From: Paraprevotella clara YIT 11840
Lineage (GTDB): Bacteria; Bacteroidota; Bacteroidia; Bacteroidales; Bacteroidaceae
DNA length: 64,000 nt
Direction: 5' to 3'
Assembly (NCBI RefSeq): GCF_000233955.1
Contig: NZ_JH376599.1
Span: 64,277-128,276 of the forward strand
Part shown: one piece after another, positions 1 through 64,000 of the stretch
Layout of the letters: every line of letters starts with the position of its first letter
How positions within the stretch are numbered: the stretch's first letter is position 1
Translations under genes and position numbers: made by a program
Notes under the pieces: model-generated
Told to the model about the DNA's origin: nothing
The model's input: only the letters and a program-made list of their open reading frames with translations
The model's database searches: none

Positions 1-628
1 CTTTCAGCGGGATGATACGGGTGAGTTTGCTCACGATGGTGGTAGGAGATGCGTATGCTCCCACGCTGATTTGGCGCAAGCCGATCACTCCGTCGAAAGG
101 CGCCCGTAATTCCGTTAACTCTATTTGAGCTTTTACGATGTCGATTTCTGCTTTTAAGGTTTCGAGTTCCGTACGTACTTGTTCGTATGCCTCCTGGCTT
201 ACCGCATCGTGCTGCAATAGGGTGCGTTGACGGTACACCCTGTCATTGGCCAGTTTGAGTTGGGCTTGCAAGCGTTTCAATTCGGCCTGTAATTGCCTGT
301 CGTTTACCTTGGCAAGTAATTGCCCTTTGGTGACGTGGCTTCCTTCTTTGAACCCAATCTCTACGACTTGTCCGGATGTCTCGAAGGAAAGGTCTACTTC
401 TTCGTCTGGTAATAGATTGCCGCTTACTGTGAATTCGTCAGTAAGGACACCCGTACGGACTTTTAGTGCGTTCACATTCAAAATATTCTTTTTTGCTTTA
501 TCTCCGCTTTCTACTTTGTCGGCTTGAGCCAATTCGGAATTTAATTTGGGTAATTGGGAATAAACTCCCCATACCACTAAACCACATGCGATAAAGGCAA
601 TGAGCCCCCATTTCACTTTCTTGTTCAT
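1..628 (-). CDS. RND efflux periplasmic adaptor, N-terminal part (cut by window edge)
   Basis: This is the first 209 residues of a membrane fusion protein of the HlyD/AcrA type, which links an inner-membrane RND pump to an outer-membrane channel. An uncleaved or cleaved N-terminal hydrophobic segment (residues 5-22) is followed by a biotinyl-lipoyl-like half (SGNLLPDEEVDLSF, then VVEIGFKEGSHVTKGQLLAKV). An alpha-helical hairpin comes next (about residues 95-150, rich in Leu, Gln and Lys), then the returning lipoyl half (ELRAPFDGVIGLRQISVGAY). The start ATG at 628-626 is preceded by GGGAG. The pump and channel genes would lie to the left of the window. The substrate cannot be told. The gene is distinct from the metal-efflux adaptor at 49607. 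Confidence 0.85.
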   Translation of the reverse strand, partial: MNKKVKWGLIAFIACGLVVWGVYSQLPKLNSELAQADKVESGDKAKKNILNVNALKVRTGVLTDEFTVSGNLLPDEEVDLSFETSGQVVEIGFKEGSHVTKGQLLAKVNDRQLQAELKRLQAQLKLANDRVYRQRTLLQHDAVSQEAYEQVRTELETLKAEIDIVKAQIELTELRAPFDGVIGLRQISVGAYASPTTIVSKLTRIIPLK

Positions 629-976
629 TAATCTCCCTTTTTTATATATGCTGTTTGTTAATTTTAAATTCTCTGCTGACGGAAAAACGTTGTTTTATGA
701 ATAAACCAAATGACAGTGTATTAGGCTTTTTCATATATAACTTATACCTAAAACCGCAATATTAATCTTTCTTGGAAGCAAATAATCTAAATAAGTATGT
801 TTCATGTCGTATTTTGTTTCTTTAGTATTATGGGAGTAAAAGTACAAATAAATTTGGTAGGAGATTCTTATTTATACATTTTTTAATGATAAAACAAACA
901 GTTTCAGAAAAAACGGAACAGTAGATCATTGACGGGCAGAGTGGATTTCCTTGTATGCCGTAGGTACCCCTCTATA
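629..976. other. Gene-free stretch upstream of the efflux adaptor
   Basis: This is an AT-rich intergenic region of about 350 bases between the adaptor start and the dispersed repeat. It presumably contains the promoter of the adaptor gene on the minus strand. I do not see a convincing TTTG/TAnnTTTG pair and no RNA gene or ORF worth calling. Confidence 0.5.
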
Positions 977-1275
977 CAGGAAGTTTGCAAAAAGATGTTT
1001 CATCTTTCAGATTTCACGATAAGTTACCCGTAATATTAATGTTACAAGCTGAAGGATGTTTCAGGTATCCTTCAGTCACGCTTCATTTCGTTCTAAGGAG
1101 AACGGAAAATCGTTTGGCTGAGATTGAAAAATCGTTTGGCTGAGAACTTTTTATCGCTTTCCGCAATGAAAGAAAGCTGAAATATACACTTTTTATCTTT
1201 CATCACGTAACATGCTATATGATAGTCTTTTATCATATAACCTGAAAGATGAAACATCTTTTTGAGAAATTCCTG
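977..1275. repeat. Dispersed intergenic repeat, copy 1 (terminal inverted repeats)
   Basis: A 299-bp non-coding unit is bounded by 34-bp inverted repeats at 977-1010 and 1242-1275, which match at 31 of 34 positions. Both arms begin CAGGAA and contain CAAAAAGATGTTTCATC. Inside, at about 1100-1147, two tandem units of the form AAAATCGTTTGGCTGAGA are followed by ACTTTTTATCGCTTTCC. A small hairpin, CTGAAGGAT...ATCCTTCAG, lies at about 1050-1077. The layout matches a second copy at 46558-46857, and a degenerate core lies at 21495-21566. It has no coding capacity. It could be a MITE-like element or a structured RNA family. No target-site duplication is obvious. Confidence 0.75.
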
Positions 1276-1411
1276 GGGGGACGCAGTTCAGAGGAGTGAA
1301 GGCCAGAGCTTTCTTTCTCTTCAGACTAATAAAAATTTATGCTTAATCAAGGAGTCCCTCAGGTTTTTATGTTGACCCATTATTCCACTGCTTTTGGGTG
1401 TGGTGTTAGAC

Positions 1412-1452
1412 AAAGAAAAGTCCTAAAGTATTGTACTTCAGGACTTTTCTTT
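1412..1452 (-). terminator. Terminator of the tRNA operon
   Basis: The inverted repeat AAAGAAAAGTCCT / AGGACTTTTCTTT (1412-1424 with 1440-1452) lies just after the tRNA-Asp gene on the minus strand. The arm's own T-rich end can serve as the U-tract. Confidence 0.8.
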
Positions 1453-1471
1453 ATTTTGCTTCATAAAAAAG

Positions 1472-1545
1472 CGGTGCGTACGGGACTCGAACCCGTGACC
1501 CCATGCGTGACAGGCATGTATTCTAACCAACTGAACTAACGCACC
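1472..1545 (-). tRNA. tRNA-Asp (GTC)
   Basis: This is a 74-nt cloverleaf with acceptor stem GGTGCGT/ACGCACC, anticodon loop CTGTCAC and T-loop GGTTCGAGTCC. It is the last gene of the five-tRNA operon. It is identical over its full length to the solitary tRNA-Asp at 34089-34162, which carries the integrated element. This copy is not occupied. Confidence 0.97.
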
Positions 1546-1551
1546 TTTAAG

Positions 1552-1624
<73 letters not shown>

Positions 1625-1638
1625 AAGGTTTATGGTTG

Positions 1639-1721
1639 TGGGTGGAGATGGATTCGAACCACCGAAGGCGTAAGCCAGCAGATTTACAGTCTGCCCCATT
1701 TGGCCACTCTGGTATCCACCC
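1639..1721 (-). tRNA. tRNA-Tyr (GTA)
   Basis: This is an 83-nt class II tRNA with acceptor stem GGGTGGA/TCCACCC, anticodon loop CTGTAAA and an extended variable arm (GCTTACGCC), as expected for bacterial tRNA-Tyr. It is the third gene of the operon. Confidence 0.97.
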
Positions 1722-1729
1722 GCTCTTGG

Positions 1730-1803
1730 TGACTCCGACAGGATTCAAACCTGTAACCTTCTGATCCGTAGTCAGATGCTCTATTCAGTTGAGCTACGGA
1801 GCC
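1730..1803 (-). tRNA. tRNA-Arg (ACG)
   Basis: This is a 74-nt cloverleaf with anticodon loop CTACGGA, giving anticodon ACG (read as ICG after A34 deamination, which needs TadA). The acceptor stem has one G-T pair at the second position. It is the second gene of the operon. Confidence 0.96.
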
Positions 1804-1814
1804 GTAAGAGGTGG

Positions 1815-1889
1815 TGGGCGTTGACGGATTCGAACCGCCGACCCTCTGCTTGTAAGGCAGATGCTCTGAACCAGCTGAGCTAAACGCCC
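1815..1889 (-). tRNA. tRNA-Val (TAC)
   Basis: This is a 75-nt cloverleaf with acceptor stem GGGCGTT and anticodon loop CTTACAA. It is the first gene of the tRNA operon Val-Arg-Tyr-Gly-Asp. Confidence 0.97.
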
Positions 1890-1954
1890 TCTTTTCGCAT
1901 TGAAAAACGTTCAGACTTTTAAGTTTTGCCTGTGTTGTTTCTCGTTTGCGGTTG

Positions 1955-1985
1955 CAAAGGTACGCACTTTTTTTAATTCGGCAAA
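1955..1985 (-). promoter_or_regulatory. Promoter of the tRNA operon
   Basis: On the minus strand a -7 box TACCTTTG (1962-1955) lies 19 bp from a -33 box TTTG (1985-1982). This is the Bacteroidetes housekeeping (sigma-ABfr) pattern. Transcription would start about 60 bases before tRNA-Val. Confidence 0.8.
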
Positions 1986-2154
1986 CATTTGAGGAATTTT
2001 TTTTCGATGTTTTTTGGGCATGTATGCTGTGATATTTTTTAAGAATCTAATTCTTATAGGGTTATGAGGCTTGTCTTTTTTATATACAGAAATGTAGAAT
2101 GGATGGTCTTCCACTTTCTTTTAGGGGGGACATTCGTTTTTGGAGTATTTTATA

Positions 2155-2162
2155 TAACTTTG
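2155..2162 (+). promoter_or_regulatory. -7 box upstream of the DUF5020-like gene
   Basis: TAACTTTG lies 26 bases before the ATG at 2189. A good TTTG -33 box is not present at the expected spacing; the nearest is TTCG at 2133-2136. Confidence 0.55.
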
Positions 2163-2188
2163 CCGGCGTTTTTTAAAAATCAAAAGTA

Positions 2189-2926
2189 ATGAAAAAAAAG
2201 TTTATTTACGTCGGGGTATTGTGCCTGTGGGCCACAAAAAGCCTCGCCCAACTCAACGTCCAGTTACATTACGACCTGGGTCATGGGATGTATGGCAACG
2301 AGATTTCTTCGCGCCAGCATCTGACAGCAACCGTTGAGAATTTCTCTGCCGACAAGTGGGGGAGTACCTATTTTTTTATGGATGCCGATTTCGGTGACAA
2401 TGTTTTGCGTGGAGCCTATGGCGAGTTTTCCCGGGAAATCCAAACGAAGAAAATGCCGGTGGCATTCCATGTGGAGTACAACGGTGGTTTGAGTTATGGA
2501 ACCGGAAAGGGAGATGGTTATGCTTTCGGGGATGCCTATCTGACAGGCGTGGCTTACAACTGGAATAGCAAAGACTTTGCCAAGGGATTTTCCGTACAGG
2601 CTATGTACAAATACTTAGCCAAGAATGGCCCTTATTGTCATAGCTGGCAGTTGACAAGCGTTTGGCGAAACCGTTTTGCCGGAGGCTTGTGTACGTTCAG
2701 CGGTTTTGTCGATTTGTGGTACAATAATACCGTGAACGGGAATCTCATCCTGATGTCGGAACCGCAATTTTGGTTTAATCTGGCTGCGTTGAGAAGGGTC
2801 AGTGATGATTTCAAGCTGAGTATTGGTACGGAGGTTGAAATCAGTAATAATTTCGTGTATACGGAAACCGGACAGAACAACCGTTTTTATGCCATACCTA
2901 CGATTGCATGCAAGTGGGAGTTTTAG
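2189..2926 (+). CDS. DUF5020-like (Tsx-type) outer membrane barrel protein
   Basis: The protein has 245 residues, with a signal peptide (MKKKFIYVGVLCLWATKSLAQ, cleavage after about residue 20). The rest is rich in alternating aromatic and polar strands and ends in KWEF, the terminal Phe pattern of outer membrane beta-barrels. The opening LNVQLHYDLGHGMYG and the 'VENFSADKWGSTYFFMDADF' segment resemble the DUF5020 family, which is related to nucleoside-specific Tsx channels. It is probably a small outer-membrane pore; the substrate is not known. The gene is single, with its own -7 box, and ends at a bidirectional terminator shared with uvrB. Confidence 0.7.
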   Translation: MKKKFIYVGVLCLWATKSLAQLNVQLHYDLGHGMYGNEISSRQHLTATVENFSADKWGSTYFFMDADFGDNVLRGAYGEFSREIQTKKMPVAFHVEYNGGLSYGTGKGDGYAFGDAYLTGVAYNWNSKDFAKGFSVQAMYKYLAKNGPYCHSWQLTSVWRNRFAGGLCTFSGFVDLWYNNTVNGNLILMSEPQFWFNLAALRRVSDDFKLSIGTEVEISNNFVYTETGQNNRFYAIPTIACKWEF

Positions 2927-2979
2927 ACTTTCGAGGCTGAACAGAAGCTTCCGTATGTTGAGGAAGTTTATATAAAATA

Positions 2980-3028
2980 GGAAAAGGAGGAAGACACAAC
3001 CCAGAAGTCCTTCCTCCTTTCCTTTTTT
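2980..3028. terminator. Bidirectional terminator between the barrel gene and uvrB
   Basis: The arms GGAAAAGGAGGAAG (2980-2993) and CTTCCTCCTTTCC (3010-3022) are followed by a run of T on the plus strand. The two flanking genes converge here. Confidence 0.8.
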
Positions 3029-3037
3029 CCGGATGCT

Positions 3038-5059
3038 TTATTTTCCTTTCAGCATCTCTTCCATGCGCAGCATTTCGTCTCGGTATTGGGCGGCTTCGAT
3101 GAAGTCTAATTTCTTCGCCGCTTCCTGCATCAGTTTTCGGCTGCGTTCTATGCTCTTTTCCAATTGGTCGCGCGTCATATATTCCATGATAGGGTCGGCC
3201 ACAGCCATTCTTTCTTCCGGTTCGATGTAAGCACGGGTTTCCGCATGAGCTTCCGCATTGGCACTGATAAGGTCAGTCATTTTCCGGCCTTTCTTGATTT
3301 GTTGCGGAGTGATGCCATGTTCTTCGTTGTATTTAAGTTGCTTTTCGCGCCGGCGGTTGGTTTCGTCGATGGTTTTTTGCATACTGTCCGTGATGCGGTC
3401 GGCATACATGATAGCCTTTCCATGCACGTTGCGGGCCGCCCGGCCTACGGTTTGTGTGAGTGAGCGGTGCGAACGCAAGAAGCCCTCTTTGTCTGCATCC
3501 AGGATAGCTACTAAGGAAACTTCCGGAAGGTCCAGTCCCTCGCGGAGTAAGTTCACACCGACCAGCACATCGAAGCGTCCGGCACGTAAATCGTCCATAA
3601 TTTGCACGCGTTCAAGCGTGTCTACGTCGCTATGGATATAATTTGTGCGGATGTCGTGTTTCATGAAGTAATCGGTGAGTTCCTCCGCCATTCGTTTGGT
3701 CAGTGTGGTGACCAGGATTCTCTCGTCTTTCTCGATGCGTTGCTGTATTTCTTCCATCAGATCGTCCACTTGGTTCAGGCTTGGGCGCACTTCGATGATG
3801 GGGTCGAGCAGACCGGTAGGGCGGATAACCTGTTCCACCACGATGCCTTCGCTCTGTTGCAGTTCATAGTCGGCGGGAGTGGCGGATACATAAATGACCT
3901 GCTTGGCCAGTTGTTGGAACTCCTCGAATTTCAAAGGGCGGTTGTCCATGGCGGCCGGTAGTCGAAAACCGTATTCCACCAAATTCTTTTTGCGGGCGCG
4001 GTCACCGCCGTACATGGCATTGATTTGCGGTACGGACACGTGGCTCTCGTCGATAACGATCAGGAAATCCTCGGGGAAGAAGTCCAGCAGGCAATAGGGG
4101 CGTGTACCGGCCTCGCGCCCGTCGAAATAACGCGAATAGTTCTCGATACCGCTGCAATGCCCCAATTCGCGTATCATTTCCATATCATACGTGACTCGTT
4201 CGTATAATCGTTTGGCTTCATACGGCTTTCCTATCTCTTCGAAGTAACTTACTTGTTTGTGCAAGTCGTCTTCTATCTGGTGTATGGCTTTCGCCGTACT
4301 TTCTTTTGTGGTCATGAACAAGTTGGCCGGATAGATGCGGTATTCGTCGAAACTCCCCAAACGGAGGCAGCTTACGGGGTCTACCTCTTCTATGGCATCG
4401 ATCTCATCATCCCAGAATGTCACGCGCAGGAGATTGTCCGAATAGGCCAAGTAAATGTCTACCGTATCGCCTTTGACCCGGAAGCACCCGCGTTCCAGAT
4501 TCAAGTCGTTCCGAGTGTACAGGCTGTCGACCAAGCGGCGGAGGAATACGTTACGGTCCAGCAATTTGCCTCGTTTCAGTTCTATGACATTATCATAAAA
4601 AGCCGCCGGATTCCCCATGCCGTAAATACAACTGACGGACGAAACGACCACTACGTCTTTCCGTCCGGACAAGAGGGCAGAAGTGGCCGCCAGCCGTAAC
4701 TTGTCTATCTCGTCGTTGATGGCCAAATCCTTTTCTATATAGGTGTCGGTGGACGGGATGTAAGCTTCCGGTTGGTAATAGTCATAATACGACACATAAT
4801 ACTCCACGGCATTATGCGGGAAAAAACTTTTGAACTCACCATATAATTGTGCGGCAAGTGTTTTATTGTGGCTGAGAATCAGCGTAGGCTTGTTGATGTT
4901 CTGAATCACGTTGGCTATCGTGAAAGTTTTACCCGACCCGGTCACGCCCAACAGCGTTTGGGCCGGTACGCCCTGCAAGACTCCTTCTGTGAGTTGGGCA
5001 ATGGCTTCCGGCTGGTCTCCGGTAGGAGAGTAATCGGCGGTCAACTCGAATTTAGGCAT
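3038..5059 (-). CDS. uvrB: UvrABC system protein B (excinuclease subunit)
   Basis: UvrB, with 673 residues, the usual length, is the damage-verifying helicase-like subunit of nucleotide excision repair. It is loaded by UvrA and then recruits UvrC. Visible motifs are Walker A GVTGSGKT (residues 38-45), the beta-hairpin region (YYVSYYDYYQPEAYIP, about 87-102) that inserts between the strands, the DEAH-like box VIDESH, helicase motifs V and VI (VGVNLLREGLDLPEV, QTVGRAARNV), and the C-terminal UVR motif (FIEAAQYRDEMLRMEEML) that contacts UvrC. The gene stands alone and diverges from bamD. A uvrA gene lies 5 kb away, at 10261, in a different transcription unit. Confidence 0.98.
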   Translation of the reverse strand: MPKFELTADYSPTGDQPEAIAQLTEGVLQGVPAQTLLGVTGSGKTFTIANVIQNINKPTLILSHNKTLAAQLYGEFKSFFPHNAVEYYVSYYDYYQPEAYIPSTDTYIEKDLAINDEIDKLRLAATSALLSGRKDVVVVSSVSCIYGMGNPAAFYDNVIELKRGKLLDRNVFLRRLVDSLYTRNDLNLERGCFRVKGDTVDIYLAYSDNLLRVTFWDDEIDAIEEVDPVSCLRLGSFDEYRIYPANLFMTTKESTAKAIHQIEDDLHKQVSYFEEIGKPYEAKRLYERVTYDMEMIRELGHCSGIENYSRYFDGREAGTRPYCLLDFFPEDFLIVIDESHVSVPQINAMYGGDRARKKNLVEYGFRLPAAMDNRPLKFEEFQQLAKQVIYVSATPADYELQQSEGIVVEQVIRPTGLLDPIIEVRPSLNQVDDLMEEIQQRIEKDERILVTTLTKRMAEELTDYFMKHDIRTNYIHSDVDTLERVQIMDDLRAGRFDVLVGVNLLREGLDLPEVSLVAILDADKEGFLRSHRSLTQTVGRAARNVHGKAIMYADRITDSMQKTIDETNRRREKQLKYNEEHGITPQQIKKGRKMTDLISANAEAHAETRAYIEPEERMAVADPIMEYMTRDQLEKSIERSRKLMQEAAKKLDFIEAAQYRDEMLRMEEMLKGK

Positions 5060-5094
5060 ATTATGGCTTGGTTATTTTAAGTTTCTTCAAGCTA

Positions 5095-5102
5095 CAAAAA
5101 TA
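5095..5102 (-). promoter_or_regulatory. -7 box of uvrB
   Basis: The minus-strand TATTTTTG lies 36 bases before the uvrB start. No clear TTTG is seen at the -33 position. Confidence 0.5.
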
Positions 5103-5162
5103 GGTATTTTATCCCTAAAAAGCCGTTTCATGTGCTTTTTTTGCATTTAAAAACTTCCTTTC

Positions 5163-5194
5163 TTTGCAAAATTCGATGCTTTTCCATAATTTTG
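5163..5194 (+). promoter_or_regulatory. Promoter of the bamD-rpoZ-DUF4293 operon
   Basis: The -33 box TTTG (5163-5166) and -7 box TAATTTTG (5187-5194) are separated by 20 bp, a full consensus Bacteroidetes promoter. It overlaps the 5' extension of the bamD reading frame and so argues for the start at 5212. Confidence 0.8.
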
Positions 5195-5211
5195 CAGTTC
5201 AATTGTACAAT

Positions 5212-6045
5212 ATGAAACGGATTTTTTTATGGCTGTCGGGGGCAATGTTGTTGCTGGCTTCGTGTAATCAGTATAACAACGTGATGAAGACCGCAGATTA
5301 CGATTATAAGTACGAGGCTGCAAAGGAATACTTTGTCAAGGGGCAATATTCCCGTTCGTCCGTATTGTTGGGAGAGCTTGTCACTTTGATGAAAGGGACT
5401 TCGCGAGGAGAGGAATGTCTTTATATGTTGGCGATGTCGGAGTTCTGCGACGGTAATTTCGATGTGGCGCATTCCTATTTTAAGAAATACTATCAGTCTT
5501 ATCCTAAAGGCGTTTATGTAGAGTATGCCCGTTTTTATGCGGGGCGTTCCCTTTATGAAAGCGTGCCGGACACGCGTTTGGATCAGAGTAGCACGATGGC
5601 TGCGGTGAAAGAATTTCAGGATTTTCTGGATTATTATCCCTATACGCATCTGAAAGACCGTACACAGGAGATGATTTTTGCCTTACAGGACAAGATGGTG
5701 GAAAAAGAGTTCGAGGCCGCAAAGCTGTATTACGATTTAGGTTCGTATATGGGCAATTGCTCGTATGGGGGAAGCAATTATGAGGCTTGTATCGTGACGG
5801 CTCGCAATGCTTTGTTGGATTATCCATACGCCAGCCCGGAACGTCGTGAGGAGTTTTCCATTATGATATTGCGTGCCAAATATCAACTGGCTCAGCAAAG
5901 TGTGGAAGAGAAACGGTTGGAGCGTTATCGTGATACCATAGACGAATATTACGGCTTCATGAATGAATATCCTGAATCTAAATATTTAAAAGACGCGCAG
6001 CGGATTTTTGCGCAGTCGGAGAAATATGTGAATAAGAAGTCTTAA
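5212..6045 (+). CDS. bamD: Outer membrane assembly lipoprotein BamD
   Basis: This 277-residue lipoprotein is a component of the BAM complex, which inserts beta-barrel proteins into the outer membrane. The signal peptide ends in the lipobox LLLASC, with Cys18 lipidated. The mature part is TPR-like: the YEAAKEYFVKGQYSRSSVLLGEL and 'YMLAMSEFCDGNFDVAHSYFKKY' repeats are followed by SYPKGVYVEYARFYAGRSLY, a typical BamD/YfiO pattern. The frame is open upstream to 5164, but that region holds the promoter. The ATG at 5212 gives an exact lipoprotein signal. It is the first gene of an operon with the omega subunit and DUF4293, an order I believe is common in Bacteroides. Confidence 0.93.
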   Translation: MKRIFLWLSGAMLLLASCNQYNNVMKTADYDYKYEAAKEYFVKGQYSRSSVLLGELVTLMKGTSRGEECLYMLAMSEFCDGNFDVAHSYFKKYYQSYPKGVYVEYARFYAGRSLYESVPDTRLDQSSTMAAVKEFQDFLDYYPYTHLKDRTQEMIFALQDKMVEKEFEAAKLYYDLGSYMGNCSYGGSNYEACIVTARNALLDYPYASPERREEFSIMILRAKYQLAQQSVEEKRLERYRDTIDEYYGFMNEYPESKYLKDAQRIFAQSEKYVNKKS

Positions 6046-6079
6046 GGGTAAAAGAAACAAGTAAATCAATTATATAATT

Positions 6080-6415
6080 ATGGATTATAAAAAAACAAAT
6101 GCGCCTACAAACACAGTGACCCGTGACATTATGGATCTGTGTGACGAAACCGGTAATATCTATGAGAGCGTAGCTATCATTGGCAAGCGTGCGAATCAGA
6201 TTTCTTTGGACATCAAGAATGAGTTGTCCAAAAAATTGCAGGAGTTCGCCTCTGTAAGTGACAATTTGGATGAAGTATTCGAGAACCGCGAACAGATTGA
6301 AATCTCTCGTTTTTATGAGAAACTGCCGAAGCCATCGTTGATTGCCACGCAAGAATTTGTAGAAGGGAAAATATATTTCCGTAATCCGTTGAAGGAGAAA
6401 GATACGATAGAATAA
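6080..6415 (+). CDS. rpoZ: RNA polymerase omega subunit (Bacteroidetes type)
   Basis: This 111-residue protein fits the Rpb6/omega family of the Bacteroidetes: KTNAPTNTVTRDIMDLCDETGNIYESVAIIGKRANQI contains the conserved Y-x-x-V-x-x-x-x-x-R-A-x-Q-I segment that wraps the beta-prime C-terminus. Omega assists assembly of the polymerase. The gene lies 34 bases after bamD and 34 before the DUF4293 gene, all on the same strand, so it is probably co-transcribed. Confidence 0.88.
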   Translation: MDYKKTNAPTNTVTRDIMDLCDETGNIYESVAIIGKRANQISLDIKNELSKKLQEFASVSDNLDEVFENREQIEISRFYEKLPKPSLIATQEFVEGKIYFRNPLKEKDTIE

Positions 6416-6449
6416 GCCGATACTTATTTTTATAATATTGTAGAACTGT

Positions 6450-6905
6450 ATGATCCAAAGAATCCAGTCTGTCTATCTTTTCTTGGTCGCAGTATGTGCG
6501 GTGGTATGCTTGTGCATGCCCGTAGGACATTTTCACCAAGACGGTATCGGGGTAGCAGATTTCTATAATTTATGGCTTACGATGGCCGACGGGGCGCGAG
6601 TCTTTGCTCCGTGGGCCATGTTTGTACTGTTGGTTTTGGCAGCGTTCACTTCGTTTGCAGCCATATTTTTGTTTAAGCGCCGTATGTTTCAGGTGCGCTT
6701 GTCTGTGTTCAGCTGCCTTATCCTGGTGGGCTACTATATCGTGTTCGGGGTTTTCGTTTACGTGTTTAAATCCCGTTATGATGCTGATTTCACCCTTTCC
6801 TGGACAGCGGCCTTTCCGGCGGTAGGATTGATATTAGACTATCTGGCTTTCCGGAACATCATGAAGGACGAATTGATCGTCCGTTCGCTTGACCGTTTGA
6901 GATAG
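6450..6905 (+). CDS. DUF4293 inner membrane protein
   Basis: This 151-residue protein has four predicted membrane helices (about residues 7-25, 50-72, 82-103 and 113-130) and the family start MIQRIQSVYLFLVAV. It matches DUF4293, a Bacteroidetes family of unknown function that sits after bamD-rpoZ. It is the last gene of the operon and ends at the terminator at 6931-6966. No catalytic motif is visible. Confidence 0.85.
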   Translation: MIQRIQSVYLFLVAVCAVVCLCMPVGHFHQDGIGVADFYNLWLTMADGARVFAPWAMFVLLVLAAFTSFAAIFLFKRRMFQVRLSVFSCLILVGYYIVFGVFVYVFKSRYDADFTLSWTAAFPAVGLILDYLAFRNIMKDELIVRSLDRLR

Positions 6906-6930
6906 GGGAAAAGAGGGATAGAATAAAAAG

Positions 6931-6968
6931 AAAGTGCGTTGGAATGGATTAATTTTAACGCACTTTTT
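6931..6968. terminator. Bidirectional terminator
   Basis: The perfect arms AAAGTGCGTT (6931-6940) and AACGCACTTT (6957-6966) are flanked by A and T runs. The terminator serves both the bamD operon and the convergent PorT-like gene. Confidence 0.85.
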
Positions 6969-6978
6969 TCGTCCTTTT

Positions 6979-7701
6979 TTATTTTTTGTTCGAAGTCCGT
7001 CGTGTACGTACAATATCGAACAGGTAGCTGGCTTTTACCACGATGGTGCCATTGGCCGACCGGCCGAACACGTCTTTCTTGCCGTTGCCGAATATATCGC
7101 TCAAACCGTAGTAGTAACGGCCTTCCAAAAGGAAATGTCCGATTTTGGTATTGACCTCAAGACCTGCACCGGCTGTGATGCCATATTCAAATTTGTTCTT
7201 TACCGGCATGTCGTATTGTTGGTTTACTTGTCCCGGACGGAGGTTCAGGGTCGAGTCGTTGAAAAGCCCACCTTTGTGCCCCTTGTCGCCTAAATAAAAG
7301 CCGACTTGCGGACCGGCCACGACGTAAAACAAAGCCCCCTTTTGTTCGTAGCCCCAACCCATGCGGGCTAACAACGGGATTTGTATATAGTTGATATCCC
7401 GTTTGTAGGTGTCGTCGGACGTTTCTATCAATTCCTCCCATCCCAAATTGGTATAATTGACTTCCAGTTGGATAGAGCACAAGCTTTTGAAATACTTCTC
7501 GCAGGTATATCTGGCCGTAAAACCGAAAGTCGGCGCCCCTTTGAATTTTTGTTGGATGGTAGGGTTGAACATGACTTGGTTCAGCGTGTATCCCGCATTG
7601 AAACCTATGGCCAGGTCGTTACGCGGTTCACCGATTTGCCCGTACACTTTAGAGGTCCCGATGCAGCAGGCCGCTATCGCGATGAGGAATGCTTTTCTCA
7701 T
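6979..7701 (-). CDS. PorT-like outer membrane beta-barrel protein
   Basis: This 240-residue protein has a signal peptide (residues 1-22, ending VYGQ) followed by an eight-stranded-barrel-like pattern (FNAGYTLNQVMFNP, FGFTARYTCEKYF, SIQLEVNYTNLGWEE, YIQIPLLARMGWG, YVVAGPQVGFYLGD, EYGITAGAGLEVNT, FLLEGRYYYGLSDIFG). This is the PorT / OMP_b-brl_2 family. Its ATG overlaps the TGA of the upstream LysM gene (ATGA, 7701-7698), so the two are translationally coupled and probably act together at the envelope. In type IX secretion systems PorT is a core barrel, but no other T9SS gene is seen here, so that role is not implied. Confidence 0.85.
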   Translation of the reverse strand: MRKAFLIAIAACCIGTSKVYGQIGEPRNDLAIGFNAGYTLNQVMFNPTIQQKFKGAPTFGFTARYTCEKYFKSLCSIQLEVNYTNLGWEELIETSDDTYKRDINYIQIPLLARMGWGYEQKGALFYVVAGPQVGFYLGDKGHKGGLFNDSTLNLRPGQVNQQYDMPVKNKFEYGITAGAGLEVNTKIGHFLLEGRYYYGLSDIFGNGKKDVFGRSANGTIVVKASYLFDIVRTRRTSNKK

Positions 7702-9449
7702 TTTTTCAGTCGGATTAGTTCAATGCTGTGGGATGGACTATAGTGGATGAATTCGACTTCACGGTTGATAAAGCCGCTCCAATTACTGATGCGTTGAAAG
7801 TCGAAGCGGTGTTGATAAGAAGTCGTGATGATTTGCGAAAGATGCTGGTCGAAAGCTTCTCCATACGTAGATATGCCTTTCAGGAAATAAATAGCCGTGT
7901 CGAAACCCAGCATACCGAAACGTGGCCACGACACGAGGGTCGGTGTGTGAAAGGCCTTTTGGTAGGCATTCTCAAATTCGTCGGCGTTACCGTTCAGCGG
8001 ATTCCTGAAAAAGGAAGAATAGGCGTATGTGTTGAATTGGTAGAAGTTCTCCAGATGATTGCTGGCGTATGTCTGCCATTCCGGATAGCCCACCAGTTTG
8101 ATTCTGTATTCGGGATTCTTTTTAGTGAACTCTTTCAACTTGGGAAACAATTGGTTCAACAGTTTGATACCGGATGAGTTGGGAATGATGACGTTGTCTT
8201 TGTATTGGGTCATCGCTTCCATCCACTTTATTTCGTCATCGTTGAGTTTCAAGCGGTTTGCTTTACTGCCGTTTTGTTGTAACCGTTTTCGGGTGGCATC
8301 GATGAATGCAGCCGCATCTTTGTCGTTTTCAGTGCCTTCCAAGAAAATGACGTTGTCTTTTCCGAAGAGTTCCGTGGTCAGCCGGGATGCTTCTGCAAAC
8401 TGGTATGATTTGGGAGGGTTGATGGCGTAATAATATGGGTTTTCATATACGTTATCACCGAGAGACGAAAATGGGACTACCAGTTTGATATGATGCTGTT
8501 GACAGAATTTGCTAAGTGGGGCTATCTGTTCCGGATACAACGGGCCGATGATGAAATCAAGGTTTGTAATGGGGTGGCTGTTTACGACGGCCTTGATGTC
8601 ACCTGCGCTTTTGCCGGAATCATAGGCGAAAACATCCACCGACGTACCGGATTTCTTTATCTCTTCTACAGCCATCAGCACTCCCCTGTAGAATTCTATC
8701 ATTTTATCGTTGTCCGCCGAACCTCCCTTAAAAGGCAGGATGACTCCCATACGTATCAGTTTCTGAGGGGCTGATACGGCTTTCTTCCCCATCAGTTCTT
8801 CATTGGTAGGAATGATTTCTTTCGGCTTTTCCGGTTTAGGGAAAGGGATACAGACGAAGTCTCCTTTGCGGAGTTTATAACCAGGCTCATTCATTTCCGG
8901 ATTTGCCGCTTTCAGTTCGGCTTCTGTCAGATTGAAATCCCGGGCGATGCTGTATAAAGTTTCCTTGCGTTTTACCTTGTGCATTTCCCGGCATCCGGAT
9001 TGTGCTACCCCTTGCGGTTGGGCGGTCTCCTTCACCGGGGTCGTGTTCACGGGTGTGGTGGAAGCCGGGATACGGATAACCATTCCCGCTTTGAAGTTTT
9101 CGGCCGTAAGTCCCGGATTGGCTTTGCAAATATCGTCGGCACTTACTTGGTAAGTTTTAGTCAGTTTGTAAAGTGTTTCTCCGGCTTGAATCGTATGGAA
9201 ACGTTTTTCTTGCGTACCGTTTTGCTGTTGCGGAATCGTCAGTGTTTCTCCGGCCTTGATACCTGTAGAGGCCGTCGGGTTCAGCTTGAGGATAGATTCG
9301 GGAGACACTTGATAGGTGCGGGCTATGGAATATACCGTTTCTCCTTGTTTAATGGTATGTACGAAAGTTTCCGTCTCCTGCGCACGAGCCGTCAGTTGTA
9401 AGGAAAACAGGGCGATTACGACATATATAAATCTTTTCCAGTGTGCCAT
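7698..9449 (-). CDS. LysM-domain protein with periplasmic-binding (type 1) domain
   Basis: This 583-residue exported protein has a signal peptide to about residue 23 and three LysM peptidoglycan-binding motifs (about 29-73, 83-127 and 155-200, each with the (K)QGETVYSIA.TY.VS pattern). From about residue 230 a type 1 periplasmic-binding fold follows, as in amino acid ABC receptors and LpoA-like proteins: IRMGVILPFKGGSADNDK, FIIGPLYPEQIAPLSKFC, VVPFSSLGDNVYENPYYY. It is probably anchored to the cell wall and binds a small ligand or a partner enzyme; by analogy with LpoA, control of cell-wall synthesis is one option, and this is inference. It is coupled to the PorT-like gene by a 4-base overlap. 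Confidence 0.85.
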   Translation of the reverse strand: MAHWKRFIYVVIALFSLQLTARAQETETFVHTIKQGETVYSIARTYQVSPESILKLNPTASTGIKAGETLTIPQQQNGTQEKRFHTIQAGETLYKLTKTYQVSADDICKANPGLTAENFKAGMVIRIPASTTPVNTTPVKETAQPQGVAQSGCREMHKVKRKETLYSIARDFNLTEAELKAANPEMNEPGYKLRKGDFVCIPFPKPEKPKEIIPTNEELMGKKAVSAPQKLIRMGVILPFKGGSADNDKMIEFYRGVLMAVEEIKKSGTSVDVFAYDSGKSAGDIKAVVNSHPITNLDFIIGPLYPEQIAPLSKFCQQHHIKLVVPFSSLGDNVYENPYYYAINPPKSYQFAEASRLTTELFGKDNVIFLEGTENDKDAAAFIDATRKRLQQNGSKANRLKLNDDEIKWMEAMTQYKDNVIIPNSSGIKLLNQLFPKLKEFTKKNPEYRIKLVGYPEWQTYASNHLENFYQFNTYAYSSFFRNPLNGNADEFENAYQKAFHTPTLVSWPRFGMLGFDTAIYFLKGISTYGEAFDQHLSQIITTSYQHRFDFQRISNWSGFINREVEFIHYSPSHSIELIRLKK

Positions 9450-9472
9450 TTCTTTTTTTCTGATATTGCGGA

Positions 9473-9504
9473 CAAAATTACATAAAAAAAGTGGTTATGT
9501 CAAC
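9473..9504 (-). promoter_or_regulatory. Promoter of the LysM gene
   Basis: The minus-strand -7 box TAATTTTG (9480-9473) lies 20 bp from a near-consensus -33 GTTG (9504-9501). The promoter sits back to back with the plus-strand promoter of the CHU_C gene. Confidence 0.6.
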
Positions 9505-9513
9505 GGGAAACAT

Positions 9514-9521
9514 TATTTTTG
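9514..9521 (+). promoter_or_regulatory. -7 box of the CHU_C-domain gene
   Basis: TATTTTTG lies 15 bases before the ATG at 9537. The divergent LysM promoter lies directly upstream, and the -33 regions of the two overlap. Confidence 0.6.
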
Positions 9522-9536
9522 CACAAATATTCAGGC

Positions 9537-10256
9537 ATGAAAACTATTTTGAAGTATTTGTTTTTAGGTTTATTCTGTGCTGTTTCTTTTTCGCTTTCGG
9601 CACAAACGGCTTATCCTACGGCTAATCCGGCTGCGCGTTATACGACGGTCACGGGCGAAGAGTTGGAAGATGCGTCCGAACCCCAGTCGGCTCCGTTGGC
9701 GGGGCATTTTACTTCCAATGTGGAAGATTTAGGGGATTATACGGTACGGTATGAGTGGCGTGTGTATCGCGAAGGACAAGAGAATACTCCGATTATAGAC
9801 CGTTTCGATGAGAATCTGGAGTACACTTTCACCGAAAGCGGTACGTTTTACGTGCAATTTTATGCCACTTTCGTGCATGGCAACGATACTATCGTGTTTC
9901 CCGAAGAGGGGACGGCAGAGCCGTTTGTAGTCTCCATCAGCGAGTCTGTTCTGGAAATGCCGAATGCTTTTTCTCCCAACGGAGACGGTTACAATGATAT
10001 ATATAAGGTAAAGGAAGGCTATCAGTCCATCGTCAGCTTCAAAGCTGTCATTTTCAACCGATGGGGACAGAAATTGTACGCTTGGGATACTTTGGACGGC
10101 GGATGGGATGGGAAGTTTCATGGCAAGACCGTCAAAGACGGGGTGTATTTCGTGGTGGTCAATGCACGCGGAGCCGACGGCAAGGAATATAAGATAAGAA
10201 AAGATGTGAATGTGCTGACCGGTTATTCGGGGACGGGCACCAATGGAAATGATTAA
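9537..10256 (+). CDS. Secreted protein with gliding-motility-type C-terminal domain (CHU_C)
   Basis: This 239-residue protein has a signal peptide (cleavage after SLSAQ, about residue 23). An Ig/PKD-like middle ([12 protein letters not shown] ... [21 protein letters not shown]) is followed, at about residues 140-226, by the CHU_C signature: [31 protein letters not shown]-type (here [14 protein letters not shown]), [20 protein letters not shown]. Such domains cap extracellular proteins in Bacteroidetes, in some species as T9SS cargo signals. The frame is open to 9519, but that segment contains the -7 box. The stop lies 4 bases before the favoured uvrA start, so it may lead an operon with uvrA. 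Confidence 0.85.
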
Positions 10257-10260
10257 TAGA

Positions 10261-13104
10261 ATGATGGATAACGAAACAGAAAAAATAGAAGTGTTTGGCG
10301 CGCGGGTGCACAATCTGAAGAATGTGGATGTGGAACTGCCGCGCAACAGTCTGACGGTGATTACTGGGTTGAGCGGGAGTGGGAAGTCTTCATTGGCTTT
10401 CGATACGATATTCGCCGAAGGTCAGCGTCGCTACATAGAAACATTTTCGGCATACGCGCGTAACTTTTTGGGTAACTTGGAGCGTCCGGATGTAGACAAG
10501 ATTACAGGGTTAAGTCCTGTGATTTCCATCGAACAGAAGACGACCAATAAAAATCCCCGTTCTACAGTAGGGACCACTACCGAAATCTATGATTTCCTGC
10601 GTTTGCTGTATGCCCGTGCCGGAGAGGCTTATTCCTATTTGTCGGGCAAGAAGATGGTGCGTTACACCGAAGAGCAGGTGATAGATTTGATTATCAGGGA
10701 TTACGAGGGGAGGCGCATCTATCTGTTGGCTCCCGTGGTGCGTAACCGTAAAGGACATTACAAAGAACTGTTCGAGACGATACGCCGCAAGGGCTATTTA
10801 TATGTGTGCGTGGACGGCGAGATTCGCGAGATAGCCCATGGGATGAAACTCGATCGTTATAAGAACCACAGCATAGAAATCGTTGTGGATAAGCTTTGCG
10901 TACAGCAGAAGGATGACAAACGGTTGCACGCCAGTGTGGCCACGGCCATGCAACAGGGGGAAGGGCAACTTATGGTTTACGATGCCGAAACGGAGACCGT
11001 ACGTCATTACAGTAAACGTTTGATGTGCCCCGAAACCGGTTTGTCCTACCGTGACCCGGCTCCTCATAACTTTTCTTTCAACTCTCCGCAGGGGGCTTGT
11101 CCGCGGTGCAAAGGATTGGGATATGTCAGCCTGATAGACATGGATAAAGTGATTCCGGACCGTAACCTTTCGGTGTACGAGGGGGCTATCCTACCTTTGG
11201 GGAAGTATAAAAACAGCATGATATTCTGGCAGATAGATGCTTTGTTGGAAAAATACGACGCTGATGTGAAGACACCGGTCAAGGATTTGCCGGAGGAAGC
11301 GTTGAACGAAATATTGAACGGCAGCATGGACCGCGTACGCATCAAGTCTCAGTTGGTGCACACCTCATCGGATTATTATGTGACCTACGAGGGATTGGTG
11401 AAATACATCCAGATGATGCAGGAGAACGAAACTTCGGCTTCGGCACAGAAATGGGCGGAACAGTTCTCCAAGACGGTGACTTGTCCGGAATGTGGAGGAC
11501 GCCGTTTGAATAAGGAAGCTTTGCATTTCCGTATGGCAGACAAGAACATTGCGGAGTTGTCTGCGATGGATATCGGTGAATTGTATGATTGGATGTTGCA
11601 CGTGGAGGAAAGGCTGACCGACCGGCAGAGAAAGATAGCCCCGGAAATCTTGAAAGAAATCCGTTCGCGCCTGAAGTTCCTTATGGATGTGGGCTTGGAT
11701 TATCTGTCCTTGAACCGTTCGTCGGTGTCATTATCGGGCGGCGAGAGCCAGCGTATCCGTTTGGCCACGCAGATTGGTTCTCAACTGGTCAATGTCTTGT
11801 ATATTTTGGACGAACCCAGTATCGGTCTGCACCAACGGGACAACCGTCGGTTGATAAGCTCCCTGAAGGCTTTGCGTGACACGGGAAACACAGTGGTTGT
11901 GGTGGAACATGACGAAGAAATGATGGAGAGTGCCGACTATATCATTGATATGGGGCCGAAAGCCGGCAGGCTGGGCGGCGAGGTGGTCTTCCAGGGCACG
12001 CCGGAAGAGATGTTGAAGCAAGATACGTTGACTTCACGTTATCTGAACCGTACTTGTTCCATTCAAATCCCCGGGCAGCGCAGGAAGGGCAACGGACACT
12101 CTTTGTGGTTGAGGGGCGCACGGGGAAACAATCTGAAGGGTGTGGATGTAGAATTCCCTTTGGGGCAGTTGATTTGCGTTACGGGGGTGTCCGGAAGCGG
12201 GAAGTCCACGTTGATTAACGATACTTTGCAGCCCATACTTTCGCAACATTTCTACCGTTCCTTGCGCGATCCTTTGCCTTACGACAAGGTTGAAGGTTTG
12301 GAATTTGTAGACAAGGTGGTCAGTGTGGACCAGTCGCCCATCGGTCGTTTGCCGCGTTCCAATCCGGCTACCTATACCGGTGTGTTCAATGATATCCGTG
12401 CGCTTTTCGTCAGTCTTCCCGAAGCGAAGATACGAGGTTATAAGCCGGGACGTTTCTCTTTTAACGTGAAGGGCGGACGTTGCGAGGCATGCGGTGGAAA
12501 CGGATATAAGACCATCGAGATGAATTTCCTTCCGGATGTGTATGTCCCGTGCGAGGTATGCCACGGAAAGCGTTACAACCGTGAGACGCTGGAAGTTCGT
12601 TTTAAAGGCAAATCCATAGCCGATGTTTTGGATATGACGATTAACCGTGCAGTGGAGTTCTTCGAGAATCAGCCGGTGATTCTGAATAAAATCAAAGTTT
12701 TGCAGGATGTGGGCTTAGGATACATCAAACTGGGGCAGCCCTCTACCACGTTATCGGGTGGCGAAAGCCAACGCATCAAGTTGGCCACGGAACTGTCCAA
12801 GCGAGACACGGGGCAAACCATATATATATTGGACGAGCCGACCACCGGATTGCATTTTGAAGACATACGCGTGTTGCTCGGCGTACTGAACCGTTTGGTG
12901 GACAAAGGCAACACCGTGATGGTTATCGAACATAACCTGGATGTCATCAAGTCGGCAGACTTCCTCATCGATATGGGACCGGACGGCGGACGTGGCGGCG
13001 GCGAGCTTTTGTTCGAGGGTACGCCCGAGGAACTGGTGCGTTATGGGAAAGGTTATACAGCCGCATATTTAAAGGAGGTGCTTTATGGCAAAGCAAAAGA
13101 TTAA
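10261..13104 (+). CDS. uvrA: UvrABC system protein A (excinuclease ATPase)
   Basis: This is the damage-recognition ATPase of nucleotide excision repair (947 residues from this start). Two ABC modules are present: Walker [10 protein letters not shown] (about residues 36-44) and GVSGSGKST, with signatures [13 protein letters not shown] and [13 protein letters not shown]. The second zinc module is intact (CEACGG ... CEVCHG). The first zinc module reads CPETG ... CPRC, so one expected Cys is a Thr. The frame is open with ATGs at 10243 and 10249 that overlap the previous stop; the ATG at 10261 or 10264 gives the length expected from other UvrA proteins. ybaK overlaps its 3' end by 20 bases. Confidence 0.97.
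13071..13080 (+). promoter_or_regulatory. Strong Shine-Dalgarno sequence before ybaK
   Basis: AAAGGAGGTG lies 4 bases before the ybaK ATG and inside the last codons of uvrA (Leu-Lys-Glu-Val). Strong Shine-Dalgarno sites are rare in Bacteroidetes, so this may be chance from the coding sequence or a real aid to re-initiation at the overlap. Confidence 0.45.
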
Positions 13105-13573
13105 TAAGACCAATGTGGCACGCTTGTTGGACAGGGCTAAGGTCGCATACGAATTGATTCCATACGAAGTGGACGAATCGGATTTGAGTGCCGTGCACGT
13201 GGCCGCCCAGTTGGGCGAAGATGTGGAACGGGTGTTCAAGACTATCGTGCTGCATGGTGACAAGACCGGTTATTTTGTTTGCGTAGTACCCGGAGAACAT
13301 GAGATAGACCTGAAGAAAGCGGCTCGTGTGAGCGGCAATAAGAAATGCGAATTGCTGCCGATGAAGGAACTTTTGCCTACGACCGGTTATATCCGTGGCG
13401 GATGTTCCCCGATAGGGATGAAGAAACATTTTCCCACTTACGTGCACGAGACGGCGGCACAGTACGATTATGTTTATGTCAGTGCGGGGCAGCGCGGTTT
13501 GCAGGTCAAGTTGTCGCCCCGGAATTTGTTGGATGAGGCAAGGGCGGAATATGCCGATTTGATTGCGTTGTGA
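13085..13573 (+). CDS. ybaK: Cys-tRNA(Pro)/Cys-tRNA(Cys) deacylase YbaK
   Basis: This 162-residue protein is a trans-editing domain that hydrolyses Cys mischarged on tRNA-Pro. Family features are the conserved Lys in VERVFKTIVLHGD, the GYFVCVVPGEHEIDLKKAA strand-helix and the GYIRGGCSPIGMKKHFPTYV loop with the G-x-x-S-P-x-G motif. Its start lies inside the uvrA 3' end, preceded by AAAGGAGGTG. The gene ends 19 bases from the convergent ligase gene. Confidence 0.94.
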   Translation: MAKQKINKTNVARLLDRAKVAYELIPYEVDESDLSAVHVAAQLGEDVERVFKTIVLHGDKTGYFVCVVPGEHEIDLKKAARVSGNKKCELLPMKELLPTTGYIRGGCSPIGMKKHFPTYVHETAAQYDYVYVSAGQRGLQVKLSPRNLLDEARAEYADLIAL

Positions 13574-13592
13574 TTTTTTGATTGCATGGAGT

Positions 13593-15182
13593 TTAAAAGG
13601 TGTGGTCGTGAAGGTATTTTTTTGCCTCACTTATTATCTTTTTTACGCTACGTGACTTTTGGTTTTTGACGGGTTTGTTGATGATGGTTCGGGCTACTTT
13701 GCAGGCTTGGATACTGTCTCTTTCTTTTATGTGAACCTGCATTTCATAATATAATGGCAAGAACCTGTTAGGAACCATAAGGTTTGCGTATTTGTATCGT
13801 AAGATGGCTTTGTCTGTAAAACCTAATTGTTGGTAATTATCTGCTATTAGCATTTGTACGTTATAGTCATTGTACAAGGTGGTACATTCTTTCAGAATAT
13901 CCAGACTTTTTTTGTATTGCCCGGCATAATGTAGTTCCGCACCGTAATTATACAGGAAGTCTCCGTCTTCTTTCTGTTTTTCATATAACAGTGCATATTG
14001 GGTAAACAAATCTGTTGTTTCTATATCCGATGAGCGTTTTTGTACTTTTATCCATTCTATTTTATTATAGTGGAAGTGTAGCATGTGGATAATCGGAGGA
14101 AAACAGCATAATAAAATAAAAGTACTCAGCGGTTTGGCATATTTGTGACTGGACAAATTCGGAAATAAAATAATGGAGATGAAAGAAGCTGTTGTGAGCC
14201 ATACGAAAGGTATTCGGAATGGGTATGAGAACATACTCCATAAGAAAAGTGTGGTAAAAGTACTAATTAGCATACCTCGGAAATCAGATTTTTGTTTGAG
14301 AATGCTTCGGAGCAAAAATACTAAGGATAAGAGTAAAGCGGCCAATCCTATTAGTCCGTACCGGATAGCAAACAATAAGAATTCATTAAAAGGATTGGTT
14401 AAGTTGTCTGCCAACAGTATATGTTGGGAGGCAGGATGGTGTAAGAAATAATCTGCTTGGTATGGCATGTAGAATGCATCGAATCCTTCCCGTCCCCATC
14501 CCCACATCGGCCGGTCGGCAATCATTTCCATGGCAATTCGCCATATCAGTATGCGTCCGTTGGCAGAGTCTTGTTTATGGAAATATAATCCTGTGAGTAG
14601 TAGTATGGTTGTAAATAAAAGGATGACGATATTGGTTCTTGATAGTTTCTGTAAATGTTGCTTGATTGCAGGCCGACAGATAAGGGCAAAAGAACAGATG
14701 CCTGACAATATTCCTGTCCGTGAACCCGTTAGGATTAGGCATACGCCCATGCTTACTGTCAGTCCTTTCCATATACGTTTGTGCCGTGCCGTGGAGTTCA
14801 CGGTGAAATGGCACCCAATGGGGAAGCATAGAGAGATGAGCATGGCGAAGACAGCAGGGTTGTCGAATGTTCCTGTAAGGAGGAAATGGCGGTTGGCAGA
14901 AGGAAATACACCTAAAAATTGTAATAAGGTGTATGCCATTTCCAATATACCGATACAAAAAAATGATTTGAATATACGTGCTCTTTCTGTACTCCAATTC
15001 CGTTCCTTAAAGATACTGTTACAGAAATAAACGCATAGTGTGAATAAACTAAGATACGTCCATATCCGACACCATAATTCAGCCATTTCTGGATGCGAAG
15101 TGGATGAGATGAACACACTGCCGCTCCATAGGATGAATGTAGGGATGTGTAGGGTCTTGATAAGCCATTTGGGCACATTCAT
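13593..15182 (-). CDS. O-antigen ligase-like membrane protein with C-terminal TPR region
   Basis: This 529-residue protein has about ten membrane helices in residues 1-370. The Wzy_C/O-antigen ligase core is visible as LTGSRTGILSGICSF and, after the large periplasmic loop, WGWGREGFDAFYMPYQ ... HPASQHILLADNLTNPFNEFLLF, the position of the essential loop residues in WaaL/PglL-type enzymes. The last 150 residues (YALLYEKQKEDGDFLYNYGAELHYAGQYKKSLDILKEC) are TPR-like. The donor could be a polysaccharide joined to lipid A or to protein; the sequence does not decide. It follows the BspA-like gene by 27 bases on the same strand. Confidence 0.8.
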   Translation of the reverse strand: MNVPKWLIKTLHIPTFILWSGSVFISSTSHPEMAELWCRIWTYLSLFTLCVYFCNSIFKERNWSTERARIFKSFFCIGILEMAYTLLQFLGVFPSANRHFLLTGTFDNPAVFAMLISLCFPIGCHFTVNSTARHKRIWKGLTVSMGVCLILTGSRTGILSGICSFALICRPAIKQHLQKLSRTNIVILLFTTILLLTGLYFHKQDSANGRILIWRIAMEMIADRPMWGWGREGFDAFYMPYQADYFLHHPASQHILLADNLTNPFNEFLLFAIRYGLIGLAALLLSLVFLLRSILKQKSDFRGMLISTFTTLFLWSMFSYPFRIPFVWLTTASFISIILFPNLSSHKYAKPLSTFILLCCFPPIIHMLHFHYNKIEWIKVQKRSSDIETTDLFTQYALLYEKQKEDGDFLYNYGAELHYAGQYKKSLDILKECTTLYNDYNVQMLIADNYQQLGFTDKAILRYKYANLMVPNRFLPLYYEMQVHIKERDSIQACKVARTIINKPVKNQKSRSVKKIISEAKKYLHDHTF

Positions 15183-15209
15183 AGATTCTTGTCTGGTTTG
15201 TATGCCTGA

Positions 15210-16808
15210 TTAGTAGATGATGGCGTGCATATTTTGCTTTACGAGACTGTCGCACGGGCATCCGTTAAAAGCCGATGGAGCTATATGTTCCAGACTGGAT
15301 GGCAAAGATACATATTGCAAGTTGGAACAATCCCAAAATGCAGAACGGTCAATCTCTTTGACTCCTTCAGGAATTTCTATGAGGTTCAGGTTTTTGCATT
15401 GGCTGAATGTTCCGGAAGATATTTTCTTTATGCCTTTTTCCATAAAGACCCCATTTAAGGAATTACATAGGCTGAAAGCGGATGATCCGATTTCTTTTAC
15501 GGAACTGGGGATAAATACTTGGTATATTCTTTCGCAACCAGCAAAAGCACTTTCCCCGATTTTTTGTATATTATCAGGAATCGCTACGAATGTAGGTAAA
15601 GGCATCCGGCTGAAAGCTCTTTCTCCGATTTCGACAACATCTTGGGGAATATTGGTTGTTATACAGCCGGTTATAATCTTATGGGTTGCTGTTTCTATGA
15701 TGGCATTACAATCGTTTCGCGAGTCATACACAGGATTCTTTGGATTTACGGAGATGGAAGTGCAAAACCTACATCCCCAAAATGCTCCATTATGGATTTT
15801 GGTAATGTTAGCCGGGATGGTGATACTTTTAATCATGCTATTGCCGAATGCTGAAGGGCCGATTTCTTTAATGCTTCCTACAATGCGGGATTTTCCACAT
15901 CCGGAAATAATCTTGTCGGTTGCGGTTTCCACAATAGCGTTGCATCCGTCACGGGAATCATACGTTTTGTTCCGGTTGTCCACAGTTATACTGTCAAGCG
16001 AGAGACATCCATGGAACTGGTTGCCTTCTTCGATGAAAGAGACATTTTGGGGGATATGGATGCCACGTAGGCTGATACAGTCGGCAAAAGTGCCTCCACC
16101 GCTAAGCGTTTCCAAAGTCTGTGGCAATTTTATGTATTTTAAACGTGGGCAGTTTCTGAATATTCCGGATTCCATTTCTACAACTCCTTCTGGAATCGTG
16201 ATACTGTCCAGTTTCAGGCATCCTTTAAAGGCTTCCGCGCAAATACGTGTCACCCCTTGTGGAATTTGGGTGGTATGGCATCCTAAAATGAGGTCTGTTT
16301 TATGTTCAATGATAGCATTACATTGATTCCGTGAATCATACCTTTCGTTCTTTTTATGCACTTCGATGGTTTGTAAGTTCGGACATGAGTGGAAAGCCGC
16401 ATTTTCTATATAATCTATAGTACTGGGTATATGGATGGATTGGAGTTCGGTGCAATACGAAAACGCGTTTCTTCCGATATAATCTATACCTTCGCTGATA
16501 ATCAAGTGTTTTATGTCCTTGCAACCAATGAATGCGTTATCTTCGATTCCTTCTACTTGATATTCGTATCCGTTGTGTATTACTGTGTTAGGAATGACGA
16601 GTGTGTCATTAGACAGTAAAGGATGGGTTCTTGTACTCCTGTCTATACTGGTAATGCTTACGATACTGTCTCTATTGGCAATTATTACAGCCTTACTACT
16701 TACGGTATACTGGAAAACACCGTCAGTGAAACACTGTTGGGCTTTGGCTGAGGCTGCCCACAAAGTTATGGCAACCCAATGACAGAAGTATACTTTGAAG
16801 CGTGCCAT
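15210..16808 (-). CDS. BspA-like leucine-rich repeat surface protein
   Basis: The start at 16808 gives a clean signal peptide (MARFKVYFCHWVAITLWAASAKAQ); the frame extends to an ATG at 16853, which would add a basic 15-residue leader. The mature part is a run of LRR_5 (BspA/TpLRR) repeats of about 23 residues: (I)G.NAFS.C..L.SI.IP..(I). Three islands read YDSR..CNAI(I/V)E.AT..II.GC, a common interruption in these proteins. There is no membrane anchor or sorting domain at the C-terminus. BspA-type proteins bind host or bacterial surfaces. It is probably co-transcribed with the ligase-like gene downstream. Confidence 0.85.
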   Translation of the reverse strand: MARFKVYFCHWVAITLWAASAKAQQCFTDGVFQYTVSSKAVIIANRDSIVSITSIDRSTRTHPLLSNDTLVIPNTVIHNGYEYQVEGIEDNAFIGCKDIKHLIISEGIDYIGRNAFSYCTELQSIHIPSTIDYIENAAFHSCPNLQTIEVHKKNERYDSRNQCNAIIEHKTDLILGCHTTQIPQGVTRICAEAFKGCLKLDSITIPEGVVEMESGIFRNCPRLKYIKLPQTLETLSGGGTFADCISLRGIHIPQNVSFIEEGNQFHGCLSLDSITVDNRNKTYDSRDGCNAIVETATDKIISGCGKSRIVGSIKEIGPSAFGNSMIKSITIPANITKIHNGAFWGCRFCTSISVNPKNPVYDSRNDCNAIIETATHKIITGCITTNIPQDVVEIGERAFSRMPLPTFVAIPDNIQKIGESAFAGCERIYQVFIPSSVKEIGSSAFSLCNSLNGVFMEKGIKKISSGTFSQCKNLNLIEIPEGVKEIDRSAFWDCSNLQYVSLPSSLEHIAPSAFNGCPCDSLVKQNMHAIIY

Positions 16809-16933
16809 GTTTCTCCAATGTTTTTTAGGTTTTTTAAAAGGAATATTTATCACGAAGATAGGTCTTTCTTTTTAGAGGGGCAAGGAGTTATAGGATATTT
16901 TTATTGATTATGGATATATGGGGAGGCTGCGAT

Positions 16934-17782
16934 TTAGCGGATGCGCACAGATAGGGTGCTGGCTCCGTATCCGCACCAATAGCCTTTTCCACCTTGGACA
17001 TTGGATTCCAAGTCGTTAGTGTAGGGGAAGAACATATTGGAAGACAGGTTGTTCAGGTTGGAGTAACTTTTCCAGAATTCGTAAGCGGCCTGGTCCATAC
17101 GGCAGAGTTTTACTTGTACCAAGTCGCCTTTTTTGAAATAGGCGGATGCGTTCCTGTCGGCTTCCGTATAGACGGAGGTCCCGCAGTACACGTCGGCCGC
17201 CACGTGCGTGGGGATGACTTCATTCGAGAATACCCCCATGAAAGATAAGAGAAAAGCTTTGTCTTTTCCGTGTCTTTTGCTGAACAGTCCATAGTAGTTC
17301 CTTTCGTCGGGATTGTCTTCAAAAAAAGCTTTTATATAGAATAAGGTGTCGCTTTCGCTGCGGACGACATGTAGGGAGTCCAGTTCGACGGGCTGGGGGA
17401 TGGTCGTGACGGCTGTAGCTTTTTTCCCCCGATACTCGGCAGTCAGCGTGTAAGTTTTTCCGGCCTGTCCGGTCATTTTGAATGTCGTGTATTTATAGGG
17501 CGGAAAGAAGTCATTGTCATATCCTCCGGTCAGAATCACACTATCGGTCCCGTCAGAGATGGTTACTTTCCCCCAACGTACGATATAGTTTTCGATATTC
17601 TGCATACCGGCGTCTATGGCATGGGTTTCGCCCAATAAGACTACGGGGTAGCCACCGTCCTCAATCCATCCCTCTACGACTAATTGCGTTTGGAGTTCTG
17701 CGTCTTCTTCCTCCATGCAGGCCGTAAATGTGGCACATGCCAGAAGTATCAGTCCGAGTGTGTATATGCAATATGATTTCAT
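16934..17782 (-). CDS. DUF4249 lipoprotein, partner of a TonB-dependent receptor
   Basis: This 282-residue lipoprotein has lipobox FTAC (Cys22) followed by acidic residues (MEEEDAE), an outer-surface export signal in Bacteroides. The LVVEGWIEDGGYPVVLLGETHAI start and GKTYTLTAEYRGKKATAVTTIP strands place it in DUF4249, a family encoded next to TonB-dependent receptors. It probably acts as the surface lid or substrate-capture subunit for the receptor encoded 3 bases upstream. The ligand is unknown. Confidence 0.88.
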   Translation of the reverse strand: MKSYCIYTLGLILLACATFTACMEEEDAELQTQLVVEGWIEDGGYPVVLLGETHAIDAGMQNIENYIVRWGKVTISDGTDSVILTGGYDNDFFPPYKYTTFKMTGQAGKTYTLTAEYRGKKATAVTTIPQPVELDSLHVVRSESDTLFYIKAFFEDNPDERNYYGLFSKRHGKDKAFLLSFMGVFSNEVIPTHVAADVYCGTSVYTEADRNASAYFKKGDLVQVKLCRMDQAAYEFWKSYSNLNNLSSNMFFPYTNDLESNVQGGKGYWCGYGASTLSVRIR

Positions 17783-17785
17783 GGC

Positions 17786-19813
17786 TCAGAATTTTAAAGT
17801 ATAACCGATGGAAGGCAGCATGCGGCAAAGGGAATACACATGTTTGTAGCCGAAGTTCTCTTCCTGAAAGCCCAAATAACTGAAAAGGACATTACGCCGG
17901 GCATATAAATTATAAATGGAGAGGTTCAGGCTTTGCTCCCTGTACCCACGGGGAGTGAAACGGTAGGTCAGGGCGATGTCCATGCGGTGGGTGGCAGGAA
18001 GGTTGGAGCCGTTGTATTTTCCGTATTCGCTCACCAAATTGTTATTGATGACGTACACGCTTTTGGCTTTGGTGTAGGGCGTGCCACTGGCGTATACGAA
18101 ATCTCCTCCCAAACTCCAATGCCGGTTGAACCGGTAGTTGGCTACTACGGACAAGTCGTGGCGTCGGTCGAAAGTCGAATTGAACCATTCTGTCGGACTA
18201 AGTTCGGGGAAACGGCGTCGGCTGCTTCCTATGGCATAACTGACCCAACCGGAGAGTTTGCCTCTGTTCTTTTTCAGCATGAGATTCAGACCGTAGTTAT
18301 AGCCTTTCCCATGTATCATATTGTTTTCTATGTGGTAGACCTGCGTGAAGAAATCCAATATGGAACCTGAATATTCGTGCTGATGGCTCAGCTTCTTATA
18401 GTAAACTTCCGCACTGATTTCCATCATTCCTTTTTGTGACCGGAAATAATAACCCAAGGCAATGGAATGAGCTTGTTGGGGGCGTACGGAAGGAGACGAA
18501 GAGGTCCAATAGTCTACGGGCAACCCACCGTTGGAGACGGACATTTGATGAAGGTATTGGTGGTACAGGCCGTAATGTACAGACAAAGTATGGGAGGACG
18601 AGGGATGGTAGTTCAGGGTGATGCGTGGGTCTGGCGAAAAAAAACTGCGGCCATGGCTGTGGTAGGATGACAATCTCAATCCTCCGAGTACCGACCAAGA
18701 GGGGCGGATGGAAATGTCGGCCTGAAGGTAGGCATTGGCTTCGTGGGCATCTTCACGGAATTTGGGTGTTTCGTTTTCGATGAACGAACCGGAGACCTCG
18801 AACTGCATGGGACGGAAATGGTAATAGTTGTATTCCACACCGCCGTTCCATTGCAGATTGCCCCGTGTCCATTCCAAACGGGCGGCGTAACCGGCTTGCG
18901 TGATTCCGGAAGACAAGTTGAGGGATACGGAACTGATACCCATGTCCAATGTGTTACGGTAGCGGCTGAAAGTGGCGTTTTGTTGGAGGATAAACCGGGA
19001 GGAATGGTGTTGCCAGTGCAATGCGGCAGCCGTGTTTTGCCAATTCAGCTTGTTTTCGTCTGCAAAGTCTTCCTGCAACAGATTCATACGGTCTTGTCCG
19101 TGATACAGGCTAAGGCGGATTTTGTCGTGCGCTCCGGCTTGTTGCACAAAAGTCAGGTTATAGTCTTGCAGGCCATAGCGGAGTTGCATCTCGTCTATTT
19201 CCAACAGGTTGCCGTAGAGCAGGTTCAAATAGCTTCCCCGTCCGGATAAGTAGAGCGTGGAATGCTCGCCGGTCGGGAGCGTCAACGTACCTTCGCTTTC
19301 CATAAAACTGACAGTGGCATCAAGATGGACTTTACGGGCTATGGAATCGGTAGGGTAGAAAGAAATTTCTCCGCCCAAACGGTTGGAGAAAGCGGCATCG
19401 TGACGGTTCTTGACCAATGCCATGCCGCGGAAGTGAGAGGCGTTGAATACGGAAAACAGGCCTAACAGGTGGGAGGCGTTGAATATCGGTGCCCCGTCCA
19501 TGTTTAATACGCTTTGGGAAGCCGCACATCCCTGTATGTGGATGCCGGAGGTATAGTCGTTGTTGGTGGCTACTCCCGGAAGAAGTTGCAGGCTGCGTAA
19601 GGGGTCTGCACTGCCCAATACATGAGGCATGTCTGCCAGCGACTCCATGTTCCAGTACAAACGTCCGTTCCGGTCGTCCGATAAAGTGCGTGGACTATAA
19701 GCCTTCACTTCCACTTCTTCCATTCGTTCGCTTTGCAGGCTGTCTGCGAGCGAGGCACGTAGATTTTGGTGGAACCCAACGAGCAGGAACAAAGTGCTAA
19801 TGGTTTTGTACAT
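17786..19813 (-). CDS. TonB-dependent outer membrane receptor (short form)
   Basis: This 675-residue protein has a signal peptide to about residue 20. A plug domain (ADPLRSLQLLPGVATNNDYTSGIHIQGCAASQSVLNMDGAPIFNASHLLG) starts around residue 55, and a 22-strand-type barrel ends in a terminal Phe (YTLKF). It lacks the carboxypeptidase-regulatory-like domain that often precedes the plug in receptors paired with DUF4249. The stop lies 3 bases before the DUF4249 gene, so they form one unit. The substrate is not evident; no iron or sugar gene lies next to it. Confidence 0.88.
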   Translation of the reverse strand: MYKTISTLFLLVGFHQNLRASLADSLQSERMEEVEVKAYSPRTLSDDRNGRLYWNMESLADMPHVLGSADPLRSLQLLPGVATNNDYTSGIHIQGCAASQSVLNMDGAPIFNASHLLGLFSVFNASHFRGMALVKNRHDAAFSNRLGGEISFYPTDSIARKVHLDATVSFMESEGTLTLPTGEHSTLYLSGRGSYLNLLYGNLLEIDEMQLRYGLQDYNLTFVQQAGAHDKIRLSLYHGQDRMNLLQEDFADENKLNWQNTAAALHWQHHSSRFILQQNATFSRYRNTLDMGISSVSLNLSSGITQAGYAARLEWTRGNLQWNGGVEYNYYHFRPMQFEVSGSFIENETPKFREDAHEANAYLQADISIRPSWSVLGGLRLSSYHSHGRSFFSPDPRITLNYHPSSSHTLSVHYGLYHQYLHQMSVSNGGLPVDYWTSSSPSVRPQQAHSIALGYYFRSQKGMMEISAEVYYKKLSHQHEYSGSILDFFTQVYHIENNMIHGKGYNYGLNLMLKKNRGKLSGWVSYAIGSSRRRFPELSPTEWFNSTFDRRHDLSVVANYRFNRHWSLGGDFVYASGTPYTKAKSVYVINNNLVSEYGKYNGSNLPATHRMDIALTYRFTPRGYREQSLNLSIYNLYARRNVLFSYLGFQEENFGYKHVYSLCRMLPSIGYTLKF

Positions 19814-19909
19814 GCGAGTATGCCGGACACACGTGAAAGCAGGCCGACAACGGATTCCGACGAAGTGGAAACGCGAGTCAGCCTGCCATGGTTAAATTAA
19901 AAAAGTATG

Positions 19910-21253
19910 TTATAAATTCTCGAAGCGCCCGAACAATTCTTCATACGCAGCAATCAAGGATTGGAAACGTGCAACCGTGAAATACTCTCCGAACGTGTAG
20001 GTCGTACCATTTTCGAAGTTCAATACCGGTTCGGCCGACCATTCACCGGAATAATAATAGCTTCCGGGATATGAATAATCGTAATGGACGGCTTGCCATG
20101 TCAGAGGTACGGAATAGGTGCTGTTCTTGAAGAACATCGCAGCCTGTACGTATTGGTTGGCGGCATCGACAGCCCTTTGTGTTTCCAATCGGGCAGCCTC
20201 TTTTACGCTTTCCAAAGAACCTTCCGCATTTCCTTGGTAGTAATAATAGTACCCGTCATAATCGAAGGCATCTACCAGCCCGTTGTTGTTGTCGGCAGTG
20301 ATGTTCAGGCTTATGTCGTCCATGATGTTGCAACCCAGGATTCCGTTTTTCAAGTTGGCGTTTCCGTCGAAATATCCGGATTCGATCAAATCTATGTCAG
20401 CCAAATTATGCCCGTTCACGCTGCATGACATGGTAATCAGTCGTTCGTTTCCGCTGTAAAGTTCCGATTTTACGGCAGCATCGCTGTTATTGTCAAACAA
20501 AGAATGGGTGACTTTATAACCGGCATCGGCAGCCTCGAACGTTGCATTTGCGGAATATTGCTTGCCGACATAGTCGCAGGCTTCCGTGTTGACGGTAAGC
20601 TGGGCCATGAGTTTGCCGTCGAGTTTTACGGTGCCTGTAAGGGTGGCCGGAATCTTGATGGTTTCGGAATAGGCATTCCCGGTTGCATCTTTACGGACGA
20701 ATTCAAACTCTTGGCCGCTGCCTTTCATTTCGGCTACGCAGTTTTTTCCTTCGTATCTGAACGTATAGATGGCGGAATTCCTCATCGATGCATCGGCAAT
20801 TTGATCCCACTCTTCCGTAGTTTCGTTCCATTTCCATTCTCCGTGGAGCTGGCTGATTTCGTACACATCGCCGATAGCTCGCTTGGAGGCCAGTGCGGCA
20901 ATGTCTCCTTGTGCGCTAAGGCGCATGGTGCGCATGAGGCTTCTCCAACCGTAATCCGGACGGTTCGGGTTGTCGGGGAGCATGACTTCGTCATCCTCGT
21001 TGAAGAACGTGTTTTCGCAATATTCCAACAGCGAGATGGTTGGTTTGAGGCGTTCCACATCTATCTTTGCGGCCAATGCCTTGCCCACACGGTCTATCTC
21101 CTCTTGTGCCTGCTCTACGGTCGTGACGGGGACGTTACCGTTTCCATTTCCACCGCCCGGACCTTCATTTCCGTTGTTGTCATCGTCGCTGCACGCCGTT
21201 GTCATACACAATGCCGCACCTAAAAATAAAGAATAGAATAGTCTTTTTCTCAT
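19910..21253 (-). CDS. Surface lipoprotein of unknown function
   Basis: This 447-residue protein has lipobox MTTAC (Cys21) followed by SDDD and a Gly/Asn-rich linker (residues 26-42), typical of surface-exposed Bacteroides lipoproteins. The mature part has a helical N-terminal segment (TTVEQAQEEIDRVGKALAAK) followed by beta-rich sequence (FRYEGKNCVAEMKGSG, GTVKLDGKLMAQLTVNT) and a Tyr-rich stretch (YDGYYYYYQG). I do not recognise the family. It has its own -7 box and stands alone. Confidence 0.75.
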   Translation of the reverse strand: MRKRLFYSLFLGAALCMTTACSDDDNNGNEGPGGGNGNGNVPVTTVEQAQEEIDRVGKALAAKIDVERLKPTISLLEYCENTFFNEDDEVMLPDNPNRPDYGWRSLMRTMRLSAQGDIAALASKRAIGDVYEISQLHGEWKWNETTEEWDQIADASMRNSAIYTFRYEGKNCVAEMKGSGQEFEFVRKDATGNAYSETIKIPATLTGTVKLDGKLMAQLTVNTEACDYVGKQYSANATFEAADAGYKVTHSLFDNNSDAAVKSELYSGNERLITMSCSVNGHNLADIDLIESGYFDGNANLKNGILGCNIMDDISLNITADNNNGLVDAFDYDGYYYYYQGNAEGSLESVKEAARLETQRAVDAANQYVQAAMFFKNSTYSVPLTWQAVHYDYSYPGSYYYSGEWSAEPVLNFENGTTYTFGEYFTVARFQSLIAAYEELFGRFENL

Positions 21254-21353
21254 TGCTTAGTTGGTTTAAGTGGGAAGTTAACGGTATTTTTCTTGCATGC
21301 ATACGGGAATGCTTCCCTTCATTTCCTTGAGCATGAATGTACTATTTCGTCTG

Positions 21354-21361
21354 CAAATATA
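21354..21361 (-). promoter_or_regulatory. -7 box of the surface lipoprotein gene
   Basis: The minus-strand TATATTTG lies about 100 bases before the start at 21253, giving a leader of about 95 nt that contains a small palindrome GGGAATGCTTCCC (21305-21317). Confidence 0.55.
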
Positions 21362-21494
21362 GTAATTTTAATATAAGAAGAAATATATTCACTCTATTTT
21401 ATATTATATTAATATATGGGTGTTACTCTGAATTTCAGTATTTGGATTTCTTTTCTTTTGCAACACGGTAGAGGGGTAAGGACATCGGTACACG

Positions 21495-21566
21495 GTTCTG
21501 CGCCAAACGATTTTTTAGTCTCAGCCGATTGATTTTTCAATCACAGCCAATCTTTTTTTCGTTCTG
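21495..21566 (-). repeat. Degenerate core of the dispersed repeat, copy 3
   Basis: Read on the minus strand, three tandem units of about 21-23 bases match the core of copies 1 and 2: AAAAAAGATTGGCTGTGATTG, AAAAATCAATCGGCTGAGA and AAAAAATCGTTTGGCGCAGA. Terminal inverted repeats like those of copies 1 and 2 are not recognisable around it. It lies in the gap between the MFS gene and the surface lipoprotein gene, which is otherwise without genes. Confidence 0.6.
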
Positions 21567-21690
21567 CGGAGATTAATTTGCGTTTTGTTAGTATTTGAAA
21601 TACAGCTTTTTATAATGCTGATTTTGTGGGACGGCTAAGACCTTTACGTTGTATTCCCAAGAGGAATAAAACCGGACAGACAGAAAAAGG

Positions 21691-21738
21691 AAAAACAAAA
21701 GCCGGTATTTTTCGGCGTACCTCCAAATACCGGCTTTT
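21691..21738 (-). terminator. Terminator of the peptidase-MFS unit
   Basis: The perfect arms AAAAGCCGGTATTT (21697-21710) and AAATACCGGCTTTT (21725-21738) have a T-rich tail on the minus strand. It lies 17 bases after the MFS stop. Confidence 0.88.
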
Positions 21739-21754
21739 CCCGCTGTGGGAAGAT

Positions 21755-23125
21755 TTATTTCTTGAGGTTGGCTTTTTCCAATCCGTAACCGTATTGCTTA
21801 TCGGCGGACTTGAGCAGGAAGGCCACCAACAGGGAGAGAATGGCTATACCGGTGAAAATGCACATGGGGAGGGTATAGTCGTAAAGATTGGTTGTTTTAC
21901 CGTTTACCACTTCCTGACCCGTGATGCAATAGTTTTCGAGTACGCTGCCGATAAGAGCCGGGATACCCCATAATCCGATGTTCTGGATGAAAAATATCAG
22001 GGCGTATGCCGTACCCAGTTGTTTGACCGGGAATATTTTGGCCACGGAAGGCCACATGGCGGACGGGACGAGAGAGAAGGCGATGCCCAGAATAATCATC
22101 AGGATGATGGCTACCCAAGAGGCGTGGATGAAAGGAATGGCATAGATGGCATGCACGCAGATGAGCATGAAAGCTCCCAACATCATAATGGAAGCAGCCT
22201 TTCCTCTCCGGTCTATCATTCCGCCGAACACAGGAGTCAGGAACAGCGCGCCCAAAGCAGGAAGACCCGCAAAGGTACCGGCGATATCTTCGGATACGTT
22301 GTATTTCGTCACCATCAATTCGGTAGCGAATTTCTGGAAGGGGAATACACAAGAATAGAACAGGACACACAGGAGAGCAATGAGCCAGAATCCCGGATTG
22401 CTGACTACGGCCACCACATCCTTGAAGGAGAATTTTTCATCATCGCCGCAGGAGGTGTCGATCGTGACCTGGCGGTCGAGCTTGCGGTCCATGAAAGTGA
22501 AGCACAGGAAAGAAACCAGTCCGCCGACGAGCAGGATGGCACCGATGAGCAACGGAGTGTCGAGATGCCAGTTCTTGGCTACGGGGATGGCTACTGCATA
22601 TGCCACTTGCGAGCCGACGCGGGCCAAGGCGACCTGTACGCCCATGGCCAAAGCCATTTCCTTGCCGTGAAACCATTTGGCGATGATTTTTGTCACCGTT
22701 ATGCCGGCCACTTCGGCGCCGACACCGAATACGGAATATCCGGCCGAGGCCATGAAGACATCCAGTTTGTAACCGAACAGCATCTCTTCGGTTCCGCCGA
22801 AACGTGTGATGGCAGCGTATTCGCATATCGTGCCGCCTACCATCAGGATGGCGGACAGCATGCCGGTGAAGCGGATGCCGAATTTATCCAAAATCAGTCC
22901 GCCCCAGATGAGCATGAGCAGGAAGACATTCAGGAAACTGTAGGCTCCCGTGAAGAAGCCGAACTCACCGCTTGTCCAGTGCAGTTCGCCTTCGAGCATG
23001 CTTTTGAGCGGAGCCATGATGTCGTTTACGTAGTAAGCGGCCATCATGGTGAAAGCCACAACGAAGAGGGCAGACCAACGTGCCCACGTCTTGTCATTTA
23101 ATTTTTGATTCGAAGTTTGGTTCAT
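21755..23125 (-). CDS. MFS transporter
   Basis: This 456-residue protein has twelve membrane helices. The loop after helix 2 reads GGLILDKFGIRFTG, the MFS motif A (G-x-x-x-D-x-x-G-x-R). A central cytoplasmic loop (MDRKLDRQVTIDTSCGDDEKFSF) divides the two halves, and the second half repeats the motif as GGMIDRRGKAASI. The substrate cannot be read from sequence. It lies 17 bases after the S9 peptidase gene on the same strand, which suggests import of a peptide product or amino acid, as inference only. Confidence 0.85.
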   Translation of the reverse strand: MNQTSNQKLNDKTWARWSALFVVAFTMMAAYYVNDIMAPLKSMLEGELHWTSGEFGFFTGAYSFLNVFLLMLIWGGLILDKFGIRFTGMLSAILMVGGTICEYAAITRFGGTEEMLFGYKLDVFMASAGYSVFGVGAEVAGITVTKIIAKWFHGKEMALAMGVQVALARVGSQVAYAVAIPVAKNWHLDTPLLIGAILLVGGLVSFLCFTFMDRKLDRQVTIDTSCGDDEKFSFKDVVAVVSNPGFWLIALLCVLFYSCVFPFQKFATELMVTKYNVSEDIAGTFAGLPALGALFLTPVFGGMIDRRGKAASIMMLGAFMLICVHAIYAIPFIHASWVAIILMIILGIAFSLVPSAMWPSVAKIFPVKQLGTAYALIFFIQNIGLWGIPALIGSVLENYCITGQEVVNGKTTNLYDYTLPMCIFTGIAILSLLVAFLLKSADKQYGYGLEKANLKK

Positions 23126-23142
23126 GACGTTTATCGTTTAAT

Positions 23143-25347
23143 TTATTTTTTCAACCAACGGTCTAGCCAGCGGAAGAAAGTGCGCTGCCACAATATGCCG
23201 TTTTGGGGTTTCAATACCCAGTGGTTCTCGTCGGGATACAACAGGAGTTCGGCGGGGATACCGCGCATGACGGCGGCACTGAAAGCCGACTGCCCTTGTG
23301 AGCTGAGGATGCGGTAATCTTTCTCGCCGTGGATGCAAAGGATGGGCGTGTCCCAACGGTCTACGTAGAGGTGGGGGCTGGTGGTGAAGGGATTCACCTT
23401 TTGCTGGTCGTCCACCTTTTCCGCGTTGTCCGGGTCGGCACTGATGCCCTTACGCCACGGACCTGCGCCGAGGTCCCAGTTGGGAAACCACATTTCTTCC
23501 GTTTCGTAATATTGCTGTTGTGTGTTGAAGATTCCGTCGTGCGAGATGAAGCATTTGAAGCGTTTGTCGTGGTGTCCGGCCAGATAGTACACGCTGTAGC
23601 CTCCGAAGCTGGCCCCCACGCATCCCAAGCGGTCTTTGTCCGCATACGGTTCTTTGCAAATGTCGTCGATGGCACTCAGGTAGTCTTGCATGCACTGGCC
23701 GCTGTAGTCGCCGCTGATTTCTTCCAGCCACTCCATGCCGAAGCCCGGCAGGCCGCGGCGGTTGGGAGCGATGACGATATAGTCGTTGGCAGCCATGATT
23801 TGCAGGTTCCAACGGTAGCTCCAGAACTGACTGACGGGGCTTTGCGGGCCTCCTTCGCAGAACAGGAGTACCGGATATTTTTTGGACGGGTCGAAATGAG
23901 GCGGGTAAACCACCCAACAGAGTTCCTTCTTGCCGTCCGTGGTAGCGACCCAACGTTCTTTGACTTCACCCATCTTCAGGCGTTCCTGAAAATATTGGTT
24001 TTCCCGGGTGAGCTGCCTGACTTCCGCATTTTTCTTCTTTTTAAAGGAAAGGCTGTAGATGTCATCCGGCGCACTGATGCTGTGGCGGGTGACGATGAGG
24101 TTTTTACCGCATAAGGCCAGTCCGGCACCATAGTCGAAATCCCCCGTGGTCAGCGGTCTCACTTCGCCTTTGAGGTTGGTGGAGTGTATCATGCTACGTG
24201 CCTGCCATACGCCTGTGAAATAGAACGAGCGGCTGTCGGCGGCCCAACAGAATCCGTCTACTCCGGACTGGAAAGCTTCCGTAACGTAAGTTTTTGCACC
24301 CGTCTTCAGGTCCAGGACGCATAGTCGGGTACGGTCGCTTTCGTAACCGTTGCGCGCCATGCTGAGCCACGCCACATATTTCCCGTCGGGAGAATAAGCC
24401 GGGTTCGTGTCGTAGCCCACGTTACAATCCCGGTCCAGATGGTTTATGGCTTGGTGCTCCATGGAACGCGACGGGTCGATTTCAGGCTCTTTGTAGTCGG
24501 ACGGTTTGCATAGGTTCTCGGTTTGTCCGGTCGCCGTATCGTAGCGGTAGATGTCGCTGTCCGTACTGATAGCGTAGTCCCGGCCTGTCTTTTTGCGACT
24601 GGTGTACACGATATAACGGCTGTCGGGACTCCAGTTGAATTGTTCGCTGCCTCCGAACGGCAACATCGGGCATTCAAACGGTTCGCCGTTCAGGAGGTCG
24701 ATGCCGTCACCCGTCCGTCCGTCTTGGACATCCGCCACGAAGATGTGGGGGATAGTGGTCACGTAATGGTCCCAATGTTTGTAGTTGAGGTCGGTGATGA
24801 CCATACCGCTGGATAATGGCAGGTCATCGTATTTTTTCTCGATAGAAGTATAAGTGTCTACGGAATGGACGATGATGACTTTTTTCCCGTCGGGGGAAAA
24901 CTTGTAGCCTTCCACGTCCTTATGGCAGAAACTGACTTGACGGCGTGACGTGCCGTCCAAGGCCATTTCCCATATCTGGCTGCTTCCGCTTTTGCCGCTC
25001 AGGAAGGTGATTTTTTGTCCGTCCGGAGTGAAAGCCGGTTCGCTTTCGTTGTCGGCCGTGGTGGTAAGCAGGGTAGGGTTCGCGCCGTCGGCATCCATCA
25101 GGTAAAGGACGGTATGGCTCTTGTTCTGCTGTACGCTGTAATAGCTGACGGTGTACACAATCTTTTGGGCGTCCGGAGAGACGGCGAAAGTCCCGATCCG
25201 TCCCATGGCCCATAATGCCTCGGGAGTGAGGCGGTCTCCGGTAAGTGTAATCTGGTTTTTTCCGATGATTTGTCCGTCGTTGGCTCCGGATACCGGACTG
25301 GCGGAAGCCAAGGTAAGGGCTGCGGTCATAACATGAATGAGATTCAT
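23143..25347 (-). CDS. S9 family (prolyl oligopeptidase fold) peptidase, DPP5-like
   Basis: This 734-residue protein has a signal peptide (cleavage near ASPVSGA). The N-terminal half is a WD40/PD40-like beta-propeller (repeats such as FAVSPDAQKIVYTVS, FSPDGKKVIIVHS, YSPDGKYVAWLSM). The C-terminal half is an alpha/beta hydrolase with Ser580 in GASFGGYS, Asp677 in GEKDYRI and His709 in DENHWV. This is the dipeptidyl peptidase 5 / acylaminoacyl peptidase arrangement and would release dipeptides in the periplasm. It is probably co-transcribed with the MFS gene downstream. Confidence 0.88.
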   Translation of the reverse strand: MNLIHVMTAALTLASASPVSGANDGQIIGKNQITLTGDRLTPEALWAMGRIGTFAVSPDAQKIVYTVSYYSVQQNKSHTVLYLMDADGANPTLLTTTADNESEPAFTPDGQKITFLSGKSGSSQIWEMALDGTSRRQVSFCHKDVEGYKFSPDGKKVIIVHSVDTYTSIEKKYDDLPLSSGMVITDLNYKHWDHYVTTIPHIFVADVQDGRTGDGIDLLNGEPFECPMLPFGGSEQFNWSPDSRYIVYTSRKKTGRDYAISTDSDIYRYDTATGQTENLCKPSDYKEPEIDPSRSMEHQAINHLDRDCNVGYDTNPAYSPDGKYVAWLSMARNGYESDRTRLCVLDLKTGAKTYVTEAFQSGVDGFCWAADSRSFYFTGVWQARSMIHSTNLKGEVRPLTTGDFDYGAGLALCGKNLIVTRHSISAPDDIYSLSFKKKKNAEVRQLTRENQYFQERLKMGEVKERWVATTDGKKELCWVVYPPHFDPSKKYPVLLFCEGGPQSPVSQFWSYRWNLQIMAANDYIVIAPNRRGLPGFGMEWLEEISGDYSGQCMQDYLSAIDDICKEPYADKDRLGCVGASFGGYSVYYLAGHHDKRFKCFISHDGIFNTQQQYYETEEMWFPNWDLGAGPWRKGISADPDNAEKVDDQQKVNPFTTSPHLYVDRWDTPILCIHGEKDYRILSSQGQSAFSAAVMRGIPAELLLYPDENHWVLKPQNGILWQRTFFRWLDRWLKK

Positions 25348-25361
25348 AATAGATGTGAGCT

Positions 25362-25407
25362 AAAAAAATGAATCATTCCGGACGGTTGCGGATAGCCCGG
25401 AATGATT
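25362..25407 (-). terminator. Terminator of pyrG-yidC
   Basis: The perfect arms AATCATTCCGG (25371-25381) and CCGGAATGATT (25397-25407) have a T tract on the minus strand (A run 25362-25368). It lies between yidC and the peptidase gene. Confidence 0.85.
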
Positions 25408-25422
25408 CTTTTGGATGTATTG

Positions 25423-27312
25423 TTATTTTTTGTTTTGAGCTTGTTTCTTTTTCTGTTCTTCCAAGATGGCTTGCTGCTGTTTTTGCAGTGCTTCCAACCG
25501 TGCGGCCATTCCCGACATCTTTTTGTTAGGGTTGGCTTTATTGGCTTGGTAGTTGGCTTCGAGCTTAGCCAAAAGCTTCTTGTCATCGGTGGTCTTGCGT
25601 AGGAACCACATGATAAGGATGCTGGTCAGACCGGAAAGGAAATAGTAATAGTTCAATCCGGACGAGTAGTTGTTGAACATGAAGAAGAAGGCTACAGGCA
25701 TGATATACATCATATACTGCATGAACTTCATTTGTTGTGCTTGTTCGCCGGTCATGCTATTCTGCTGCTGGCGCATGCTGATCCAAGTGTTGACGATATT
25801 GGTCAGACAGAACAACAAGCAGAAAATGCTGAGATGGTCTCCGATGAGCCAGATGGACTTGTCCCATCGTATCACGTCATCGTATGCCGAAAGGTCGGAA
25901 GCCCAAAGGAAACTTTCTCCGCGCAATTCGATGGCGTTCGGAACGAAGTTGAACAAAGCGATCCAGATAGGCATCTGCAACAGCATCGGCAAGCATCCGC
26001 CCATCGGGCTGACCCCGTACTGGCTGTAAAGCTGCATGGTTTCCTGCTGCTTCTTCATGGCGTCTTCCGGTTTCGGATATTTGGCGTTAAGCTCGTCAAT
26101 CTTCGGTTTCAGCACACGCATCTTGGCAGAAGACAAGTAAGACTTGCGTGTGGTGGGGTAGACCAGTACTTTCACCAATATCGTGAGCAACAACAGGACA
26201 ATACCCATTGACAGTCCCAGACTGCTCAACCAATCGAAAATGTAGATGATGAAGAAACGGTTGATCCACTTGAAGAGCGGCCAGCCCAGATAAACAAGGT
26301 CTTCCAATTCCAAGTCTTTGTCACTGGCACTGAGTTTGTTCGTGTGTTGCAATAGATGGTAATTGTTCGGAGCGAACAGCATCTGCATTTGAGTAGGGGT
26401 CTTTCCGCTGGGATCGAAGAACGTTTTCATGTCGGCCTCGTAATCTTTCAGGTAACCGCTGGCTTTTTGCTGCGGCGTGCTGCTGAGGTGGGCTTCTGTG
26501 AAATCCTGATGTGCTATCAATACACAACTGAAAAACTGGTTCTTGAAAGCGACCCAATCTAAGGGTTCTGCGATCTTTTCGGATTCGGCACTGGTTTCGC
26601 TCAGATAATCCGTTCCCTCATTCTTTATTTTATACGTCAGGGAAGAATAACGGCTTTCGAAATCGAAGCCTTTTTCTTGTTGGCGTGCCATTTCATTCCA
26701 TGCTATGTCCAGAGTTTTCATAGACGGAGCGAAGATATTGCCCAAACCGTTGGCTTGGATGGTAAAGTCGATCATGTAGGAATGGGGCAACAACTTGTAA
26801 TCGAAATCCAGTGTGCCTCCTGTGGAAGCCTGGAGACGCATGGTGAGGGTCGTGTCGCTGACGTTGATTGGGGTGAAGAAAAAGTCACCGGAGTTGATGT
26901 TCTCCGTTTTCCCGCCCAACATGAATTGCATGCGTGCGTCTTTTTCGTCGAACAGCGTCACCGGGCCGCCCTGTTGGTTCTTATATTCTTTGAGTTCAAC
27001 CTTTTGGACGGTTCCCCCACGTGTGTTGAACGTTAATTTAATCAGCTCGTTTTCCAATACGACGTTTTGTGCTTCTCCTCTCCTGTGGGCGTAAAACAAT
27101 GACGTCGTGTCTAAAGCTACTTGTGCCTGATGCGCTATTTCAGCCTCTTCCTTGGCTTCTTGTGCCATCTGTGCCTTTTGTTGAGCCACGGTAGCGATAG
27201 AGTCCTGTCGGCGTTGGGCTTCCATTTCCGCTTCGCTCGGGCGACTGAAATAACTGAATCCGATAAGTACTGCCGCAATGAGGATAAATCCTGTAAGCGT
27301 GTTTTTGTCCAT
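25423..27312 (-). CDS. yidC: Membrane protein insertase YidC
   Basis: This 629-residue protein inserts inner-membrane proteins with or without SecYEG. It begins with MDKNTLTGFILIAAVLIGFSYF (first membrane helix), has the large periplasmic beta-supersandwich domain (about residues 60-340) and the conserved insertase core of five helices: LVYLGWPLFKWINRFFIIYIFDWLSS, MGIVLLLLTILVKVLVYPTTRKSYLSSAKM, GCLPMLLQMPIWIALFNFV. The C-terminal tail is rich in Lys and Gln. It lies 8 bases after pyrG and ends at the terminator at 25371. Confidence 0.97.
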   Translation of the reverse strand: MDKNTLTGFILIAAVLIGFSYFSRPSEAEMEAQRRQDSIATVAQQKAQMAQEAKEEAEIAHQAQVALDTTSLFYAHRRGEAQNVVLENELIKLTFNTRGGTVQKVELKEYKNQQGGPVTLFDEKDARMQFMLGGKTENINSGDFFFTPINVSDTTLTMRLQASTGGTLDFDYKLLPHSYMIDFTIQANGLGNIFAPSMKTLDIAWNEMARQQEKGFDFESRYSSLTYKIKNEGTDYLSETSAESEKIAEPLDWVAFKNQFFSCVLIAHQDFTEAHLSSTPQQKASGYLKDYEADMKTFFDPSGKTPTQMQMLFAPNNYHLLQHTNKLSASDKDLELEDLVYLGWPLFKWINRFFIIYIFDWLSSLGLSMGIVLLLLTILVKVLVYPTTRKSYLSSAKMRVLKPKIDELNAKYPKPEDAMKKQQETMQLYSQYGVSPMGGCLPMLLQMPIWIALFNFVPNAIELRGESFLWASDLSAYDDVIRWDKSIWLIGDHLSIFCLLFCLTNIVNTWISMRQQQNSMTGEQAQQMKFMQYMMYIMPVAFFFMFNNYSSGLNYYYFLSGLTSILIMWFLRKTTDDKKLLAKLEANYQANKANPNKKMSGMAARLEALQKQQQAILEEQKKKQAQNKK

Positions 27313-27320
27313 ATTCTTAT

Positions 27321-28952
27321 TTATTTGTCTTTAGATTGCTTTTTGGTGCTCAATGAATTCTCAATGGCTGCCTTTACGAATGAAAGGAACAATGGATGCG
27401 GTTTGAGTACCGTACTGCTGTATTCCGGATGGAATTGTGTACCGATGTACCATTTCAATGTCGGGATTTCCACGATCTCCACCAAGTTGCTGTCGGGGTT
27501 GATGCCGACGCATTGCATGCCGGCCTTTTCATACTCCTTAATATATTGGTTGTTGAACTCGTAACGGTGACGGTGGCGTTCGGAAATCTGCTTTTGCCCG
27601 TATGCCTCGAAAGTCTTGCTGCCTTCGCGTACGTCGCATTCGTAGGCTCCCAGACGCATTGTACCTCCCATTTGGGTGATATTTTTCTGTTCTTCCATGA
27701 TGTCGATGACATTGTGCGGAGTCTTTTCATCCATTTCGCGGCTGTTGGCATCTACGTATCCTAATACGTTACGTGCAAATTCAATAACCATCATTTGCAT
27801 ACCGAGACAAATACCGAACGTCGGAATGTCGTGGGTGCGGGTGTATTCGGCTGCAATGATTTTACCTTCGGTGCCCCGTTGTCCGAACCCCGGACAGATA
27901 ACCACTCCCGCCATACCTTTCAGTTGCTCTTCCACATTTTCACGGGTCAGTTTTTCGCTATTGACGAAATGTGTCTTGACTTTATAGTCATTGTAGGTTC
28001 CGGCATGTGCGAGTGACTCTAAAATACTCTTATATGCGTCTTGCAAATCATATTTGCCAACCAGGGCGATGTGGACGATTTCCGTAGCTTTGTTGCGACG
28101 GTCGAGGAAGGAGCGCCATGGACCGAGTTGGGGCGTTTCACCCACCGGCATATTCATCTTGCGTAAAATAATGGCATCGAGCTTCTGGGCTTGCATGCTC
28201 AGAGGTACTTCGTAGATGGACGGCATGTCCAGGCTTTGAATGACGGCTTCTTCGTCCACATTACAGAAATGAGCCACTTTCTTCCGGATGTCCGCATTCA
28301 GTTCATGTTCCGTACGAAGTACCAAAATATCCGGTTGTATACCCAAACTCTGCAATTGCTTGACCGATGTTTGGGTCGGCTTGGTCTTCAACTCTTTTGC
28401 AGCCGCCAGATAAGGAACGTAGGTCAGATGCAGGTTGATGGCATCCTTGCCCAATTCCCAACGTAATTGGCGGATGGCCTCCAGGAAGGGCAGGGATTCG
28501 ATGTCACCTACCGTTCCCCCGATTTCGGTAATTACGAAATCAAACTTGTATTTTTTACCCATCAATTTGATGTTCCGTTTGATTTCGTCCGTGATATGAG
28601 GTACGACCTGAATGGTTTTACCCAAATAGTCCCCTCTGCGTTCTTTTTCGATAACGCTTTGGTATATCCGGCCGGTAGTTATATTATTGGCACGGGTAGT
28701 CTGGATTCCGGTGAAACGTTCGTAATGTCCTAAATCCAAATCCGTTTCCTGACCGTCTACGGTAACATAGCATTCACCGTGTTCGTACGGATTGAGCGTA
28801 CCCGGGTCGATGTTGATATAGGGGTCGAATTTTTGAATGGTAATGTTGTATCCACGAGCTTGCAACAATTTACCCACAGATGAGGATATAATGCCTTTGC
28901 CTAATGATGAGGCTACTCCGCCAGTAACGAAGATATACTTTGTTTCTCCCAC
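27321..28952 (-). CDS. pyrG: CTP synthase
   Basis: This 543-residue enzyme makes CTP from UTP, ATP and glutamine. The synthetase half begins with TKYIFVTGGVASSLGKGI (P-loop) and contains DPYINIDPGTLNPYEHGECYVT. The glutaminase half has the nucleophile Cys382 in GICLGMQ and the HPEYSS segment of the catalytic triad. Start and length match the family. A -7 box lies upstream at 29004-29011, and yidC follows in the same unit. Confidence 0.98.
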   Translation of the reverse strand: MGETKYIFVTGGVASSLGKGIISSSVGKLLQARGYNITIQKFDPYINIDPGTLNPYEHGECYVTVDGQETDLDLGHYERFTGIQTTRANNITTGRIYQSVIEKERRGDYLGKTIQVVPHITDEIKRNIKLMGKKYKFDFVITEIGGTVGDIESLPFLEAIRQLRWELGKDAINLHLTYVPYLAAAKELKTKPTQTSVKQLQSLGIQPDILVLRTEHELNADIRKKVAHFCNVDEEAVIQSLDMPSIYEVPLSMQAQKLDAIILRKMNMPVGETPQLGPWRSFLDRRNKATEIVHIALVGKYDLQDAYKSILESLAHAGTYNDYKVKTHFVNSEKLTRENVEEQLKGMAGVVICPGFGQRGTEGKIIAAEYTRTHDIPTFGICLGMQMMVIEFARNVLGYVDANSREMDEKTPHNVIDIMEEQKNITQMGGTMRLGAYECDVREGSKTFEAYGQKQISERHRHRYEFNNQYIKEYEKAGMQCVGINPDSNLVEIVEIPTLKWYIGTQFHPEYSSTVLKPHPLFLSFVKAAIENSLSTKKQSKDK

Positions 28953-29003
28953 AATGTTATAATTTTTGGATTAGAATTCAATTATAATACAACTATTAAG
29001 TTG

Positions 29004-29011
29004 CAAAATTA
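29004..29011 (-). promoter_or_regulatory. -7 box of pyrG-yidC
   Basis: The minus-strand TAATTTTG lies 52 bases before the pyrG start. No TTTG is seen at the expected -33 position. Confidence 0.5.
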
Positions 29012-29055
29012 CAAAAAACTTTGAGTTCCGTGGGACTTTTCCTTTAAAAAAGATA

Positions 29056-29063
29056 TATCTTTG
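29056..29063 (+). promoter_or_regulatory. -7 box of the DUF3078 gene
   Basis: TATCTTTG overlaps the TTG at 29061, which opens the longest reading frame, so the true start must be downstream (ATG at 29085). Confidence 0.6.
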
Positions 29064-29084
29064 TGTCGACAAAAGAAAACGTGG

Positions 29085-30428
29085 ATGCGAATAAGGTTCT
29101 TTTTTATCATTATATTGTCATACTTGTTCAGTACTGATATCGGGGCTCGAAACAGGCGTACGTGTATCGTGGATACATTGTCGATGAACGCTGTAGTGCA
29201 AAGATATACAGTTCTGTTGAATGCACTTGTCTGGGAAACAAGCAATTTACAGACGGATTCAACCGTGAGATTCACTCCGTATTATTTCCGGTTGTTTGCT
29301 CCGGGGACGCTTTATGATGCCCCCATGAAGCAGGAGTTTGGTGTAAAGTGGAATTTCACACTTCCGGGACGTGAAAAGAATGTCCCTTCTTTGTTGGATT
29401 ATAGAGATAAAGACCGATTGGTGTTGGAAGAGGAGAATAGGATGCTGATGCAGGCTTATGTCCGTACTCCATGGTTGATTCAGACTACGGAAGACGACTT
29501 GGAAAAAGCCGGTGGGTTGCAGAAAGAAGTCTTACCGGAATTGCCTGCTGTGACCCATTTGGTGGAAAATGAGATCAATGTTGATTTAACACAGGATGTA
29601 GATACCATACGTTTAAAGGTACGGCGTCCTAATTTTTGGAAATTCAAAGGAGATTATTCGTTTCAGTTTACCCAAAATTATTATTCCGAGAATTGGTATC
29701 AGGGCGGTGATAACAATTATACGATGTTGGCTTTGGCAACCATGGAGGCGAACTTCAATAACAAACAGAAAATACAATGGGACAATAAGCTTGAAATGCG
29801 TTTGGGATTTCAGACTTCGAAAACGGATGAGAAGCATAAACTCAAGACTAATGACGACTTGTTGCGTTTGACCACTAAAATAGGTTACAAGGCTACCAAA
29901 CATTGGTTTTATACTTTGCAGGTTCAGGCATATACTCAGTTTTATCCGAGTTTCAAGGCAAATAGCGACGAGGTTTCTTCCGATTTCCTTTCTCCGTTCA
30001 ATTTGGTTGTTTCTTTAGGTATGGATTATAAATTGGAATTGAAACGTTTTAAAGGTTCTGCCAACTTGTCTCCCGTAGCCTATAACTTTCGTTCGGTAGA
30101 GCGCAGGTCGTTATTCGGTAATTTTGGATTGGAGTCCGGACGAAGTATGTACAATAATTTCGGTCCGAATATTACTGTGAATTATAGTTGGGAGATATGG
30201 AAAAACATCAAGTGGGATGCCCGTATATATTGGTTCAGCAATTTGGAAACGACCGATATCGAATGGGAAAACACATTTACTTTCACGATAAACAGGTTCT
30301 TGAATTCCAAACTGTTTCTCTATCCTCGTATAGATGACAGTTCGGAGAATTATCGGAATGAGGATAAAAAGTTTTCTTATCTCATGTTCAAAGAATGGTT
30401 CAGTTTGGGTATCAATTACTCGTTTTAA
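29085..30428 (+). CDS. DUF3078 outer membrane protein
   Basis: This 447-residue protein has a signal peptide (MRIRFFFIIILSYLFSTDIGA). Family features of DUF3078 are FWKFKGDYSFQFTQNYYSENWYQGGDNNYTML and alternating aromatic strands to the C-terminal Phe (LGINYSF), consistent with an outer membrane beta-barrel. The function is unknown. The reading frame opens at a TTG at 29061 inside the promoter, and the ATG at 29085 is the right start. It converges with engB, 12 bases away. Confidence 0.85.
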   Translation: MRIRFFFIIILSYLFSTDIGARNRRTCIVDTLSMNAVVQRYTVLLNALVWETSNLQTDSTVRFTPYYFRLFAPGTLYDAPMKQEFGVKWNFTLPGREKNVPSLLDYRDKDRLVLEEENRMLMQAYVRTPWLIQTTEDDLEKAGGLQKEVLPELPAVTHLVENEINVDLTQDVDTIRLKVRRPNFWKFKGDYSFQFTQNYYSENWYQGGDNNYTMLALATMEANFNNKQKIQWDNKLEMRLGFQTSKTDEKHKLKTNDDLLRLTTKIGYKATKHWFYTLQVQAYTQFYPSFKANSDEVSSDFLSPFNLVVSLGMDYKLELKRFKGSANLSPVAYNFRSVERRSLFGNFGLESGRSMYNNFGPNITVNYSWEIWKNIKWDARIYWFSNLETTDIEWENTFTFTINRFLNSKLFLYPRIDDSSENYRNEDKKFSYLMFKEWFSLGINYSF

Positions 30429-30440
30429 TAGAGGCTTTGC

Positions 30441-31037
30441 TTATAACGACTTATTAATGCTTTCAATATAGTTCAAGAGTTCCGTACGTCCCGTTTTGTT
30501 TTCGGATGAGGTTATGAAGTAAGGAGGCAGTTCTTCCCATTGTTCTTTTAGGGCTTTAAGATAAGCGTCAATATTAGCCTTGAGCTTAGTCGGCTTGGAT
30601 TTGTCGGCTTTCGTAAAAACAATACTGAACGGGATTCCGTTTTCTCCGAGCCATTCGATGAATTCCATGTCTATTTTTTGAGGCTCGTGTCGCGAATCGA
30701 CGAGTACGAACAAGTTGGTCATCTGTTCCCTGCACAGTATATAAGAAGAGATGATTTGCTGCAACTTTTCTTGTTCTTTTTTGCTTATTTTGGCGTAACC
30801 GTATCCCGGAAGGTCTACCAGATACCACTCATTGTTGATTAAAAAATGATTAATAAGCAATGTCTTCCCCGGTGTGGCGGAGGTCTTTGCCAATTTTTTA
30901 TTATTGGTCAGCATGTTAATCAAACTGGATTTGCCTACATTGGAACGGCCTATAAAAGCATATTCGGGAGCATGGGTAGAAGGACATTTCCCGACCGAAG
31001 AGTTGCTGATGACGAATTCTGCTGATTTGATTTCCAT
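30441..31037 (-). CDS. engB: Ribosome biogenesis GTPase EngB (YihA/YsxC)
   Basis: This 198-residue GTPase acts in assembly of the large ribosomal subunit. G motifs: G1 [10 protein letters not shown]2 Thr in [14 protein letters not shown]3 [10 protein letters not shown]4 TKADKSK, G5 TSSENKTG. The frame extends upstream to 31136, but that part contains the TATATTTG -7 box at 31061-31068 and overlaps rec[20 protein letters not shown] is the normal family start. Confidence 0.96.
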
Positions 31038-31060
31038 GTCAGTTTGTATTTTTTTGTTGG

Positions 31061-31068
31061 CAAATATA
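31061..31068 (-). promoter_or_regulatory. -7 box of engB
   Basis: The minus-strand TATATTTG lies 23 bases before the engB ATG. It is back to back with the recR promoter. Confidence 0.6.
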
Positions 31069-31090
31069 CGCTTTTTATTTGGCTTTTGGT

Positions 31091-31098
31091 TATCTTTG
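31091..31098 (+). promoter_or_regulatory. -7 box of recR
   Basis: TATCTTTG lies 26 bases before the recR ATG. A TTTG at 31078-31081 is too close to be its -33 box. Confidence 0.55.
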
Positions 31099-31124
31099 CA
31101 CAAATTTATGTATTTTGATTGTAG

Positions 31125-31742
31125 ATGAATCAACAATATCCTTCAGTATTATTAGAAAAGGCCGTAAATGAATTTGCGAAGTTGCCGGGGATAGGTTCGA
31201 AGACCGCCATGCGGTTAGTTCTACACCTGTTGAGGCAGGATGTACAGGCGGTTGAGAGTTTCGGCCAGTCGTTGATTACGTTGAAGCATGATGTGAAATA
31301 TTGTTCTGTATGTCATAATATCTCGGATACGGACGTTTGTGAAATCTGTTCGGATATGCAACGCGACCATTCCACGATATGTGTGGTGGAAAATATTCAG
31401 GATGTGATGGCTATAGAGAATACACATCAGTACAAGGGTGTTTATCATGTACTTGGTGGAGTGATATCTCCGATGGACGGGGTGGGACCTTCCGACCTTC
31501 AGATACAAACTCTTGTAGAGCGCGTGGAAGACGGAGGCGTGAGAGAGGTGATATTGGCTCTTAGTCCGACAATGGAGGGAGATACGACCAATTTTTATAT
31601 TTACAGAAAGTTGGAAAATGCAGCCGCACGTATCAGCGTGATTGCACGTGGGGTTGCGCAAAATGATGAACTGCAATATACGGATGAAGTAACGTTGGGA
31701 CGTTCTATTGTGAACCGTGTAGTCTTTACGGGACAAATGTAG
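31125..31742 (+). CDS. recR: Recombination protein RecR
   Basis: This 205-residue protein works with RecF and RecO in loading RecA at gaps. It has the helix-hairpin-helix [12 protein letters not shown] (residues 19-30), a four-Cys zinc finger ([17 protein letters not shown]) and a Toprim domain ([15 protein letters not shown] ... [16 protein letters not shown]). It is the first gene of a run with a membrane protein, GT2 and GNAT genes. Confidence 0.97.
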
Positions 31743-31754
31743 GAGAACAGAGAG

Positions 31755-32231
31755 ATGGAGAATGTTATAAAGAAACTCCGGTTGGAGTTTTGTCTTATTT
31801 TTATATGGGCGGCCGTACTTATAGGGCTGTTTGAGTGGGACGTTTGGACTGCCGGATGGGCTGTAGGGAATGAACTGGCAGATTACTATATCAATCTGAC
31901 GGGAATCATCATGGTTATCGTATTGGTACCTATGGCTCTGAAAATGATGTCGTTTAGAGTGGTGAAATCTTCTTATTCCGTAGACTTTCCGCAACGGTCC
32001 GGTTTGAAATATAAAAGATGGAGTGAGGTACGTATGGCGATGTTGGCTGTTACGGGGTGGACGAATATCGTATTTTATTATCTGACATTGGACTCAACCG
32101 GTTCTATTTGTGCGCTTATTACAGCTTTGGCTTTATGTTTTTGCTGGCCTTCCCGTGAAAAGTTTGAGAATGAAACGGGGCTGGAATTGAATCATGACGG
32201 TGTAAAGACAGAAAACCAGAGAAAGGCATGA
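31755..32231 (+). CDS. Conserved membrane protein of unknown function
   Basis: This 158-residue protein has about four hydrophobic segments (residues 12-28, 45-62, 93-112 and 116-130) and a short basic C-terminal tail. I do not recognise a named family. It lies 12 bases after recR, and its stop overlaps the start of the glycosyltransferase gene (ATGA at 32228-32231), so it is translated with it. Confidence 0.75.
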   Translation: MENVIKKLRLEFCLIFIWAAVLIGLFEWDVWTAGWAVGNELADYYINLTGIIMVIVLVPMALKMMSFRVVKSSYSVDFPQRSGLKYKRWSEVRMAMLAVTGWTNIVFYYLTLDSTGSICALITALALCFCWPSREKFENETGLELNHDGVKTENQRKA

Positions 32232-33415
32232 AACTTTCAATCGTAATCGTCAGCTACAATGTGAAGTATTACTTGGAGCAGTGCTTGTGCTCTGTGATAC
32301 GGGCGTGCTATGGACTGGATGCTGAAATCTGGGTGGTGGATAATGCTTCTTCCGACGGATCGGTGGAATATATACGCTCTCGTTTTCCAGATGTCCATTT
32401 TATAGAAAATCAGGAAAATGTAGGTTTTTCCCGTGCGAACAACATGGCGATAAGGCAAGCGACAGGTGAATATATTTTGCTACTTAATCCGGATACGGTG
32501 GTGGGAGAAAATACATTGTCCGGATGTTTGCATTTTATGGATACTCATCCGGAGGCCGGTGCTACGGGGGTTGCTATGTTGAAGGACGACGGTGGTTTTG
32601 CTTGGGAATCTCGTCGGGGGTTGCCTACTCCTTTTACGTCTTTTTGCAAAATGACCGGTTTGTGTGCATTGTTTCCTCATTCGCGGCGTTTGGGACGTTA
32701 TTACATGAGATATTTGGATAAGAACAAGACCAATCAGATCGATGTCATATCGGGGGCTTTTTGTATGGTGCGCCGCTCTGCACTTGATAAAACCGGACTT
32801 TTGGATGAGGATTTTTTCATGTATGGAGAAGATATCGACCTCTCTTATCGTTTATTACAATGTGGCTATAAGAATTATTATCAGCCGTTAAGGATTCTGC
32901 ACTATAAGGGAGAAAGTACGCATAAAAGCTCTTTCCGTTACGTGCATGTTTTTTATAAGGCCATGCTTATCTTTTTTGACAAACATTACCGTCGTTCGAA
33001 TCGTTGGTTGGCACCTTTTATCCAAATGGCTGTTATTGTCCGGGGAGTCTTGGATTTGTGTATGCACCAGAAAGAGCGTTTGTTCGGATGGATAGGAAGA
33101 GGACGAGACCGCGAGGCTGACAAATCATATTTGTTTTTGGGACGTCCGGAAGCTGTAGAGTCGCTATGCAGATTGGGGCTTGAAAATAACTTGAAGATAG
33201 ATTTTGTGGTAGCGGATGAGTCGAATAAGCCGGACGGCCATCTTGATCCGTCTCTTTCGGTGAAGGCCTATGATTATGTCATATATGATACCGGGGCATA
33301 TAGTTATGAGAAAATGCTGTACCTGTTGTCTCTCGGGGCAGAACATACCCGGGTACGGATAGCGACTTACTCTATGGAGACATCTAAGTTGATAACGATG
33401 AATAACGTATATTGA
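32228..33415 (+). CDS. Glycosyltransferase family 2 protein
   Basis: This 395-residue protein has a GT-A fold start KLSIVIVSYNVKYYLEQCL, nucleotide-binding VDNASSDGSVEYI, and DxD-like LLNPDTVV. The acceptor side reads SGAFCMVRRSALDKTGLLDEDFFMYGEDIDLSYRLLQCGY, as in rhamnosyltransferases. From about residue 290 it has an extra globular C-terminal part (YLFLGRPEAVESLCRLGL) resembling a small nucleotide-binding fold. It is cytoplasmic or membrane-associated and probably acts in glycan synthesis. Confidence 0.85.
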   Translation: MKLSIVIVSYNVKYYLEQCLCSVIRACYGLDAEIWVVDNASSDGSVEYIRSRFPDVHFIENQENVGFSRANNMAIRQATGEYILLLNPDTVVGENTLSGCLHFMDTHPEAGATGVAMLKDDGGFAWESRRGLPTPFTSFCKMTGLCALFPHSRRLGRYYMRYLDKNKTNQIDVISGAFCMVRRSALDKTGLLDEDFFMYGEDIDLSYRLLQCGYKNYYQPLRILHYKGESTHKSSFRYVHVFYKAMLIFFDKHYRRSNRWLAPFIQMAVIVRGVLDLCMHQKERLFGWIGRGRDREADKSYLFLGRPEAVESLCRLGLENNLKIDFVVADESNKPDGHLDPSLSVKAYDYVIYDTGAYSYEKMLYLLSLGAEHTRVRIATYSMETSKLITMNNVY

Positions 33416-33428
33416 AAAACGAAATACG

Positions 33429-33950
33429 ATGATGTTTGCGGCAGATAATATACGGTTGCGTGCACTTGAACCGGAAGATTTGGAGTGGTTATATAGTGTT
33501 GAAAATGATGAAGAGTTGTGGCAATGGGGAAGTTCGAATGTTCCTTATTCCCGTTATTCCTTAAAAACATATATAGCAGAGTCACGCCACGACATTTATG
33601 CCGATGGACAGTTGCGTTTGGTTATAGAGACGGAGGATGAGCATTTGGTTTTAGGCTGTGTGGATTTGATGGATTTTTCTCCTCGGCATTTACGTGCGGA
33701 GATAGGAATCTTGTTATTTCCGGAGTATAGGGGGCGGGGAGTTGCAACCAAGGTATTGGGGATGCTTGTTTCTTATGCTCGCGAACATTTGTATATGCAC
33801 CAGCTTTATGCTATAGTTTCCCAAAAGAATATGAAGGCACAACATTTGTTTGAGAGGTTCGGTTTCAAACGTGTATCCCTGTTGGCGGATTGGTTAAGGG
33901 ACAAAGAAGAAGATTACGTATCAGCCTATATCTATAGTTTCCGACTGTAG
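33429..33950 (+). CDS. GNAT family N-acetyltransferase
   Basis: This 173-residue protein resembles RimJ/RimL or SpeG-type acetyltransferases: IRLRALEPEDLEWLYSVEND at the N-terminus, and the acetyl-CoA-binding loop EIGILLFPEYRGRGVATKVLGML (motif A, R/Q-x-x-G-x-G/A). The QLYAIVSQKNMKAQHLFERFGFKR motif B follows. The substrate is unknown. It is the last gene before the solitary tRNA-Asp and lies 13 bases after the glycosyltransferase gene. Confidence 0.88.
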   Translation: MMFAADNIRLRALEPEDLEWLYSVENDEELWQWGSSNVPYSRYSLKTYIAESRHDIYADGQLRLVIETEDEHLVLGCVDLMDFSPRHLRAEIGILLFPEYRGRGVATKVLGMLVSYAREHLYMHQLYAIVSQKNMKAQHLFERFGFKRVSLLADWLRDKEEDYVSAYIYSFRL

Positions 33951-34018
33951 TTTTGTATCGGAAGAAGTTTTAGTTTCAAAAAAAACAGGTTTGGTTTTTG
34001 AAAAAAGTACGGAAGTAA

Positions 34019-34050
34019 TTTGGCTATTTAAGATAAAGTCTTTACCTTTG
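34019..34050 (+). promoter_or_regulatory. Promoter of the solitary tRNA-Asp
   Basis: The -33 TTTG (34019-34022) and -7 TACCTTTG (34043-34050) are spaced by 20 bp. Between the promoter and the tRNA lies a small inverted repeat AATCAGG/CCTGATT (34058-34077), probably in the tRNA leader. Confidence 0.82.
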
Positions 34051-34088
34051 CATTCGCAATCAGGAAATCGCCTGATTCCTCTTTTAAA

Positions 34089-34162
34089 GGTGCGTTAGTT
34101 CAGTTGGTTAGAATACATGCCTGTCACGCATGGGGTCACGGGTTCGAGTCCCGTACGCACCG
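34089..34162 (+). tRNA. tRNA-Asp (GTC), integration site
   Basis: This 74-nt cloverleaf is identical to the tRNA-Asp at 1472-1545. The element at 34150-46346 is inserted at its 3' end. The tRNA is kept intact because the element supplies the same 3' sequence. Confidence 0.97.
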
Positions 34163-34239
34163 CAACAACATCCCGAAGCCCTTGAAAGTCAATCACTTTC
34201 AAGGGCTTTTTTCTTGGGGTCTCAATCGAGAGACCAATC
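34150..34239 (+). repeat. attL direct repeat
   Basis: This 90-bp repeat differs from the copy at 46257-46346 only at 34164 and 34229. It begins within the T-arm/acceptor of tRNA-Asp (CCCGTACGCACCGC) and includes the tRNA terminator and a GGTCTC-aatcga-GAGACC palindrome. Confidence 0.9.
34176..34212 (+). terminator. Terminator of tRNA-Asp
   Basis: The perfect 14-bp arms AAGCCCTTGAAAGT (34176-34189) and ACTTTCAAGGGCTT (34195-34208) are followed by a T run. A second copy lies in the right repeat at 46283-46319. Confidence 0.92.
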
Positions 34240-34835
34240 CGATAATACACCGTGATGCATTCTGATACATTGCAGTTTGCTGTAAACCACCCTTTTATTA
34301 TATTCCTGTCTGCAAATAGCCTTTTCCCACAAATCACTGTGTTCATGATTTGACGAAATATCCCAATAACTTTTTCATAGTCCCCTGATTGATACCGATA
34401 GGGAGACCAACGGTGTAGCCCACATACAATACGCATACTGTGGGCTACACCGTTTTTGTTCTATACCTTATTATAATATGTCGGCAGAATACCAACTCTT
34501 ATTACCCCATTATTCATTCACGCAAGTAAAGTTGGTCTCCCCATTGGTCTCCCGAAACGTTCTGCCTGTTACTTTTTCTTTCTTTCATCAAAAGTCGGCA
34601 GACGGTTGAGGTCTGTTTTGGCTACCAACTATTCGGGGAAATATCACGTGTTTTTCTCTTTTTTTCATTGGTAGTGCATTTTCTTCAAAAGGTCTGATTT
34701 CGTGAGAGATTTTTCTGTTGCGTTTATCAAATCTGGTAGTAACTTATATCTGTTTGGGTAGTAATTTTCTTATTATTTAATAGTCGTAATTACCTGTGTA
34801 TCAGCTACTTATTTTTATATTTCAAAAATAAAAAA
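34240..34835. other. Gene-free left end of the element
   Basis: About 600 bases without a credible gene lie between attL and the first element promoter. They hold three further GGTCTC/GAGACC boxes (34403, 34534 and 34546) and a strong hairpin at 34409-34454. These look like recombination or insulation signals rather than coding sequence. Confidence 0.6.
34409..34458 (+). terminator. Orphan terminator-like hairpin in the element's left end
   Basis: The perfect 16-bp arms AACGGTGTAGCCCACA (34409-34424) and TGTGGGCTACACCGTT (34439-34454) are followed by a T tract. No plus-strand gene lies directly before it, so it may insulate the element from transcription entering from the tRNA. Confidence 0.7.
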
Positions 34836-34843
34836 TACCTTTG
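34836..34843 (+). promoter_or_regulatory. -7 box of the element's first gene
   Basis: TACCTTTG lies 100 bases before the ATG at 34944, leaving a long leader. No clear -33 TTTG is present. Confidence 0.5.
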
Positions 34844-34943
34844 CATCCGCAATCCAAGCTGGTTCACGATGCAAAAATGTATGCGATGATTCGGTCAGCG
34901 ATTGAGTTCTTTGAAATATTGTACAACCCAATCCTATTCAGAT

Positions 34944-35231
34944 ATGAAAGAGGAAATAAAGCTAATTAACGGTTCGGAGCTGCAAAGACAGCTTGAACCA
35001 TTGTATGAGTTGAAGTCAGACATTGTAAATCTGAAAACAGAAATTAGCAAAAAGACTTCAGCTAAGTTCTACACAATTCCTCAAGTATGCGAAATTTTGC
35101 ATGTATCAAGAAGCACGGTTTATAGAATGATCCGTAATGGAAACTTGAAAGCGCATAAAGCATACCGCAGGGTTTTGGTCTCTGAAGTGAGCATAAACAA
35201 TGCTCTGATTCCTATTAATAGTGGTCGGTAA
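34944..35231 (+). CDS. Excisionase-type helix-turn-helix protein
   Basis: This 95-residue protein has a short N-terminal helix region followed by a MerR-like HTH_17 domain (residues about 45-90: FYTIPQVCEILHVSRSTVYRMIRNGNLKAHKAYRRVLVSE). Such proteins act as excisionases or regulators in Bacteroides mobile elements. The frame opens at a TTG at 34902; the ATG at 34944 is the likely start. Confidence 0.82.
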   Translation: MKEEIKLINGSELQRQLEPLYELKSDIVNLKTEISKKTSAKFYTIPQVCEILHVSRSTVYRMIRNGNLKAHKAYRRVLVSEVSINNALIPINSGR

Positions 35232-35280
35232 TTGCCGACCACTAAACTCTTTAATTTATAATTTAAAAACAATAAAACAC

Positions 35281-36129
35281 ATGTCAAAAACCAAAAAACA
35301 GGTTATGAACTTTATAACCAAAGATCGAATGCGTCGCTTTCCAGACGAGTGCGGTAAAAGTACGTTGGCAAAATTCCTGCATTCTTATTTTCCTGAAAAG
35401 GTGGTTGATTCTCTTTTGGCTTCATTTGAAGTCAGAATTGATACGAGGTGTTGCTATAAAGGTGATTATGCAGCAATCTTGGCATTCAAAAGCAAAAACG
35501 AAAAAATTCGTGATGTTAGGATGGCACTTTTTAACCCCGACATAGGAATGATTGTTCGTGACGGAGACGGGGATGCACTTATCCAACATACCAAAAAACA
35601 GAACTCCCATGTGGAATACGAATCTGTTCCGTATGGTGACAAGTATTATTCTCTCGCAAAAGAATTAAGCGAGGGGTACGCCCTAACAATTCTACCCACT
35701 CTCTTTGGTATGCAGAGAATCAATGGGGCAAAACATATTGGCGTGGTAACATCCCCTGTTGATGCGTTGGTTATGTCAATCATAGATCCACATCGTACGT
35801 GGCTGGCTACTGGGCATGAGGGTAAGTTTGGTATTGCATTATATCATCCTAACGTGATACAGGATTTGCGTGAAACGGGTGTACGGGTTACGCTTTATCC
35901 TGAATTTGACGGAGAGGCAGAAGCCGAACAAATAAAGTTCCATTTGTTGCAAAACAGGGTACTAGCCGATGTTTATCCACATCTTGATTATCTTAAGAAT
36001 TGTGAGTTTGTGGGACATCGTAAGAGTATTGCCACCATTGCCTTAAAAATGATTGACATGCAGTTCTCTTACAGCGATATAATGCTCGCTCTACGGTTGG
36101 TTGACGAACAGAATATACTACCGTATTAA
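35281..36129 (+). CDS. TOPRIM/primase-like protein of mobile elements (DUF6371-like)
   Basis: This 282-residue protein begins MSKTKKQVMNFITKDRMRRFP. The C-terminal half (HIGVVTSPVDALVMSII ... TWLATGHEGKFG ... GVRVTLYPEFDGEAEAEQIKF) looks like a degenerate TOPRIM core, in which a 'searchable' nucleotide-handling strand is followed by an acidic D-G-E motif, as in DUF6371 proteins of Bacteroides elements. There is no CHC2 zinc finger. A role in element replication is inferred. An upstream in-frame extension to 35221 overlaps the previous gene and is unlikely to be used. Confidence 0.5.
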   Translation: MSKTKKQVMNFITKDRMRRFPDECGKSTLAKFLHSYFPEKVVDSLLASFEVRIDTRCCYKGDYAAILAFKSKNEKIRDVRMALFNPDIGMIVRDGDGDALIQHTKKQNSHVEYESVPYGDKYYSLAKELSEGYALTILPTLFGMQRINGAKHIGVVTSPVDALVMSIIDPHRTWLATGHEGKFGIALYHPNVIQDLRETGVRVTLYPEFDGEAEAEQIKFHLLQNRVLADVYPHLDYLKNCEFVGHRKSIATIALKMIDMQFSYSDIMLALRLVDEQNILPY

Positions 36130-36294
36130 GCACAGGAGCACGGGGCAATTAATATCAAGGTGGTTGCCCCGTGTCTATGAAACCTACCAAGTCGGTTCTT
36201 TGTATCCACCTTGATAACGTGATTAGCACAATAAAATATTAACCCGATTGCAAATGATGTTCTGATTATCTGCAATCTAAAAACAGAACAAAAA

Positions 36295-37350
36295 ATGAGA
36301 AAAACAATTAATAGCAATAAACTGCAGTTTGATACAGTAAGATTCTGTACAAGTAGTGATAACATTTCATTGATTGAGGGTAAAGAGCATCTTTTCAAGC
36401 ATACACTTGATATGGAGACGGGAGAATTGTCAATTATAGAGTTTAACTCACAAGCCAATCAAAACAATCGTGCCCTTGTGCCCTTCTCCCTCTATATCCA
36501 TGCCAACAGACAGTCCAAGAGAATGACCATAGAGTTCTCCTCTAAATTGCTGTTGGAAGATTATCCCCTACTTATATCAGAGGACACCTTTCCGCAAGCA
36601 TTACGGAATATAGAGAGGTTGGGTATCTGCAAACTTAATGTGGAAGCCATTATTGAGGATTGCTCTTTCAATAAACTCCATGCTACAAAAGATGTGGATA
36701 TGGAACTCACAGAATCCATACTGAATACACTGAATCTATGCACAGGCGACTATCGCAGATATAACTGGAAGCGTTATATGGGAGAAAGTATCTGTTTCAA
36801 GAAAGATGTAAAGACAAAAGATTGTCAAGAGGAACTGAACATCTACAACAAAGAAGTGGAAATCCTCACAGGCAAGAACAAACCATTTCTAAAAATGGTG
36901 AGCAACCCGACAGAAATTATGGCGCATTATGAAAAGAAGACAAGGTTTGAACTGAAAATGGGAACGAAAAGGATGATTATGAAAAAGCTGAAAATATCCG
37001 ATACATCATACTACAATGTCATGCGTGGCAATCCGAATATCCTGTTGGAACAGTTTGATTGCATATTCACTCCCTCTGCCAATAGCAAGGCTGCTGATAC
37101 ATCACTTATTAATGGTTTTACCGACTATACCTTGTTCTGTACACTCTGTTTTCATAAATTCAACTTAAAGACAATAGAGCAGGATATAAAAGACAGGAGA
37201 CTGTATGGACCAAATTCACGATGTGCGTTGGGACGGGCAATGAACAAAGTAAAATCAATGGCTCATGCTTGGAATAAACAGCCCACGAATGCCAATAGCA
37301 TTATCGAAGAAATCAGGGAAAAACTGGAAAGCAAAAGTATGAACTTGTAA
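36295..37350 (+). CDS. Probable replication initiator (phage/plasmid gene II-type Rep)
   Basis: This 351-residue protein has a layout that resembles the gene II/X family of rolling-circle initiators: FDTVRF near the N-terminus, IHANRQSKRMTIEFSSKLL, a helical LRNIERLGICKLN segment, then basic strands (YMGESICFKKDVKT, EELNIYNKEVEI) and a TRFELKMGTKRM strand typical of the relaxase-like core. The exact catalytic Tyr is not assigned. It stands between the TOPRIM-like gene and int. An alternative is a replication-associated protein without nicking activity. Confidence 0.5.
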   Translation: MRKTINSNKLQFDTVRFCTSSDNISLIEGKEHLFKHTLDMETGELSIIEFNSQANQNNRALVPFSLYIHANRQSKRMTIEFSSKLLLEDYPLLISEDTFPQALRNIERLGICKLNVEAIIEDCSFNKLHATKDVDMELTESILNTLNLCTGDYRRYNWKRYMGESICFKKDVKTKDCQEELNIYNKEVEILTGKNKPFLKMVSNPTEIMAHYEKKTRFELKMGTKRMIMKKLKISDTSYYNVMRGNPNILLEQFDCIFTPSANSKAADTSLINGFTDYTLFCTLCFHKFNLKTIEQDIKDRRLYGPNSRCALGRAMNKVKSMAHAWNKQPTNANSIIEEIREKLESKSMNL

Positions 37351-37429
37351 GGCTAAAGATATGGTATTGGGAGTGTGTGGTAATTAACCAAATAATTGAA
37401 CACAATGTATATGAAAGCCTTGTTACGAA

Positions 37430-37448
37430 ATATGACAAGCCGTCATAT
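37430..37448. promoter_or_regulatory. Palindromic site upstream of int
   Basis: The perfect inverted repeat ATATGAC-aagcc-GTCATAT lies 106 bases before the integrase ATG. The same palindrome occurs twice near the right end of the element (46037-46055 and 46092-46110), suggesting a protein-binding site used by the element. Confidence 0.65.
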
Positions 37449-37553
37449 TATGCGATTCCAATCAGTACCAAATCACTTGAAAACAGTAAATGTACATGAT
37501 ATTGAGAGGAACGATTCTTGAAAGAAAAAATGATAGAATAAAAAAGTATTGAT

Positions 37554-38894
37554 ATGTGTAAGAAAGATTTTTTCTATTGTAAAGATGTAATCAGATTCTC
37601 CTTGAAGAATGCCACGAAGCCGATTTCCACAATCAGGCTTCGGGTAAATCTGCATGGTGAAAGACTGACATTCTATCTGCCTGTCGAGTACAAGATACAG
37701 CCCAAACATTGGGACAAGGAAATGGGGTGTGCCATAGAGGACAGCAAACGGAATCCCGACTTGAAAGGGAATATACGGCTGCAACTGATATTACGCAATA
37801 TCAACAAAGAGATTGAGAAAACCACCAATGCCCTAATCAAGGTGTTGGAGGAAATGAAATTACACGAAATCTATCCTACCGTGGATGCCGTGCGTACAAA
37901 GTTGCGTGAAGAATTGAACCAAGCTACAAAGGAAAAACGGATGTTTGCAGACTTCATCAGTTTCATGGAATATTACATTTCCCTCTGTAAGGACGGAACT
38001 ATACTGAACAGCAAAGGGGGAAGACTGGCAGCAGGTACAATACAGAGCTATGCTTCAACTCTGAAAATCGTAAAGCAGTATTGCGCCAACAGACGGATAA
38101 AGTTGAGATTGGACGGTGTAACCGTGAACTTCTACAATGACTTTGTGAAATTTATGAATGAAGCCAGCCATTCCCGTGGAAAATACAAGCCGAATGCGAT
38201 TGGAAAATTCGTCAAGAGCATAAAGGCTATGTTGCGGTATGCCTACGAGAACAACTATACCGCCAATGACGACTTTAAGCGCAAGGAGTTCAAAGTGTAT
38301 AAGGAAAATGTGGAAACGGTCTATCTGACGGAGAAAGAATTGGATAACCTCTACAATCTTGAACTCAACGAGGGTGAATCTTGTGTAAGGGACAGCTTCA
38401 TTGTATCAAGTTATACAGGGTTGCGCTATTCCGATATAGCACGCTTACAGCAGAAACACTTGGACTTTGACAACAAACTGCTAACGATTGTAACCCAAAA
38501 GACCAATACGCTTGTGGTAATCCCCATGCATCCCAAAGTGGAAGCCATTTTCCGCAAGTATGGAAACCAACCGCCTGCCGTGCAGTCCAACCAAAGCACA
38601 AACAGAATATTAAAAAAATTGTGCCGTAAGGCAGGAATCACTAACTTTGTCTCCGTGGTCGAGACATCGGGTGGAATTAAGCATGAGATTACCCATGAGA
38701 AGTGCGACATGGTAACCAGCCATACAGCCCGAAGAAGTTTCGCTACCAATGCTTACAGGGCAGGAATACCGAGCTTGTCTATCATGCAGATAACGGGACA
38801 CAGCACGGAAACCAGTTTTATGAAGTATATCAGAATATCCAAGGAAGAGAATGCGATTGCGTTAAGCAGGCATACGTTCTTTAATCATTTATAA
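37554..38894 (+). CDS. Tyrosine site-specific integrase
   Basis: This 446-residue integrase has an N-terminal arm-binding domain (RFSLKNATKPISTIRLRVNLHGERLTFYLPVEYKIQPKHWDK, the Bacteroides Arm-DNA-bind pattern), a SAM-like core-binding domain (about 130-230) and a catalytic domain. Visible catalytic residues are Arg291 (TGLRYSD), Lys316 (TQKTN), His390 and Arg393 (HTARRS), His416 (GHSTE) and Tyr425 (SFMKY). It should integrate the element at tRNA-Asp. A palindromic site lies just upstream. Confidence 0.95.
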   Translation: MCKKDFFYCKDVIRFSLKNATKPISTIRLRVNLHGERLTFYLPVEYKIQPKHWDKEMGCAIEDSKRNPDLKGNIRLQLILRNINKEIEKTTNALIKVLEEMKLHEIYPTVDAVRTKLREELNQATKEKRMFADFISFMEYYISLCKDGTILNSKGGRLAAGTIQSYASTLKIVKQYCANRRIKLRLDGVTVNFYNDFVKFMNEASHSRGKYKPNAIGKFVKSIKAMLRYAYENNYTANDDFKRKEFKVYKENVETVYLTEKELDNLYNLELNEGESCVRDSFIVSSYTGLRYSDIARLQQKHLDFDNKLLTIVTQKTNTLVVIPMHPKVEAIFRKYGNQPPAVQSNQSTNRILKKLCRKAGITNFVSVVETSGGIKHEITHEKCDMVTSHTARRSFATNAYRAGIPSLSIMQITGHSTETSFMKYIRISKEENAIALSRHTFFNHL

Positions 38895-38911
38895 ATTGAA
38901 ATCAATGTATT

Positions 38912-39952
38912 ATGACAGAAAATAAGATTGAACCGAACAGAAAAACCATTGCAGAATTTATATTCATTGCAGAACTTTCCTCTGAATGTATCTGCAAATA
39001 TGTGGAATTGGGAGAAAACAGCGAATCAGTGTTTGCTCTCTTTAATGACAAGATAAAGTGGAATATAGAAAAATTCTATGAGACATATCGAAAGGAATTA
39101 TATTACGAAAACGATTCCATGTTCAATGGCTACATTAATATAGATACAAAGACTGTTTCCAAAATATTCGATAATAAAATTCTGGATGAAGACGGCAATG
39201 AAATAAAGGTTTATACAGAAAACACCTATAAACTAAAAAAAGGAAAGACGGAAAAATACTACAAAAAACATCCACCAAAAATTGCAGAAAGTTTTGAAAG
39301 AACTAAGGCGTATGATAAGTATCTTGAACAAGAGTTTAATACTAGCGATTTGGCAGAAATCAATTATCTGAGTGTAAAAGACAATGGGACTTTTTTTACC
39401 TTGTTACAAACAAAATCCTTTTTGGATTCCTTATGTGAGGAAGCGGAAAAAGCCATAAAAGACAGCAAAAAATATGAAGAAGAATATGCAATCCGATTGA
39501 CACGCCTGATTGAGAAGCTCAAGGAATATTCTGAAATGATTATCTCTAAAGCTACACTAATCGAACTGGCTATTAGGGACTGGAGAACACGTGTAATGGA
39601 ATGCTCTCTTAAGGTATTAAAAGCAATGCCTGTCGAAAAAGTATCAGAATACAATCTTAAAACAAGAGCGTTTGTCTTGAAATCCCTTTTAACCACTCTT
39701 GATATTGGAAATTCCCAAGCCAATATTATACGGTTTATTGCAAACATAATTGGCACAAGCGAAGGAACAGTTAAAGGATATTTTATAGATTTCAGTAAGG
39801 ACAATCATGGCATGAAAAAAAAGGAGGCTTTCCAAAAGGAAATGGAAAATGCACTTAATATGTGTAATCTGCTCTCAACAGAATCCGAAAATAAAAGATA
39901 CGTAATACAACTCATAGATGCTATTAAAAAAATAAAGGATGCTCAAAAGTAA
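38912..39952 (+). CDS. Unknown helical protein of the element
   Basis: This 346-residue protein is mostly helical and charged, with a likely coiled-coil stretch at about residues 170-215 (EEAEKAIKDSKKYEEEYAIRL). A GTSEGTVKGYF segment near residue 285 resembles a turn in HTH proteins. I do not recognise the family. It lies 17 bases after int and 14 before the WYL gene, so it is probably in one unit with them. Confidence 0.6.
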   Translation: MTENKIEPNRKTIAEFIFIAELSSECICKYVELGENSESVFALFNDKIKWNIEKFYETYRKELYYENDSMFNGYINIDTKTVSKIFDNKILDEDGNEIKVYTENTYKLKKGKTEKYYKKHPPKIAESFERTKAYDKYLEQEFNTSDLAEINYLSVKDNGTFFTLLQTKSFLDSLCEEAEKAIKDSKKYEEEYAIRLTRLIEKLKEYSEMIISKATLIELAIRDWRTRVMECSLKVLKAMPVEKVSEYNLKTRAFVLKSLLTTLDIGNSQANIIRFIANIIGTSEGTVKGYFIDFSKDNHGMKKKEAFQKEMENALNMCNLLSTESENKRYVIQLIDAIKKIKDAQK

Positions 39953-39966
39953 TAAAAAGAAATAGT

Positions 39967-40872
39967 ATGCCTACAAAGAACACCATACGCAGACATTATC
40001 TGATAATCCGCAGAATATTGCGGAATGATTATCCAAGCAAACATATCCTGCTTGAATACATGAAGCAATATGACGTGGAAGTTGGAGAAAGGACTTTCCA
40101 AAGAGACTTGGCAGAGATACGCAGCAACTTCGACATTGAAATCATATATGATGAAAAGAAGAACGGCTACTTTGCACAGACTGACAGTACATTGGAATTA
40201 GACAAGTTACTGTATTTTATAGGATTGGCGGAAAGCTCGGATATTGTCCTCTCTACCATGAGGGATAAAAACAGGCTGCTGCAATATCTTGCTGTCAGCC
40301 CCGATCCCCGTGCAAAAGGAGTGGAACATATCGGGTGGCTGTTGAGGGCTATCCAAAATCAGACGGTTGTCCGCTTTTCCCATTATAATTACCAGTCGGG
40401 AGAAACCAAAGACTATACCGTCTGTCCCTACTTGCTGAAAGAGTTTGAGGGCATGTGGTATTTGTTTGCCTTTGTGGATAAGTTGAAATCGTTCCGTACA
40501 TTCGGATTGGACAGAATACACAATCTTATAACAACAGACGATGTGTTCCAACGAGAACCTGCATTGGAAGAAACTGCCAAACGCTTTGATGATGTGTATG
40601 GGCTTGTCTATGAACCCGACAACAATCCGACTGCCCCGATAGAAGAAGTCAGGTTGAAGGTCTCTCCTTCCATGTTGCCCTATCTCCATTCGTTGCCAAT
40701 CCATTCCTCACAGGTAATAGAGGGTGATGTTATCACCCTGCATCTGATAATCAATCCCGAATTGGAGAACAGGATAATGGGCTATGGAGAACATATAGAG
40801 GTGTTGTCTCCGTTGTCATTGAGGGAAAGCATAAAGAACAGAATACAAAAGATGTTATCCAATTATAAATGA
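39967..40872 (+). CDS. WYL-domain transcriptional regulator
   Basis: This 301-residue protein has an N-terminal winged HTH (IRRHYLIIRRILRNDYPSKHILLEYMKQYDVEVGERTFQRDLAEI) and a WYL domain (about residues 125-200: QNQTVVRFSHYNYQSGETKDYTVCPYLLKEFEGMWYLFAFVD, with the Trp-Tyr-Leu core). A WCX-like C-terminal part follows. WYL regulators often sense nucleic acid or nucleotide ligands and control defence genes. A shared promoter box in this element (TACGTC-N7-GTCG) is a candidate target, as inference. Confidence 0.9.
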   Translation: MPTKNTIRRHYLIIRRILRNDYPSKHILLEYMKQYDVEVGERTFQRDLAEIRSNFDIEIIYDEKKNGYFAQTDSTLELDKLLYFIGLAESSDIVLSTMRDKNRLLQYLAVSPDPRAKGVEHIGWLLRAIQNQTVVRFSHYNYQSGETKDYTVCPYLLKEFEGMWYLFAFVDKLKSFRTFGLDRIHNLITTDDVFQREPALEETAKRFDDVYGLVYEPDNNPTAPIEEVRLKVSPSMLPYLHSLPIHSSQVIEGDVITLHLIINPELENRIMGYGEHIEVLSPLSLRESIKNRIQKMLSNYK

Positions 40873-40963
40873 ATTATTGCCAGATTATTTGCATGAGCCG
40901 TTGCAGCAATGTAACGGTATTTTTTTGCCATTTTCTCGTCAGTGATGAAAGATATTAGACCAC

Positions 40964-40998
40964 CGACTTAAACTGACGTACCCCTAATCTTATCTTTG
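40964..40998 (+). promoter_or_regulatory. Promoter with element box, pointing antisense to the XRE gene
   Basis: The -7 box TATCTTTG (40991-40998) has CGAC-N7-GACGTA (40964-40980), the reverse of the box found at 43717 and 44708, in its -33 region. On the plus strand it points into the 3' end of the minus-strand XRE gene. It may yield an antisense RNA, or be left over from a lost gene. Confidence 0.45.
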
Positions 40999-41012
40999 CG
41001 GAAAAAACAGGC

Positions 41013-41246
41013 TTATATGTCAAAATTGATAGGAGGAAAGAAATCGGCAGGGGAACAATCGAAAAATTGTGCGATAAGGAAAACTTGGTGTACGCTGTAC
41101 TTTATGTCAAATTTATCGCTCTCCACCTGTCCTATGAAACTGGGTGAACATTCCAATATCGCAGCCAGTCCACGCTGCGATATGCCAAGTTCCTTTCGTT
41201 TCTCCCGAACCTTATTAATGACGAATAAATCGACCTTTGACTTCAT
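41013..41246 (-). CDS. XRE-family repressor-like protein
   Basis: This 77-residue single-domain protein is an HTH_3 domain (INKVREKRKELGISQRGLAAILECSPSFIGQVESDKFDIKYSV) with a short C-terminal tail. It is the only gene in the central part of the element on the minus strand, and diverges from the DUF1643 gene. It is a candidate regulator of the element. Confidence 0.88.
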   Translation of the reverse strand: MKSKVDLFVINKVREKRKELGISQRGLAAILECSPSFIGQVESDKFDIKYSVHQVFLIAQFFDCSPADFFPPINFDI

Positions 41247-41286
41247 AAAACCCTGTTTTCGAAACTGTAAAGTTGAAAAAAAGATT

Positions 41287-41294
41287 TATCTTTG
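41287..41294 (+). promoter_or_regulatory. -7 box of the DUF1643 gene
   Basis: TATCTTTG lies 40 bases before the ATG at 41334. The frame of the gene extends upstream into this box but should not be translated from there. Confidence 0.55.
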
Positions 41295-41333
41295 TGCTTA
41301 GTAATAATAAGCATACACAAAAGACAAAAGGTT

Positions 41334-41963
41334 ATGGGTAAGAAAATTATTGAAAAAGGATGGCTGTACGAGTATGAGGAAACAGCAGAAAGCCAAATAA
41401 TAAACGGCTATGAAGTTACAGGGGTAAGATATGTGTTGGGAGAGCTATTTGACACTTCTTGTAATAAAGCGTTAATCTGTATCGGTATAAATCCAAGTAC
41501 GGCAATACCTGAACAGCTTGACCCAACACTAAAAAGGGTACAGAAATATGCCAAAAGAAGCGGTGAATATGGAGCATGGTATATGCTGAATGTATATCCG
41601 CAACGTGCAACCAATCCCGATGATATGGATATAGACCCCAATATGGAAATACACCGTAACAATCTGATTGCTATAAAGAACTTGTTATCCGAAATCAAAG
41701 AAGCAGATGTATGGTGTGCTTGGGGTAATCTTATCGGAAAGAGGAAATACCTGTATGACTTGTTGTTTGGAAATAAAGAAAAAGATATTGACGGTATTAT
41801 CAGCCTGTTCAATGCAAACTATCACTTCAAGGCATACGAAGCTACTACGAAAGGGAATCCTAAACACCCTATTTTGATAGGGGAAAAAGCTGAATTGAGC
41901 AGTTTGGATGAAATCGGATTGAAAGAATTATCGGATAGAATTATTAATAACATTAAGAAATAG
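41334..41963 (+). CDS. DUF1643 family protein
   Basis: This 209-residue protein matches DUF1643 (KALICIGINPSTAIPEQLDPTLKRV, YGAWYMLNVYPQRATNPDDM, VWCAWGNLIGKRKYL, GNPKHPIL). This cytoplasmic family is spread through mobile elements and phages and has no settled function. It is related in outline to uracil-DNA glycosylase-like folds, which is my inference from the N-P-S and G-N-P-x-H-P segments. The ATG at 41334 follows the -7 box. Confidence 0.85.
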   Translation: MGKKIIEKGWLYEYEETAESQIINGYEVTGVRYVLGELFDTSCNKALICIGINPSTAIPEQLDPTLKRVQKYAKRSGEYGAWYMLNVYPQRATNPDDMDIDPNMEIHRNNLIAIKNLLSEIKEADVWCAWGNLIGKRKYLYDLLFGNKEKDIDGIISLFNANYHFKAYEATTKGNPKHPILIGEKAELSSLDEIGLKELSDRIINNIKK

Positions 41964-41967
41964 CATT

Positions 41968-43239
41968 ATGAAATTGAAGTATTTATTGGCTGCTTGTACA
42001 GCCTTTTTTCTTGTATCTTGCAGCAATGATGATGAACTGCCCCAACTGCCCCAACATGGTGATATTGTAGGGTTGAATATCAAAGATGCAAAGTATATCT
42101 ATACAAGTGGAACTAACACCCGTTCTTCTGCTGCCCAATATCGACAGATTAAGAAAGACGGTAGAGACATGGAATTATCATGGATTGACGATAAGGGTGA
42201 TACGGTTAGAATAAATGATTTGTCTAAAATATGGGATATTAATGAAACGTATCTGATGATAAACACAGAAAGACCTATAAATTATAAACCCTCATTTGAT
42301 GAGAATGGGAATATACTTCTTGATCCAATAATAGGTGGAGGACACTCTTACCTCATTAATAAAGAGACAGAAGCGATATATGATTTAGGTATAGGACTAA
42401 ATGGAGAGAACGCTATAACAGATAAACAAGAAAATATCTATGCAACGCAATATTCTGGTCTTGCCTTGTATAAAATCCATACACAAGATGTTACAAATTT
42501 GAGATTGGAAATGTATGCACAGGCTTCAGTACCCCAAGCTCAATTTGTTGTGAATAATAAAGGAATGTGCTTCTACGATTATAGATACATCCGTCCGTCA
42601 TATGGTATGCAGCAGTTTATCATTTCTAATTTTATCCCCCAAACAGAGTATGGAAATGCTTTTGTATCTCACGACAACGAAGATTTATATCTCACTGCTG
42701 TTAGTGGAGAACATGAATCTTACAAACTTGTAGTTAGCAAGCTAAATGAGAATAAAGAACTCCAAAGTCAAATTATGGCAGAAACGGAGTTTCTTGATTA
42801 CTGGGGAATATCACAGCCCAACGATATACAAGTGAAATGGAATGAACGCAGGGCTACAATGTTGATAAATGTTTATGGACGCACATACGAATATCAGTTT
42901 GCTACAAAGGCATTGACAGAAGTTTCAGCTAATTTGAATGGATTTTTTGCCACCGATCGTTCCACTTATGTCACAACAAATGCTTTATATGCGCGGAAAT
43001 CTGTGGATAAATTGGATATTATAGCATTAGAGGACTACAGTATCAAGGAATTGGACTTGTCAAGCAAAGGCATTGATTTTCGTTCCATTTACACAATGGG
43101 CGGTTCTGATTTATTGTATTTTGCAGGTTTTCAATATAGCACAAGCCAATCTGTTATCGGAACGATTGATATAGACGGTAATGTGGAAATTACGGAATCA
43201 ACACCTAATCCTATCACTAACATAATACAAATAAATTAG
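41968..43239 (+). CDS. Surface lipoprotein of the element, unknown function
   Basis: This 423-residue lipoprotein has lipobox LVSC (Cys18) followed by SNDDE, the surface-export signal. The mature part has repeating beta blades (GHSYLINKETEAIYDLG, TQYSGLALYKIHTQDV, AFVSHDNEDLYLTAVSG), suggesting a beta-propeller. No named family is recognised. It lies 4 bases after the DUF1643 stop and 3 before the MazG-like gene, so the three form one unit. Confidence 0.75.
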   Translation: MKLKYLLAACTAFFLVSCSNDDELPQLPQHGDIVGLNIKDAKYIYTSGTNTRSSAAQYRQIKKDGRDMELSWIDDKGDTVRINDLSKIWDINETYLMINTERPINYKPSFDENGNILLDPIIGGGHSYLINKETEAIYDLGIGLNGENAITDKQENIYATQYSGLALYKIHTQDVTNLRLEMYAQASVPQAQFVVNNKGMCFYDYRYIRPSYGMQQFIISNFIPQTEYGNAFVSHDNEDLYLTAVSGEHESYKLVVSKLNENKELQSQIMAETEFLDYWGISQPNDIQVKWNERRATMLINVYGRTYEYQFATKALTEVSANLNGFFATDRSTYVTTNALYARKSVDKLDIIALEDYSIKELDLSSKGIDFRSIYTMGGSDLLYFAGFQYSTSQSVIGTIDIDGNVEITESTPNPITNIIQIN

Positions 43240-43242
43240 GGT

Positions 43243-43650
43243 ATGAAAAAGCAGCTCAAACAATTAGAAGAATTTCATCGGGCTTTTGGCTTGTATATAA
43301 ACGAACAGCCAACTTTGCGCATCCCCCAAGATTTGCATGAACTTCGTATGCGTGTGATGAAAGAAGAAGTTGATGAATATGCAGAAGAATACGCAATCAC
43401 AGGAGATACAGAGGATGAACGGCTGCAAGCGGTAGCCAAAGAATTAGCCGATATAGCTTACACCTTGTTGGGAACAGTTGTCTCTCACGGATTGCAGGAC
43501 GAGTTTGAGCGTATCTTCGATGCGGTGCATGAAAGCAATATGAGCAAATTGGACGAAAATGGAAAACCGATTTATCGTGAAGACGGTAAGATACTAAAAT
43601 CAAGCCGTTACCATGAACCCGATTTGAGTTTCTTGAAAAATAAGAAATAA
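43243..43650 (+). CDS. MazG-like nucleotide pyrophosphohydrolase
   Basis: This 135-residue protein belongs to the all-alpha NTP pyrophosphatase superfamily. The metal-binding helices are visible as MKEEVDEYAEEY (Glu41, Glu42, Glu45) and KELADIAYTL (Glu67, Asp70). The C-terminal FDAVHESNMSKLDENGKPIYREDGKILK is typical of MazG-like/MazZ proteins of phages and mobile elements, which remove pyrophosphate from (d)NTPs. It is the last gene of the DUF1643-lipoprotein unit. Confidence 0.85.
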   Translation: MKKQLKQLEEFHRAFGLYINEQPTLRIPQDLHELRMRVMKEEVDEYAEEYAITGDTEDERLQAVAKELADIAYTLLGTVVSHGLQDEFERIFDAVHESNMSKLDENGKPIYREDGKILKSSRYHEPDLSFLKNKK

Positions 43651-43716
43651 TTTCTCTATACCAACCGCTATGATTATGAAAAATTGTAGCGGTTGTTTTT
43701 GTAAATAAACAAAACC

Positions 43717-43753
43717 TACGTCAAAAAATGTCGCAGGTCAAGTAATAACTTTG
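43717..43753 (+). promoter_or_regulatory. Promoter with element box, upstream of the DnaB-like gene
   Basis: The -7 box TAACTTTG (43746-43753) is preceded, 12 bp upstream, by TACGTC-aaaaaat-GTCG (43717-43733). The same box at the same distance precedes the gene pair at 44759. Confidence 0.6.
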
Positions 43754-43782
43754 CAATGTATTAATCATAAAAATTAGAAAAT

Positions 43783-44640
43783 ATGAAATGCTTTGGAAGA
43801 AATGGATTAGAGGGAACTAAAAAACCGAATATAAAATCGGGATTTCCTGAATTGGATAAAATAACAAATGGGTGGAACAATGGCGACTTGATTGTTATTG
43901 CTGCTCGTCCTGCAATGGGAAAGTCAGCCTTTGGAATGTCTTTATTAAAAGAAATAGCAGTAAAGAATAGAATACCTACGGCTTTCTTTTCTCTTGAAAT
44001 GTCAAGTAATCAAGCTATAAACAGATTACGTATGGTATTAAGCAAAGTGGATGGAGCGAAAATAAAGGTTTACGACAATGGTTATACGGATACTTTAAAC
44101 GAAGAAGAAAAACGCAGACTTGAAGATGCTGGAAAGCAAATGGATATTGCTCCTATTTACCTTGATGACTCTCCCTCTTTGTCCATACACGAATTATCCC
44201 AACAAGCAATCCGATTGGTTAGTGATTTTCAAATAAAACTGATTATTGTTGATTATCTACAATTAATGAACTCAGGACTTCTATTCTCAGATAGAAATGA
44301 GGAAATGGCTTATATTATACGTAGATTAAAAGCATTGGCTAAAGACTTGAATATCCCGATTATAGTATTCAGTCCAGTATATCGTAGAGAAAGTCGGGAG
44401 GAAATAGATGGTATACGTCCTCAATTAAGAGATTTACGTTGTGATGCCATTGAGCAGGATGCAGACATGATTTGTTTTATCCATCGTCCAGAATATTATA
44501 GAATTTATAATGATATAAATGGCAATGATTTACATGGTAAGGCAGAAATAATTGTTGCTAAAAATCGTAATGGAAATAGAGGAGATGTACTTTTAAAATT
44601 TAATGGAGGATATTCAAGTTTTGATAATTTAGATGAATAA
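43783..44640 (+). CDS. Stand-alone DnaB-type helicase C-terminal domain protein
   Basis: This 285-residue protein contains only the RecA-like motor domain of replicative helicases; the N-terminal DnaG-binding domain is absent. Walker A is ARPAMGKSA (residues 41-49), Walker B LIIVDYLQLM, and motif H4 DLRCDAIEQDADMICFIHRPEYY. The usual A-L-S-Q-L-x-R is replaced by VFSPVYRRES, so the polar Gln sensor is changed. It may help replicate the element or act in defence. It has its own promoter with the shared box. Confidence 0.85.
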   Translation: MKCFGRNGLEGTKKPNIKSGFPELDKITNGWNNGDLIVIAARPAMGKSAFGMSLLKEIAVKNRIPTAFFSLEMSSNQAINRLRMVLSKVDGAKIKVYDNGYTDTLNEEEKRRLEDAGKQMDIAPIYLDDSPSLSIHELSQQAIRLVSDFQIKLIIVDYLQLMNSGLLFSDRNEEMAYIIRRLKALAKDLNIPIIVFSPVYRRESREEIDGIRPQLRDLRCDAIEQDADMICFIHRPEYYRIYNDINGNDLHGKAEIIVAKNRNGNRGDVLLKFNGGYSSFDNLDE

Positions 44641-44707
44641 GCCATAGTAACTCATATCCATAGAGCCATTATTCCAATTACGGAGCAGTGGCTCTTTTTT
44701 CTGTACC

Positions 44708-44744
44708 TACGTCTAATTCTGTCGTAAGCACTGACCTACCTTTG
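44708..44744 (+). promoter_or_regulatory. Promoter with element box, upstream of the nucleotidyltransferase pair
   Basis: The -7 box TACCTTTG (44737-44744) is preceded, 12 bp upstream, by TACGTC-taattct-GTCG (44708-44724), as at the DnaB-like gene. The transcript would start only about 10 bases before the ATG at 44759. Confidence 0.62.
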
Positions 44745-44758
44745 TTGCAAAAAATCCC

Positions 44759-45088
44759 ATGCAAAGGAAAATATTCAAATTCAAGATAATAAGCAAGGAG
44801 GGTAATTGTATCCTGTCGCTTGATTATACTAATCTGACTAACGAGATTATCCGTTCAATCACGAAAAATCTAATCAAGATAGAACCTAACGAGAAATGCA
44901 AATTGCTGTTTGTAGGGAAAGAAGATTGCAGGCTTACATTGGAAGATGTCTATAATTTGTCGAGCCTGTTCCAATCGGTTGTAGGTTCGGGTTTGGTATG
45001 GGATATTATAGGAGACTACCTATATACGGGCGAGAGCCAAGACTTGGACGGTTACCTGCTTATTAACCCTGACCTTATCAATCAATGA
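44759..45088 (+). CDS. Small protein of unknown function, coupled to the nucleotidyltransferase
   Basis: This 109-residue protein has no signal peptide. It looks like an alpha/beta fold (IFKFKIISKEGNCILSLD, then a helix LTNEIIRSITKNLIKI, then KCKLLFVGKEDC and a helical LEDVYNLSSLFQSVVG). It is not recognised; there is no HTH as in AbiEi antitoxins. Its stop overlaps the start of the nucleotidyltransferase gene (ATGA, 45085-45088), which suggests the two products work together. Confidence 0.65.
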   Translation: MQRKIFKFKIISKEGNCILSLDYTNLTNEIIRSITKNLIKIEPNEKCKLLFVGKEDCRLTLEDVYNLSSLFQSVVGSGLVWDIIGDYLYTGESQDLDGYLLINPDLINQ

Positions 45089-45666
45089 GCAATACACTAC
45101 CACTATTCCAACAATACACTCCATACGATACGGAGATTGTAAAGACCGCCACCCGATGCGGTTTATACCTTATCGGTGGAACGGCAATAGACTTGCTGTG
45201 TAGGTATTACTCCATTCCGTTTTGGAGAAACAGATCTGATAATGACCTTGATTTTTGGACTTCGTTTGCCAATAAGGAAAGGGACAGGTTCGTCAAACAA
45301 GTAGGTAGCAAATTCGGGATTGGCGTAGAGGACAGTTCCGAATATATGGTTTCCTTAGAACTGGAGAAAGTCAAGATTGAGACTGATATACTGATAGATT
45401 ATGATTGCGCCAATACAAAGTTTGCATCTTTTATAAACGGAATTTGTGTAATGTCTCCTATATACCTGTTTTCCTCTAAGTTTGACAGATACATTAATAC
45501 CGCTAACATTCAGCGCAAGAAGACCGATTTTTATGATTTAAGGACATTGCTGTCTATAATCGAAAAGACAAACGGCTTTGATGAACTTGAAAGCCATTTG
45601 TCTAATCGGGATTATGACCAGAGAGCCGAAGATATGCTCAACGGCATAATTGCAAGTATGTTATAA
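45085..45666 (+). CDS. AbiEii-like nucleotidyltransferase
   Basis: This 193-residue protein has the DNA polymerase-beta-type nucleotidyltransferase core: GLYLIGGTAIDLL (Gly31-Gly32), the metal pair Asp54-x-Asp56 in RSDNDLDFW, and the third acid Asp101 in KIETDILID. This is the layout of AbiEii/AbiGii toxins, which in some systems modify tRNA ends. It is shorter than most AbiEii proteins. The partner at 44759 overlaps it by 4 bases. A toxin or abortive-infection role is inference. Confidence 0.75.
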   Translation: MSNTLPLFQQYTPYDTEIVKTATRCGLYLIGGTAIDLLCRYYSIPFWRNRSDNDLDFWTSFANKERDRFVKQVGSKFGIGVEDSSEYMVSLELEKVKIETDILIDYDCANTKFASFINGICVMSPIYLFSSKFDRYINTANIQRKKTDFYDLRTLLSIIEKTNGFDELESHLSNRDYDQRAEDMLNGIIASML

Positions 45667-45981
45667 GCTGATATTATTTTCATCTTTCCTTTTTCTCCCT
45701 CTTTTCTTAACGTTTAAGAGGTGATTCAGATAGATACTGGGCTTAAAGTTTACAACCTTTTTAGCAGGAATATCAATCGGGGCGAAAGAAGTCGGATTCA
45801 TCCCTTTCCTCGCAGCTTTCTGTTTGACGGAGAACGAACCGAAACCGATAAGGGTGATTCTGCCATTCTTTTTCATTTCATTGGCTACGATTTCAATAAC
45901 AGCATTAAAGGCTTTTTGAGCTTCTGTTTTAGTCAGCCCTGTTTTCTCTGCAAGAGCATTGCACAATTCTTTCTTGTTCAT
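45661..45981 (-). CDS. HU-family DNA-binding protein
   Basis: This 106-residue protein has an HU/IHF fold: MNKKELCNALAEKTGLTKTEAQKAFNAVIEIVANEMKKNGRITLIGFGSFSVKQKAARKG, with the FGSF strand. The DNA-binding arm PTSFAPIDIPAKKVVNFKPS is followed by a basic tail KKRGRKRK. It converges with and overlaps the nucleotidyltransferase gene by 6 bases. It lies next to the attR sites, so a role as the host-factor-like partner in integration or excision is plausible. Confidence 0.92.
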   Translation of the reverse strand: MNKKELCNALAEKTGLTKTEAQKAFNAVIEIVANEMKKNGRITLIGFGSFSVKQKAARKGMNPTSFAPIDIPAKKVVNFKPSIYLNHLLNVKKRGRKRKDENNISL

Positions 45982-46036
45982 ATTCTAATTCTATTGTTCG
46001 ACAAGATTTTTTCAAGAATCGTTCCTCTGCATAAAA

Positions 46037-46055
46037 ATATGACGAGCCGTCATAT
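46037..46055. promoter_or_regulatory. Palindromic site near the right end (1)
   Basis: The perfect inverted repeat ATATGAC-gagcc-GTCATAT lies upstream of the HU gene and about 200 bp from attR. A half-site ATATGAC follows at 46070-46076. Confidence 0.65.
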
Positions 46056-46091
46056 AGTGATTTGATAGAATATGACGTGGGGTCTGCTTTG

Positions 46092-46110
46092 ATATGACGA
46101 GTAGTCATAT
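46092..46110. promoter_or_regulatory. Palindromic site near the right end (2)
   Basis: ATATGAC-gagta-GTCATAT is the third perfect copy of the element palindrome. Two GGTCTC boxes follow directly (46121 and 46133). Confidence 0.65.
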
Positions 46111-46256
46111 TGAAAACACGGGTCTCAATCTGGGTCTCAATTCTGTGGCATATTGTGATACCCAATGAAACAACAGGCAACAAACATTCTTGCATCACAA
46201 GACAATCAATGTACCTGTATGCATCACTATGTGTCAGTAAGTAGATATGTTACTGC

Positions 46257-46346
46257 CCCGTACGCACCGCGACAACATCCCGAAGCCCTTGAAAGTCAAT
46301 CACTTTCAAGGGCTTTTTTCTTGGGGTCTCAATCGGGAGACCAATC
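46257..46346 (+). repeat. attR direct repeat
   Basis: This is the second copy of the 90-bp repeat, with the tRNA-Asp 3' end (first 13 bases), the tRNA terminator hairpin (46283-46315) and the GGTCTC/GAGACC palindrome. The rest of the tRNA is not present here. Confidence 0.9.
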
Positions 46347-46557
46347 TAATAACAAAATCCTGAACGGGTTCAAGGACATCTATTGGAAATTAATCCAAGA
46401 ACATCCGGAACTTACTGCAAGGCAGGTGGTGGATTATTACAATCCGAACGCTTTAAACCCGTTTGCCCTGCAGCAAGAGGACTTATTGGTGTGGCCCGTG
46501 GATAAAATTATCTATGGGGAATGGGGCAGAGTCAAGCATGAAGTGCGCTCTCCTCCC
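46347..46557 (+). pseudogene. Possible gene fragment next to attR
   Basis: A reading frame runs through here (NKILNGFKDIYWKLIQEHP ... NPNALNPFALQQEDLLVWP). It has protein-like composition, but it begins in the att repeat and ends in the dispersed repeat, so neither end is native. The YWKLI ... NPFAL...L.VWP pattern faintly recalls phage baseplate or LysM-like tail proteins. It is probably a remnant of an earlier element or of the original chromosome. The source is not known. Confidence 0.4.
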
Positions 46558-46857
46558 CAGGAAGTTTGCAAAAAGGGTATTCATCCTTCAGGTTGCATGG
46601 CAAGTGTTTCATTACCTGTTCGTTATGAACTGAAGGATGTTTCAGGGATATTTCAGCCAAGTCTCATTTCATTCGCCTGAGATATGAAAATCGTTCGGCT
46701 GAGAACGAAAAATCATTCGGCTGAGAACTTTTCACCGCTTTCCCGAATGACAGAATACTGAAAGATGCCTGAAACATCCTTCATCCTGTAAAGTGCTATA
46801 TAATAGTTTGTTAATGTGGGTTTTGAAGGATGAATGCTATTTTTTGAAAAACTCTGG
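46558..46857. repeat. Dispersed intergenic repeat, copy 2 (terminal inverted repeats)
   Basis: This 300-bp unit is like copy 1. The left end (46558-46591) starts CAGGAAGTTTGCAAAAAG and then GGTATTCATCCTTCAG; the right end (46823-46857) carries the matching TTGAAGGATGAAT. Its arm sequences differ from copy 1 in a matched way on both sides. The core has two tandem units (AAAATCGTTCGGCTGAGA and AAAAATCATTCGGCTGAGA, about 46687-46730). An inner pair GAAGGATGTTTCAGG / CCTGAAACATCCTTC is also present. Confidence 0.75.
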
Positions 46858-46910
46858 GGAAGGAATACGCGAAAGAGAAGAAATAATATAGGGAAGCCCG
46901 TCTTAAAATA

Positions 46911-46952
46911 AAAGAGACCGGACTCAAAAGTATATTTTGAGCCGGTCTCTTT
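46911..46952 (-). terminator. Terminator of the fimbrial-type gene
   Basis: The arms AAAGAGACCGGACTCAAAA (46911-46929) and TTTTGAGCCGGTCTCTTT (46935-46952) differ by one bulge. It lies 43 bases after the stop at 46995. Confidence 0.85.
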
Positions 46953-46994
46953 CTCCAGCATCATTCAGGAACATTGAATGAAGTCAGGGACTCC

Positions 46995-47966
46995 TCAATC
47001 CACCATTGGAAATTCAATGGTTTCACTAACTTCGTTCCAGTTTTCGATTGTGAAGTCCCCGGTACTACCCCCAGATAAAATATCTCCTATCACGATGTTA
47101 AGGGTCAGACGTGTGTTTGCTGATAAAGTTGAATTCAGGTTACGTGACAGCTTGTGTACGCTGCCATCTTTCAACGTGATGAGTAATTCCAGCGGAGGAG
47201 TTTCTGAAGATGGGAATACCATTACAGTGGCATTACTCATTTCCGTTCCGTCTTCCGAGCGTTTCAGGTCAAATTTAATCGTCTTTGTCATGTCGGATGC
47301 TTCTGCTGTATAGAAGTTGATTTGGTTTGCGATATTTCCGATACGCACCTGCATGTTAGTAATGTTCGAACTGAAGATACCATTGTTTTTCTTCTTGACA
47401 ATGACTTTCATACCAGCGATGACACGTTTAAGCGATGCTTTTAAGTCTTCTTCTCCTACTTTAGCTTCTTTCACAGCATATACGAGGTCATATACAGGGC
47501 GGTAAGTCCCGTCATTGTTGCTCCATAAACTGAAGTAAAGAGAGGATAAGTCTACGCCAATACTGAATCCTGGTGTACGGATAGCCGGAGTGTCATAAAT
47601 AGGTTCTTCATATTTAGGCGTACCCCAGTATACCATATTGTATGTATTCATAGGCAAGTGGAGTTCCCGATTATGTTCACCTTCAAGGATATGCCCGTCT
47701 ATGATATGGTAGTAGCCATAGAATGGTGTAAGATTGCCATTGACATAGTTTCCGAAATAGGTAGAAGTTCCTGAAATACAGGGATAAATTTCGATGATGC
47801 CAGTCAGCGGGCTTTGATTAAGGGATTCATCAGCGACCGTGGCACTGATTCTTGGGGTTATCATCCTGGTTTCATTGAGAATTTTGTTGTGGTCATCGGA
47901 TGAACATGATGCAGCCAGAACAAGGAGGCTTAATGCTCCCATCATAACATAATTTTTCATAACCAT
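46995..47966 (-). CDS. Fimbrial subunit-like lipoprotein (FimB/Mfa2 type)
   Basis: This 323-residue protein has lipobox LAASC (Cys21) followed by SSDD. The mature sequence has the features of fimbrillin-associated anchor proteins: NRELHLPMNTYNMVYWGTPKYEEP, a LKRVIAGMKVIVKKK strand, FPSSETPPLELLITLKDGS and a final NIVIGDILSGGSTGDFTIENWNE. In Porphyromonas such proteins anchor and limit major fimbriae. It stands alone here, without a fimbrillin gene, so it may be an orphan surface protein. A nearby ATG at 47960 is an alternative start. Confidence 0.72.
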   Translation of the reverse strand: MVMKNYVMMGALSLLVLAASCSSDDHNKILNETRMITPRISATVADESLNQSPLTGIIEIYPCISGTSTYFGNYVNGNLTPFYGYYHIIDGHILEGEHNRELHLPMNTYNMVYWGTPKYEEPIYDTPAIRTPGFSIGVDLSSLYFSLWSNNDGTYRPVYDLVYAVKEAKVGEEDLKASLKRVIAGMKVIVKKKNNGIFSSNITNMQVRIGNIANQINFYTAEASDMTKTIKFDLKRSEDGTEMSNATVMVFPSSETPPLELLITLKDGSVHKLSRNLNSTLSANTRLTLNIVIGDILSGGSTGDFTIENWNEVSETIEFPMVD

Positions 47967-48311
47967 GTTTTTTTAGAGTGAATAAATAAAGATTGGAAAC
48001 AGAGGAAATTTGGGGATTAGATTTAAATACGCTTCATAAAAGAGGAGTATACCAATAATAGAGCGGTAAAGCGAATTATGGCCTTATGGAAAAATAATCG
48101 GTTGTAAAAAACTTATTTCTTTAATCTTACTTTGTAAAGATAGGTATTTAAGTGGTATAATCCAAGTTAAAAACAGCCAATCTATATTTCTAAAACGTAA
48201 TGAAGCTATTTTATACCTTGAGCAAACAGAAAAACTTGCATTCTAATTATATTCTAATTTCGTCTAAGTCCTTTATAATGCCTTTCACCTGTTATTCCGG
48301 TTGGAAGGCTC
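47967..48311. other. Gene-free stretch between fimbrial-type and efflux genes
   Basis: About 345 AT-rich bases contain no gene. A near-match to a -7 box on the minus strand (TATCTTTA at 48135-48142) could serve the fimbrial-type gene. Nothing else is evident. Confidence 0.5.
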
Positions 48312-48319
48312 TATTTTTG
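48312..48319 (+). promoter_or_regulatory. -7 box of the metal-efflux operon
   Basis: TATTTTTG lies 20 bases before the ATG at 48340. It shows that the TTG at 48301, which opens the longest frame, is not the start. Confidence 0.55.
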
Positions 48320-48339
48320 CACAAAAATTGAAAAGAAGC

Positions 48340-49602
48340 ATGAAGAGATTACTGATTATCGGCCTGGCTTTTACTGTCTGTGATGCTTTGTATGCCGAGG
48401 AAGACATGCCGGGGCTTTCGTTGCGGGAAGCGGAAAAGTGCTTTCTGGAACATAATGTGCAGTTGACGGCTCAGAGATATAATGTAGACCGAGCACAGGC
48501 ACAGGTGGTGCAAGCCCGTTTGTTCGACAATCCGGTCATTTCGTTGGAGCAGAATGTATATAACCGCTTGAACGGGAAATATTTTGATGTGGGCAAGGAG
48601 GGAGAAGCTGCGATAGAGATAGAACAGGAGATTCCGATAGCGAGGCAACGTAACAAACGTATCAAGTTGGAGGAAATCAACCGTGAAGCGGCCGGATACC
48701 GTTTTGAAGAAGTGTTGCGCACCTTGCGGAGCGAATTGTACCGGAGTTTTGTGGATACGTATTACCAGTCACGTTCCATCAGGGTGTACGATCGTGAAAT
48801 AACCTCGGTAGGCAAGCTCTTGCAAGCGGTAAGGGAGCAGGAGGAAAAAGGCAACAAGTCCCAGATGGAAGTGTCGCGCCTGGAACTGTTTCTTTTGTCT
48901 TTGCGGAAAGAACGGCAGGACGCGGAACAGCAATTGGTGGAGATGAGGGGGCGGTTGAATTTGTTGCTGGGTGCTCCGGCCGGACAAGACCGGGAACTGG
49001 TATTGGACGAGAGCATATTGGAAAAGGTAGACCTGTCCGCTGTTTCGTTTGCTGATTTGGGCACGATGTTGGATTCGCGTCCGGACGTGCGTGCAGCCCG
49101 TGCCGGAGTGCGTGCGGCAGAAGCGAATGTGAAACTGCAACGGGCGATGGCGGCTCCCGAGTTTTCGGTGAGAGGGATGTACGACCGTGCCGGAAATTTC
49201 ATCAACGACTATTTTGCCATTGGTGTCACATGCTCTGTGCCGATTTTCAACCGTAACCAAGGAGAAATCAAATCGGCCAAGCTGGAATTGCTGCAACAAG
49301 GCAAGGAGGAGGAGTATGCCGTGGATAAGGCGGAAATGGAACTTTATTCGGCCTGCCATCAATTACAGAAGGCCGTAGAGCTTTACCGGGCATTCGACGG
49401 CCGGGTGGAACAGGATTTCGAGCAACTCATGGAGGGCATCAACGAAAACTTTTACGAGCGCAACATCAATATGTTGGAATTTATCGATTATTATCAGAGT
49501 TATAAAGAAGCTTGCCTGCAATGCTATGCGTTGCGGCGGGATGTGTTCGGGGCAATGGAGAACTTGAACACGGTTGTAGGACGTACGATATTTAAATTTT
49601 GA
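48340..49602 (+). CDS. TolC-family outer membrane efflux channel (CzcC/CusC-like)
   Basis: This 420-residue protein has a signal peptide (MKRLLIIGLAFTVCDALYA). Two TolC repeats are present: SLREAEKCFLEHNVQLTAQRYNVDRAQAQVVQARLFDNPVISLEQN, and later FADLGTMLDSRPDVRAARAGVRAAEANVKLQRAMAAPEFSVRGMYD. Long helical hairpins (residues 95-215 and 300-400) form the periplasmic tunnel. It is the first gene of a five-gene operon and would be the outer channel of the tripartite pump encoded downstream. It lies 4 bases before the adaptor gene. Confidence 0.92.
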   Translation: MKRLLIIGLAFTVCDALYAEEDMPGLSLREAEKCFLEHNVQLTAQRYNVDRAQAQVVQARLFDNPVISLEQNVYNRLNGKYFDVGKEGEAAIEIEQEIPIARQRNKRIKLEEINREAAGYRFEEVLRTLRSELYRSFVDTYYQSRSIRVYDREITSVGKLLQAVREQEEKGNKSQMEVSRLELFLLSLRKERQDAEQQLVEMRGRLNLLLGAPAGQDRELVLDESILEKVDLSAVSFADLGTMLDSRPDVRAARAGVRAAEANVKLQRAMAAPEFSVRGMYDRAGNFINDYFAIGVTCSVPIFNRNQGEIKSAKLELLQQGKEEEYAVDKAEMELYSACHQLQKAVELYRAFDGRVEQDFEQLMEGINENFYERNINMLEFIDYYQSYKEACLQCYALRRDVFGAMENLNTVVGRTIFKF

Positions 49603-49606
49603 AAGC

Positions 49607-50695
49607 ATGAACCGTATATTTTTTCTTATAAGTTTAGGAGTGTTGGCAGGGGCTTGTTCCCGTTCTGCACAGGTGACCGGTACGGAAGAGCCGGGAATGT
49701 TTCTTACGGACAGTTTGAAACGTGTGGTGTCTGTCGATACGGTCCGTTACCGGCCGGTGGCGGATGAATTGACGTTGACCGGCCGGGTGGCTTTCAATCC
49801 GGAAAAGGTGGCGCAGGTTTATCCTATATTCGGAGGGACGGTCGTGGAAGTACGGGCCGAAATCGGGGATTACGTGCGCCGGGGAGACGTGTTGGCCGTC
49901 ATCCGTAGCGGCGAAGTGGCCGAGTATGAGAAACAACGCAAAGAAGCGCAACACCGGTTGGCTCTTGCCCACCGCAACCTGCATTCCGTGCAGGATATGG
50001 CAGCATCCGGAATGGCTTCTGAAAAGGATGTCATGCAGGCCCGCAAGGAAGTGGGCGAGGCTGAGGCCGAGGCGGAGAGACTGGCTGAAGTCTTTTCGAT
50101 TTACCATGTGTCGGGCGGGGCCAATTATCAGGTCAAGGCTCCGCTTTCCGGGTTCGTGGTGGAGAAACATGTCAATCCCGAAGAACAGTTACGCTCGGAC
50201 GACGGTGAAGAAATGTTCACGATTTCCGGATTGGAAAACGTATGGGTGATGGCAGACGTGTATGAAAGCGACATCAGTAAGGTAGGCGAAGGCGATTCGG
50301 TGCGTATCACCACATTGGCCTATCCGGAGGATGTCATTGCCGGGAAGATAGACAAGGTATATAATATGTTGGACGAGGAGAGCAAGACCATGAGCGTGAG
50401 GGTGAAGTTGGACAATCGCGATTATAAGCTGAAGCCGGGCATGTTTACCCAGGTCCGAGTCTGCGGACGGGGGACGGACAAGGAACGGCTGTGTGTTCCT
50501 TCGCATGCCTTGGTCTTCGAGAACGGCCGCTATTATGTGGTTACGGTGGCATCGGACGACCGTTTGGCGGTGAAAGAAGTGGAGGTGTACCTGCACTCGG
50601 ATGAGGTCTGCTACCTATCCTCCGGGTTGACGGCGGGCGAGCGCGTCCTGAACCGTAACGTGTTGTTGGTTTATAATGCATTGAATGCAGGTTAG
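49607..50695 (+). CDS. RND efflux periplasmic adaptor (CzcB/CusB-like) lipoprotein
   Basis: This 362-residue adaptor is a lipoprotein (LAGAC, Cys17). It has a lipoyl-like domain (VYPIFGGTVVEVRAEIGDYVRRGDVLAVI), a helical hairpin (residues about 105-150), the second lipoyl half (YQVKAPLSGFVVEKHVNPEEQLR), a beta-barrel (VWVMADVYESDISKVGEGDSVRI) and a membrane-proximal domain (LCVPSHALVFENGRYYVVTV). No His- or Met-rich metal-binding N-terminus is seen, so the metal is not indicated. The pump gene follows after 15 bases. Confidence 0.93.
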   Translation: MNRIFFLISLGVLAGACSRSAQVTGTEEPGMFLTDSLKRVVSVDTVRYRPVADELTLTGRVAFNPEKVAQVYPIFGGTVVEVRAEIGDYVRRGDVLAVIRSGEVAEYEKQRKEAQHRLALAHRNLHSVQDMAASGMASEKDVMQARKEVGEAEAEAERLAEVFSIYHVSGGANYQVKAPLSGFVVEKHVNPEEQLRSDDGEEMFTISGLENVWVMADVYESDISKVGEGDSVRITTLAYPEDVIAGKIDKVYNMLDEESKTMSVRVKLDNRDYKLKPGMFTQVRVCGRGTDKERLCVPSHALVFENGRYYVVTVASDDRLAVKEVEVYLHSDEVCYLSSGLTAGERVLNRNVLLVYNALNAG

Positions 50696-50710
50696 TCGGG
50701 AGGAAGGAGT

Positions 50711-53700
50711 ATGCACAAGTTCATAGATAACATCGTGGCTTTTTCGCTGAAGAACAAGTTCTTCATATTTTTCTGTACTACCGTGGCCGTGATAGCGGGG
50801 ATTGTGTCATTCAAGCATACGCCCATCGATGCGTTCCCGGACGTGACCAATACCAAGGTGACGGTGATTACCCAATGGCCGGGGCGGAGTGCAGAGGAGG
50901 TGGAGAAATTCATCACGATTCCTATTGAAATCGCCATGAATTCGGTACAAAACAAAACGGATATACGTTCCACCACGCTTTTCGGGCTTTCGGTCCTCCA
51001 CGTGATGTTTGAAGATGACGTGGACGATTTCGTGGCACGCCAACAAGTGTACAACCTGCTGAATGATGCAGACTTGCCGGACGGTGTGACACCGGAAGTA
51101 CAACCGCTTTACGGTCCGACGGGGGAGATATTCCGTTATACGTTGCGCAGCGAGAAGCGGGGCGTACGTGAATTGAAGACTTTGCAGGATTGGGTGATAG
51201 AGCGTAACTTGCGGGCCGTCTCCGGTGTGGCAGACATCGTGAGCTTCGGTGGCGAGGTGAAAACATTCGAAGTAAGCGTCAATCCCCATCAACTGAAAAA
51301 CTATGGGATTACGTCTTTGGAGCTGTATCAGGCGATAGCCAATAGCAATATCAATGTGGGCGGCGATGTCATTACGAAAAGTTCGCAAGCGTATGTCGTG
51401 CGGGGTATCGGGTTGATTAACGACATGGAGGAACTGCGTAACATCGTGGTGAAAAATATCCACGGCACCCCCGTGTTGGTCAAGCATCTGGCCGAGGTGC
51501 ATGAGGCATGCCTGCCCCGTTTGGGACAAGTGGGGCGTATGGCCGAAGACGATGTCGTGCAGGGTATCGTTATCATGAGGAAAGGCGAGAATCCGGCCGA
51601 AGTCATCGATGCGCTGAAAGCCAAGATAGAGTATATTAATAAGGAGGTCTTGCCGGAAGACGTGCAGATCGTGACGTTCTACGACCGGGAAAACCTGGTG
51701 AATCTGGCCGTCCATACCGTGTCGCGCAATCTGGTCGAAGGCATCTTGTTGGTGACATTCATCGTGTTGATATTCATGGCCGATTGGCGTACGACGGTGG
51801 TAGTGGCTGTGGTGATACCTTTGGCCCTACTGTTTGCTTTTATTTGTTTGCGGGTCATGGGCATGTCGGCCAACCTGCTCTCCATGGGAGCCATAGACTT
51901 TGGTATTATTATCGACGGGGCGGTCGTCATGGTGGAAGGGATATTCGTGGCACTCGACCGGAAAGCCAAAGAAGTGGGGATGCCTACTTTCAACCTGATG
52001 TCGAAAATGGGGCTTATCCGGCAGACGGCCAAAGAGAAAGCCCGTGCCGTGTTTTTCTCCAAACTCATTATTATCACTGCGCTGATACCTATCTTCTCCT
52101 TCCAGAAAGTGGAAGGGAAGATGTTCTCCCCGTTGGCATACACTTTGGGATTCGCTTTGTTGGGAGCTTTGTTGTTCACGTTGACCTTGGTTCCGGTCAT
52201 GTCGTCCATGTTGCTGAAACGGAACGTACGCGAGAAGAACAACTTCTTTGTGCGTTTCATCAACGGGAAATCCGTGGCCTTTTTCGACAAATGCCATGCC
52301 CATCGGAAAATATCCGTCGGCATTGCCGGTATCGTGGCCGTGGGCGGTCTGTGGATGTTTACTTTGTTGGGGACGGAATTCCTGCCCCAGTTGAATGAAG
52401 GATCCATTTATATCCGTGCCACTCTGCCACAGAGCATTTCGCTGAACGAGTCGGTACAACTAGCCAACAAGATGCGGGCCAGACTGGCCGCTTATCCCGA
52501 AGTGAAACAGGTGCTTTCCCAAACCGGGCGGCCGAACGACGGTACGGATGCGACGGGATTCTATAATATCGAATTCCACGTGGACATTTATCCCGAAAAA
52601 GAGTGGGAGAGCGGATTGGACAAGATGCAACTGATCGAGAAGATGCAGGAAGATCTTTCGATGTATCCGGGCATAGACTTCAATTTCTCCCAACCCATTA
52701 CGGATAATGTGGAAGAGGCGGCTTCGGGGGTGAAAGGTTCCATTGCCGTGAAGGTATTCGGGAAGGATTTGTACCGTTCGGAAAAGATTGCCATGGAAAT
52801 CGACAAGATTCTCGGTACGGTCGAAGGAATTGAGGACTTGGGAGTGATTCGGAACATCGGGCAACCGGAGTTGCGTATAGAATTGGACGAGGGACGTCTG
52901 GCACGTTACGGGGTGTCCAAAGAAGATGTGCAGGCCATTATCGAAATGGCCATCGGTGGAAAGTCGGCTTCGTTGTTGTACGAAGATGAACGCAAGTTCA
53001 ACATCATGGTACGTTATAAACCGGAGTTCAGGCAGGACGAGGAAGAAATCGGGAAAATACTCGTGCCGACAATGGATGGGACGATGATACCCATCAAGGA
53101 ATTGGCGGAAATAAGGACCATAACCGGCCCGTTGTTGATTTTCCGCGACAATCATGCACGCTTTTGTGCCGTGAAGTTCTCGGTGCGTGGCCGGGATATG
53201 GGAACGGCCGTGGCCGAAGCGCAGGAGAAAGTGAATGCCTCCGTCCGTTTGCCCGAAGGGTACAGTTTGAAATGGACCGGGGATTTCGAGAACCAACAGC
53301 GGGCCACGAAACGTTTGTCGCAAGTGGTCCCGGTAAGTATCGCCATCATTTTCGTCATCTTGTTCATTTTGTTCTCCAATGCTCGGGATGCCGGTCTGGT
53401 ACTGTTGAATGTACCTTTTGCGGCTGCGGGAGGAATTGTGGCATTGTGGGCTACTGGGTTTAACTTTTCGATTTCGGCCGGTATCGGTTTCATCGCCTTG
53501 TTCGGTATCTGTATCCAGAACGGTGTGATTATGATTTCGGATATCAAGCATAACCTGAAAGAACGGTTGGCGTTGTCGTGTGCCGTGAAAGAAAGTGTGC
53601 GTTCCCGTGTCCGTCCGGTGGTCATGACGGCTGCGATGGCCGCCATCGGACTGATGCCGGCAGCCGTAAGCCATGGCATCGGTTCGGAGTCGCAACGCCC

Positions 53701-53836
53701 GTTGGCCATAGTCATCATCGGCGGTCTGGTGGGAGCTACTTTCTTTGCCTTGTTCGTATTTCCTTTGATTGTAGAGTTTGTCTATGGTAAAATGTTGTAT
53801 GATAAGAACGGAAATCTGAAGCAAAGGAGTTTGTGA
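50711..53836 (+). CDS. Heavy-metal efflux RND pump (CzcA/CusA family)
   Basis: This 1041-residue pump is a proton-driven trimer in the inner membrane. Twelve membrane helices and two large periplasmic loops are arranged as usual. The helix 4 signature of the heavy-metal subfamily is present: DFGIIIDGAVVMVEG, with Asp396 and Asp402. The start IVAFSLKNKFFIFFCTTVAVIAGIVSFKHTPIDAFPDVTNTKV and YPEVKQVLSQTGRPNDGTD are characteristic. The helix pattern with two Asp (D...D) fits the divalent-cation group (Czc) better than the Cu/Ag group, but this needs comparison. Confidence 0.96.
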   Translation: MHKFIDNIVAFSLKNKFFIFFCTTVAVIAGIVSFKHTPIDAFPDVTNTKVTVITQWPGRSAEEVEKFITIPIEIAMNSVQNKTDIRSTTLFGLSVLHVMFEDDVDDFVARQQVYNLLNDADLPDGVTPEVQPLYGPTGEIFRYTLRSEKRGVRELKTLQDWVIERNLRAVSGVADIVSFGGEVKTFEVSVNPHQLKNYGITSLELYQAIANSNINVGGDVITKSSQAYVVRGIGLINDMEELRNIVVKNIHGTPVLVKHLAEVHEACLPRLGQVGRMAEDDVVQGIVIMRKGENPAEVIDALKAKIEYINKEVLPEDVQIVTFYDRENLVNLAVHTVSRNLVEGILLVTFIVLIFMADWRTTVVVAVVIPLALLFAFICLRVMGMSANLLSMGAIDFGIIIDGAVVMVEGIFVALDRKAKEVGMPTFNLMSKMGLIRQTAKEKARAVFFSKLIIITALIPIFSFQKVEGKMFSPLAYTLGFALLGALLFTLTLVPVMSSMLLKRNVREKNNFFVRFINGKSVAFFDKCHAHRKISVGIAGIVAVGGLWMFTLLGTEFLPQLNEGSIYIRATLPQSISLNESVQLANKMRARLAAYPEVKQVLSQTGRPNDGTDATGFYNIEFHVDIYPEKEWESGLDKMQLIEKMQEDLSMYPGIDFNFSQPITDNVEEAASGVKGSIAVKVFGKDLYRSEKIAMEIDKILGTVEGIEDLGVIRNIGQPELRIELDEGRLARYGVSKEDVQAIIEMAIGGKSASLLYEDERKFNIMVRYKPEFRQDEEEIGKILVPTMDGTMIPIKELAEIRTITGPLLIFRDNHARFCAVKFSVRGRDMGTAVAEAQEKVNASVRLPEGYSLKWTGDFENQQRATKRLSQVVPVSIAIIFVILFILFSNARDAGLVLLNVPFAAAGGIVALWATGFNFSISAGIGFIALFGICIQNGVIMISDIKHNLKERLALSCAVKESVRSRVRPVVMTAAMAAIGLMPAAVSHGIGSESQRPLAIVIIGGLVGATFFALFVFPLIVEFVYGKMLYDKNGNLKQRSL

Positions 53837-53885
53837 CATGCAAAATCCGTATATTTGCAGATGAAATCCCATGGATGCGAAGATT

Positions 53886-54563
53886 ATGGCAAAAATACTA
53901 TTGGCGGAAGACGAACAGAACATCGCTTCGTTCATCAGGCGGGGCTTGCAGGAGTTCGGGCATGAAGTACAAGTGGCACACGATGGAGGCACAGCATGGG
54001 CTATGTTGCAGAAAGGAGTGTTCGATTTGCTTGTGTTGGATGTCATTATGCCGAAGATGGACGGGCTTGAGGTTTGTCGGCAGTTCCGTTTGAAGGAGGG
54101 GTACCATACGCCGGCCATCATGCTGACGGCGTTGGGTACGACCGAGGATATTGTAAAGGGGTTGGATGCCGGGGCAGACGACTATCTGGTGAAACCGTTC
54201 AGTTTCCAAGAACTGGAAGCACGTATCAAGGCTTTGTTGAGGCGGGGAAGAGAGCGTCCGGACAGGCAACTTTGGTGCCACGACCTCGTGTTGGATTGCG
54301 ACACCCGCCGTGCACGGCGCGGGGATACGGTGATAGAACTCACCGTCAAGGAATATCGCCTGTTGGAATACTTCATGACCCATCAAGGGGTGGCGCTTTC
54401 CCGTCTGGTACTCTTGAAAGACGTGTGGGACAAGAATTTCGATACGAATACCAATGTGGTGGACGTGTATGTGAACTATCTCCGGAATAAGATAGACCGT
54501 GATTTTGAGGTCAAGCTTATCCGCACGATTGTCGGGATGGGGTATATCATGGGGGTACAGTAA
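53886..54563 (+). CDS. OmpR-family response regulator
   Basis: This 225-residue regulator has a receiver domain (KILLAEDEQNIASFIRRGLQEFGHEV, phospho-acceptor Asp52 in LLVLDVIMPKMDG, Lys in LVKPFSF) and a winged HTH DNA-binding domain (IELTVKEYRLLEYFMTHQG ... VDVYVNYLRNKIDRDFEVKLIRTIVGMGY). The frame is open from an ATG at 53871, five codons upstream. It follows the pump gene by about 50 bases and precedes the kinase gene by 18, so it probably controls this operon in response to metal. Confidence 0.94.
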   Translation: MAKILLAEDEQNIASFIRRGLQEFGHEVQVAHDGGTAWAMLQKGVFDLLVLDVIMPKMDGLEVCRQFRLKEGYHTPAIMLTALGTTEDIVKGLDAGADDYLVKPFSFQELEARIKALLRRGRERPDRQLWCHDLVLDCDTRRARRGDTVIELTVKEYRLLEYFMTHQGVALSRLVLLKDVWDKNFDTNTNVVDVYVNYLRNKIDRDFEVKLIRTIVGMGYIMGVQ

Positions 54564-54581
54564 AGTCGGGAAGGAGGACGG

Positions 54582-55925
54582 ATGAAGATCGGGTCGAAGA
54601 TAGCTTTGTTTTATACCGTGATAACCGTCGGTGCCATCGCGCTGATTGTATTGGTGTTCTATCTCTTTACATTGAGATATATAAATAAGGTGTATGATTC
54701 GTATCTTTCGGAAAAGGCTTATCTGACGGCTCAAAAGTATTGGGAAAAGGATGAGGTGGACGAATCTCGTTACCGGGAAATACAGCAGAAGTATGACGAA
54801 CTCCTGCCCCAGGCTTATGAAATCTTGCTGAATGCCGACAGTGTGACGGCCGTGGCAGACACCTTAGCGAAGTACCTCGACCGCCATCAGCAGGCTCGGC
54901 TTTTCAAAAATGAACCGGTCACGTTCGTTTATGGGCGTTTGCGGGGCGCGGCTCTTTATTATCCGGACAATGAAGGAAACTTTGTCGTTCTGGTGATGGC
55001 TTCCAACCATTATGGGCAGGACATACAGAAACATATATTGATGTTGGCGTTTCTCCTGTTGGCGGTGAGTTGCGGCTTGGTCTTCCTCATCGGAAAGGTG
55101 TATGCCAACCGGATTCTCCTTCCTTTGCAACATTTACTGAAAGATTTGAAGCGCATACGTGTCAACAATCTGAATGTCCGGTTAGAGACCTTCGGGAATA
55201 AAGATGAATGGGATGAGCTCATTCGTGCGTTGAACGAGATGTTGGACCACTTGGACACGGCTTTTCAGGCCGAGAAGGCTTTTATCAGCAACGCTTCGCA
55301 TGAATTGAACAATCCGTTGACCGCAATTCAGGGGGAGTGTGAAATCTGTTTGCTGAAACGACGTCCGGCAGAGGAATACGAAGAGGCGTTGCGGCGCATC
55401 GCAGATGAGAGCCGACGTATCAGTATGCTGATAAAACATTTGCTGTTTCTTTCGCGGCATGACGAGGATATTCTGTGCCGGGGGGCAGAGACGGTTGAAC
55501 TGGCCGTTTTGTTGCAGGATTTGTGTCGGCAGTATGAACGGGTGCGGTTTGATGTTACGGGAATTGGAGCCGGGAGCGAACTGCGGGCCGATTCTCATCT
55601 CCTTCGAGTGGCTTTCCGGAACATTATAGATAATGCCTGCAAGTATTCCCAGGAGGATGTGGAGGTCCGGATGGTACGTATGGAGGACGGGGTGAAGGTG
55701 GAAGTTCTGGACCATGGTGTAGGTATTCCGGAAGACGACATCAGATATATTTTTAATTCGTTTTATCGTGCCGGTAATGTTCGTGAATACCATGGACAGG
55801 GCATCGGACTGAGCTTGTCGATGCGGATTCTGAAGGTGTGCGGTGGCCGGATTTCCATCGATTCGTGCCAAGGACAGTATACGAAAGTGACGGTAGTTTT
55901 TAAGGCTTCGACAAAAACGAAGTAG
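54582..55925 (+). CDS. Sensor histidine kinase
   Basis: This 447-residue kinase has two membrane helices (about residues 8-30 and 151-172) around a periplasmic sensor, then a HAMP linker (NRILLPLQHLLKDLKRIRVNNLNVRLETFGNKDEWDEL). A HisKA dimer domain (FISNASHELNNPLTAIQGECEI, phospho-acceptor His240) and an HATPase domain (FRNIIDNACKYSQEDVEV, DHGVGIPEDDIRYIFNSFYRA, GQGIGLSLSMRIL) follow. In place of HELRTPL it has HELNNPL, as in several metal-sensing kinases. It is the partner of the regulator upstream. Confidence 0.94.
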   Translation: MKIGSKIALFYTVITVGAIALIVLVFYLFTLRYINKVYDSYLSEKAYLTAQKYWEKDEVDESRYREIQQKYDELLPQAYEILLNADSVTAVADTLAKYLDRHQQARLFKNEPVTFVYGRLRGAALYYPDNEGNFVVLVMASNHYGQDIQKHILMLAFLLLAVSCGLVFLIGKVYANRILLPLQHLLKDLKRIRVNNLNVRLETFGNKDEWDELIRALNEMLDHLDTAFQAEKAFISNASHELNNPLTAIQGECEICLLKRRPAEEYEEALRRIADESRRISMLIKHLLFLSRHDEDILCRGAETVELAVLLQDLCRQYERVRFDVTGIGAGSELRADSHLLRVAFRNIIDNACKYSQEDVEVRMVRMEDGVKVEVLDHGVGIPEDDIRYIFNSFYRAGNVREYHGQGIGLSLSMRILKVCGGRISIDSCQGQYTKVTVVFKASTKTK

Positions 55926-56076
55926 AACTTGTATCTGGGGGATTTCCTCCACTATTTTCTTGAATGTTTCTTTCAAAAACGCAAAAAGAGACTGTTTTTT
56001 GCTGTTTTTTTTCGATAATGTTTCATTTTAAAAAGTATAGATTACATAACCTAAAATGAATCTCGGGTAAAATCTG

Positions 56077-56084
56077 TTACTTTG
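56077..56084 (+). promoter_or_regulatory. Probable -7 box of the xylan cluster
   Basis: TTACTTTG, one base off TAnnTTTG, lies 51 bases before the symporter ATG. It is the only candidate in the 209-bp gap after the kinase gene. Confidence 0.4.
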
Positions 56085-56134
56085 CAGCGTGGTGATATAA
56101 TGAAAAACTATTTGCAATATAATAAAGAAACATT

Positions 56135-57664
56135 ATGGATAAGATTTTAGGGAAAGTGCCGATGGGCGAGAAGATTGGTTATTCGTTGGGAGATGCCGCA
56201 GCCAATCTCGTTTTTCAGATGATGATGATTTATCAGTTGAAATTCTACACCGACGTGTTCGGACTTGAAGGGGCGATAGCGGGTACCGTACTTCTGATTG
56301 CGCGGATAGTGGATGCTTTTGTCGACCCGGCTGCCGGCATCTTGTCGGACAAGACACAAACGAAGTGGGGGAAGTTCCGGCCTTGGGTCATTTGGACAGC
56401 TCTCCCGTTCATGGTCTTTTATGTGTTGGCTTTCTACAATCCGGGGATTGAAAACAAGGCGTTGGTCGCAGTGTATGCCGGTATTTCATACGTGTTGCTT
56501 ATGTCTCTTTATTCTTTTAATAATACGCCTTACAGTTCGTTGGGTGGTGTGATGACGGGAGATATGAAGGAGCGTACGAGCATTACTTCTATTCGTTTTG
56601 TAGCTGCTACCGTGGCTCAGTTCGTGGTACAAGGGCTTACGCTTCCTTTGGTTCATAAATTCGGGCGTGGTTCGGGGGCAGACGATGCGCAGGGATGGCT
56701 TTCTACCATTACGATTTTTGCGGTAGTGGGATTTGTATTTTTGGTTGTGGCCGGTTTTTCGGCTAAAGAGCGTATTGCACCTCCAGTTTCTCAGAAAATG
56801 GATGTCAAGAATGACATTAAGGGGTTGTTTGCCGATGTGTCATGGCGTTCCATGTTTATTCTGACGTTGTTTGTGTTCATCACTTTGGCCATGTGGGGGT
56901 CTGCCATGTGTTATTATTTCCAACATTATGTAGACCCGCAGGCGTTGGGGGCTTTTCTCGACCGGCTTGGATTGGTGAAGGAAGAAGGTGCCGCATTGGG
57001 GACGGGAATGCAAATATTGGATTCTTTCAGTTTGTTGGCTACCCGGGGAGCTGACGGGGTCATTTCCCCTGCCGAATCGTATTCTATTGGCCTCTCCGTG
57101 TTCAATATGGCCGGTGCGCTTGTCCAACTGATAGGAGTGATTACACTTTCCGAATTTCTGGCGAATCGTTATGGGAAGAAATCGACGTTTATGGTTTGTT
57201 TAGGTCTCACAGCTTTGTTTACGGCAGCTTTTATGCTTCCATCTAAGGATGATGTGGGTTTGATTTTTACTTTGGGTATCTTAAAGAGTCTGGCGTATGC
57301 GCCTACGGTACCATTGCTTTGGGCTATGATAGCCGATGTGGCCGATCACATGGAATATGTGAACCACCGTCGTGCCACGGGGTTGTGTTTTTCCGGAGTG
57401 GTCTTTGCTTTGAAAGCCGGTTTAGGCATTGGCGGGGCGATAGCCGGTGGCATCTTATCGGTATTCGGTTACGTCAACGACGTGACGATAGCTCAGTCGT
57501 CGGCTTCTTTGTTTGGTATCCGGATGGCCTCCAGTATTGTGCCCGGTATATGTTTCGGTATTGGGGTAGTAGCTCTTTTCTTCTATCCTATTTCAAAAGC
57601 GTTGAATGAAAAGATGCAGATGGAGTTAGCCCGAAGAAGAGAAGATGAATTTGGTAATAATTAA
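56135..57664 (+). CDS. GPH-family sugar:cation symporter (xyloside/oligosaccharide)
   Basis: This 509-residue symporter has the glycoside-pentoside-hexuronide family start (KIGYSLGDAAANLVFQMMMIYQLKFYTDVFGL). The Asp-rich motif in helix 2 (IVDAFVDPAAGILSDKTQTKWGKFRPWVIW) is followed by twelve helices and the mid-loop NRYGKKSTF. An extra segment of about 45 residues lies between helices 7 and 8 (YVDPQALGAFLDRLGLVKEEGAALGTGMQILDSF), common in the Bacteroides members. By its position before GH10, GH43 and GH67 genes it should import xylo-oligosaccharides or xylose. Confidence 0.9.
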   Translation: MDKILGKVPMGEKIGYSLGDAAANLVFQMMMIYQLKFYTDVFGLEGAIAGTVLLIARIVDAFVDPAAGILSDKTQTKWGKFRPWVIWTALPFMVFYVLAFYNPGIENKALVAVYAGISYVLLMSLYSFNNTPYSSLGGVMTGDMKERTSITSIRFVAATVAQFVVQGLTLPLVHKFGRGSGADDAQGWLSTITIFAVVGFVFLVVAGFSAKERIAPPVSQKMDVKNDIKGLFADVSWRSMFILTLFVFITLAMWGSAMCYYFQHYVDPQALGAFLDRLGLVKEEGAALGTGMQILDSFSLLATRGADGVISPAESYSIGLSVFNMAGALVQLIGVITLSEFLANRYGKKSTFMVCLGLTALFTAAFMLPSKDDVGLIFTLGILKSLAYAPTVPLLWAMIADVADHMEYVNHRRATGLCFSGVVFALKAGLGIGGAIAGGILSVFGYVNDVTIAQSSASLFGIRMASSIVPGICFGIGVVALFFYPISKALNEKMQMELARRREDEFGNN

Positions 57665-57680
57665 AATAAAAAGATAGAAG

Positions 57681-58811
57681 ATGGGATTATTCAAAAGAAG
57701 TATGTTTTTAGGGATGGCTGCTATTGCCATTTTGGAAGGTTTTGCACAGGCAGAAAATACTCTACGTGGAGCGTTTGCCGATAAGTTCCTGATAGGAACC
57801 GCACTTAATGTCCGCCAAGTAGAAAGTAAAGACAAAGCCTTGCAGGCACTGGTGCGTGACCAGTTCAGTGCCGTGGTGGCAGAGAATTGCATGAAGGCTG
57901 AAGTGGTGCAGCCTAAGGAAGGAGTCTTTAAGTTCGAAGATGGCGACCGTTTATGCGATTTGGCAGAGAAAAATGGTCAAGTCGTTACCGGGCATTGCCT
58001 GATATGGCATTCTCAGGCACCTAAATGGTTTTTCAAGGACAAGGAAGGAAAGACGGTAAGTCGGGATGTTTTGATTCAACGTATGAAGGACCATATATAT
58101 AAGGTCGTGGGGCATTACAAAGGCCGTGTCAAGGGTTGGGACGTGGTCAACGAAGCAATCGAAGGAAACGGTGAATTCCGGAAATCTCCTTTTTATAAGA
58201 TCATAGGACCTGACTTTATCCGTTTGGCTTTTCAGTTTGCCCATGAGGCAGACCCTGATGTGGAGCTTTATTACAACGATTACGGTATGGACTCTCCTCG
58301 CAAACGTGAGGCTGTGGTGCGTTTGGTCAAAGACTTGAAGGCTCATGGTTGCCGTATTGATGCGGTAGGCATGCAATCACATTTAGGTCTTAATACGTCG
58401 CTTGGCGAATATGAAAAAAGTATGGAAGCTTTTATCGGTGCCGGGGTAAAAGTATTGGTAACGGAAATGGAACTTAGCGTATTGCCTTGGCCAAAAGGAA
58501 ATTACGGAGCCGCAATAGAGACTAATTTTGCTTATAAGGATGAGATGGATCCCTATAAGGACGGACTTCCGGAAGAAAAGGCTAAGGAACAAAATGATTT
58601 TTATATTAAGTTATTCGATATTTATCTGCGTCACAGCAAGGACATCGGCCGCGTCACATTTTGGGGAGTCTCCGACGGTGACTCTTGGAAAAACAATTTT
58701 CCTATACATGGGCGTACGGACTATCCGTTGGCTTTCGACCGGGATTTGAAGCCTAAGCCGTTTGTGAAGACCGTCATAGAAATGGCGAAGTCCGGACGTT
58801 ATGACAAATAG
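57681..58811 (+). CDS. Endo-1,4-beta-xylanase, glycoside hydrolase family 10
   Basis: This 376-residue secreted enzyme has a signal peptide (cleavage near FAQA, residue 24). The GH10 barrel shows WHSQAPKWFF (substrate-binding His and Trp), acid/base Glu158 in DVVNEAI, nucleophile Glu262 in VLVTEMELS, and WGVSDGDSWKNNFP near the end. There is no carbohydrate-binding module. It cuts internal xylan bonds. It lies 16 bases after the symporter gene and 49 before GH43. Confidence 0.95.
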   Translation: MGLFKRSMFLGMAAIAILEGFAQAENTLRGAFADKFLIGTALNVRQVESKDKALQALVRDQFSAVVAENCMKAEVVQPKEGVFKFEDGDRLCDLAEKNGQVVTGHCLIWHSQAPKWFFKDKEGKTVSRDVLIQRMKDHIYKVVGHYKGRVKGWDVVNEAIEGNGEFRKSPFYKIIGPDFIRLAFQFAHEADPDVELYYNDYGMDSPRKREAVVRLVKDLKAHGCRIDAVGMQSHLGLNTSLGEYEKSMEAFIGAGVKVLVTEMELSVLPWPKGNYGAAIETNFAYKDEMDPYKDGLPEEKAKEQNDFYIKLFDIYLRHSKDIGRVTFWGVSDGDSWKNNFPIHGRTDYPLAFDRDLKPKPFVKTVIEMAKSGRYDK

Positions 58812-58860
58812 TCTGAAAGAGGAGAGTGTATATATAATATAACTAAAAACTATTCACAAT

Positions 58861-59832
58861 ATGAAGAAGAGATATTTGATTCCGGGAGATTATATGGCAG
58901 ACCCGTCGGTACATGTGTTTGAAGGTAAAGTATATATTTATCCGTCTCACGATTGGGAGAGCGGCATTCCCGAAGATGATTGGGGAGCACATTTTGATAT
59001 GCGTGACTATCATGTCTTCTCGTTGGAAGATGTGATGGAAGGAGATGTGACAGACCATGGTATGGTTCTTGACAAGACAGATGTGCCTTGGGTAAAGCGT
59101 CAGATGTGGGATTGCGACTGTTGTGAAAAGGACGGGAAATATTATCTTTATTTTCCGGCCAAAGACCATACGGACATCTTCCGTCTGGGTGTGGCTGTCA
59201 GTGACACGCCTTACGGTCCGTTTGTGCCGGAACCAGATCCTATTAGGGGAAGTTATTCCATAGACCCGGCTGTATTTAAGGACGATGACGGCCAGGTATA
59301 TGTCTATTTCGGGGGACTGATGGGCGGTCAGCTTCAGCGTTATAAGGATAATAGTGCCTTGGAATGTGCGGGATTTCCTGCTGACGATGAACCGGCCATA
59401 CCTTCTCGCGTGGCACGTTTGACGGAAGACATGAAACAGTTTGCCGAAGAGCCGCGTCCCGTGGTAATTTTGGACGAGAACGGAAAACCGCTGACAGCAG
59501 GCGACCATGACCGTCGTTTTTTCGAAGCTTCATGGATGCATAAATACAATGGAAAGTACTATTTCTCTTATTCCACGGGAGATACGCATTTTTTGTGTTA
59601 TGCCATCGGTGATAACCCATACGGCCCGTTTGTTTACCAAGGAGTAATTCTTACTCCTGTGGTAGGATGGACCACCCATCACTGTATTGTGGAGTACAAA
59701 GGAAAATGGTATTTGTTCCATCACGATTCAGTGCCGTCGGGAGGACGTACGTGGTTACGTAGCCTGAAAGTCTGTGAATTGCATTATGATGCAGAAGGAA
59801 AGATCGAGACGATAGAAGGAAAGGATGATTAA
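58861..59832 (+). CDS. Glycoside hydrolase family 43 (beta-xylosidase/arabinofuranosidase)
   Basis: This 323-residue protein has no signal peptide, so it is probably cytoplasmic. The five-blade propeller shows the three catalytic acids: Asp14 in YMADPSV, Asp135 in YSIDPAVF and Glu222 in FFEASW. The sequence resembles subfamily 1 members that release xylose or arabinose from short xylo-oligosaccharides. This matches intracellular finishing of what the symporter imports. It ends in an 8-base overlap with the upstream-most ATG of the GH67 gene. Confidence 0.9.
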   Translation: MKKRYLIPGDYMADPSVHVFEGKVYIYPSHDWESGIPEDDWGAHFDMRDYHVFSLEDVMEGDVTDHGMVLDKTDVPWVKRQMWDCDCCEKDGKYYLYFPAKDHTDIFRLGVAVSDTPYGPFVPEPDPIRGSYSIDPAVFKDDDGQVYVYFGGLMGGQLQRYKDNSALECAGFPADDEPAIPSRVARLTEDMKQFAEEPRPVVILDENGKPLTAGDHDRRFFEASWMHKYNGKYYFSYSTGDTHFLCYAIGDNPYGPFVYQGVILTPVVGWTTHHCIVEYKGKWYLFHHDSVPSGGRTWLRSLKVCELHYDAEGKIETIEGKDD

Positions 59833-59845
59833 CGGTTATGATAGG

Positions 59846-61900
59846 ATGAAAAACTGGTTGTGGATTATAGGCTTGTTTTTCGTACTTTCGCTCCATGCAG
59901 AGGATGGCCATCGGCTATGGCTCCGCATGGAGCGAAATGCGGTACCGGCTGACGTGCGTCTGGTGGAAGGTACGAGACGGACGGATATTTTGGATATTGC
60001 GTCTCGTGAATTGAAAGACTTTTGGAAAGGGGAAGGACGTGTGCTTCTTTGTGTATCTAAAGGTGGGGCTACGAGGGATGGTTTTACGATTCGTAAGAAA
60101 GGACAGGACATGGAACTTTCTTCGGCATCCGACCGCGGCGTGCTTTATGCAGCCTATGATTTGCTACGCAGGCAGCAGACCGGAGATTTACTGTCGGATG
60201 GTGCGGTTGTGACAGAAATGCCTTCTTACGACATTCGTATCCTAAACCATTGGGACAATCCCGATGGGACGGTAGAGAGAGGTTATGCCGGGCGTTCGAT
60301 ATGGAGGTGGGACGAATTGCCCGAAACGGTTTCCCCATTGTACGAGGAATATGCGCGTGCCAATGCTTCCGTCGGTATCAATGCCGTAGTGCTCAATAAT
60401 GTGAATGCTAAACCGCAGATGCTTTCTACTGGAATGCTTCGTAAAGTAGCGGTTATTGCCGATGTGCTGCGCCCATATGGCATAAGGACTTATTTGTCGG
60501 TGAACTTTGCTTCCCCGAAAGCCCTTGGAGAGTTGCCTACGGCTGACCCTTTGGACGCGGATGTACAGCGGTGGTGGAAAAAGAAGACTAAGGAAATCTA
60601 CTGTTTGATTCCCGATTTCGGTGGTTTTTTGGTCAAGGCGAACAGCGAAGGAGAGCCCGGTCCGCAAGATTACGGGCGGACGCATGCTGATGGAGCCAAT
60701 ATGTTGGCCGGCATACTCGCTCCTCACGGAGGTGTAGTAATGTGGCGGGCATTTGTTTATCAGGCGTCAAGTCTCGACCGGGCATGTCAGGCATACGAGG
60801 AGTTTATGCCTTTCGATGGGCAATTCCATGAAAACGTGATTGTACAGGTGAAAAATGGTCCGATAGACTTTCAACCTCGTGAACCTTTCAGTCCCTTGTT
60901 CGGTGCCATGCAACACACGCAGGTTATGCCGGAATTTCAGATAACTCAGGAGTATCTGGGGCAGTCCATTCATACGGTCTTTTTACCTACGATGTGGAAA
61001 GCTTGCTTAGATGCCGAAACCTATCGGGATGGAGGTGGAACAGTAGCAGAGGTCACACAGCATCGGGTCGGTATTCATTCCCGGTCGGCCATGGCAGGAG
61101 TGGCCAACATCGGGGATGTGGTCAACTGGACCGGAAGCGATATGGCACAGGCTAATTGGTATGCTTTCGGTCGTTTGTGTTGGAATACCGATCTGTCGGT
61201 AGCACAGATTGCCGAAGAGTTTCTGAAGCAGACATTCTCGACTGACGAACATTTCGTCGAACCGGTGCGCCAGTTGCTTTTACGTTCATGGGATACGGCA
61301 GTCAGCTATATGATGCCGTTGGGATTACATCATATCTTTGCTTTCGGGCATCATTACGGGCCTGAGCCATGGTGTGCTCCTCCGAATACCCGTCCGGATT
61401 GGTTGCCGAAGTACTACCATCGGGCCGATTCGATAGGGATTGGTTTCGACCGTACGGTACGGGGTTCGAAAGCAGTACTGCAGTATCATGAACCGTTAGC
61501 TACACTTTACGGGAATTTGGAGACTTGTCCGGAAGAATATCTTTTATGGTTTCATCATGTGCCTTGGGAGTATGTGATGCGGAACGGTTTGACTTTATGG
61601 GATAATCTCTGTTACATTTATAACAGCGGAGTCGAAGATGCTTGGGAGTTTGTGGATTTTTGGCAGAAAGCCCGGCCTTATATCGATTCGGAACGTTATG
61701 AGAGGCTGTTGAAACGTTTTGAACGTCAGGCTAAGGATGCGGAATGGTGGCGAGATGCCTGTTTACTTTATTTTCAACGGTATTCCCGTCGTTCGATTCC
61801 GGCCGATTGTCTGCCTCCTGTACATAAGCTGGAGGATTTGATGAAGTTCAAGTTACATATCGACAATTATACTGTGGCTGATATGGATAATTTGCCGTAA
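59846..61900 (+). CDS. Alpha-glucuronidase, glycoside hydrolase family 67
   Basis: This 684-residue enzyme has a signal peptide (MKNWLWIIGLFFVLSLHAEDG). The catalytic regions are clear: the acid Glu in LVKANSEGEPGPQDYG, and the base pair Asp in GPIDFQPREP and Glu in MPEFQITQEYLGQ. It removes 4-O-methylglucuronic acid from the non-reducing end of xylo-oligosaccharides. The frame starts at an ATG at 59825 that overlaps the GH43 stop; the start at 59846 gives a better signal peptide. A terminator follows at 61970. Confidence 0.95.
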   Translation: MKNWLWIIGLFFVLSLHAEDGHRLWLRMERNAVPADVRLVEGTRRTDILDIASRELKDFWKGEGRVLLCVSKGGATRDGFTIRKKGQDMELSSASDRGVLYAAYDLLRRQQTGDLLSDGAVVTEMPSYDIRILNHWDNPDGTVERGYAGRSIWRWDELPETVSPLYEEYARANASVGINAVVLNNVNAKPQMLSTGMLRKVAVIADVLRPYGIRTYLSVNFASPKALGELPTADPLDADVQRWWKKKTKEIYCLIPDFGGFLVKANSEGEPGPQDYGRTHADGANMLAGILAPHGGVVMWRAFVYQASSLDRACQAYEEFMPFDGQFHENVIVQVKNGPIDFQPREPFSPLFGAMQHTQVMPEFQITQEYLGQSIHTVFLPTMWKACLDAETYRDGGGTVAEVTQHRVGIHSRSAMAGVANIGDVVNWTGSDMAQANWYAFGRLCWNTDLSVAQIAEEFLKQTFSTDEHFVEPVRQLLLRSWDTAVSYMMPLGLHHIFAFGHHYGPEPWCAPPNTRPDWLPKYYHRADSIGIGFDRTVRGSKAVLQYHEPLATLYGNLETCPEEYLLWFHHVPWEYVMRNGLTLWDNLCYIYNSGVEDAWEFVDFWQKARPYIDSERYERLLKRFERQAKDAEWWRDACLLYFQRYSRRSIPADCLPPVHKLEDLMKFKLHIDNYTVADMDNLP

Positions 61901-61969
61901 AATACCAAGAATGTTACAAAGGAAATAGAAAATGTAACATGAGAGCATTAATACTTCTTTTAGTTATTG

Positions 61970-62010
61970 AAGCGGAAAAGACTTTCTTAGGAGACTTTTT
62001 CGCTTTTTTT
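61970..62010 (+). terminator. Terminator of the xylan cluster
   Basis: The arms AAGCGGAAAAG (61970-61980) and CTTTTTCGCTT (61995-62005), with one G-T pair, are followed by seven T. It separates the GH67 gene from the fasciclin gene. Confidence 0.78.
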
Positions 62011-62147
62011 GTGTGAATGAAACAAAATAAAAGGAATATGATACATGGGCGAAAATGACTTTTCATTTTATCCCGTAATTTAGCACCCGATAATGAGAGT
62101 GACGATTTATTATATAGAAACTAATAACATTAATAAAATAATCTAAT

Positions 62148-64000
62148 ATGAGTTCAAGGAAAAACAGAAGAAGATTCGCTCCGTTTTGGACTGGTTTGGC
62201 ATGCTGTGCCTTGGGTTGTTTCTACTCCTGTAATGATGGCTACGATTTGATGGATGAAGATCCGGCGTGGCTGGGTAGTAGTATTTACGACTATTTGAAG
62301 TCGAATGGGAATTACACCAATGTGGTGAGGATGATTGATGACTTGGGGTATACCGAAGTCCTTGCCCGTACGGGAAGTAAGACCTTATTTGTAGCAGATG
62401 ATGATGCTTACGCGCGTTTCTATAATAATAGGAAATGGGGTGTAGGAAGTTATGAAGACTTGTCCGTGGCACAGAAGAAGCAGTTGCTTTATGGTTCGAT
62501 GATCAACAACGCCTGCCAGGTTGCTTACTTGTCAAGTTCTACCGGGCCGACAGAAGGTGACTGTATGCGCCGCTTGACTTCAGCATCGGCATACGATACA
62601 GTGCCTATTTTGAAACCTGAAGATATGCCGGATACAAAGTATTGGACATATTACAAAAATTCAGGTAAGGCTATCCCGTGTTTGGAAGATATGACCACAG
62701 CGCCTATGATTCATTTCATTGAGGCTTATTTGCAGAACCGTCGTATATCCAATGATGATTGTAATTTCCTATTTAATTATGCAACGGAACGTAAGCCGGG
62801 TGATGCCAATGTTAATGGAGTGATGATGGTAGAACAAAACATTCGTTGTTCGAATGGTTTTGTACATAAGATGGGGGATGTGATGACCCCGCTTCCTAAT
62901 TTGGCTAATGTCATTGCAGGAATGCCACGTGCACAACAGTATTCAAAGATGTTGGATCGTTTTTCAGCACCTTATTATGATGAATCGTTGACACGAGAGT
63001 ATAATCGTTTGTATGGTACTAGTTATGATTCCGTTTTTCAGAAACGTTATTTTTCTGAACGTTCACAAAAAGGACAGCCTTTGAATCTCACGCAGAAAGA
63101 AGAACCGGTAGAAGCGATGCTAAAATTCGACCCGGGATGGAATGAATATTATTCAGAGTTAAATGCCAGTGTCTCTACGGATGTACTTTTGCAACAAGAT
63201 ATGGCTGTTATGCTTGTGCCGACTGATGCCGCACTTACAGAATATTGGGAGAATGGTGCCGGAAAAGTATTGAAAGATAGGTATGGGGCTTGGGAGAATG
63301 TTCCGGATAAAGTGCTTTCGAAGTTATTGAACGTAAACATGCTTAATTCTTTTTCAAATTCTGTTCCCAGTAAATTCAGCACAGTATTGAATGATGCGAA
63401 TGACGAACTGAAGATTAAAAAGGAAGATGTGGATAGCGTATTCTTCGCTTGTAACGGAGCTGTTTACTTGACGAATAAGGTATTTAGTCCAGTAGCCTAT
63501 ATATCCGTTTCGTTTCCGGCTTTGGTTAACGAAACGATGAATATTATCAATTGGGCTATTGAACAATATGATTACGATGTATATCTAAATTCGCAAAATT
63601 CTACTTATAGCTTCTTCATTCCGACGAATCAAGGACTGTTGACTTATGTTGACCCATGTTCTTTTGGTAAGAATCAGACTCAGATTTATGAGTTCCACTA
63701 TGACGAGAAGGCTCAGACGGAAGCAGAGAAAGTACGGGCTTTTATTTTTAACTATGATGTGGAGTCTGGGACAAGGCTTGATTCGATAGGTGAAGCTTCA
63801 ACGACTCAGATACGTGACCGTTTGACGGATATTTTGGAAACACATATTGTGGTCGGTGATGTGGAAAGTGGGGAAAAGTATTATAGGACAAAAGACGGAG
63901 GTACGATTCTTGTCGAGAATGCCGGGCAGTCTAATATGACAATTGCCGGAGGATGGCAGTTGGAACATGGTAAAAACTTGCCTGTTGCACAAATCTATCA
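62148..64000 (+). CDS. Fasciclin-domain surface lipoprotein (cut by window edge)
   Basis: The first 617 codons are present, without an internal stop. A lipoprotein signal ends in FYSC (Cys28) followed by an acidic stretch (NDGYDLMDEDPA). Residues 38-110 (SIYDYLKSNGNYTNVVRMIDDLGYTEVLARTGSKTLFVADDDAYARF) and a later block (DMAVMLVPTDAALTEYWE) are fasciclin-type (FAS1) motifs, and at least one more follows (STYSFFIPTNQGLLTYVDP). Such proteins often precede SusC/SusD pairs in Bacteroides. A terminator separates it from the xylan genes, so it may belong to the next locus. Confidence 0.85.
   Translation, partial: MSSRKNRRRFAPFWTGLACCALGCFYSCNDGYDLMDEDPAWLGSSIYDYLKSNGNYTNVVRMIDDLGYTEVLARTGSKTLFVADDDAYARFYNNRKWGVGSYEDLSVAQKKQLLYGSMINNACQVAYLSSSTGPTEGDCMRRLTSASAYDTVPILKPEDMPDTKYWTYYKNSGKAIPCLEDMTTAPMIHFIEAYLQNRRISNDDCNFLFNYATERKPGDANVNGVMMVEQNIRCSNGFVHKMGDVMTPLPNLANVIAGMPRAQQYSKMLDRFSAPYYDESLTREYNRLYGTSYDSVFQKRYFSERSQKGQPLNLTQKEEPVEAMLKFDPGWNEYYSELNASVSTDVLLQQDMAVMLVPTDAALTEYWENGAGKVLKDRYGAWENVPDKVLSKLLNVNMLNSFSNSVPSKFSTVLNDANDELKIKKEDVDSVFFACNGAVYLTNKVFSPVAYISVSFPALVNETMNIINWAIEQYDYDVYLNSQNSTYSFFIPTNQGLLTYVDPCSFGKNQTQIYEFHYDEKAQTEAEKVRAFIFNYDVESGTRLDSIGEASTTQIRDRLTDILETHIVVGDVESGEKYYRTKDGGTILVENAGQSNMTIAGGWQLEHGKNLPVAQIY

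What the first reader, a model, noticed from the sequence alone, without database searches (positions are those of the whole stretch)
40964..44744. Shared operator-like box TACGTC-N7-GTCG in three element promoters
The box lies exactly 12 bp before the -7 box at the DnaB-like gene (43717-43733) and at the 109-residue/nucleotidyltransferase pair (44708-44724). It lies in reverse, 10 bp before the -7 box, at 40964-40980. It covers the -33 region and the GTC halves are one helix turn apart. This points to one regulator controlling the helicase-like gene and the possible toxin pair together. The WYL and XRE proteins of the element are the obvious candidates.
Basis: partly seen in the sequence, partly recalled or inferred. 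Interest (0 to 1): 0.55.

Follow-up and report, generated by a model that had tools for sequence, protein, structure and literature searches.

The report
WYL activator sites in mobile element
Three gene switches in a small mobile element carry the same DNA landing site, and comparison with relatives indicates that it belongs to the element's own WYL-type regulator, probably a damage-sensing activator resembling Caulobacter DriD.

Summary
The three boxes are real and correctly placed. The motif was slightly misread: it is a palindrome (core CGNC-N7-GNCG; fuller TACG[A/T]C-N7-G[A/T]CGTA), not a direct GTC repeat. Read so, all three sites, including the 'reversed' one, lie 12 bp from a TAnnTTTG -7 box and lack a TTG at -33. 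Of 15 cores in the window only these 3 have a -7 box at 11-12 bp. The motif tracks the WYL regulator, not XRE. In 38 WYL loci not used to define it, 24 of 50 cores have TAnnTTTG at 11-12 bp, against 0 of 285 elsewhere (that background is partly from other phyla). 37 of 43 WYL loci lack this XRE, among them most site-bearing ones; an element lineage with XRE but no WYL gene of its own lacks the sites. The motif matches the published target of the ssDNA-activated WYL activator DriD, ATACGAC(X)7GTCGTAT, which also sits over a poor -35 at fixed distance (PMC12340889). Best reading: a DriD-like activator switches on a truncated DnaB helicase, p109/NTase and a promoter antisense to xre. Operator assignment is strong; activation and ssDNA sensing are inferred. 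The 'toxin pair' idea is not supported.

The parts
34089..34163 (+). tRNA-Asp used as integration site
   Evidence: ARAGORN
34150..34245 (.). left att direct repeat (96 nt, 96% identical to the right copy)
37554..38894 (+). tyrosine integrase, first gene of the int-orf346-WYL run
   Evidence: Pfam Phage_integrase
39967..40872 (+). WYL + WCX regulator (301 aa), the proposed activator
   Evidence: Pfam; model and structure comparison; profile search
40962..40980 (.). site 3 (ACCGAC-N7-GACGTA; core 40964-40978), in a promoter antisense to xre
40991..40998 (+). -7 box TATCTTTG of site 3
41013..41246 (-). XRE (HTH_3) protein, 77 aa; its 3' end faces the site-3 promoter
41295..41313 (.). TGCTTAGTAATAATAAGCA, one mismatch from TGCTTAG-N5-CTAAGCA; proposed XRE operator
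41334..41963 (+). DUF1643 protein, first gene of the DUF1643 / 423-aa / MazG-like run, downstream of the site-3 promoter
   Evidence: Pfam
43717..43735 (.). site 1 (TACGTC-N7-GTCGCA; core 43719-43733) before DnaB_C
43746..43753 (+). -7 box TAACTTTG of site 1
43783..44640 (+). DnaB C-terminal domain only (285 aa), no N-terminal domain
   Evidence: Pfam DnaB_C 8e-74, residues 17-282; relatives aligned
44708..44726 (.). site 2 (TACGTC-N7-GTCGTA; core 44710-44724) before p109
44737..44744 (+). -7 box TACCTTTG of site 2
44759..45088 (+). p109, no significant family match
45085..45666 (+).
46257..46352 (.). right att direct repeat

Best explanation
The box is the operator of the element's own WYL-WCX protein, a DriD-like transcription activator. 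SHOWN: a palindromic site TACG[A/T]C-N7-G[A/T]CGTA (outer letters looser) lies over the -33 region of three promoters, 12 bp from a TAnnTTTG -7 box, and this site-plus-spacing travels with WYL genes in the order and phylum. INFERRED: a WYL homodimer, probably switched on by single-stranded DNA from damage or invading replication, binds the site and anchors RNA polymerase at promoters that lack a -33 element. It thereby turns on (1) the truncated DnaB helicase, (2) p109 and the NTase-like gene, and (3) a promoter that runs antisense through xre towards the DUF1643 run, which would lower XRE and raise that run together, somewhat like lambda CII at P_RE (recalled analogy).
For: (a) Element family: in eight records with promoter-linked cores (window, L042, L043, L044, L045, L041, L094, L010) all 19 such cores are 12 bp from the -7 box, 13 with 6 of 6 and 6 with 5 of 6 matches to TAnnTTTG; spacings 10-13 were looked at. 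(b) Independent test: 38 WYL loci, 28-54% identical to the window protein, not used to define the motif. Strict core CGWC-N7-GWCG from the element family: 10 sites in 10 loci within 150 bp of the WYL gene, 0.28 expected. Relaxed core (widened after seeing these loci): 21 in 19 loci, 0.89 expected. Controls: spacer 4, 5, 6, 8, 9, 10 gave 0, 0, 0, 1, 1, 0; swapped letters 0, reversed 2. (c) Fixed spacing: after these 21 cores, TAnnTTTG on the WYL-sense strand starts at 11 (10 cases) or 12 (2) and, in the range 0-52, otherwise once, at 51; over whole WYL loci 24 of 50 cores have it at 11-12, against 0 of 273 in 608 kb of other held loci and 0 of 12 in the window outside the element; Fisher P 4e-23. 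(d) WYL, not XRE: this XRE (tblastn E<=0.1) is in 6 of 43 WYL loci; L040 and L011 have XRE, no WYL in the held stretch and no core with a -7 box. (e) The motif matches DriD's ATACGAC(X)7GTCGTAT, and DriD sites overlap a poor -35 at constant distance from -10 (PMC12340889). (f) No TTG at -33 in 3 of 3 window and 21 of 22 forward-strand test promoters. (g) Protein: in VIA-align a DriD C-domain is top (Z 16.8, 183 aligned, rmsd 5.0) and a full-length DriD entry has Z 15.7 (248 aligned, rmsd 13.7), against at most 13.2 for BrxR, 12.7 for PafBC, 12.3 for CapW. By profile DriD entries score 66.8-69.1 bits, BrxR 27.6-29.8, CapW 23.0-31.8. Recognition-helix R42 and R46 are invariant in 38 homologues.
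Against: No binding or expression data exist. 19 of 38 test WYL loci have no core within 150 bp and 23 of 38 have no core with a perfect -7 box in the stretch held, so many homologues may use other sites. BrxR and CapW, also WYL proteins, are repressors with palindromes in promoters, so the direction of control is not settled by the site. PafB is nearly as close as DriD: single PafB chains score 62.7-62.9 bits and the fused PafBC chain 90.3; a PafB chain is first in Foldseek; other DriD entries have Z of only 12.7-14.7. The 0-of-273 background comes largely from viral contigs and genomes of other groups, where TAnnTTTG promoters are not expected, so that contrast is generous; the 0 of 12 in the window and the spacing histogram do not share this weakness. 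The WYL-less case is one lineage; the genome of L040 holds a distant WYL gene about 0.3 Mb away (the genome of L011 is not known). L010 has a site but no WYL gene in the 10.5 kb held, its contig ending 1.7 kb upstream. Around site 1 the window, L042 and L045 are nearly identical over the whole intergenic stretch, so conservation there is not independent evidence. ssDNA-contact residues were not compared.
Confidence: 0.7

Rival explanations
1. The WYL protein binds the site but is a repressor (BrxR/CapW-like): it blocks RNA polymerase at -33 until a ligand releases it.
For: The site overlaps the promoter core; characterised WYL regulators of phage defence (BrxR, CapW) repress (PMC9122601, PMC9122589, PMC9122588; passages). 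Genes near sites elsewhere include GmrSD_N and PDDEXK_4 proteins.
Against: Spacing to -7 is fixed at 11-12 bp in homologues across the phylum and the -33 TTG is missing, which a roadblock does not need but an activator at a defective promoter does; CapW sites overlap -10 instead; profile scores favour DriD and PafB over BrxR and CapW.
Confidence: 0.22
2. XRE is the regulator of the box.
For: XRE is encoded between the sites, and its 3' end lies beside site 3.
Against: Sites without this XRE in the distant WYL loci, XRE without promoter-linked sites in L040/L011. A separate palindrome TGCTTAG-N5-CTAAGCA, with 0-2 mismatches, is present in all 10 loci scanned, L040 and L011 included.
Confidence: 0.04
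3. The shared box is only a conserved promoter or recombination sequence with no dedicated regulator.
For: Boxes flank DnaB_C, which was not found in L043 and L044, so cassette exchange is conceivable.
Against: The same site recurs before unrelated genes in WYL loci; the inner 7 bp vary while the half-sites stay.
Confidence: 0.04

Closest known systems
DriD of Caulobacter crescentus (ssDNA-activated WYL transcription activator)
   Same: Target consensus ATACGAC(X)7GTCGTAT; site centred on the -35 region at constant distance from -10; poor -35; wHTH-WYL-WCX protein; DriD targets include dnaG and recJ (PMC12340889, a preprint: passages, section 11 and the first part of section 12 seen).
   Different: Promoters of the TAnnTTTG kind rather than Caulobacter sigma-73; encoded on a tRNA-Asp element; targets are a truncated DnaB, p109 and an antisense promoter; ssDNA response untested; about 16-19% identity in the structural alignments.
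PafBC of actinobacteria
   Same: WYL-WCX activator family, ssDNA-triggered, promoter-proximal site; profile score of PafB chains close to DriD's; PafB R44/R48 fall opposite R42/R46, in an alignment that is itself not significant.
   Different: Heterodimer with a non-palindromic motif, binding further downstream (PMC6789036 and PMC12340889, passages); here one protein and a palindrome.
BrxR / CapW
   Same: WYL-WCX homodimers on palindromes in promoters of defence genes; BrxR half-sites also have a 5-bp spacer.
   Different: Repressors; different half-sites; lower profile scores.
SiwR of Mycobacterium smegmatis
   Same: WYL activator with a 19-bp palindrome upstream of -10 (PMC10693628, passages).
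   Different: Sequence of its palindrome not compared; different targets.

Membership tests
DriD-type WYL activator | N-terminal wHTH followed by WYL and WCX domains | tested here: met
   Pfam WYL and WCX; N-terminal helices and wing strands in the model, aligned to full-length DriD over 2-301
DriD-type WYL activator | Palindromic target TACGAC-N7-GTCGTA | tested here: met
   sites TACG[A/T]C-N7-G[A/T]CGTA in the element family, with looser outer letters in window sites 1 and 3; published consensus
DriD-type WYL activator | Site over the -35 region at constant distance from -10, with poor -35 | tested here: met
   11-12 bp to TAnnTTTG; no TTG at -33 in 3 of 3 window promoters
DriD-type WYL activator | Binding of ssDNA in the WYL domain | not tested
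   residues not compared; needs a binding assay
DriD-type WYL activator | Activation of transcription | not testable with these tools
   needs reporter or RNA data
BrxR/CapW repressor family | Repression of adjacent defence genes | not testable with these tools
   needs reporter data; of 10 element proteins scanned in PADLOC the WYL protein matched WYL models, XRE and DnaB_C had weak matches, and no complete known system showed
Toxin-antitoxin pair (p109/NTase) | The two genes kept together in relatives | tested here: not met
   adjacent in window, L042, L043; not adjacent or NTase not found in L041, L010, L012, L044; L045 ends after p109
Toxin-antitoxin pair (p109/NTase) | A recognised toxin or antitoxin family | tested here: inconclusive
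   no significant match in Pfam, PADLOC, PHROGs, NCBIfam or PDB sequences; folds not compared

The most novel reading that the evidence does not exclude
Bacteroidota carry a phylum-wide, SOS-independent, ssDNA-sensing WYL regulon recognisable by one promoter signature (CGWCA-N5-TGDCG-N11/12-TAnnTTTG), spread partly on mobile elements and defence-like loci, which turns on truncated replication proteins (a DnaB C-terminal domain here and again in L157, a DnaA ATPase in L152), and which in this element also flips an XRE switch by activated antisense transcription.
Probability: 0.4. Interest if true: 0.8.

Novelty: new variant of a known kind. Interest (0 to 1): 0.62.

Why it matters
It ties an orphan motif to a regulator with strong comparative evidence, carries the DriD operator rules from an alphaproteobacterium to promoters of the TAnnTTTG kind, and gives a signature by which damage- or phage-responsive genes could be looked for in this phylum. 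It makes two questions directly testable: whether these mobile elements sense ssDNA through WYL proteins, and what a DnaB helicase core without its N-terminal domain does when induced.

Tried and rejected
The exact 17-bp string as a genome-wide marker: at chance level. With a promoter added and a gap of 9-15 (301 genomes): five matches, four of them in the two elements (G000, G196), the fifth in G198 with a spacing of 9; the control pattern had four. Viral contig scans for the motif (38 and 1 stretches) gave mainly unrelated contigs, used only as background, except L109, the same record as L012/L094. Distant XRE loci (L023-L038, L046-L051, L095-L102) served only as background. The direct-repeat reading (GTC...GTC) was dropped for the palindrome. 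A single-sequence model was poor (pLDDT 33) and was replaced by one from alignment A1. A1 has 38 of the 41 rows prepared: L153 and L160 (long branches) and L072 were left out; L159 and L076 had been too short for that list. In one search the chromosomal DnaB row was read in the wrong frame or strand and must be ignored; the 57% identity to a chromosomal DnaB over residues 16-283 comes. The tree (42 rows; L076 left out as too short) labels only near sites, so L163, L165 and L166, which have a promoter-linked site further away, stand there as 'none'; the label needed 8 changes against a shuffled mean of 13.8, none of 500 shuffles as low. The relaxed core was widened after looking at the test loci; the strict one is given beside it. 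Test loci are not all independent (L154/L155 and L085/L090 are close pairs), and some held stretches are short (2.6-4 kb). One search listed many more WYL matches than the 30 loci it supplied; only those 30 were examined.
Full report
WHAT IS THERE. The window carries a 12.1-kb element in tRNA-Asp: the tRNA is at 34089-34163 and a 96-nt direct repeat, beginning in the tRNA's 3' end, flanks it at 34150-34245 and 46257-46352. Its genes include an HTH_17 protein, DUF6371, a 351-aa protein, a tyrosine integrase, orf346, a WYL-WCX protein, an XRE protein on the other strand, DUF1643, a 423-aa protein that looks like a lipoprotein, a PRA-PH/MazG-like protein, a DnaB C-terminal domain without its N-terminal domain, p109, an NTase-like protein and HU (the lipoprotein and NTase labels are readings, not family matches).

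The literal string is at chance level in the whole genome (7, against 9 for the reversed pattern). Relatives show what it is: L043 has TACGTC-TAAAACT-GACGTA before p109, L041/L010/L012 have TACGTC-GTAAAAT-GACGTA before DnaB_C, L044 has TACGTC-CAGAGTT-GTCGTA. It is a palindrome with core CGNC-N7-GNCG. From the core, all three window sites are 12 bp from TAnnTTTG. So are all 19 promoter-linked cores in eight element-family records (window 3, L042 3, L043 2, L044 3, L045 3, L041 2, L094 2, L010 1), 13 with a perfect and 6 with a five-of-six -7 box; L040 and L011 have none (spacings 10-13 were looked at; L094 is the same record as L012, and L039 the same contig as L045). In the window, 3 of 15 cores have a -7 box at 11-12 bp and these are the three; 0 of 12 outside the element do. 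The TAnnTTTG and -33 TTG consensus is recalled.

WHOSE SITE IS IT? I took the WYL protein to the genomes. In the order draw 95 of 393 genomes had a match at E<=1e-20, and 30 loci were supplied; in the phylum draw 9 of 395 at E<=1e-25, giving nine more loci. Without the window's own, 38 test loci remain. With the strict core derived only from the element family, 10 of them have a site within 150 bp of the WYL gene (0.28 sites expected from the rest of the loci). With the relaxed core, 19 of 38 do (21 sites, 0.89 expected). Six spacer-length controls gave 0, 0, 0, 1, 1, 0; reversed and swapped-letter controls gave 2 and 0. The strongest result is the spacing: on the WYL-sense strand TAnnTTTG starts 11 (10 cases) or 12 (2 cases) bp after these 21 cores and, in the 0-52 range, elsewhere only once. 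Counting all cores in the 38 loci, 24 of 50 have this arrangement on either strand, against 0 of 273 in 608 kb of other held loci and 0 of 12 in the window outside the element. The 273 come largely from viral contigs and from other groups of bacteria, which makes that contrast generous. 15 of 38 test loci have at least one such perfect site; 23 do not, so the rule does not cover all homologues. On the tree the near-site label is clustered (8 changes, shuffled mean 13.8).

XRE IS NOT THE REGULATOR. tblastn found this XRE (E<=0.1) in 6 of the 43 WYL loci (window, L042, L043, L045, L041, L082); the other 37 lack it, including every test locus with a near site except L082. Conversely L040 and L011 carry XRE but no WYL gene in the stretch held, have no core with a -7 box, and their DnaB_C promoters read TATGTAGGAAATGATATA where L041 has the palindrome. 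The genome of L040 has one distant WYL gene about 0.3 Mb away. A separate palindrome, TGCTTAG-N5-CTAAGCA with 0-2 mismatches, was found in all 10 loci scanned and in the window lies between xre and DUF1643; it is the better candidate for XRE.

WHAT KIND OF WYL PROTEIN. A profile of 38 homologues (A1) finds DriD entries in the PDB at 66.8-69.1 bits, PafB chains at 62.7-62.9, the fused PafBC chain at 90.3, BrxR at 27.6-29.8 and CapW at 23.0-31.8. The model (pLDDT 84.7) matches DriD best by VIA-align: Z 16.8 over 183 residues for a C-domain, 15.7 for a full-length entry (others 12.7-14.7), against at most 13.2 for BrxR, 12.7 for PafBC and 12.3 for CapW; Foldseek ranks a PafB chain first and DriD next. 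The published DriD target is ATACGAC(X)7GTCGTAT, and DriD sites overlap a poor -35 at the same distance from -10 in its promoters (PMC12340889, a preprint; passages, section 11, first part of section 12). The agreement in half-site, 7-bp gap and position was met after the motif had been defined. The missing -33 TTG (3 of 3 here, 21 of 22 forward-strand test promoters) fits too.

HOW IT PROBABLY WORKS. Shown: the sites, the geometry, the linkage to WYL. Inferred: an ssDNA-loaded WYL dimer activates DnaB_C, p109/NTase and a third promoter that points into the 3' end of xre. That third site lies beside the xre stop in all eight records that hold both XRE and a WYL gene or fragment (window, L042, L043, L044, L045, L041, L094, L082) and not in L040/L011. 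The -7 box at 40991-40998 would start an RNA antisense to xre (41013-41246) leading to DUF1643 at 41334. The nearest analogue I can recall is lambda CII acting at P_RE. p109 goes with DnaB_C rather than with the NTase in L041, L010 and L012, but beside the NTase in the window, L042 and L043.

OTHER LOCI. Eight proteins encoded after or near sites or WYL genes elsewhere were scanned: Peptidase_M41 with AAA (L157), DUF2779 (L084), GmrSD_N (L085), DnaA ATPase (L152), PDDEXK_4 (L153), DUF2130 (L092), one without a match (L087), and in L157 another truncated DnaB_C (240 aa) with its own site 11 bp from TATTTTTG. This hints at replication stress or phage response but proves neither.

NOVELTY. Searches for WYL with Bacteroides/Bacteroid, DriD, DNA damage, mobile element and the half-site string listed no title or abstract that describes this site in Bacteroidota; one search listed 20 of 23 papers and 10 of 53, and the library is open-access only. 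DriD-type activators are known, so this is a new variant: other promoters, a mobile-element setting, and new targets.

Noticed in passing
37430-37448, 46037-46055, 46092-46110: A second palindrome ATATGAC-N5-GTCATAT precedes the integrase and the HU gene, with a shared leader GAGGAACGATTCTTGAAA (37506 +, 46010 -); found with up to 2 mismatches in all 10 loci scanned, directly before the WYL gene in L045. Regulator unknown.
   Followed up: partly
41295-41313: Palindrome TGCTTAG-N5-CTAAGCA (one mismatch here) just downstream of the DUF1643 -7 box, found with 0-2 mismatches in all 10 loci scanned; likely XRE operator.
   Followed up: partly
43783-44640: The window DnaB_C reads FSPVYR where L042, L045, L040, L041, L010, L011 and L012 read FSQLNR, so this copy may have an altered helicase motif.
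   Followed up: no
L044 and L041, between WYL and XRE: A gene that looks like a calcineurin-type phosphoesterase (by eye, no family search) sits between WYL and XRE; in L044 it has its own box-bearing promoter.
   Followed up: no
L154: 1493, 2083, 3343 (WYL-sense coordinates): Three further cores with TAnnTTTG at 11 bp, 3-5 kb upstream of a WYL gene in a member of the same class; genes there not identified.
   Followed up: no
L166: 5294 and 5351 (WYL-sense coordinates): Two cores 57 bp apart with -7 boxes pointing away from each other, a bidirectional arrangement such as the DriD preprint describes.
   Followed up: no
L141: 3887-3923 (-): The one viral contig that matched site plus -7 box at 12 bp; none of the window element's genes was found on it.
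   Followed up: no
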